Below, in pieces: positions 1 through 27,675 of a stretch of DNA of 27,675 bases. The translations under genes and the position numbers were made by a program. Location of the stretch: positions 1-27,675 of IMG/VR virus record IMGVR_UViG_3300019776_000015; one strand, given 5' to 3'. Source of the stretch: a virus. The notes below the pieces were generated by a model. The model ran no database searches. It was not told where the DNA came from and saw only the letters and a program-made list of their open reading frames with translations. The stretch's first letter is position 1, and every line of letters starts with the position of its first letter.

Positions 1-21
1 CGAGCAAGAGGTGAAGCATGA
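1..21 (+). CDS. Possible 3' end of an upstream gene (partial)
   Basis: Frame 1 is open from the window edge and ends at TGA 19-21, overlapping the ATG of the exonuclease gene as ATGA. Such overlaps are common in this genome (for example 3723-3726 and 6818-6821), so these bases may be the end of the preceding recombination gene. Only six codons are visible, and the reading frame cannot be confirmed; another frame is also open here. Confidence 0.25.
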   Translation, partial: RARGEA

Positions 22-653
22 CAGACACAATATTTGACCCACGCACAGTAGAACAAGGCACAGACCTGTGGAAGCAGATTCGCCTTGGTCATGTTACTGC
101 CAGCAACATTGCTGAGGTAATGAGCAAAGGAAAAGGCAACGCAGAGGCTATTGGGCGTTACAAATACAAGGTCAAACTTGTTGCTGAACGCTTAACAGGC
201 GTAGGCGCTGAATCTTTTAGCAACGCTGCTATGGAATGGGGCGTAGAACAGGAACAGTTTGCTGCTATTGAATACGAAGCCGCCAAGGGCGTATTTGTGG
301 ACAAGACAGGGTTTTGGCCTTGTGAGGATGTAAAGTGGCTTGGCGTATCGCCTGACCGCTTAGTGGGTGCTGATGGCCTTGTGGAAATCAAATGTCCCAA
401 CACAACCACGCACTTGCAATACTTGTTCGATAACAAAGTGCCAACTGAGTATTACAAGCAAATCCAATGTCAATTATGGGTAACGGGCCGCAAATGGTGC
501 GATTTCGTTTCCTATGACCCAAGACTGCCAAAGCGCAATCAATTGCTGATTGTGCGAGCAGAACGTGATGAGGAACTCATTGCGGAAATGAAGGCCGAAG
601 TCGAGAAATTCTTGGCAGAGGTCGAATCTCTAATCACTAAACTGGAAAGTTAA
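18..653 (+). CDS. YqaJ / lambda exonuclease-like recombination nuclease
   Basis: A 211-residue protein resembling the YqaJ/lambda Red-alpha exonuclease family, which degrades one strand of DNA ends to make 3' single-stranded tails for phage recombination. The family hallmarks are visible: an acidic region WGVEQE at residues 74-79, GVSPD ending at Asp113, the catalytic EIK triad Glu123-Ile-Lys125 followed by CP, and the YYKQIQCQL helix at 146-153. The C-terminus (about 182-211) is charged and helical. The ATG is preceded by the Shine-Dalgarno-like AAGAGGTGAAG. It sits two genes before an SSB, which fits a recombination/replication operon; the usual annealing partner is not visible and may lie upstream. 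Family assignment is secure; whether it acts in recombination or end processing is inferred. Confidence 0.9.
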   Translation: MTDTIFDPRTVEQGTDLWKQIRLGHVTASNIAEVMSKGKGNAEAIGRYKYKVKLVAERLTGVGAESFSNAAMEWGVEQEQFAAIEYEAAKGVFVDKTGFWPCEDVKWLGVSPDRLVGADGLVEIKCPNTTTHLQYLFDNKVPTEYYKQIQCQLWVTGRKWCDFVSYDPRLPKRNQLLIVRAERDEELIAEMKAEVEKFLAEVESLITKLES

Positions 654-655
654 TC

Positions 656-940
656 ATGGAAGAAAACCCAATCAAAGAAAGCATCAATTATTTAATCAAT
701 GCTGGATGGAGCAAAGAAGAAGCGAAAAATTTAATCAAGGCTCTTTATCACGAAGACGCAAAAACGCTTTGGGATTTTGCACCTGAATGGATTGAATTAG
801 TGGCAGATGCAAAAAAGAATCTTGCAATGTATGACTTGGTGGCAAAAGGCATAGTTAATGTTACAAAACATGACAACGCTTGGTTTTACCAGTTGAACGA
901 TGAAGGTCTTAAGGTTGGTCAACAGATGTTTGGAGAATAA
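656..940 (+). CDS. Small hypothetical protein in the recombination operon
   Basis: A 94-residue mostly helical, charged protein that I do not recognise. It starts two bases after the stop of the exonuclease gene and ends three bases before the SSB start, so it is almost certainly co-transcribed and perhaps coupled with them. The N-terminal part, with AGWSKEEAKNLIKAL at about 17-31, looks like a short helical hairpin. The C-terminal part ends with YQLNDEGLKVGQQ, which resembles the end of a winged-helix fold, but this is too weak to name a function. There is no signal peptide or membrane segment. Context suggests an accessory role in DNA metabolism, as inference only. Confidence 0.75.
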   Translation: MEENPIKESINYLINAGWSKEEAKNLIKALYHEDAKTLWDFAPEWIELVADAKKNLAMYDLVAKGIVNVTKHDNAWFYQLNDEGLKVGQQMFGE

Positions 941-943
941 ATC

Positions 944-1348
944 ATGTCAGTAAACAAGTTCATTGGAATCGGCAATTTAGGGCGCGACCCTGAAATGCGT
1001 TTCATGCCAAACGGCAATGCGGTGTGCAATTTCAGCATCGCCATATCTGAAAAGTACAAAGACAAAGCAAGCGGGGATTGGAAAGAAATCACGGAATGGG
1101 TCAACATCGTGATGTTTGGCAAGTTGGCTGAAATCGCTGGCGAATACCTGAAAAAAGGCTCCAAGGTCTATGTGGAAGGCAAGTTAAAGACCGAAAAATA
1201 CACCGACAAACAAGGTGTGGAAAAGTTTTCGACTAAAGTTGTGGCTGAAAAGATGGATATGCTGAGTACGCGCACAGAAGGCGCAGCACCAGCCAAAGCA
1301 GCGCCACCAGAGCCTGAACCGTTCAACGAAGATGAAATCCCGTTCTGA
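944..1348 (+). CDS. ssb: Single-stranded DNA-binding protein
   Basis: A 134-residue bacterial-type SSB. The OB fold covers about residues 1-108 and begins with [17 protein letters not shown], a standard SSB opening, followed by [25 protein letters not shown] and [11 protein letters not shown] short Ala/Pro/Glu-rich linker (about 112-126) leads to the acidic tail NEDEIPF, ending in the Pro-Phe typical of tails that recruit partner proteins. SSB coats the single strands produced in recombination and replication, matching the exonuclease two genes upstream. It is the last gene before a strong terminator, so it closes this operon. The short linker is usual for phage SSBs. Confidence 0.97.
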
Positions 1349-1367
1349 GTTCCTTTGCAGGAGCCTT

Positions 1368-1393
1368 AGCCCCCCTAATCGGGGGCTTTTTTT
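1368..1393 (+). terminator. Intrinsic terminator after ssb
   Basis: A 7-bp GC-rich stem, AGCCCCC (1368-1374) paired with GGGGGCT (1381-1387), with a six-base loop CTAATC and a run of seven T residues at 1387-1393. It lies 20 bases after the ssb stop and separates the recombination genes from the block beginning at 1484. Confidence 0.92.
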
Positions 1394-1406
1394 GTTGTAT
1401 TTATGC

Positions 1407-1430
1407 AAAAGACTATGTGCAACGTCTTTT
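1407..1430. promoter_or_regulatory. Inverted repeat upstream of the TATAAT promoter (operator candidate)
   Basis: AAAAGAC (1407-1413) and GTCTTTT (1424-1430) form a perfect 7-bp inverted repeat separated by ten bases. It covers the position where a -35 element would sit for the TATAAT at 1440-1445, and no good TTGACA match is present there. The geometry suits a dimeric activator or repressor, but a chance repeat or a low-GC hairpin cannot be excluded. Confidence 0.4.
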
Positions 1431-1445
1431 TAATGTGGCTATAAT
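1417..1445 (+). promoter_or_regulatory. Putative promoter of the block starting at 1484
   Basis: A perfect -10 hexamer TATAAT lies at 1440-1445, just after a strong terminator and 38 bases before the next gene. At 17-bp spacing the -35 position reads GTGCAA, a poor match. A predicted start near 1452 would begin transcription right before the hairpin at 1453-1468. The position and the consensus -10 support a promoter; the weak -35 suggests activator dependence, which is inference. Confidence 0.55.
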
Positions 1446-1452
1446 ACATACC

Positions 1453-1468
1453 AGAGCAATAACGCTCT
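1453..1468 (+). promoter_or_regulatory. Hairpin at the predicted 5' end of the mRNA
   Basis: AGAGC (1453-1457) pairs with GCTCT (1464-1468) around the loop AATAAC. It would begin about one base after the predicted transcription start and end just before the AAAGGA ribosome site at 1471-1476. A 5'-terminal hairpin can protect mRNA from decay; it could also be part of an operator. Confidence 0.4.
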
Positions 1469-1483
1469 ATAAAGGAATTAATC

Positions 1484-1651
1484 ATGAAAAAAGCATTTGA
1501 AATCTTGGGCCAGATCACACTGGCAGTTGTCATTGGTTCTTTGTTGGCTGTTCTGTTCATTGAGTGGATGGCTGGATGCGGTGAATCCTATGTAGATTCC
1601 AAGGGCATCACACACGCAAACGAGTGCATCTTGGTGCAACACCACAAGTAA
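1484..1651 (+). CDS. Small single-span membrane protein or lipoprotein, 55 aa
   Basis: A 55-residue ORF with a Shine-Dalgarno AAAGGA (1471-1476) eight bases before the ATG. It has an MKK start, a hydrophobic segment at about residues 8-26 (ILGQITLAVVIGSLLAVLF), then EWMAGCGES, and a short polar tail containing a second cysteine at 48. It may be anchored by one membrane helix with the C-terminus outside. Met-Ala-Gly-Cys32 also resembles a degenerate lipobox, though Met at -3 and Glu within the preceding segment are unfavourable. It is the first gene behind its own promoter candidate and outside the structural operon. Small phage membrane proteins and lipoproteins include lysis and superinfection-exclusion factors, but nothing here identifies which, if either. 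I do not recognise a family. Confidence 0.65.
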   Translation: MKKAFEILGQITLAVVIGSLLAVLFIEWMAGCGESYVDSKGITHANECILVQHHK

Positions 1652-1669
1652 TAGTTCTGCTACTATTAG

Positions 1670-1687
1670 CCCCATCAATCAATGGGG
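1670..1687 (+). promoter_or_regulatory. Hairpin sequestering the ribosome site of the next gene
   Basis: CCCCAT (1670-1675) and ATGGGG (1682-1687) form a perfect 6-bp stem with the loop CAATCA. The 3' arm is the G-rich Shine-Dalgarno of the gene at 1693, so folding would hide it. It also resembles this genome's terminators (AGCCCC before, GTCTT after) but lacks a proper T run. A translational control or weak attenuator role is possible. Confidence 0.4.
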
Positions 1688-1692
1688 GTCTT

Positions 1693-1956
1693 ATGGCAAA
1701 CGCCGCAATTCGTGTTCGTGATGTATTTAGAGCCGCACAACAACCACTGACACTGGCAGACGTAAACAACGCGCTGCCTGATTTAAAAGCAAGCCAAATA
1801 TCTATGGCGCTTTGCTATTTCCGTAAGCAACGGTACGTTACCCGTGAGCAAGTAAAGAATGAAAAGAACAAAGGCCGCAAACAAGTGTGGCTTTATACGT
1901 TCCATGACGTTAAACTACCTAAAGATCACGTTAGTGATGAAGTTACAAAGGTGTAA
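1693..1956 (+). CDS. Winged-helix-like small protein, possible DNA-binding regulator
   Basis: An 87-residue basic protein. The frame is open further upstream, but the ATG at 1693 is preferred because it follows a GGGGG ribosome site and the extra residues upstream overlap the previous gene. The pattern, a helix at about 6-14, PLTLADVNNALPDLKASQIS at 17-36 (helix-turn-helix-like), MALCYFRKQRYVTREQV at 37-53, a basic loop NEKNKGRKQVW and a final strand LYTF, resembles a winged-helix fold with a basic wing. Its place just behind a regulated-looking promoter and before the late genes would suit a transcription regulator of the late block, but that is inference; many phages carry such small winged-helix proteins of unknown role. 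Confidence 0.75.
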   Translation: MANAAIRVRDVFRAAQQPLTLADVNNALPDLKASQISMALCYFRKQRYVTREQVKNEKNKGRKQVWLYTFHDVKLPKDHVSDEVTKV

Positions 1957-1958
1957 CC

Positions 1959-2180
1959 ATGAGTGATGGTGGCAAAGGCAGCGCACAGCGCCCAACAGAT
2001 CACGATGCTTACGCCAATAACTTTGAGCGTATCTTTAGAAAGAAGCAAGATGCCAGTAGTAAAGAAACCAGACGGATGGTATTGGGGCAGCAAGGGGCCG
2101 TTCCAGACCAAACAGAAAGCAATCCAAGTGGGGCAAGCAGCACACGCAGCGGGATTCAAGGGGGAAGCCATGACCAGTGA
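1959..2180 (+). CDS. Small 'GGKGS' phage protein with an overlapping tail
   Basis: A 73-residue ORF beginning MSDGGKGSAQRPTDHDAY and continuing ANNFERIFRKK. This opening matches, from memory, a common small phage protein pattern (D-G-G-K-G-S, then Arg-Pro, then an aromatic/Asp-rich helix ending in RIF plus basic residues) of unknown function. The start follows the previous stop by two bases. Only the first 31 or so residues look conserved: from about residue 32 the frame overlaps the gene starting at 2050 in a different frame, and its remaining sequence is polar and unremarkable. The C-terminal half may therefore simply be dictated by the overlapping gene, or the two may be linked by frameshifting. 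Confidence 0.6.
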   Translation: MSDGGKGSAQRPTDHDAYANNFERIFRKKQDASSKETRRMVLGQQGAVPDQTESNPSGASSTRSGIQGGSHDQ

Positions 2181-2538
2181 CGAATACACAGTGCAAGCCT
2201 TTGTGCTTTGCCTACTTCATTCAGTAACCAACGCGCACATCCTGCACCTGCAAAGCCGTTCATATTCTGAACACAAGGCGCTTGAGGCGTATTACACAGA
2301 AATTGGTGATCTGGTTGACGATTACGTTGAAGCGTATCAAGGCAAATACGGATTGATTGAAGGTTATGGCCTCCAATATGCAGAACCAGAACCAGCCCTT
2401 GAATACCTGATTGGCCTAAGTCAATACGTTCGTGTTGCCCGTGAACAACTGCCGCAAGACACAGAGTTGCAGAACATCACAGACGAAATTGCACAACTGA
2501 TTGACAGCACGATCTACAAGTTGCGATTCCTCAAGTAA
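2050..2538 (+). CDS. Two-part small phage protein: GWYWGSKGPF module fused to a helical domain
   Basis: A 162-residue protein when started at ATG 2050. Residues 1-40 (MPVVKKPDGWYWGSKGPF, then TKQKAIQVGQAAHAAGFK) resemble a small free-standing phage protein that I recall as common near terminase genes. Residues 41-162 start with Met41 (ATG 2170, behind AAGGGGGAAG) and contain LLHSVTNAHILHLQSRSYSEH and LVDDYVEAYQGKYGLIEG, resembling a helical, ferritin-like phage family of unknown function (I believe DUF5856). The two modules are in one frame without a stop. Starting at 2050 gives the fusion; starting at 2170, which has the better ribosome site, gives the second module alone, and both could be made. 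The frame extends upstream to 1963, but that part overlaps the GGKGS gene and is not preferred. Confidence 0.75.
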   Translation: MPVVKKPDGWYWGSKGPFQTKQKAIQVGQAAHAAGFKGEAMTSDEYTVQAFVLCLLHSVTNAHILHLQSRSYSEHKALEAYYTEIGDLVDDYVEAYQGKYGLIEGYGLQYAEPEPALEYLIGLSQYVRVAREQLPQDTELQNITDEIAQLIDSTIYKLRFLK

Positions 2539-2976
2539 GTGCCATCAGTCCCAAGCGCAACCATCTGTAAAGAGTTAGGTTGTAAAGCCCAACGCTCTAA
2601 GTACAACGGCTACTGCTTAGAGCATGGTGGCAGGGACACATACGATCAGAAGCATAATAGAAGTAGAGTAGACAGCAACGCGCTATACAAGACAGCGCAA
2701 TGGTTAGCATTAAGACAGATACAGTTAAGCAAGCATCCACTATGTGCAGGATGCAACGCAAATAATATTGTGACAAGTGCCACAGTTGTTGACCACATAT
2801 TCCCTTGGCGACAGATAGGCAAAGAAGCCTTCTTCATAAATAAGTTTCAATCCCTCTGCTACGCACATCACGCAGAGAAGACGCAACTAGAACAGAAGGG
2901 CGTATACAGGCGCTACGGCCCACCAGTGGTCGACCTATGCAAATTAGATTACATGAGCCTTGTAGGGCCATCCTAG
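2539..2976 (+). CDS. HNH endonuclease (terminase-associated)
   Basis: A 145-residue HNH nuclease of the type found beside terminase genes, for example HK97 gp74, where it helps the terminase cut packaging sites. It starts with GTG immediately after the previous TAA, so translational coupling is likely. An N-terminal zinc-binding pattern C10/C15/C26/H29 precedes the nuclease core: CxxC at 69-72, the HNH triad in VVDHIFP (Asp85-His86), FQSLC at 103-107 and CYAHH with Cys107 and His110. The basic C-terminal tail follows. Placement directly upstream of terS supports a packaging role, which is established for several relatives; the alternative is a mobile HNH gene, less likely given its terminase-proximal position. 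Confidence 0.9.
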   Translation: MPSVPSATICKELGCKAQRSKYNGYCLEHGGRDTYDQKHNRSRVDSNALYKTAQWLALRQIQLSKHPLCAGCNANNIVTSATVVDHIFPWRQIGKEAFFINKFQSLCYAHHAEKTQLEQKGVYRRYGPPVVDLCKLDYMSLVGPS

Positions 2977-3104
2977 GGCTTGGCAGGGGGGTGGGGGCCT
3001 ATGCTTTGAAACTTAAAAAATTGGTCCAAAATAAAGAGCAACGCCGACCCCCAAATTCCCACAAAGTAATTTGGACTTTGGGGGGTTTGTCATACAATGC
3101 GCCC
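2977..3104. other. G-rich intergenic region between HNH and terS
   Basis: These 128 bases hold no supported gene; the open frame from 2937 is not used, because its first 56 residues are low quality and overlap the HNH gene. The segment has a G-rich tract (2980-2998), a palindromic core CCTAGG near 2972-2977, the inverted repeat and promoter at 3051-3098, and short A-rich stretches. In phages with HNH-terS-terL order, the cohesive-end site often lies around here. That is only a positional argument; no cos sequence can be recognised by eye. Confidence 0.35.
3051..3098 (+). promoter_or_regulatory. Promoter of the terminase genes with an overlapping inverted repeat
   Basis: TTGGAC (3071-3076) and TACAAT (3093-3098) lie 16 bp apart, a good sigma70-like promoter. 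The expected start, seven bases after the -10, is 3105, the A of the small-terminase ATG, so the transcript would be leaderless. No suitable Shine-Dalgarno exists: the nearest G run is about 18-20 bases away. A perfect inverted repeat CCAAATT (3051-3057) / AATTTGG (3068-3074), spaced ten bases, overlaps the -35 and could bind a regulator. Confidence 0.6.
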
Positions 3105-3578
3105 ATGAGCAACAAAAAAGCCCCCGAATTGCATCTGGTCGATGGCACTACCCCACGCAAGGGAATGCCTGCGGTCTTGCCTGACAAAATTAAAAAGCGC
3201 ATTCCTGCTGCCGAGTGGATGAACAATCCAGCCGCATGGGACAAAGCAAAATTTATTGAGGAAACCGCAGACTTTTTGTATGAGGTCTATGGGATTGGCA
3301 ACGACCAAGACAAGCACACGCTTTCAATGTTGGCTGACCACATCGAAACCTATATCTTGTGTACCGAAGGTATTGCGCGTGAAGGCTTGGTTGTAGATTT
3401 CAATGATGGAAAAACAACTGGCCCTAATCCGTTTTTGACAATCCGCAATAAAACTATGACACTAATAATTCAAATGATGAATGAATTAGGTTTGACACCA
3501 CGCAGCCGTTTATCTGCTGGTAAAAAAGAAGATGATTCGCCTGTTGCCCAATTTCTTAAAGGCCCATTGGCACGATAA
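3105..3578 (+). CDS. terS: Terminase small subunit (P27-like)
   Basis: A 157-residue protein resembling the P27 family of small terminase subunits, which bind the packaging site and recruit the large subunit. The N-terminus LVDGTTPRKGMPAVLPDKI is the typical proline-rich start, followed by AAEWMNNPAAWDKAKFIEET, a helical core with NKTMTLIIQMMNELGLTPRS (the usual C-terminal signature) and a short tail. The start at 3105 is chosen because the first 56 upstream residues are not family-like and because the promoter places +1 there. The tail DDSPVAQFLKGPLAR is also family-like. It precedes terL with one small gene between. Translation is probably leaderless. Confidence 0.88.
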   Translation: MSNKKAPELHLVDGTTPRKGMPAVLPDKIKKRIPAAEWMNNPAAWDKAKFIEETADFLYEVYGIGNDQDKHTLSMLADHIETYILCTEGIAREGLVVDFNDGKTTGPNPFLTIRNKTMTLIIQMMNELGLTPRSRLSAGKKEDDSPVAQFLKGPLAR

Positions 3579-3582
3579 AAAT

Positions 3583-3726
3583 ATGACAAAACAAGCCTGT
3601 TTTACAGTTGCTGTTAGAGCGCATGAATTGCACATGAAAAAATTTATACACACTCCAATTAAGGGTGAATTAAAAACTTTTGAAGAAATTTCTTGGTATT
3701 TCCTTTTCTTGTGGGCTGCACAATGA
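3583..3726 (+). CDS. Small hypothetical protein, 47 aa, between terS and terL
   Basis: A 47-residue ORF starting five bases after the terS stop and overlapping the terL start by four bases (ATGA at 3723-3726), the arrangement of a coupled gene. It is lysine/histidine-rich in the first half (MKKFIHTPIKGEL at about 18-30) and ends in an aromatic-rich helix SWYFLFLWAAQ. There is no clear ribosome site, so it may depend on translation of terS. I do not recognise a family. The gap otherwise has no explanation, and the neat overlap supports it being real. Its A/T content is higher than in the flanking genes. Confidence 0.55.
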   Translation: MTKQACFTVAVRAHELHMKKFIHTPIKGELKTFEEISWYFLFLWAAQ

Positions 3727-5393
3727 ATTGGCAAGATGGTGTCACATACGCCCATGCGGTAGCAAAGGGTGAAGTTAATGTTTGCAACAACGTCAAATTG
3801 GCGTGTCAGCGTTTTATTAACCAACTAGAAAACAAGGAATGGGGATACGTTTTTGACGAACGATTCCCTGACCACGTTTTGCAATTTGCTGCAACTCTAA
3901 AACATACCAAAGGTCCACAAGCAGGTGAACCCGTTGTATTGGAGCCATTCCAAATTCTTTTGATTTGCGCCGTTTACGGATTCCGCAGCAAAAAGGATTT
4001 AGAAAAACGCATGGTCACGGATGTGATCTTGTTTATTCCGCGCAAGGCTGGTAAGTCAACGCTTACATCTGTAGTTGCGTTGTATGAATTATTATTTGGC
4101 GAATCTGGCCCGGAAGTATTTACGCTGGCGACCAACCGAGAACAGGCAACCATTGTTTTTGATTCTGCCAAAGGCTTTGTGGAAAGTATGCCAGCAGAAT
4201 TGGCAAACCTATTTAATCCAAGCAAATACACCATTGGCAAACGTGGCGACAGCCAAAGTATGTTTAAGGCTTTGAGCCGCGACACTAAAAAGACGGGTGA
4301 CGGCAAAAACCCATCCTGCGTAATCATTGACGAAGCAGCGCAAATTGTGGAGCGTAATGCAATTGAGGTTTTGCATTCAGGTATGGTTGCGCGTAAGAAT
4401 CCTTTAAGGTTCTACATTACCACGGCATCTTTTACTAAAGACACCAAGTTCTACGAAGATTTGTCGATGTACGAATCAATGTTGCATGGCGAGGCTACGG
4501 ACAATCCACGCTGGTTTGGCCTTATGTACGGGCTTGATTTGGGCGACGATTGGCGTGAACCTAGTGTGTGGGCCAAAGCAAACCCAATGCATGGAATCAG
4601 CGTTTTTGAAGATGCTATTGCCCAACGCGCAGAGGAAGCCAAACACAAACCAGCAGCGCTTAATGAATTCCTGTGTAAAACGCTTAATGTTTGGGTTTCT
4701 GCCAACGCAGCATGGCTAGACAGGGCGCATTGGGATGACCCTGCTTGTATTGCACAGCCGCGCACCGAAGAACCAGAAGCCGTGTTTATTGGTTTTGACT
4801 TGGCAGCAACGCGAGACTTGAATGCCGTGTGTACGCTCAAGCGTTATGGCGAATTGGACTATGAGGCCGAATGGCAATTCTTTTTGCCAGAAGACAGCCT
4901 GTCATTTATTCCCAAACATTACTTGGACATTTTCCAAGTGGCTATTGCAAGCGGCATCCTTAAATTGACCGAAGGCAACGTAATGGATGACCGCGAGATT
5001 AGCGACTACATCATTAACCAGCAATGCCAAAAATATCACGTTAAAGAGGTGGGCTACGATGCCTACAACGCTGCATCCTTGGTGGCCCGTCTACACGATG
5101 CCGGTTTGCCAGTTAAAAAGGTAGGGCAGGGCATGGCAGTATTGAATAACCCAAGCAAATACGTCGAAAAGTTGATCTTGAATAAACAAATCAAGCACGA
5201 TGGCAATCCGTTTGTTGGTTGGCAACTAGGCAACTGTGAATGCTATACCGATGTGAATGGAAACATCAAAGTTCGCAAAAACGAAGCCGATAAAGCAGCA
5301 AAAGTTGACGGTATTATTGCTATGATTATTGCGGCCCACTGCTCTTTGGACAATCCATTCGTTTCAAATAGTTTTGGATTCCGTTCGTTTTAG
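3723..5393 (+). CDS. terL: Terminase large subunit
   Basis: A 556-residue Terminase_1-type motor that cuts concatemeric DNA and translocates it into the prohead through the portal. The ATPase half has the adenine-binding Q near 77 (LEPFQ), Walker A PRKAGKS at 106-112, Walker B CVIIDEA with Asp203-Glu204, and the coupling motif YITTAS at 231-236. The nuclease half has GFDLAATRDLNAV with Asp359, GYDAY with Asp446 and KVDGIIA with Asp529, the expected three acidic metal ligands. The start at 3723 is chosen because it overlaps the stop of the preceding gene; the frame is open for ten more codons upstream. All catalytic residues appear intact, and the length is normal for the family. Confidence 0.96.
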   Translation: MNWQDGVTYAHAVAKGEVNVCNNVKLACQRFINQLENKEWGYVFDERFPDHVLQFAATLKHTKGPQAGEPVVLEPFQILLICAVYGFRSKKDLEKRMVTDVILFIPRKAGKSTLTSVVALYELLFGESGPEVFTLATNREQATIVFDSAKGFVESMPAELANLFNPSKYTIGKRGDSQSMFKALSRDTKKTGDGKNPSCVIIDEAAQIVERNAIEVLHSGMVARKNPLRFYITTASFTKDTKFYEDLSMYESMLHGEATDNPRWFGLMYGLDLGDDWREPSVWAKANPMHGISVFEDAIAQRAEEAKHKPAALNEFLCKTLNVWVSANAAWLDRAHWDDPACIAQPRTEEPEAVFIGFDLAATRDLNAVCTLKRYGELDYEAEWQFFLPEDSLSFIPKHYLDIFQVAIASGILKLTEGNVMDDREISDYIINQQCQKYHVKEVGYDAYNAASLVARLHDAGLPVKKVGQGMAVLNNPSKYVEKLILNKQIKHDGNPFVGWQLGNCECYTDVNGNIKVRKNEADKAAKVDGIIAMIIAAHCSLDNPFVSNSFGFRSF

Positions 5394-5401
5394 TGTAATA
5401 T
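5374..5401 (+). promoter_or_regulatory. Weak promoter candidate before the portal gene
   Basis: TTGGAT (5374-5379) and TAATAT (5396-5401) are 16 bp apart at the end of terL, 22 bases before the portal ATG. The match is moderate and could be chance in AT-rich sequence. It would allow head genes to be transcribed independently of the terminase promoter. Confidence 0.25.
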
Positions 5402-5423
5402 CGCTAAAAAATGGGGGTGAATC

Positions 5424-6821
5424 ATGGGAATTCGTGACTTTTTCAGCGGTAAAAAAGGCGTACAGAACGAATCAAACGTAGTTCTGGGACAGTTACAACT
5501 AGGTAACCAAATTGTTATTGGCGATCAAAAAAGCCAACCAGCACAGCAATTACTGTATGTAACAACGTCAAGCACCACTACCGCTGGTCGTGTTGTCGAT
5601 ATTTCTGGCCTTACACGCAATTCCACCGTTATGGGCTGCGTTGGCGTAAAGGCTAGAGCATTGGCGCAATGCGGTATTTCCATTATGTCCAAGGCCGAAG
5701 ATGGCACTTATGTGGATGCAATTAGAGATGAAAGCGTTGGTCCACGCGACAAGGCAAAAGCAAAGCAAGTATTGAGCCTGTTGCAAAACCCCAATAATTT
5801 CCAAAGCGCATACGAGTTTTGGTATCAATGGTGTATGTGGCAAGATTTGGCTGGCGAATCGTTCACTTTGTGGTGGCGCGAAAAGCAAAAAGACTCAATG
5901 TCTACGCCTATCGAAATGTATAACCTTGATGCAACTTTGGTCACGGTAAAACTGTCAGATACCCGTTATCCATTGTATGTTTTGAGTTCGCCATCCTACG
6001 GTTTCAGCAAAGATACGCCACTTGAATATTATCAAGTCATGCACTGCAAAGAAGCCGCATGGCAAGGTTCGTCAGGTTTTAACAAAGGTATTTTGGCAAC
6101 TGAATTGGTCGCGTTGGACCAAGACATTGATATTTATGCCAACTTTGTTATGCAAAATGGCGCAAAACCTTCTGGCATTTTCCGCACAGAACAGGTTATT
6201 CCAGATGCCAAGTACAAAGAAATTGCTGCGCGTATTAAGGAAACTTGGAACGCAATGACGGGAAGCCGTGGAACGGACCCAAGCAAGGCTGGTCAAGGTA
6301 TGTTGCTAGACCAAGGCATGACATACGAATCAATCCAAATGTTGACATTGCAAGATGCTGACGCTGCTGCTTTAAAAACTCAAACCATGAAGCGCATTTG
6401 CGGTTTGTTTGGTGTGCCACCAGCAATGCTTGGTATTGCGGACCAAAAATATAATAATACCCAAACGATGCTGGATGAGTTCTATAAAACCGTCATGTAT
6501 CCAATGGTTATTAACATTGAGCAAAAGTTAAAACAGCATTTACTCAAGGGATACCCAAATTTGGTGGTGCGTTTTGACACCAAGGATTTCTTGAAGGGCG
6601 CACCGCTTGACCAAATGAATTTTGTCACGGCTGGCGTTAAGGCTGGCATCATGACACCAAATGAAGCGCGTCAATATTTAAACATTCCAGATATTGACGG
6701 GGCAGACGAATTAGTGCAAAGTGGGGGTGGAAGCGACAAACCGATTTCTGGCACAAGTCCACAGGACACTGGTGGAGGTGGCGGTGGGCAACAAAAACGC
6801 ATGAACATAGGCTCTAAATGA
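5424..6821 (+). CDS. Portal protein (HK97 family)
   Basis: A 465-residue HK97-type portal, the dodecameric ring at the capsid vertex through which DNA passes. Family-like features are the N-terminal wing (TVMGCVGVKARALAQ near 69-83), NPNNFQSAYEFWYQ near 125-138, the conserved PSGIF near 248-252, a crown-side helix, and FGVPPAMLGI near 330-339 followed by YNNTQTMLDEFYKTV, the strongest signature. The C-terminus is glycine-rich and disordered (about 440-458). The ATG follows a GGGGTGA ribosome site. Its last four bases overlap the start of the HNH-AP2 gene (ATGA). It lies directly behind terL, as in most HK97-like phages. Confidence 0.95.
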   Translation: MGIRDFFSGKKGVQNESNVVLGQLQLGNQIVIGDQKSQPAQQLLYVTTSSTTTAGRVVDISGLTRNSTVMGCVGVKARALAQCGISIMSKAEDGTYVDAIRDESVGPRDKAKAKQVLSLLQNPNNFQSAYEFWYQWCMWQDLAGESFTLWWREKQKDSMSTPIEMYNLDATLVTVKLSDTRYPLYVLSSPSYGFSKDTPLEYYQVMHCKEAAWQGSSGFNKGILATELVALDQDIDIYANFVMQNGAKPSGIFRTEQVIPDAKYKEIAARIKETWNAMTGSRGTDPSKAGQGMLLDQGMTYESIQMLTLQDADAAALKTQTMKRICGLFGVPPAMLGIADQKYNNTQTMLDEFYKTVMYPMVINIEQKLKQHLLKGYPNLVVRFDTKDFLKGAPLDQMNFVTAGVKAGIMTPNEARQYLNIPDIDGADELVQSGGGSDKPISGTSPQDTGGGGGGQQKRMNIGSK

Positions 6822-7318
6822 CATTGACACAATCTAAGATTTCCGAATTTTTTGATTACAAAGACGGAAATTTGTTTTGGAAAGTTTCAAGAGGCTCAAT
6901 TTCTAAGTTCTCTAAAGCGGGAACTTTAGGAAGTCATGGATATGTGCAAATCAGATTGATGGGGAAATTTTATTTGGCTCATCGTTTGATTTATTTGTTA
7001 ATTAATGGTCAAATTCCAGAACAAATTGACCATATTGACGGTGATAAAACAAACAACAAAATTGAAAATTTACGATCATCAACACAATCACAAAACAGAA
7101 TGAACTCTGTCGGATTTTCAAAATCTGGTGTTAAAGGCGTTTCATGGGACAAACGATTGTGCAAATGGGCTGTACAGGTTAAAGTCAATAAAAAACGTAT
7201 TTATCATCATTTATTTGATGATCTTGAGTTTGCAGAACTTGTTTCAATAGAGGTGCGAAACAAGTATCATGGGGTTTATGCAAGACATAACATGGGACCA
7301 CTTAATGAGTGCAATTAA
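6818..7318 (+). CDS. HNH homing endonuclease with AP2-like DNA-binding domain
   Basis: A 166-residue HNH nuclease of the free-standing phage type. Residues 50-90 carry the core: AHRLIYLLINGQ, the catalytic IDHIDGDKTNNKIENLR (Asp71-His72, Asn79/80, Asn84) and STQSQN. Residues 100-155 resemble an AP2/ERF domain: SGVKGVSWDKRLCKWAVQV, then the conserved WxVxxxVNxKR-like strand and a helix. Such genes cut intron- or gene-less alleles and spread by repair, and frequently sit between structural genes without interrupting them. Here it lies between portal and protease, joined by ATGA overlap. It is A/T-richer than the neighbours, with more AAA/TTT codons, consistent with recent acquisition. All expected HNH residues are present, so it looks active. 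Confidence 0.93.
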   Translation: MTLTQSKISEFFDYKDGNLFWKVSRGSISKFSKAGTLGSHGYVQIRLMGKFYLAHRLIYLLINGQIPEQIDHIDGDKTNNKIENLRSSTQSQNRMNSVGFSKSGVKGVSWDKRLCKWAVQVKVNKKRIYHHLFDDLEFAELVSIEVRNKYHGVYARHNMGPLNECN

Positions 7319-7520
7319 TAAAGTGCTTGCATTTGTTGCTTCACAAATTAAAACGGCTAGTGTTACACTACCTACAATTACGAAACCCCACAAGATACAA
7401 GACGACAATCAATCAATTCACAATGGGGTGATAAATGAAACAACTGAATCTAGTCTGCGAAGCGCAAGTGAGCCTGTCGCAAAGCGCAAACGAGGCCGCC
7501 CAACCAAGCGGACAACTTGA
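7305..7520 (+). CDS. Small protein with a C-terminal AT-hook-like motif
   Basis: A 71-residue ORF whose start overlaps the end of the HNH gene (14 bases) and whose end overlaps the protease start by 86 bases. The last residues, KRKRGRPTKRTT, contain the RGRP core of an AT-hook, a minor-groove DNA-binding tail also seen at the end of small phage proteins. The rest is polar, with a hydrophobic start (INKVLAFVASQI). GGGA lies about eight bases upstream of ATG 7305. The long overlap is unusual, and the protease N-terminus may have constrained it. If real, a DNA-binding small protein beside head genes might assist packaging or nucleoid organisation; that is inference. Alternatively it is a shadow ORF. 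Confidence 0.5.
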   Translation: MSAINKVLAFVASQIKTASVTLPTITKPHKIQDDNQSIHNGVINETTESSLRSASEPVAKRKRGRPTKRTT

Positions 7521-8238
7521 AGCCCGTGTAACTACATGGGGTGCGCGTGAAGGCGCTGATGGTCGCAAATTTAACTATCAGCCCGAAGGCTTTGCAGATT
7601 GGGCAGCAGAATTTGCCGAAACTGGCAAACCTTTGCCAATGTTTTTAAACCACAACGACATGGGTATGCCTATGGGTGAGTGGACCGCTTTTGAGTTTGA
7701 CGATACAGGCATGACCGCAAAAGGCCGTTTGTATTTAAACACTGTTGGCGGCAATGACCTGTACCAAGTTCTAAAAGAATCCCCCAATATGTTTGGCGGC
7801 GTTTCTGTTGGCGCTTACGCTGAAGAAGCGAAATTCGTCAATCAAGAAGGCGATGATTTTGACCCTGACACAATGGGTGACGACGAAGCATATTTCCAAA
7901 TCACTAAAGGTGGTTTGCGCGAAGTATCCGTTGTGATGTATCCAAATAACCCCAATGCAGAGATTCAAAAACTTGAAGCGTTTGACGCAGAAGGCAATGT
8001 GAATCCACGAGTTTTGGAACGGGCTTTGCGTGAGGCTGGCCTTAACAAAAAGGATGCGACCACCGCATCTAGTATCTTCAAACGAGTAATGGCAGAGCGT
8101 GATGCAGCCGTAAAAGTTGAAGTAACCCCAACTCAGGGTGAACCTGATGCGGTGGTAAATGAAGCCGAAACCGAAGCACTACTCAAGGCCCTTGAGATGC
8201 GTGATTTGGAAAAGGCACTCTCCAAACGCCTTAAATAA
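7435..8238 (+). CDS. Prohead maturation protease (S78-like)
   Basis: A 267-residue HK97-type capsid maturation protease. It processes the capsid protein and/or scaffold inside the prohead. The core has WGAREGADGRKFNYQPEGF near 35-53, the catalytic His in FLNHND (His73), and the catalytic Ser in FGGVSVGAYAEE (Ser124), followed by LREVSVVMYPNNPNAEI near 163-179, the strand typical of this family. The C-terminal region (about 190-267) is helical, with RVLERALREAGLNKKDA, similar to the tails of protease genes in which the C-terminus acts as a short scaffold. The gene follows a GGGGTG ribosome site and is followed by the capsid gene after ten bases. The N-terminal 30 residues overlap the AT-hook ORF. 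Assignment is secure; cleavage sites are not visible. Confidence 0.92.
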   Translation: MKQLNLVCEAQVSLSQSANEAAQPSGQLEARVTTWGAREGADGRKFNYQPEGFADWAAEFAETGKPLPMFLNHNDMGMPMGEWTAFEFDDTGMTAKGRLYLNTVGGNDLYQVLKESPNMFGGVSVGAYAEEAKFVNQEGDDFDPDTMGDDEAYFQITKGGLREVSVVMYPNNPNAEIQKLEAFDAEGNVNPRVLERALREAGLNKKDATTASSIFKRVMAERDAAVKVEVTPTQGEPDAVVNEAETEALLKALEMRDLEKALSKRLK

Positions 8239-8248
8239 GGAAATCAAA

Positions 8249-9595
8249 ATGTCAGTTGAAAAAATCCTCGAAAAAGTTGACGCTATTGAAGCCGCCAACC
8301 TGTCGAAAATCGACGAAGTAAAGACCGAAGTTGCAACTACTGTTGAAGCCGCTAAAAGCGAAATCAACGAAAAGTTTGCTGCTCTGGAAGCCAAAGTTGC
8401 TGCTATCCAAGTGCCTGAATTCATCCGCGCACCCCACAAAACCGTTCGCGGTGATGTGAACCGCCGTGTGAAAGAGCAATTGGCTCAGTTCGCAAAACAA
8501 GGTGGCAACAAGTTGCACACTGAGTTGAAGTTGTGGGAATCTGAAGACCAACACGCTGCATACCTGACCGAAGCATCGACTTTGACAGGTTCAGGCGCTG
8601 GCATCGGTGGCCGCACCGCTTATGACCCTGTGTTCCACAAACTGCGTTTGATGAACCCAATGCGCGGTGTGTCACGCAACGTGGCTACTGATGGTTCTAC
8701 CTATCAGTTCCGCGCTAAGACAGGTGATGCTGGCGCTCAATGGGGCTATGCAATTCAAAACAACGGCTCTGCTACTACTGAAGCAACGAGCATTTGGCAA
8801 TTGAATATGCAAGACATTAACGTGCAATTCCCTATCCGTACTGCCGCGCTTGACGACATTGACGGTTTGGAAGCCAACGTTGTTGACGATATGCTCCAAG
8901 AATTCAGCCAACAAGAAGGCTTGAGCATGATCTTGAACAACGACCAATCTGGTTCTACAACCACCGCTTACGGTGCTACGAACGGTTTGCGTGGTTTGAA
9001 TCAATACCCCGGCGCTAACGGCACTTACACTGGCGGTACGATTTCTACTGCTGCTTTCGGTTCAAGCGGTACTGCTTCTACTGACGGTCTGCATAGCATC
9101 GCTACTTATGACCAGATCACAACCAACGGTTTTGGTACAGCAAACAACGTGAAGTTTGACGACATCATCAACTTCATTCACGCTTTGCCACAACAATACT
9201 GGTCTGCTAACAGCAAGTTCATTATCAATCCAACAATGTTGGCTGGTATCCGTGGCTTGGTGGATAACAACGGCACTCCAATCTTTGAACGTATGTCTCC
9301 ATTGGTGTACGAAGGTATCGTTGGTAAGTTGTTGGGCTATGACGTTGTTGTTAACTCCTACTTGGAGGCTCCAACTGCTGCTGGTAGCCAAGCAGGTACT
9401 AACAGCCAATACCCAATGTACTTTGGTGACTTCTCACGCGGTCACACCATCGTTGACCGTTTGAGCATGGTGTTGCGCCGCTACGAACAGACAGCCCCCG
9501 GCTTTATCACTTTCTACGGTGAAAAACGTCTGGCAACGTCTGTGGTTGATCCTTTCTCGATCATCCGCTATCGCTCAACAGCCACTGGCGCTTAA
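8249..9595 (+). CDS. Major capsid protein with scaffold-like N-terminal domain (HK97 fold)
   Basis: A 448-residue HK97-fold capsid protein. Residues 1-55 are a coiled-coil, Glu/Lys/Ala-rich delta-like domain (MSVEKILEKVDAIEAANL and following), expected to act as an internal scaffold and be removed by the protease. The mature part begins around residues 95-120, with YLTEASTLTGSGAGIGGRT. Conserved parts include PIRTAALDDIDGLEANVVDD, EFSQQEGLSMILNND and the C-terminal YEQTAPGFITFYGEKRLATS. The ATG at 8249 follows AAGGAAA; a longer open frame to 8159 lies inside the protease and is rejected. A strong terminator follows eight bases after the stop, and a paralogue lies behind it. Codon use is more GC-rich at third positions than in the next gene, consistent with high expression. 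Confidence 0.95.
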   Translation: MSVEKILEKVDAIEAANLSKIDEVKTEVATTVEAAKSEINEKFAALEAKVAAIQVPEFIRAPHKTVRGDVNRRVKEQLAQFAKQGGNKLHTELKLWESEDQHAAYLTEASTLTGSGAGIGGRTAYDPVFHKLRLMNPMRGVSRNVATDGSTYQFRAKTGDAGAQWGYAIQNNGSATTEATSIWQLNMQDINVQFPIRTAALDDIDGLEANVVDDMLQEFSQQEGLSMILNNDQSGSTTTAYGATNGLRGLNQYPGANGTYTGGTISTAAFGSSGTASTDGLHSIATYDQITTNGFGTANNVKFDDIINFIHALPQQYWSANSKFIINPTMLAGIRGLVDNNGTPIFERMSPLVYEGIVGKLLGYDVVVNSYLEAPTAAGSQAGTNSQYPMYFGDFSRGHTIVDRLSMVLRRYEQTAPGFITFYGEKRLATSVVDPFSIIRYRSTATGA

Positions 9596-9602
9596 TAAAG
9601 AT

Positions 9603-9635
9603 GGGGGGATTAATTTCCCCCCTCTTTTTGTTTTT
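9603..9635 (+). terminator. Intrinsic terminator between the two capsid paralogues
   Basis: GGGGGGA (9603-9609) pairs with TCCCCCC (9616-9622), with the loop TTAATT, followed by TCTTTTTGTTTTT. It sits immediately after the major capsid gene and 17 bases before the paralogue's start. It should stop most transcripts, with some reading through. Confidence 0.9.
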
Positions 9636-9651
9636 CAAAGGAATTATTTAA

Positions 9652-10671
9652 ATGAGTGCAAACCAAAAAATCCTAGACGGCATTAAGAAAGCCATCAACG
9701 AAGGCGGCAAAGTAACAATCGACCTGCGCGAAGCCTCTGCAATCACTGGCTCTGGTCTTGGTATTGGTGGTCGCACTTATTTTGATGATGCTTTTGCTGC
9801 ATTGCGTTATGCCAACCCTTTCCGCATGGGTTCACGCAACATCAAATCCCCAAACAGTTCTGCGGTTCAGTTCGTTGCCAAAACAGGTAACGCAACAGGC
9901 GCAAACCCTTGGAACCCTAACGCTACGCCTAACACTGGTTCACCAGATGTAGCCACATCATTCTGGGTGATGCCTACACGCATCATTAACGCGCAATTGC
10001 CAGTTCGTATTGCTGCATTGGATGATATTAATGGTTTGCAAGAAACATTGATGACTGACTTGGCGCTGGAATTCAGCCAACAAGAAGGCGCATCAATGGC
10101 AATTAACAACGATCAAGCAGGTTCTAGCACCACAACAACTGGTGGCACATACGGCTTGCGCGGTTTGGATTCTTACGTTACTGGCGCTACTTCTGCTTAT
10201 GGCTCAAGCGGCACAGCAATCACAAACGGTATCCACACGATTGCCACAGTATCTTTGGGTGGTACAACTCCAACCTATAACAAGATCACAAACATTGCTA
10301 ACGCATTGCCAGCCCAATATTGGGCATTGCCAACAACCGCTTGGCACATGACCCCAACAATGATTCAAACCTTGCGTCAGTTGAAAGACAGCCAAGGCTT
10401 GCCATTGTTCTTGGAATTGGGCGAACCCGGCGAAGGTGGTGCAGTTGGTTCAATCTTTGGTTGGCCTGTTATCCCTAATTCTTACCTGTCTACTGATTTC
10501 CCAATCTATTTGGCAAACTGGGACCGTTTCCTTACTGTTGCTGACATTGAGGAAATGGACATTCAGGTGTACGAACAAACCGCCCCCGGCTTTGTGACCC
10601 TGTACGCAGAGCGCCGTGTTGTTAGCACTGTACGCGACCCGTTCGCTGGTGTTCGTGCAAGCGCAGCCTAA
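9652..10671 (+). CDS. Second HK97-fold capsid paralogue lacking the scaffold-like domain
   Basis: A 339-residue protein homologous to the mature part of the capsid protein just upstream. Shared blocks include LREASAITGSGLGIGGRT (cf. YLTEASTLTGSGAGIGGRT), RIAALDDINGLQETLMTD, EFSQQEGASMAINNDQ, YGLRGLDSY and YEQTAPGFVTLYAERRV. The N-terminal coiled coil is absent: only about 24 residues precede the shared segment, versus about 105 in the first copy. Inserted residues near 78-90 (ANPWNPNATPNTGSP) differ. It has its own ribosome site AAAGGAA but sits behind a terminator with no obvious promoter. It is likely a structural head protein, perhaps a vertex or minor shell component, or a minor coat. Alternatives are a recently duplicated gene becoming redundant; however, all conserved blocks look intact. 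Confidence 0.9.
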   Translation: MSANQKILDGIKKAINEGGKVTIDLREASAITGSGLGIGGRTYFDDAFAALRYANPFRMGSRNIKSPNSSAVQFVAKTGNATGANPWNPNATPNTGSPDVATSFWVMPTRIINAQLPVRIAALDDINGLQETLMTDLALEFSQQEGASMAINNDQAGSSTTTTGGTYGLRGLDSYVTGATSAYGSSGTAITNGIHTIATVSLGGTTPTYNKITNIANALPAQYWALPTTAWHMTPTMIQTLRQLKDSQGLPLFLELGEPGEGGAVGSIFGWPVIPNSYLSTDFPIYLANWDRFLTVADIEEMDIQVYEQTAPGFVTLYAERRVVSTVRDPFAGVRASAA

Positions 10672-10681
10672 AAGGTAAATC

Positions 10682-11344
10682 ATGGCTGTTGAGAACCAAA
10701 CACTCGCGCCGTTTTATTCCGATCAACGGAATCCGTACAACTACGCCAAGTTTGAACAGATTAACCGTGATGTATCTACCCAATGGCTGACATTGGGCGA
10801 GATCACACAGCAGTTAAACCTGTTTGAAGATGAAAGCCAAGACGCTTACCTTTCCTCACTTGAACTTGCCACGCGCATGGCAATTGAGGACTTTTTGGGC
10901 TTGGCAATCTTTGCAACGCAGTGGGTGGTTTACTATCCAAATTTTGGCCTATACAACACAGCGGTTTTTTTAGACCTGCCAGAAGTATCAGGGCCAAACC
11001 AAGGCCGTACAGGTGTAACGATTAATTCTGTGTTGTATTACGGGAATTCAAATACGGTTCCTAATGTAATTCCTTGCACTGGTTATTCGTATGACCCAAC
11101 TGGCAATCGCGTTATTTTGAACACGATTCCAAACACGCTAAACCAAACGGTTGCCAATCCAATTTCTGTGATCTATACACAGAACGCAAGTCCTTTGGCA
11201 TCCTATCCTGTTATTAAACAGGCTGGTTTGCTGTTGTTGACGCATTTATACAACAACCGTTCTAATACAACGGAAGTTCAGTTGAAGCAAATCCCGTTTG
11301 GGGTTGAGGCTTTGTTGCGACCATACAAACCATTGGTGATGTAA
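10682..11344 (+). CDS. Head-tail connector protein (gp6-like adaptor)
   Basis: A 220-residue protein matching in position and pattern the head-tail connector (HK97 gp6-like, SPP1 gp15-like) family, which forms the ring below the portal. The helical N-terminal part contains LGEITQQLNLFEDESQDAYL near 38-57 and LELATRMAIEDFLGLAIF near 61-78, the family's characteristic helix pair. The middle is strand-rich with VLYYGNSNTV, an unusual insertion relative to the short HK97 form. The C-terminus ends with PVIKQAGLLLLTHLYNNR, then LKQIPFGVEALLRPYKPLVM, a strong connector signature. It starts ten bases after the capsid paralogue, and its last base is the first base of the next ATG. Confidence 0.88.
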   Translation: MAVENQTLAPFYSDQRNPYNYAKFEQINRDVSTQWLTLGEITQQLNLFEDESQDAYLSSLELATRMAIEDFLGLAIFATQWVVYYPNFGLYNTAVFLDLPEVSGPNQGRTGVTINSVLYYGNSNTVPNVIPCTGYSYDPTGNRVILNTIPNTLNQTVANPISVIYTQNASPLASYPVIKQAGLLLLTHLYNNRSNTTEVQLKQIPFGVEALLRPYKPLVM

Positions 11345-11688
11345 TGTCAATCGCACGTTACGAAAACTTGACCATCAACAACGTGGTTAATGCCATTGAT
11401 GCTTATGGTCAATATACAACCACATTAACGCCTTGGTTTGAAACCCGTGGGCGCGTGGCTGATGTTGCTAATAGTTTGCGTATCTCTGAGCGTTATCGCG
11501 TGTATCAAGACTTGGTAAATATTACGGTCAATTACACGCCTAACATTCGGCATATTGTTGACAATCAAAACCTGTACGCTATTAACTGGCGCGGTTACGA
11601 TTGGCGCATTACAGATGTTCGTGAATCAAATGACCGAATGAAAGTAACCTTGCTTTGCTATCGCAATGACCCTGCGACACCAGTATGA
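11344..11688 (+). CDS. Head closure / head-tail adaptor protein
   Basis: A 114-residue protein of the head-tail adaptor (SPP1 gp16, HK97 gp7-like) type that stops DNA exit and joins the tail. Features are an N-terminal strand, WFETRGRVADV near 36-46, a long tyrosine-rich strand, NIRHIVDNQNLYAINW near 67-82, and the C-terminal RGYDWRITDVRESNDRMKVT near 83-102, the family's usual ending. It overlaps the connector by one base and the next gene by four. Size and position fit. Confidence 0.85.
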   Translation: MSIARYENLTINNVVNAIDAYGQYTTTLTPWFETRGRVADVANSLRISERYRVYQDLVNITVNYTPNIRHIVDNQNLYAINWRGYDWRITDVRESNDRMKVTLLCYRNDPATPV

Positions 11689-12110
11689 GTACACAACAAA
11701 ATCCATCAGTCTACGCACAGTGCATCCAGTATCAACTGGCAAACATTGTCGCGCCCAAACCTGTGTATGCCAACTTCAATAGGAATTGGGCTACGCAGCC
11801 AAATGGCTTTTTGACATGGAATTTGCGTAACGTACATCAGCCCGTTTATACAGGTCAAACGCAAAGCAACAAAGGTATTGATAGGCCAATATTCCAAGTG
11901 TCCGTATTTGCAAAGGATATGGATGACGCTTTCAATTTGGCTAATCAAGTCATACAATCTCTAAACGGTTATTCAGGTACTTTTGGGAATCCAGCAACTA
12001 ATGGTTTTTGGGTTGCCAAGGTAGAAGTGGTTTGGCTCTACAACACCTATGATGACACTCTGGGTATGAATCAAATTATTCTGGATTGCACAATGGACAT
12101 TCCAACATAA
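11685..12110 (+). CDS. Tail terminator-like / tail completion protein
   Basis: A 141-residue protein between the head-closure gene and the tail-tube gene, where the tail-terminator usually lies. It has an alpha/beta layout: an N-terminal helix with VYAQCIQYQLANIV near 9-22, strands with PIFQVSVFAKDMDDAFNLAN near 68-87 and a helix ending IQSLNGY, then two final strands (VEVVWLYNTYDDTLGMNQ and following). This resembles the DUF3168/tail-terminator fold, whose hexameric ring caps the tail and contacts the neck. Its ATGA overlap with the preceding gene suggests coupling. Function is inferred from position and fold pattern. Confidence 0.65.
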   Translation: MSTQQNPSVYAQCIQYQLANIVAPKPVYANFNRNWATQPNGFLTWNLRNVHQPVYTGQTQSNKGIDRPIFQVSVFAKDMDDAFNLANQVIQSLNGYSGTFGNPATNGFWVAKVEVVWLYNTYDDTLGMNQIILDCTMDIPT

Positions 12111-12148
12111 GACAAGAATTCTCAATCTCTTTTTAAGGAATCTAAAAA

Positions 12149-12673
12149 ATGGCACTCATTAATAAAGTCTTACCCGGTTATGTAGCAACCCTTTGGATGC
12201 AAACAGGCTCAAACCCCACTCCATTGACTGACGCGCAATTGGGTACTTGGACAGGCCAAGTTGCTGACATTATTGGCACTGCCGCTGGCGGTACTGGTAC
12301 TGATGGCGAACTCGTACCCGTGGAAGCAATCCCTGCTTTTGGTTCTGATGACGCATCGGCAACTTATTCTATTGCTGGCGCTCGTACTGGCGCTAAAATC
12401 ACTACACAAAACCAAGTGACTTCAATGCAAATCACTGCTGCTTGGAATCCAGCCGATGCAGCCTTGTTGTTGATTCGCGCTGATGGCACAAGCGGTTCTA
12501 TCATTCGCACTTATGTGGTTGCTGTTTATGATGGTACTAACACCGTTGCTTACGCTTTCAACGCTCGCGTTGGTGGTTTGCACTGGGACTTGTCCCCATC
12601 TGCTGAAAGCAAGATGATCTTTACAGTACACCCCGTTGGCGGCAACTCCTACGGTTGGTCTAACAACACCTAA
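12149..12673 (+). CDS. Major tail tube protein
   Basis: A 174-residue strand-rich protein, Ala/Gly/Thr-rich, directly before a terminator and upstream of the G/GT and tape-measure genes. Position, size and composition fit the tail-tube protein, whose stacked hexameric rings form the non-contractile tail. The N-terminal half contains KVLPGYVATLWMQTG; the second half has TRTGAKITTQNQVTSMQITA-like strands and YVVAVYDGTNTVAYAFNARV near 116-135. It has its own ribosome site TAAGGAA at about 12134. High third-base GC relative to the minor tail genes suggests strong expression. Specific family recognition is weaker than the context. Confidence 0.8.
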   Translation: MALINKVLPGYVATLWMQTGSNPTPLTDAQLGTWTGQVADIIGTAAGGTGTDGELVPVEAIPAFGSDDASATYSIAGARTGAKITTQNQVTSMQITAAWNPADAALLLIRADGTSGSIIRTYVVAVYDGTNTVAYAFNARVGGLHWDLSPSAESKMIFTVHPVGGNSYGWSNNT

Positions 12674-12674
12674 T

Positions 12675-12695
12675 AAAAGCCCTTCGGGGCTTTTT
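12675..12695 (+). terminator. UUCG-loop intrinsic terminator after the tail tube
   Basis: AAAAGCCC (12675-12682) pairs with GGGCTTTT (12687-12694) around the exceptionally stable TTCG tetraloop, followed by one more T. The stem with its A and T runs is also symmetrical enough to act on the reverse strand. It lies immediately behind the tail-tube stop and overlaps the leader of the next small gene. Confidence 0.93.
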
Positions 12696-12701
12696 CTTAA
12701 T

Positions 12702-12929
12702 ATGACAACACAAATACAGAATTCACACGATCTTTTATCGTATGTGGTCGCTATGTCTAATAGTGGTCAAAAAAACTGGTTTGGATTTCCACAACAACGT
12801 ATTGTTGGAATCCATCTTGCTTATGAGATTGCCAAGGCTCATGCTGACAAGATGACACCAGAAGAAATTGCAGATTTTGTTGTTCGCCTTAATAATGCCG
12901 TATTTCAGAAACTCGTAAAGGGTGAATGA
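12702..12929 (+). CDS. Small hypothetical protein after the tail tube, 75 aa
   Basis: A 75-residue protein starting seven bases after a terminator. The frame is open upstream to 12636, but those residues overlap the tube gene and the terminator, so ATG 12702 is preferred. There is no clear ribosome site, unlike the neighbouring genes. It is helical, with LLSYVVAMSNSGQKNWFGFP near 11-30, RIVGIHLAYEIAKAHADKM near 33-51, and EEIADFVVRLNNAVFQKL near 54-71. I do not recognise the family. It ends overlapping the gp10-like gene by four bases. Its place suggests a small neck or tail accessory protein. Confidence 0.65.
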   Translation: MTTQIQNSHDLLSYVVAMSNSGQKNWFGFPQQRIVGIHLAYEIAKAHADKMTPEEIADFVVRLNNAVFQKLVKGE

Positions 12930-13459
12930 TGGCTACAACATTTAGTGTTGGCATTGTTGGCGCTAAAGAGTTGCAAGACGTACTTGCAGAATTGATTAAT
13001 GACTTTGGCCCAAAGGATTCTAAAAATATCCTTGTTAGTGCTGTTCGTCAATCAATGAGGCCAGCACTAGAAAGTGCAAAGTTAAACGCACCAGTTGACA
13101 CTGGCGCATTAAGAGCATCATTGCGTATTGAGGCTAGAAAGCCAAACCGTAGAGATAAAGCGTCAAAATACATTGATCAAGGTGATGTTGTTATTGCTAC
13201 TGTAACAACCGCACCGGGTAAGGTACTTGCCAAGAAAAGTTTTAAAAACGTTAAAACAGGCAAGCGACAAAAAGGAATCCCAAGTGATGCAAGGGCTATT
13301 GCAGCCGAATTTGGAACAGCCAATGTTGCAGCACAACCATTTTTGCGTTCATCCTTGGAAAGCAATTCAAGTTTGATCGTAAATGACCTATCTGGTCAAA
13401 TTAGAGCGTCAATAGACAAATACAAAGCAAGACAGGCTAGTAAAGCCAATAAAGGATAA
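12926..13459 (+). CDS. HK97 gp10-like tail/neck protein
   Basis: A 177-residue protein of the HK97 gp10 family (tail completion/neck-associated). It shows the family signature near residues 55-68: LNAPVDTGALRASL, with the earlier helix FGPKDSKNILVSAVRQSM near 28-45. The C-terminal half contains AIAAEFGTANVAAQPFLRSS, also typical. The usual position for gp10 is before the tail tube; here it follows it, a small reordering. Start is ATGATGG overlapping the previous stop; the second ATG (12929) is an alternative. It is lysine-rich at the C-terminus. Confidence 0.87.
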   Translation: MMATTFSVGIVGAKELQDVLAELINDFGPKDSKNILVSAVRQSMRPALESAKLNAPVDTGALRASLRIEARKPNRRDKASKYIDQGDVVIATVTTAPGKVLAKKSFKNVKTGKRQKGIPSDARAIAAEFGTANVAAQPFLRSSLESNSSLIVNDLSGQIRASIDKYKARQASKANKG

Positions 13460-13462
13460 AAC

Positions 13463-13951
13463 ATGAGCAAATTAGCATCAGCATTTGGCAAAGACTTTTT
13501 GAAGAACAAAGACAAGGTTCGTATTCGCACGTTTGATCTTGGTGGTCATACATTCAAAGTCAAAGTACCACTTACATCCGAATTTGAAATCATGCAAGAA
13601 CGCATGAAAGTTGTGGATGAAGAAAAGGTGGAAAAGTATTACAAAGAAATCACAAAAGATTTGGAAAAGTATCGTGAAAAACCTGATACTGATTTGAAAT
13701 GCGAATTTTTAGAAAACGACATTGTTATTGATGGCCGTTCAATGCGTGAGGCGGCTAAAAATAAGATCATTGCTGAAAACCGCATTACTGAAATGTTTAA
13801 GTTGCTTGTTCCAGAAGAAAAAGATTTCGATATGGAAACAATCACTTATGCAATGGTTGAAGAATTATTCCCTTTTGCAATTCAGATGCAAGTGGTGGAA
13901 ATGATTGGAAAAGTTGTTTCACCAAACTATGAGACTCAAAAGGGAAAATAA
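13463..13951 (+). CDS. Tail assembly chaperone, G-like (zero frame)
   Basis: A 162-residue protein between the tail genes and the tape measure, the usual place of lambda-G-like tail chaperones. It has an N-terminal strand-rich part (VRIRTFDLGGHTFKVKVPL near 19-37), then charged helices with EEKVEKYYKEITKDLEKY and a C-terminal helix ending IQMQVVEMIGKVVSP near 138-152. In most phages the end of G carries a programmed -1 slip that produces a longer GT. Here the last codons contain a double slippery run (see the frameshift site). It is thought to coat the tape measure until assembly. It is charged and lysine/glutamate-rich, as usual. Confidence 0.85.
   Translation: MSKLASAFGKDFLKNKDKVRIRTFDLGGHTFKVKVPLTSEFEIMQERMKVVDEEKVEKYYKEITKDLEKYREKPDTDLKCEFLENDIVIDGRSMREAAKNKIIAENRITEMFKLLVPEEKDFDMETITYAMVEELFPFAIQMQVVEMIGKVVSPNYETQKGK
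13939..13948 (+). other. Programmed -1 ribosomal frameshift site, overlapping AAAGGGA and GGGAAAA
   Basis: Read in the zero frame as A-AAG-GGA and G-GGA-AAA, the sequence contains two overlapping X-XXY-YYZ heptamers (13939-13945 and 13942-13948), the second immediately followed by the zero-frame stop TAA. Lambda uses a GGGAAAG-type heptamer at the equivalent point. The -1 frame is open from here through 14295. No clear downstream stem-loop is visible by eye. Confidence 0.87.
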
Positions 13952-14295
13952 TCGGGTCAGTCCGTAGACAGGTCAAAGCATATTTGACTGCTCACGGAAC
14001 TGACCCTGATGCGGTAGATGAGGAAACGTTCACAGACATTTGCATAATGTATGCTGATGGGGTGATTGGCAATCGTGGGCTGATAGAAACGCTTGGCGGT
14101 TTGAAGGGCGCACTTTACAATTACATGAGGCCAGAAAATCAACGCGCCTATACATTACAAGACATGATTCCAATGGCGTATGAATATCTTTTCCCTCCAT
14201 TGTCTGAAAAAGACAAAACAGAAAAGGTAAACAAGAACCTTATGCAATTTATGCAAATGGCTCCGGATGCGCCAGTTAATCTTTTCGAGGAGTAA
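13948..14295 (+). CDS. Tail assembly chaperone, T-like extension in the -1 frame
   Basis: The -1 frame downstream of the slip encodes 115 residues, joined to the G-like protein to give a GT product of about 277 residues. The extension is helical, with VRRQVKAYLTAHGTDPDAV near its start, RGLIETLGGLKGALYNYM in the middle, and FPPLSEKDKTEKVNKNLM near the end. The T part in lambda binds tape measure and tube protein, helping start tail assembly. An independent start (TTG 13984) is possible but lacks a convincing ribosome site; frameshifting better explains the layout. Confidence 0.85.
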   Translation: MIGSVRRQVKAYLTAHGTDPDAVDEETFTDICIMYADGVIGNRGLIETLGGLKGALYNYMRPENQRAYTLQDMIPMAYEYLFPPLSEKDKTEKVNKNLMQFMQMAPDAPVNLFEE

Positions 14296-14298
14296 TCT

Positions 14299-16218
14299 AT
14301 GGGTATGCTGGCGCGATTAGGCGTTGTTCTTGGTTTAGATTCTGGCGAATTCAAACAAGGCTTGGAATCTGCTGATAAAGCACTTGGCAATTTCAGCACA
14401 AAAGTAACAACCGTTGGCACACTTGGTGCGGCTGCTTTTGCTGCCATGACTTACAAAGCATTAGCATATTCAGATGCAATTTCTGATGTTGCAAAAGCCA
14501 ATGACATGGCTATCTCATCAATCATGGCGCTTAGTGAAGGTTTGGCGCAAAACGGTGGTGAGGCTGAAAACGCTGGAAAATTGGTTGCCTCATTTACATC
14601 AAAGATTGATGAAGCAGCACAAGGTTCAAAAGATGCTCAAGTTTCTTTTGGTCGCCTTGGTGTTACCTTAAACGATCTTGCAAATAAAGATGTTACTCAA
14701 CTTTTTGACCAAGTAATCAATTCCCTTGCCAATATGGATGACACCATATCGCGCAACGCATTGGCAATGACCATGTTTGGCAAAGCAGCCAAAGGGGTTG
14801 ACTTTGTTGGTTTGGCAGAAGGAACAGCGGAAGCGCGTAAAGGTTTTGAAGAATATGCCGCCGCTGTTGAAATGGCTGGTGATTTGCATGACAAACTTGA
14901 TGCTAAAGCAACCAAAACGATTGTTTTGTTTACTAATGCTTTTTTGCCAACATTAAATGCTCTTTATGATGCGTTGCAAAAAGATTCAAAAGGAATGGAT
15001 GCGCTATTGGAATCAGCCGCAGCCGCAGGAAAATTTGTTGCTGAAATCTTTTACAACGCATACACAGTTGTGATGATGATGGGCGCGGCTATTACTTTTG
15101 TTGCATCTTCTATTAAAGACCTTTTTACAGGCCAAGGACTTGATGCGGTTGCAAAAAACTTTGATGTTTTAAATGATCGAATCAAAGAATTATGGGCTAA
15201 TGCAAAAGCATTTCATTTGGAAATGGAAAAGCCAGCAGCCAAAGCAGAGGAAAAAAAGTTAACTGCTACAACTGGTCCAAAAAGAAAAGTAACTCCATAC
15301 AAAGACCCAGAAGCGGAAAAGATGAGGTTGATGCTAGAAATGGCAAAACTTATCTCAATCGAATATGAACGCCATCTTGAATTTAATTTTGCCAATTTAA
15401 AAACGCAAGGTGATATGGCTTACATGAGCGAAAATCAAAAGAAGATTCAAGAGGCTATTAATAAAGTTGCTGATGATGTAGAGCAAAAACTTATTGAGAT
15501 TCAAAAGAAGCGCGAAGAAGCAGCAGCACATGGTGCAAATAAAGCGGTGCTTGATGAACTTGATAAACAAAAACAAAAAATTATTGAACTTGGTGAAACA
15601 TACAAAGAACTAAGCAAAACTGAAATCGAATCGCAAATTGCAGCACAAAGCAGTTTTGAATTTGGATGGAGCAAAGCATTTAATCAATATGTTGAAGATT
15701 CTGAAAACTCAGCCAAACGCGCTCAAACTATTTTTGAATCTTTGACTAGCAACATGAATTCAGCAATTGATAACTTTGTTAAAAATGGCAAATTATCATT
15801 TAGTGATTTAGCAAGTAGCATCATCCGTGATTTGATTGCAATTCAACTCAAGGCTCAGGCATCATCACTTTTTTCGTCAATGTTGCCAAGTTTGTTTGGT
15901 GGAAAGTACACGCCCGGTTCGGATTCATTTATGGGTCCAATGCCACCAAAAGCCGATGGTGGTTATGTAAATTCAAATACCCCATACATGGTTGGCGAAC
16001 GTGGTCCTGAATTGTTTATTCCGCAAGGTTCTGGAACAATCATTCCAAACAACAGAATGCAATCTGGTGGCGGTGGAAGACAAACAATCAACAACTTTAC
16101 GATCAATGCAATTGACACAAAGAGTTTTGAAGATCGTTTGTATAGCAGTTCAACCGCTGTTTGGGCTGCTAATCAATACGCCAATAAATCATTAGCCGCT
16201 GTTGGCGGGAGGTCTTAA
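14299..16218 (+). CDS. Tail tape-measure protein
   Basis: A 639-residue tape-measure protein that sets tail length; at about 0.15 nm per residue it suggests a tail near 95 nm, an estimate from a general rule. The N-terminus MLARLGVVLGLDSGEFKQGL is typical. A hydrophobic segment lies at about 40-53 and another at 251-272 (including VVMMMGAAITFVASS), plausible membrane-spanning pieces used during DNA entry. A long coiled coil runs about 378-445. The C-terminal region has the lambda-type motif: NGKLSFSDLASSIIRDLIAI near 496-515, then GGYVNSNTPYMVGERGPELF near 554-573 and SGTIIPN. It follows the chaperone pair by three bases. Confidence 0.95.
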   Translation: MGMLARLGVVLGLDSGEFKQGLESADKALGNFSTKVTTVGTLGAAAFAAMTYKALAYSDAISDVAKANDMAISSIMALSEGLAQNGGEAENAGKLVASFTSKIDEAAQGSKDAQVSFGRLGVTLNDLANKDVTQLFDQVINSLANMDDTISRNALAMTMFGKAAKGVDFVGLAEGTAEARKGFEEYAAAVEMAGDLHDKLDAKATKTIVLFTNAFLPTLNALYDALQKDSKGMDALLESAAAAGKFVAEIFYNAYTVVMMMGAAITFVASSIKDLFTGQGLDAVAKNFDVLNDRIKELWANAKAFHLEMEKPAAKAEEKKLTATTGPKRKVTPYKDPEAEKMRLMLEMAKLISIEYERHLEFNFANLKTQGDMAYMSENQKKIQEAINKVADDVEQKLIEIQKKREEAAAHGANKAVLDELDKQKQKIIELGETYKELSKTEIESQIAAQSSFEFGWSKAFNQYVEDSENSAKRAQTIFESLTSNMNSAIDNFVKNGKLSFSDLASSIIRDLIAIQLKAQASSLFSSMLPSLFGGKYTPGSDSFMGPMPPKADGGYVNSNTPYMVGERGPELFIPQGSGTIIPNNRMQSGGGGRQTINNFTINAIDTKSFEDRLYSSSTAVWAANQYANKSLAAVGGRS

Positions 16219-16220
16219 AA

Positions 16221-16817
16221 ATGTCTTTTCAATCTATCGTTGACATTCAACAGTCAATGACTGTTAACAACCGCAGGATGGTTGGTCAACAAGTCACGCG
16301 ATCTGGTTATATGACTGTGGCGCAATACCTAACGGCAGTACCGTGGGTGTTTACCATCGTTCCGCATAACTTTTTGTACTACCCACAAGTGCGTGATATT
16401 GTTCAATCAATTGACAATGCTGACCGTCAGAATCCTGAATACATTACGTTTTCATCTTCTAACCTTGATTGGTTTACCAAGATGCAAGGAACTGCAACCA
16501 CTTGTGTTTTGAATGGCACACCTACGCCTAACACGCAAACGCTTGCAGTAACTTCAAATGGTACGTTTAAGGCTGGTGACTTTATTGAAGTTGGTGGTTA
16601 TGTCTACAAAGTAACGGCTGATTCTGCTGGCTCATCTATTAGCATTAACAGACCTTTGATTGGTACTCCATCATCAGGCGCAACAGTTACTCTTGGAAAG
16701 AACGTAAGTTTTTATGTCGTGGCTGAATCGTGCCCAACATACACATTAAATCCAATGGCTGATGGCGCTTATGTTCAATGGGATGGTCCATTCGTTTTTA
16801 GGGAATACATCGTATGA
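16221..16817 (+). CDS. Minor tail protein, distal-tail position
   Basis: A 198-residue protein immediately after the tape measure, behind a strong GGGAGG ribosome site. In siphophages this slot encodes the distal tail protein or an equivalent hub subunit (lambda gpM-like). The sequence is strand-rich, with AQYLTAVPWVFTIVPHNFLY near 34-53 and FKAGDFIEVGGYVYKV near 116-131, the latter resembling a small beta-barrel insertion, and ends with VQWDGPFVFREYIV. I do not recognise the exact family. A role at the tail tip is inferred from position. Confidence 0.7.
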   Translation: MSFQSIVDIQQSMTVNNRRMVGQQVTRSGYMTVAQYLTAVPWVFTIVPHNFLYYPQVRDIVQSIDNADRQNPEYITFSSSNLDWFTKMQGTATTCVLNGTPTPNTQTLAVTSNGTFKAGDFIEVGGYVYKVTADSAGSSISINRPLIGTPSSGATVTLGKNVSFYVVAESCPTYTLNPMADGAYVQWDGPFVFREYIV

Positions 16818-17470
16818 CAACAATGAACGCTGTTAACAGTCCATCAATTCGACATTCTGAATTTGTAAAGTTGTCAATTGGTCCGCTTGGTTCTCCAACT
16901 GCTGTTTATTCTTATTGCAACGCTGGTGGCCCTGTAACTGTTGGCGGCACTACGTTTAACAATCTTGGTTCATTGCTAACTGTTGGCGATGTTCAGCGTG
17001 ACATTAAAGCAACCAGTGATGACATGACAATCTCTTTGACAGGTTTAAATCCGTCAAACATTTCAATCATTTTGTCGTCAACAATCAAAGGCTCTATTGT
17101 TGAAATCTGGCGTGGCTTTTTGGATTCAAACAATCAAATCATTACAACTCCAACAACACAATTCTTTAAGCGTTATCAAGGTATTGTTAATAACGTAAGT
17201 ATTACGGAAAGTTACAACACGCAAGCGCGTACACGGATTGCAACTTGTTCTATATCTTGTTCAAGTATGCGCCGAATCCTTGAAAACAGAATTTCAGGCA
17301 TCAAGACAAATCAAAAGAGTTGGCAAGAGTTCTATCCAAATGACACATCAATGAATCGTGTGGCTGAAATTACAGCAACCTATTTTGATTTTGGTAAGCC
17401 GCCAATGACACAAACACAATCATCTGTAGATTCAACCGCAGGAATGGAAACAGGAACCAGTGGTGCTTAA
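16814..17470 (+). CDS. Minor tail protein, DUF2163-like hub
   Basis: A 218-residue protein whose ATG overlaps the preceding stop. It contains LLTVGDVQRDIKATSDDMTI near 54-73, then ISLTGLNPSNISIILSSTIK, then VEIWRGFLDSNNQII near 95-109, and CSISCSSMRRILENRISGIK near 147-166 followed by WQEFYPNDTSMNRVAEI. This progression resembles the DUF2163-like family of tail-hub proteins (related to the lambda gpL-type position). The final part is low-complexity (Thr/Ser/Gly). Family resemblance is moderate and context strong. Confidence 0.68.
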   Translation: MTTMNAVNSPSIRHSEFVKLSIGPLGSPTAVYSYCNAGGPVTVGGTTFNNLGSLLTVGDVQRDIKATSDDMTISLTGLNPSNISIILSSTIKGSIVEIWRGFLDSNNQIITTPTTQFFKRYQGIVNNVSITESYNTQARTRIATCSISCSSMRRILENRISGIKTNQKSWQEFYPNDTSMNRVAEITATYFDFGKPPMTQTQSSVDSTAGMETGTSGA

Positions 17471-17473
17471 TAA

Positions 17474-17923
17474 ATGATTCACCTTGCAACAAGATACAAC
17501 ATTCCAAGATTGATAGAAATGGTTGAGCAATACGCTCTAGAAAACCCAAACATTCAACTCTTTGGAAATACAGAATTACATGACGCAAAGCACATTGAGG
17601 AATTGTTGTTTAGCATCATCATGGGCCGTGGGTTCATATTGATTGACAAGAATATGCGTGGTTGCTTCATTGCGTTACGCACACAAAATATTTGGTGTCC
17701 CAAGGTTACTGAGTTGCATCAACTAATGTGGTGGGTGGAACCAGAATTTAGGGGCGTTTTAAGTGGGCGGTTGTGGAAAGCCTTTGATGAAAAGGCAACA
17801 CAATTGCTTGAGGAAAATAAGGTGCAATTGGTGTTTACATCTGTGACCGCTAAAAGCACTTTTACAGATTTCACAAAACGTGGATACTCAGCGATTGAGG
17901 CCAAGTTCTTTAGGGGTAAATAA
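17474..17923 (+). CDS. GNAT-like N-acetyltransferase in the tail module
   Basis: A 149-residue protein with a GNAT layout: an N-terminal region ending near 30, a strand FILIDKNMRGCFIALRT (54-70), then the conserved ELHQLMWWVEPEFRG (80-94), with R93-G94-V-L-S97-G98 matching the acetyl-CoA pyrophosphate-binding loop (R/Q-x-x-G-x-G/A), a long helix, then QLVFTSVTA and TFTDFTKRGYSAIEAKFFR with the usual aromatic near the end. Such genes occur in the tail-tip region of several phages, where their target is unknown. It is tightly packed, its last base being the first of the next start codon, so it is expressed with the tail genes. It might modify a tail or host protein; the substrate cannot be told. 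Confidence 0.78.
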   Translation: MIHLATRYNIPRLIEMVEQYALENPNIQLFGNTELHDAKHIEELLFSIIMGRGFILIDKNMRGCFIALRTQNIWCPKVTELHQLMWWVEPEFRGVLSGRLWKAFDEKATQLLEENKVQLVFTSVTAKSTFTDFTKRGYSAIEAKFFRGK

Positions 17924-20900
17924 TGGTTGAAGCAGCAGTTGTAGGCGAGGCTCTTGGAGTAACTGGATTTGCGTCTTATGCGGCAGCGTTTGCCGTGAAC
18001 TATGCTATTTCTGTTCAAGTAAACCGCGCTTTTGGTGAAAAGCCACCAGCACAAACAGAACAAGGAACACGCCAGCAGATTCCACCAAATACTTCTAATG
18101 CTTTGCCTATGGTGTATGGCAATGCTTATTTGGGCGGCACGTTTATTGATGCGGTGCTTTCTACTGACCAAAAATGTATGTACTACGTTTTGGGCATTAG
18201 CAGCATTAGCCCCAACATGGATTTTTCGTTCAACGTAACGGATATGTATTTTGGTGATCGCAAGATTACCTTTGATGTTTCTGATCCTGCAAAGGTTGTT
18301 AGTCTTACTGATTCGGCTGGAAACGTAGACACAACAATTAATGGCTATTTGTGGGTTGGCCTATATACCAGTTCTGCCACGGGTGTAATCACACCTTTGA
18401 ATTGGGGTGCGCCAAGTGTTGAAATGGGTCCAACGCCACCCGGCGGCTACGACCTGCCATCAGCACAGCAATGGCCTTCAACTGGTCGTCAAATGAACGG
18501 CACAGCATTTGCAATTGTGAAGTTAATTTATAGCCGTGAAGCAAACACAACTTCAATGCAACCAATTACGTTCCATGTTGGGCAGACTTCACCCGGCATG
18601 GACCGCGCTCGACCCGGTGATGTTTGGTATGACTACATGACCAATCCTTACTATGGCGGCGCTATTGATTCTGCTTATGTGGATACAACAACCCGTGATG
18701 CGCTCAATACATATTCTGATGAACTTATTACGTTTACAGATTACAACGGCAATCCTGCAACACAAAGGCGTTATGTAATCAATGGCGTTATGAATGCTGG
18801 TCAAAGCGTTCTAAGCAACATTGATACGATTTTGACTGCTTGCGATAGTTGGATGGCCTACAGTCCTCCAACTGGCAAATGGTCAATTATTATTAATAAG
18901 GCTGAATCAACGGCATATTCTTTTGATGACAACAACATCATTGGTGAAGTTCGCGTAAGTGCAACGGACATTACAAGTTCTGTCAATGCGATTGAGGCAA
19001 AGTTTCCCAATTCGCAAAACAAAGATCAACCAGCATTTGTAAATATTGAAACCCCATCTGGGTTGCTTTATCCAAACGAACCTGTAAATAAAGCAAGCAT
19101 TAACCTTGACATGGTTAACAACAGCGTTCAAGCGCATTACCTTGCAAACAGGATTCTTGAACAAGCGCGTGAAGATTTGATTGTTTCATTTAGCACGACT
19201 TACTATGGCATTCAAGTTGATGCTGGTGATGTTGTATCTGTGACCAACTCTGCTTATGGTTGGAGCAATAAATTATTTCGTGTGATGCGTGTGAATGAGG
19301 TTTCATTACCTGATGGAACACTTGGCGCTAAATTGGATATGTCGGAATACAACGCTGCGGTGTACGACAACCAAGACATTACGCAATTTACACCAGTGCC
19401 TAATGGTAGTTTGCCATCACCAAGTTATTTCTCGTCGTTAACATTCCCAAGCGTTACAGGCTATCCAACTGCAACAGTGCCAAACTTTTCTGTGGCTGTT
19501 GGTATTCCTGCTACTGGTCGTGTAACCACAATCAATCTTTACTATACAACTGCGGCAGTACCAACTCCATCTGATTGGAAGTTGTTAACAAGTGCGTATG
19601 TTTCAAATTCAACACCATACACACCAAACAGTACTTATACATTTACAAACCAAGTCCTTGCTGCAAATTCTTATTTGTTTGCTTACACGGTAGCAAATGA
19701 AACTAGCCAATCATCTTTGAGTGGCGCTAGTTCATTGTTTGTATGGGCACCTATTGCACCTACAGGACCAACAGGACCAACAGGAACCACAGGACCAACA
19801 GGGGCAACTGGCGGCGCTGGCGCTCAAGGTGCGCGTTCTGCTAGTGGTTATATTTATTACGATACCGCATCTGCTTCTGCTCCTGCTTCTCCAACAGCGT
19901 CTGGTTTTAACTTTACAACAGGTACTTTTACAACGCTGACTTCTGGTTGGTCAACAACCTTTACAGCGCCAGCCCCATCAACAAACCCAAGCACACAAGT
20001 GGGTTCTAAGTTTTGGGCTGTTCGTTATGCGGTGTCAGAGGCCACTTTTGGCGGCACACAAACGGTCACTTTGAGTTCGCCATTCAACTGGCAAAACCTT
20101 GATGGGTTGGTGACGTTTACAAACGTTACTACTAATAGTGGTGTGACGTTTATCAACGGTGGCAATATTACAACTGGTTCTATTAACGTTGATCGTTTAA
20201 TTGCTGGTTTATTAGTTGGCTATCAACTAAGGACAGGTTCAGGTCATACACCAAACGGATATGCGTTTGAAGTAAATAGTGCTGGAACTGTTTGGATAGA
20301 CAATATTATTGGTGGTGTTGGTTATTTTGCCAACACTTATTACACAAGCACAAACCCATTAGTTTCATATAGTTATGGAAACATTGAAGGTTTTATTGGC
20401 GGTATTAGTTCGATTGGTTCAGGTGGTGGTAATGCTCATGGCGTACGAGGTGCAAATTATCGTACTGGAACATCTGGACTTGTTGGCGCTGCTAATGGCT
20501 ATGATTTCTATGCTGACGGTTCTGGTACTAACTACGGTCCGTTCACGGGTACTCACGATTCGTTGGTTCCTATTGGCTCAACCTTTGAAGTTGGCGATAT
20601 TGTTGTTGACCAAGAAATCATTGCCAAAAATGGTGTTTCTTCAACTATTGCATTGGTTGCAAGTTCTGCGTCAGCCAATCAACAAGGCGCTCTTGGCGTA
20701 GTTTGTGCTTTGCCAAGTTCTTTGGCAGATCAGCGACCATCGGCTTTTATTGAAAGCATTGAGGAAGTTGATGGCAAAACCGTGGTTACCATGAAACCAA
20801 GTTATTACACGGCTTGCGACGAGTATGATTTCATGCCAATCAACGCCGTGGGCGAAGGTCAAATTAACGTCTGCGGAGAAGGTGGAAACATTGCAATTGG

Positions 20901-21054
20901 CGACTTTATTTGCACCAGCAGCATGGCGGGCAAGGGCATGAAACAAGCCGATGATGTATTGCACACTTATACTGTTGCAAAGGCGCGTGAGGCTGTTACA
21001 TTTACATCACCAGATCAAGTAATTCAGGTTGCTTGCATTTATGTAAGTGGTTAA
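17923..21054 (+). CDS. Large tail-tip / host-specificity protein with collagen-like linker
   Basis: A 1,043-residue protein in the position of the lambda J-type central tail-tip protein. The N-terminus is a hydrophobic helix (about 3-32); then NALPMVYGNAYLGGTFIDAV near 65-84 and GDVWYDYMTNPYYGGAID near 226-243, a J-like signature, and further hub strands through about 490. Fibronectin-like segments lie at 500-610. A short collagen-like stretch ([15 protein letters not shown]) at about 612-640 joins these to a glycine/serine-rich fibre part, which carries a J-like NGGNITTGSINVDRLIAGLL near 743-762. The C-terminus (about 870-1043) has EVGDIVVD and GEGQINVCGEGGNIAIGDF, resembling C-terminal fibre chaperone-like domains that I recall from aquatic phages. 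The gene probably determines host binding and tail opening. Confidence 0.85.
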   Translation: MVEAAVVGEALGVTGFASYAAAFAVNYAISVQVNRAFGEKPPAQTEQGTRQQIPPNTSNALPMVYGNAYLGGTFIDAVLSTDQKCMYYVLGISSISPNMDFSFNVTDMYFGDRKITFDVSDPAKVVSLTDSAGNVDTTINGYLWVGLYTSSATGVITPLNWGAPSVEMGPTPPGGYDLPSAQQWPSTGRQMNGTAFAIVKLIYSREANTTSMQPITFHVGQTSPGMDRARPGDVWYDYMTNPYYGGAIDSAYVDTTTRDALNTYSDELITFTDYNGNPATQRRYVINGVMNAGQSVLSNIDTILTACDSWMAYSPPTGKWSIIINKAESTAYSFDDNNIIGEVRVSATDITSSVNAIEAKFPNSQNKDQPAFVNIETPSGLLYPNEPVNKASINLDMVNNSVQAHYLANRILEQAREDLIVSFSTTYYGIQVDAGDVVSVTNSAYGWSNKLFRVMRVNEVSLPDGTLGAKLDMSEYNAAVYDNQDITQFTPVPNGSLPSPSYFSSLTFPSVTGYPTATVPNFSVAVGIPATGRVTTINLYYTTAAVPTPSDWKLLTSAYVSNSTPYTPNSTYTFTNQVLAANSYLFAYTVANETSQSSLSGASSLFVWAPIAPTGPTGPTGTTGPTGATGGAGAQGARSASGYIYYDTASASAPASPTASGFNFTTGTFTTLTSGWSTTFTAPAPSTNPSTQVGSKFWAVRYAVSEATFGGTQTVTLSSPFNWQNLDGLVTFTNVTTNSGVTFINGGNITTGSINVDRLIAGLLVGYQLRTGSGHTPNGYAFEVNSAGTVWIDNIIGGVGYFANTYYTSTNPLVSYSYGNIEGFIGGISSIGSGGGNAHGVRGANYRTGTSGLVGAANGYDFYADGSGTNYGPFTGTHDSLVPIGSTFEVGDIVVDQEIIAKNGVSSTIALVASSASANQQGALGVVCALPSSLADQRPSAFIESIEEVDGKTVVTMKPSYYTACDEYDFMPINAVGEGQINVCGEGGNIAIGDFICTSSMAGKGMKQADDVLHTYTVAKAREAVTFTSPDQVIQVACIYVSG

Positions 21055-21082
21055 AATAAACAAAAGACAAGACACCATTAGC

Positions 21083-21097
21083 CCGTGAGAATCACGG
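21083..21097 (+). promoter_or_regulatory. Short hairpin after the tail-tip gene
   Basis: CCGTGA (21083-21088) pairs with TCACGG (21092-21097) around a GAA loop, followed by only three T residues. It lies in the 70-base gap after the tail-tip gene. It is a weak terminator or mRNA-stabilising hairpin; the short T run argues against strong termination. Confidence 0.4.
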
Positions 21098-21124
21098 TTT
21101 CCAACTGAGCACAGGGAAATTGCA

Positions 21125-21625
21125 ATGGCAATCTTCAATAAGAATACGCTTGCACAAGTCAGCGGATTCGATAATCCTATTCTTGCTGGCGAACTTGTTT
21201 GGAATCAGAAAACTTACTGGAATCTGATTTTTACAACAACAGACCCTACAACTTGTACCCCTGTCCCATTGGACTTGACGGGCGCAACTATTGACGCACA
21301 GATCGTTCGTCGTCAATTGTCAAACGTACAAGATACTCGCAACGGCTTGACGTTTGATATTCAGAACTACGATCCAGTTCCAGATGCAATTCCATTAACA
21401 ATCACAAACATTGATCCAACTGCGGGTGTCTGCACTTTGGTAATTGATTCTGATGCTTGGGACTTGATTAACAGCGACCCAGAATTAAAAATCAATGCGA
21501 TTGACCCTGTTGGTTTTAGTGGTCGCGTGATGGTAAGTTTCCCTGTTACTGGTTCAACTCCTGCCGATGATTCAGTAATCTTTTTGCTGTTTATCGTTCG
21601 TTCTGATGGGGTGATTGTTGTATGA
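21125..21625 (+). CDS. Fibre adaptor-like protein
   Basis: A 166-residue strand-rich protein with LDLTGATIDAQIVRR near 49-63, a pattern that resembles the N-terminal domain of phage baseplate/fibre adaptor proteins (BppU-like), which dock receptor-binding fibres to the tail tip. The surrounding strands fit: AGELVWNQKTYWNLIFTT near 21-38 and AIDPVGFSGRVMVSFPV near 125-141. It has its own ribosome site (AGGGAAA) and is followed by the collagen-like fibre with an ATGA overlap. A role in attaching that fibre is inferred from order. Exact family not proven. Confidence 0.6.
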   Translation: MAIFNKNTLAQVSGFDNPILAGELVWNQKTYWNLIFTTTDPTTCTPVPLDLTGATIDAQIVRRQLSNVQDTRNGLTFDIQNYDPVPDAIPLTITNIDPTAGVCTLVIDSDAWDLINSDPELKINAIDPVGFSGRVMVSFPVTGSTPADDSVIFLLFIVRSDGVIVV

Positions 21626-22053
21626 CAGATATTAAAGTCAACGTCACGCCAGCAGCGCGTGTGGAATTAAACGTAAATCGTGGAATGTTTGGTCCAACTG
21701 GACCTGCTGGCGCTACTGGCCCTACAGGTCCTCAAGGTCAAGGTGTTGCGCTTAAAGGCTCAGTTGCAACTGTTGGTGATTTGCCATCTACAGGAAACGT
21801 GAATGGTGATTCCTATATTGTTACTTCTAATGGTCATTTATACACATGGAATAACACAACATGGGTTGATGACGGTCCTTTTGTGGGGCCAACTGGTCCA
21901 ACTGGTACGGCTGGACCTACTGGGCCTCAAGGTGAAGGTTTGCAATTAACTGGATCAGTTGCTACGCCTCAAAATTTGCCTTCTGTTGGACAGCCCGGTG
22001 ACCAATATTTTGTGCAATCAACAAACTCTGTTTATATTTGGAGTAACACATAA
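21622..22053 (+). CDS. Collagen-like fibre protein, N-terminal part (apparently split gene)
   Basis: A 143-residue protein with two copies of a module: a GPTGPTG-type collagen stretch followed by a globular part. Copy one runs [18 protein letters not shown], then GDSYIV, then [15 protein letters not shown], ending in GPTGPTG. Copy two runs [18 protein letters not shown], then GDQYFV, then VYIWSNT, where it stops. The missing ending of copy two (WVDIGP, then GPTGPTG) is encoded at the start of the next gene in a different frame. The two genes therefore look like one fibre split by a frame change with a TAATG junction. The N-terminal [18 protein letters not shown] is a strand suited to docking on the adaptor. 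Confidence 0.8.
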
Positions 22054-24410
22054 TGCCATGGGTTGATATTGGACCAATTTCAGGACCAACAGGTCCTACG
22101 GGCGATCAAGGCCCAACAGGTTTAACAGGCCCTACGGGTCCTACTGGCGCTCAAGGTAATACTGGCCCCACGGGATCGCAAGGTTCGCAAGGTAACGCTG
22201 GCCCCACAGGTCCTCAAGGCGTACAGGGTATTCAGGGCGTACAAGGTATTCAAGGCCCAACAGGAGCACAAGGTTCTGCTGGTCCTACAGGATCGCAAGG
22301 TGGAACTGGTCCAACTGGTCCGCAAGGCATTCAAGGTTCTGCTGGTCCTACGGGTTCATCTGGTTCTGCTGGCGCTACTGGCCCAACTGGTTCAGCAGGT
22401 AACGTTGGCCCAACTGGTCCGCAAGGCATTCAAGGCATTCAAGGTGAACAAGGCATCCAAGGCAATACTGGTCCTACTGGTTCGCAAGGTAATTTTGGAC
22501 CAACTGGTCCACAAGGCAATACTGGTCCTACTGGTTCGCAAGGGCCAACAGGTCCAACTGGTCCGCAAGGCATTCAAGGCAATGCAGGCCCTACTGGTCC
22601 TACGGGTGCAGATTCAACTGTTGCAGGCCCTACAGGTGCAATTGGTCCTACTGGCGCACAAGGCATTCAAGGTAATGCAGGTCCTACTGGTCCGCAAGGT
22701 ATTCAGGGCGATCAAGGTTTTATTGGCCCAACTGGTCCACAAGGCAATCTTGGTAATCAAGGTCCTACTGGCCCAACGGGTCCTACTGGCGTTCAAGGTA
22801 ATAGCATTACTGGTCCAACAGGTCCAACTGGCGCACAAGGTCCAATTGGCACTGGCGGCACAGTTGCATATTGGGGAGGCTTTATTGATGATACTGAGCA
22901 AACAATTGCTAGTACAACAACTGCATATCCAGTAGCGATCGGAATTACTGACCCAGATAGCAATGGTGTAAGCATTGTTAGTGGGAATAGAATTACATAC
23001 GCTCACAATGGCGTATATAACTTCACTTATTCATTGCAGATGGTTAACACTGCAAATGAAACAGTAGATGCGCGAGTATGGATTAAAAAGAATGGAATTG
23101 ATGTTAGTGATTCAGCATCACTATTTGCGGTTAGCGCGGCAAAAGCCGGTGTTAATGGCAACTTTATTGCTATTTGCAATTACACATTTCAAGTTGTTTC
23201 TGGCGATTATGTCCAGTTATATTGGCAAGCCGAATCAACATCCGTATCTCTTTCAACAATTGCAAGTGGCACAACACCCACTACACCAATATCTCCAGCG
23301 GTTATTGTTACAACTCAACAAGTAACATATACCCAACTTGGCCCAACTGGTCCACAAGGTTCTGTTGGTCCTACAGGTTCTGCTGGTCCTACTGGCCCTC
23401 AAGGTATTCAAGGTGTGCAAGGTCCTACTGGTCCAACAGGTTCCGTGGGTTCACAAGGGCCAACTGGTGACCAAGGCCCACAGGGTATCCAAGGCATCCA
23501 AGGCGTTCAAGGTAATACCGGACCTACTGGCCCTCAAGGTATTCAAGGTGTTACTGGTCCTACGGGCGCAGATTCAACTGTTTCTGGCCCAACAGGTCCA
23601 ACCGGAACTCAAGGCCCAACAGGTCCACAAGGCATTCAAGGCCCAACTGGTTCGCAAGGCCCACAAGGTAATGTTGGACCTACAGGTCCACAAGGCAACG
23701 TTGGTCCTACGGGCGATGTTGGTCCTACTGGTCCACAGGGCATTCAAGGTATCCAAGGTATCCAAGGCGTTTCTGGTCCAACGGGCAGCACAGGCGCAGC
23801 TGGTCCAACCGGTCCTCAAGGCATCCAAGGCGATGTTGGTCCAACAGGTCCAACCGGAACACAAGGCGTTCAAGGTATTGCTGGTCCTACTGGTCCAACA
23901 GGTTCGCAAGGCGTTGCTGGTCCTACTGGCGCTCAAGGCGTGCAAGGTATTCAAGGCATCCAAGGCGATGTTGGCCCAACTGGACCCACAGGTGCGGCAT
24001 CGACTGTTGCTGGCCCCACAGGTCCAACTGGTGCAGCCCTAAACGCAACCTACACACGCACAAGTTTTACTGCGACTGCTGGTCAAACAACATTCTCTGC
24101 AACTTACACAGTAGGATTTGTTGAGGTTTACCTTAACGGCGTATTGTTGAATGGCGTAGATTACACAGCAACAAACGGCACTTCTGTTGTTCTTGCTTCT
24201 GCTGCTGCGGCTAATGATATTGTTGAGACTATCGCTTACTACACAGTAAACGTTGCTCCAACAGGGCCAACAGGCGCATCGGGTGCTAATGGCCCCACAG
24301 GTCCAACAGGTTCGGCAGGAACTTCTGTTACAGGTCCCACTGGTCCAACAGGCGCTAATTCAACAGTTGCTGGTCCAACAGGTCCAACAGGTCCAGCAGG
24401 TTCCGGTGGA
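21690..24410 (+). repeat. Collagen-coding tandem repeat DNA
   Basis: The GPT/GPQ/GIQ-coding DNA is a degenerate short-unit repeat, mostly 9-base GGT-CCN-ACN and GGN-ATT-CAA units, spread over both collagen-like genes and interrupted by the globular domains. Several longer blocks recur almost unchanged, for example the [14 protein letters not shown]-type block. Such DNA is prone to slippage and recombination, making fibre length variable. Overlapping frames look open here only because of the repeats. Confidence 0.85.
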
Positions 24411-24458
24411 ATTTCAACAGGTAAAGCGATTGCAATTTCAATCGTATTCGGAGGTTAA
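22053..24458 (+). CDS. Large collagen-like phage fibre with C1q/TNF-like and fibre domains
   Basis: An 801-residue collagen-like protein. It begins [17 protein letters not shown], the missing end of the module in the preceding gene. Collagen-type G-X-Y repeats ([12 protein letters not shown]) fill about residues 10-269, 429-659 and 735-786. Between them are a domain at about 270-428, which resembles a C1q/TNF jelly roll ([16 protein letters not shown], then [20 protein letters not shown], then [12 protein letters not shown]), and one at about 660-734 ([20 protein letters not shown], then [13 protein letters not shown]), a fibre domain common in phages. Such GXY repeats form trimeric rods, and the globular domains set trimer register and bind receptors. 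There is no ribosome site before ATG 22053, so translation depends on the preceding gene. Confidence 0.9.
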
Positions 24459-24461
24459 AAA

Positions 24462-24836
24462 ATGGCTAATCCAAACATCGTTAACGTAACATCCATTTAT
24501 GGAAACACAACGTATTTAGTTCCTACGGGAACAAGTGCAACCACATGGACTGCCTTAACTCCTGCCACTGGTACTGTTAACAAAGTGGAAAGCATTGTTG
24601 CTTCTAACGTAACAGGTTCTGCTGCTGCAATTACTGTTTCAATTAACAGCGCAACAGGTGGCGGTGGTACTGCTTATCGCATTGCTTACCAAATTAGCGT
24701 TCCTGCAAATGCTTCATTGATTATTCTTGATAAAAGCACTTCAATTTATGTTGGTGAAGGCCAATCAATTGTTGCTACTTCTGGAACATCAAACGCAATT
24801 GAATTGACTGCATCATACGAAGCAATTACATCGTAA
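24462..24836 (+). CDS. Small strand-rich fibre-associated protein
   Basis: A 124-residue protein after the collagen-like gene with a strong GGAGG ribosome site. It is Ala/Ser/Thr-rich and strand-rich: VNVTSIYGNTTYLVPTG near 7-23, TVNKVESIVASNVTGSAAAI near 38-57, and IYVGEGQSIVATSG near 95-108. This resembles small single-domain proteins that I recall being common among aquatic phage fibre genes, possibly jelly-roll-like decorations. Function unknown. It is separated from the fibre gene by three bases. Confidence 0.65.
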   Translation: MANPNIVNVTSIYGNTTYLVPTGTSATTWTALTPATGTVNKVESIVASNVTGSAAAITVSINSATGGGGTAYRIAYQISVPANASLIILDKSTSIYVGEGQSIVATSGTSNAIELTASYEAITS

Positions 24837-24845
24837 GGAACCGTT

Positions 24846-25829
24846 ATGTCTAACAGATATATTGGGGCTAAGTTATCTTCATCTGTTCCATCTCCAACCT
24901 CATCTGCTGCGGTTGGATTATGGTCACTTACACAACAAGGCCAAGCGCAATTTTCTAGTAATTGGCCTGTTCCACCATTGCCGCCAACTAATATTGATTA
25001 TTTTATTGTTGCTGGTGGTGGCGGTGGTATGGCTGGACTTTATGGCGGTGGCGGTGGCGGTGCTGGTGGATATTTAACAGCAACGTCAATTTCTGCGTCT
25101 GGCGTTTTAACTATAACCGTTGGGGCTGGTGGTGCTGCAACTTCACTTGCGCCGCCCGGTAGTAATTCAGTTATTCAAGGAAGTTCAACATCAACAATTA
25201 CTGCGTATGGCGGCGGTCAAGGCAGAATTTATACGAGTTCATATTACCCCGGCGACAATGGAGGCTCTGGAGGTGGTGGGGCATCTGGTGGCGCGCAACC
25301 TGGTGGTAAAGGTGTTTACCCCGGCTCTTCATATATAAGTGCGCCACGCCAAGGATATGATGGCGGCACTGGCTCTGGCGGCGGTAGTAATCAAGGTGGT
25401 GGTGGCGGCGGCGGTGCTGGCGGTGCTGGTGCTAATGGAGCATTGGGCGGCAACCCCGGCAGTGCTGGTATTGGTGGCGTAGGTGTTGTTAATCCGTTTA
25501 CTGGTTCAACAGTTGGTCAAAACGTAAGTGGCACTTATTATTTGGCTGGCGGTGGCGGCGGCAGTTCAGAAGGCACAGGCGGTAGTGTTGGCGGCAATGG
25601 TGGTGGTGGTTCTGGTGTTGTTGGTTCATATTCGGATGGAACAACAAACACTGGCGGCGGCGGCGGCGGCGGTCATTCAAACATAGGACAAAATGGCGGC
25701 TCTGGCGTAGTGGTTATTCGTTGCGCTGATACTTCTTCTGCTTTGGCAACAACTGGAAGCCCAACAGTAACTGTATCTAATGGATATAGGTATTACACAT
25801 TTACAGCCTCTGGAACAATTACTTTCTAA
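24846..25829 (+). CDS. Glycine-rich tail adhesin
   Basis: A 327-residue protein dominated by glycine (long GGGGGGGAGG-type runs about 58-280) within a phage glycine-rich domain. The frame is the canonical PTNIDYFIVAGGGGGMAGLY near 47-66, then LTITVGAGGAATSLAPPG near 88-105 and near the end GGSGVVVIRCADTS and YRYYTFTASGTITF. Proteins with this layout are phage adhesins whose glycine loops make a compact polyglycine-II-type core and whose tips bind receptors (as in T4-like gp38 adhesins). The first 45 residues appear to be a docking or linker segment. Its exact receptor is unknown. Confidence 0.85.
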   Translation: MSNRYIGAKLSSSVPSPTSSAAVGLWSLTQQGQAQFSSNWPVPPLPPTNIDYFIVAGGGGGMAGLYGGGGGGAGGYLTATSISASGVLTITVGAGGAATSLAPPGSNSVIQGSSTSTITAYGGGQGRIYTSSYYPGDNGGSGGGGASGGAQPGGKGVYPGSSYISAPRQGYDGGTGSGGGSNQGGGGGGGAGGAGANGALGGNPGSAGIGGVGVVNPFTGSTVGQNVSGTYYLAGGGGGSSEGTGGSVGGNGGGGSGVVGSYSDGTTNTGGGGGGGHSNIGQNGGSGVVVIRCADTSSALATTGSPTVTVSNGYRYYTFTASGTITF

Positions 25830-25838
25830 GGAAAAAAC

Positions 25839-26201
25839 ATGGCTCACTTTGCTGAAATCGGATTAAACAATACAGTTTTGCGTGTAATCGTTGTGCATAA
25901 CAACGAATGCCTTGATGAAAATGGTCAAGAAAGCGAAGCCAAAGGCGCTGAGTTTTGCCGCAATCTTTTTGGTGGCACATGGTTGCAAACCAGTTACAAC
26001 GGCAATATCCGTAAAAACTATGCTGGCATAGGCTTTACATACGATAGCCAACGCGATGCCTTTATTCCTCCAAAAACATTTGATTCATGGGTGTTGAATG
26101 AAGAAACTTGCGTATGGGAAACACCAATACCAATGCCTGTTGATGACAAAAAATATCGGTGGGATGAAGCAACAATTTCTTGGATTGAGGTAACAACATG
26201 A
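25839..26201 (+). CDS. Conserved small fibre-cluster protein ('AHFA' type)
   Basis: A 120-residue protein starting MAHFAEIGLNNTVLRVIVVH, then GAEFCRNLFGGTWLQTSYNG near 36-55, then IRKNYAGIGFTYDSQRDAFI near 57-76, and ending YRWDEATISWIEVTT. I recognise this arrangement from cyanophage and other aquatic phage fibre regions, where its role is unknown. It contains conserved Trp and Cys residues and an apparent final module similar to (YxWxEExxSW). It has a ribosome site TAAGGAA, and the next start overlaps its stop (ATGA). Presence here adds to the view that this region is an adhesin cassette. Confidence 0.75.
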   Translation: MAHFAEIGLNNTVLRVIVVHNNECLDENGQESEAKGAEFCRNLFGGTWLQTSYNGNIRKNYAGIGFTYDSQRDAFIPPKTFDSWVLNEETCVWETPIPMPVDDKKYRWDEATISWIEVTT

Positions 26202-26575
26202 GTATCCCGCGCAACCTATCTAAATTTGCAGACGTTACCGATTCAAATGGTGGTTTAGCAAACCCAACGTTTACTGGTTATACAGAAACCATTTATGCGC
26301 TTGGGACTTCTGGTTCCATTGCTTTAAACCCTGCTAACGGCACAATTCAAACTTGTGCTGCGTCTGGAACTGTGACGTTCACAGATTCTTTAGCGGCTGG
26401 TCAAAGCATTGTCTTGCGTCTAACTGGTGGCGTTGCAAACACAATTAACTGGCCTACAACGACTTGGATTAGCGCAACTGGTAACTCTGCCCCAACTTTG
26501 TCTGCAAGTTGTGTGCTGGTCTTTTTTAAGATTGGCACAACGCTTTATGGTTCTTACATTGGCTCCTACGCATAA
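26198..26575 (+). CDS. Small fibre-associated strand protein
   Basis: A 125-residue protein starting MSIPRNLSKFADVTDSNGGL, a start typical of small fibre-cluster proteins. It continues with TGYTETIYALGTSGSIALN near 26-44, GTIQTCAASGTVTFTDSLAA near 48-67, ITLR-type SIVLRLTGGVANTINWPT near 70-87, and ends VFFKIGTTLYGSYIGSYA. This strand pattern resembles the C-terminal beta-structured modules of phage fibres (a 'trapped-solvent' Trp/Pro strand pair). Function is likely decoration or capping of a fibre. Family not proven. Confidence 0.7.
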   Translation: MSIPRNLSKFADVTDSNGGLANPTFTGYTETIYALGTSGSIALNPANGTIQTCAASGTVTFTDSLAAGQSIVLRLTGGVANTINWPTTTWISATGNSAPTLSASCVLVFFKIGTTLYGSYIGSYA

Positions 26576-26583
26576 GGATTGTC

Positions 26584-27675
26584 ATGCTTGCTGAAAAGTT
26601 ATTGAAGCCATCTTCTGCTAATCCTAGTTATATTGAGGATGTGTTCTCAACTTGGATTTATCCCGGTTCCACTACTTCACAGAATATTGTTAATGGCATT
26701 GATTTGGCTACCAAAGGCGGCATGGCATGGATTAAATGCCGAGACACTGCATACGATCATATTTTGTCAAACACAAGTATAGGTCCGGCAAAATATTTAT
26801 CAAGCAACTCAAGCAATGCAGAAGTAGGCAATTCTCAAGACTTAACAGCATTCAATACAAATGGGTTTAGTGTTGGCACAAATGCTAGAGTAAACAGTTC
26901 GCCCTATAACTATGCCTCATGGACATTTGCCAATGCCGATAAATTCCACAAAGTTGTATCGGTAACAAAGTCGTCTGGCTCAAACGCGACAATTGACTTT
27001 GCAAATCTGGGCACTTTGGGCGCAGTGCGTGTTAAGAGATCGGATGGTATTGGTTCTTGGTATTTCTGGCATCGCAGCCTTTCCGCTGGTCAACTTTTGA
27101 TAGGCGACACAACCGCTTCTGCTGCCACCCTTGGACAAATCACAGTATCGGGAACAACGGTTACATTGGTCAATGGTGTTATCGCTGATGGCACATACGT
27201 TGTAGAGGCTTTTGCCCACAACGCAGGAGGCTTTGGCTTAACTGGTACAGACAATGTGATTAGCTGTGGGTCTTTTACTACTGATGGCTCTGGTAACGCT
27301 GCAGTCAATCTTGGGTATGAACCTCAATGGGTAATGATTAAACCAGTAGCAGATACTGGAAATGCTTTTATTAACGCTTGGAATATTTATGATTCTATGC
27401 GTGGATGGCCTGTTAGTGGTTCAGAGGCGATTCTGCAAGCAAACGCATCTGATGCAGAAGTTTCTTTGGGCGCAAAGGCATATTTAAATTCAACTGGATT
27501 AAATTATGTTAATGGCGTTACTAGCAACACATTCATCTACATAGCCATTCGCCGTGGCCCGATGAAAGTGCCTACTGATGCGACTAAGGTGTTTGGAACT
27601 GATACGTTTGGAAGCACGTCTCCTAAACCACCAGATTTACATGCCTCATTTCCTGTTGATTTTGCGTTTTATAGA
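26584..27675 (+). CDS. Fibre protein, 5' part, truncated by the window end
   Basis: An open frame from ATG 26584 (ribosome site AAGGA) running through the last base, 364 codons without a stop, so the gene continues beyond the window. Residues about 44-115 include GGMAWIKCRDTAYDH, then FNTNGFSVGTNARVN and YNYASWTFANADKF, followed by LGAVRVKRSDGIGSWYFWHR near 145-164. A second related pattern, GNAAVNLGYEPQWVMIKPV near 237-255, then AFINAWNIYDSMRG, suggests tandem copies. This resembles a lectin-like phage tail domain family (I believe DUF7483). Likely a receptor-binding fibre or tailspike component; no enzymatic motif is seen in the visible part. Confidence 0.8.
   Translation, partial: MLAEKLLKPSSANPSYIEDVFSTWIYPGSTTSQNIVNGIDLATKGGMAWIKCRDTAYDHILSNTSIGPAKYLSSNSSNAEVGNSQDLTAFNTNGFSVGTNARVNSSPYNYASWTFANADKFHKVVSVTKSSGSNATIDFANLGTLGAVRVKRSDGIGSWYFWHRSLSAGQLLIGDTTASAATLGQITVSGTTVTLVNGVIADGTYVVEAFAHNAGGFGLTGTDNVISCGSFTTDGSGNAAVNLGYEPQWVMIKPVADTGNAFINAWNIYDSMRGWPVSGSEAILQANASDAEVSLGAKAYLNSTGLNYVNGVTSNTFIYIAIRRGPMKVPTDATKVFGTDTFGSTSPKPPDLHASFPVDFAFYR

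Follow-up and report, generated by a model that had tools for sequence, protein, structure and literature searches.

The window analysed here, a virus record of 27.7 kb, encodes two neighbouring HK97-type capsid proteins, A and B, the second of which lacks the scaffold-like N-terminal region of the first. We consider it probable that they form a two-protein HK97-type shell in a group of siphophages of about 38 kb, with B as the scaffold-less subunit that most likely makes up the vertices (pentons). In support of such a shell are the presence of the pair in 304 of 324 loci, purifying selection, a single clade of B sequences, the intermediate codon adaptation of B and a layout parallel to that of phage T4. 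From these we infer that B is present in virions as a member of the shell located at the vertices, as well as the copy numbers of the two proteins and the activity of a terminator between their genes.

A second capsid-fold gene in the head module

Gene A (8249..9595, ATG at 8249; 448 aa) encodes the major capsid protein, with matches to PF05065 (1.1e-32) and to the major head protein family phrog_10; its orthologue in phage P19250A is annotated 'gene transfer agent capsid protein'. Gene B (9652..10671; 339 aa) is its neighbour on the same (+) strand, as are the portal, protease, adaptor and putative tube genes and the intergenic hairpin described below, after a gap of 56 nt, and matches PF05065 at 2.3e-19. 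Both proteins pass the curated cut-off of the Phage_capsid family (24.2 bits), A with 114.1 bits and B with 70.3 bits, and their PHROG matches are the major-head families 10/15928. They are 43% identical over 339 columns (BLASTP, E 1e-77) and 49% identical across the aligned core in a translated search. The initial annotation had described the two genes as tandem capsid paralogues alike over the mature fold, which these values bear out, and the blocks that it listed as common to both (GSGxGIGGRT, RxAALDDIxGL, EFSQQEG and YEQTAPGF) are present in each protein. The E-value, together with the 324 loci, rules out chance similarity or a local duplication.

The shared part begins with the motif EAS-LTGSG-GIGGRT, which starts 107 residues into A and 26 into B; B thus lacks about 81 N-terminal residues, close to the 80 estimated initially. 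The missing residues match the N-terminal coiled-coil region of A. Residues 1–107 of A (8249..8569) have no counterpart of equal length in the joint alignment and include a helix at 3–52 in a low-confidence model; approximately this stretch is predicted to be a coiled-coil, delta-like scaffold or propeptide region. B has a short N-terminal extension (residues 1–26, 9652..9729) with a conserved helix-like ILxGIKxA that precedes the EAS-LTGSG motif of the N-arm.

The surrounding genes are those of an ordinary siphophage head module, to which one additional capsid-fold gene has been joined. TerL, the portal protein (5424..6821; PF04860, 6.3e-59) and an S78 prohead protease (7435..8238; PF04586, 3.7e-9) lie 5' of A; the protease gene is directly adjacent, and its product would be expected to remove the N-terminal region of A. 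Right behind B follow a gp6-like head-tail adaptor (10682..11344; PF05135, 5.2e-5; phrog_40, 1.8e-12), a head-completion protein, a tail-terminator-like protein and a putative major tail (tube) protein (12149..12673), the last assigned from its position behind the tail terminator and its high codon adaptation, with no family match. An HNH endonuclease of the homing type with an AP2-like domain (6818–7318) lies between portal and protease and overlaps the portal stop by 4 nt.

The AlphaFold2 model of B is of moderate confidence (pLDDT 64, pTM 0.67). Its best match is the RcGTA capsid protein [Foldseek E 2.3e-14; VIA Z 19.6, rmsd 3.7, 241 residues], and the matches are HK97-fold proteins from both phage capsids and encapsulins, chains of the two-component family 2B encapsulins among them (Z 15.1–15.7). 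On this model B has the HK97 fold; a phmmer search of the PDB with B alone returned nothing useful. Structure prediction for both proteins, proposed initially as a check, was thus informative for B, the model of A (pLDDT 47) being too poor for fold comparison. We had expected stronger conservation in the lateral contact surface of B than in the axial domain, but segment distances, with domain borders taken approximately from the moderate-confidence model, gave no clean split: the N-arm is as conserved as in A, the A-domain is the most variable segment, and the spine helix and P-strands are also relaxed.

The pair is conserved throughout the group

Relatives were gathered by five scans of viral contigs and one of genomes, together with a phage collection. 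They comprise 324 loci with A, B or both; this and the following counts do not represent independent events, given the overlap between loci and the relatedness of many contigs. Intact A followed by B, in that order, is present at 304, and in the other 20 the partner lies past the end of the contig. The loci contain 184 distinct complete pairs, none with a decayed B; over the first 77 of these the identity to the window falls to ~63% for A and ~51% for B. Complete-length records (about 37–39 kb) have exactly two matches apiece, and so does the cultured Methylophilaceae siphophage P19250A, where B is annotated 'hypothetical protein'. Close relatives with A only were sought in the five viral scans, the genome scan and 369 + 398 genomes; none was found, the only single-capsid matches being distant. 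The nearest phages of the collection beyond this group share ~24% identity and carry a single capsid gene; Bcep176, RHph_X2_25 and MW462191 likewise show only one, and the 26 distant matches in 398 Pseudomonadota genomes are also single. A profile search of 143 genomes gave just seven capsid matches, a figure unusable as an estimate of the rarity of tandem pairs because the B gene of one genome (G001) was missed by it. The initial annotation had proposed looking for the same pair in related genomes, and had held A-only relatives and decayed second copies against its own reading; the former search was answered by the 304 intact loci and neither of the latter appeared.

No siphophage with two capsid paralogues turned up in searches of the literature, a weak negative that leaves aside the P19250A genome paper; nor did the literature searched contain virion proteomics, cryo-EM or genetics for this phage group. 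MAG bins of archaea, alphaproteobacteria and gammaproteobacteria include contigs of the group (L148, L144 and L146); the placement of L148 with Candidatus Nitrosotalea is probably a binning error.

Duplication, specialisation and exchange of B

A tree was built from 31 divergent pairs and three outgroups, and in it the B sequences form one clade on a long stem (SH-aLRT 100). A tree constrained to a single A clade was not rejected and obtained a higher score than the free search; with outgroups this distant (stem above 2.4), rooting cannot separate an origin of B before A from an origin within A. The simplest reading of the tree is that a single old duplication, predating the diversification of the whole group, would account for all copies. 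Pairwise dN/dS has a median of 0.14 in A and 0.20 in B, values that are approximate because dS is close to saturation (about 1.7) and that indicate purifying selection on both proteins. Forty-nine columns are invariant in A and B alike and 46 are conserved in A yet variable in B, such as R410-R411-Y412 and, at the C-terminus, Y441-R442-S443, which argues that the two proteins are specialised rather than redundant. That B is a decaying copy is ruled out by the 184 intact pairs and a dN/dS of about 0.2.

Some closely related loci differ in B far more than in its neighbours. Between L010 and L101, A is 95% identical and the adaptor about 90%, B just about 62%; with L010, L075 and L079 set against L101–L103 the values are 95% (A), 79–90% (adaptor) and about 62% (B). 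With the flanking genes so alike and B so different, B is evidently swapped as a single-gene cassette between the intergenic hairpin described below and the adaptor gene, the replacement being a B in every case. Set against L063, the window shows its main difference in the A-domain of B, with 44% identity there and 78–91% elsewhere. Such exchange would be easiest if B builds capsomers of its own, whose axial contacts may change together. One clade of longer B proteins (411–416 aa; L160:6095-7333, L254:4982-6220, L256:4631-5851 and others) has ~70 inserted residues in the E-loop, which match phrog_21413 and the tail-fibre-protein family phrog_38233 and which read as a shared surface module within a capsid-fold protein.

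A hairpin behind gene A

A sequence scan located a G/C hairpin followed by a T tract, resembling an intrinsic terminator, at 9603–9622 (GGGGGGATTAATTTCCCCCC-TCTTTTTG). Hairpins of this type (G/C, ≥6 pairs) stand behind A in 179 of 184 distinct pairs, as against 5/182 behind B, 0/184 before A and 2/184 in shuffled sequence. A strict terminator rule holds after A in 154 of the 184 pairs with 102 different hairpin sequences, so that the element is kept across relatives while its sequence changes. From 7894 to 9997 the + strand has no match to sigma-70 type promoter patterns, the only ones used. Both the terminator-like element and the lack of a clear promoter ahead of B had been noted from the sequence at the outset, and both hold. 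Because the hairpin precedes every later gene, however, it indicates an excess of A over all that lies downstream and not a rarity of B in particular. In several relatives the hairpin is kept with a weak T tract, and it may therefore serve as a 3' stabiliser of the A message instead of a terminator. About nine loci (L134:6074-6372 and about eight others) have an ORF of ~96 residues and unknown function (phrog_2859) between hairpin and B; in these the A-hairpin unit is intact. Another strong hairpin of the terminator type (AGCCCCCCTAATCGGGGGCT-TTTTTTGTTG) is found in the window at 1368–1387, 5' of the packaging genes.

Codon adaptation places B between A and the portal

Codon adaptation was used as an indirect proxy for expression, with the non-homologous putative tail tube gene as the reference. 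Median values are 0.726 for A and for the tube protein, 0.703 for B, 0.663 for the protease, 0.654 for the portal, 0.646 for the adaptor and 0.603 for TerL. Within genomes B exceeds the portal in 136 of 146 cases and the adaptor in 156 of 172, and lies below A in 142 of 184, counts that are inflated by the relatedness of the genomes. In a T4 control (reference: tail sheath plus tube) the corresponding values are 0.678 for gp23, 0.638 for the vertex protein gp24, 0.608 for the portal and 0.56–0.60 for others. A position above portal and connectors and below A makes it look as if B were needed at an intermediate copy number, which would fit ~55 vertex subunits and not 5–12 copies. The initial annotation had suggested a low-copy component, supplied by reduced read-through, in a two-component shell. 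The shell itself agrees with the conserved pair, selection, the B clade, the intermediate codon adaptation of B and the T4 layout; the route to low copy needs correction, as B is not alone in lying behind the terminator (the connector and tail genes do so too, including the putative tube gene with its major-capsid-like codon adaptation) and B, above portal, protease and connectors in codon adaptation, does not look like a protein of very low copy. A gene of unknown function at 13463–13951 also has high codon adaptation in the window (0.763), not consistently so in relatives, and its product is possibly another abundant virion protein.

Discussion

In the arrangement that we favour, A would be the hexon-forming major protein, carrying its own scaffold-like N-terminal domain that is cut off by the S78 protease. 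B, derived from one ancient duplication and without the scaffold domain, would be a dedicated shell subunit present in tens of copies, most likely as pentamers at the 11 non-portal vertices; for a T=7 shell this would mean about 55 copies of B and about 360 of A. Its recruitment would depend on lateral contacts to A and not on the scaffold. The hairpin would end most transcripts or protect the A mRNA, leaving A in large excess over everything downstream, with the level of B lifted above that of the neighbouring genes at translation.

B could alternatively co-assemble with A in hexons and pentons alike, or occupy particular quasi-equivalent positions, as in the family 2B encapsulins. The complete HK97 fold of B, the 49 invariant residues that it has in common with A, its high codon adaptation and the encapsulin chains among its model matches are all compatible with such a mixed shell. 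We nevertheless regard it as unlikely, since B lacks both the coiled-coil region and A-specific conserved residues, those at the C-terminus included, and since B changes faster than A and is swapped as a cassette between genomes whose A proteins are still 95% identical, which is easier to reconcile with capsomers made of B only. Slightly lower still is our estimate for a minor head component with some other role, whether a portal-proximal ring, an internal or assembly-regulating capsid-like protein or a protein of the head surface that contacts the host. The position of B directly ahead of the connector genes would suit it, as would the greater variability and exchangeability of B, the separate replacement of its A-domain in some genomes and the clade whose E-loop insert resembles a tail-fibre module; yet the codon adaptation of B is above that of the connectors and of proteins of the 12-copy class such as the portal, the whole fold is kept and B is never lost.

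Redundancy commonly comes about when a major gene is duplicated in tandem, and on this general ground B might be a surplus copy, or one in decay, or else a major capsid protein that takes the place of A in some conditions. This we consider very improbable, given 184 distinct intact pairs with no decayed copy, a dN/dS of about 0.2, the single old duplication and the absence from B of the scaffold-like region needed for assembly alone.

If B is indeed a vertex protein, the universal and selected pair in phages of ~38 kb means that a dedicated vertex protein requires neither a large genome nor a separate scaffold. With P19250A as a cultured member, the group would offer a simpler system in which to ask how an HK97 lattice distinguishes hexamers from pentamers and what a fused scaffold domain is needed for. 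A function would also be given to a protein annotated 'hypothetical' in widespread freshwater and marine phages.

Comparison with known capsids

A head shell of two proteins is best known from T4, a far larger phage. The order of its head genes is portal (20), protease (21), scaffold (22), 23, a terminator (locus L326 6537-6556), an inserted segD and 24. gp24, thought to have arisen from gp23 by duplication, forms the 11 pentameric vertices and has a propeptide of 10 residues as against 65 in gp23; its attachment is thought to trigger the T4 protease (PMC9958956). Like A and B, gp23 and gp24 are a pair of HK97-fold paralogues encoded in the order portal, protease, major capsid protein, second capsid protein, with a terminator directly behind the major gene (in T4 behind gene 23, before segD and 24). 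The N-terminal region of the second protein is the shorter one in both systems (26 residues before the N-arm motif in B, 107 in A), and codon adaptation ranks equally, the major protein above the second capsid protein and the latter above the portal. Unlike the phages described here, T4 is a prolate myophage of ~169 kb with a separate scaffold protein; gp23 and gp24 are 28% identical over part of the chain only, A and B 43%, and the vertex location is established for gp24, proposed for B.

The HK97-type shells of HK97, RcGTA (the nearest solved structure) and Bcep176 have a capsid protein with a fused delta domain and share the plan of A, with an N-terminal coiled-coil region, an S78 protease upstream and a gp6-like adaptor downstream, but in these one protein makes hexamers and pentamers. 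The family 2B encapsulins, according to PDB titles, combine two HK97-fold paralogues in each shell as we propose for A and B; they are, however, bacterial nanocompartments with no portal, protease or scaffold region. Neither A nor B has a Pfam match to an insert domain, cNMP-binding or otherwise, and their context is a phage structural operon, not that of an encapsulin. B shares with gp24 that it is a paralogue of the major capsid protein with an adjacent gene. A and B match only PF05065 and PHROGs 10/15928 and no T4 capsid family, which places B outside the gp24 family, so that a T4-like split would be a convergent, independent event. On balance, and a little more cautiously than for a two-protein shell with B at its vertices, we lean towards the view that, in a widespread lineage of ~38 kb siphophages, a split of labour like that of T4 arose separately in the head, between a scaffold-carrying hexon protein and a dedicated scaffold-less penton protein that is swapped between phages as a cassette.
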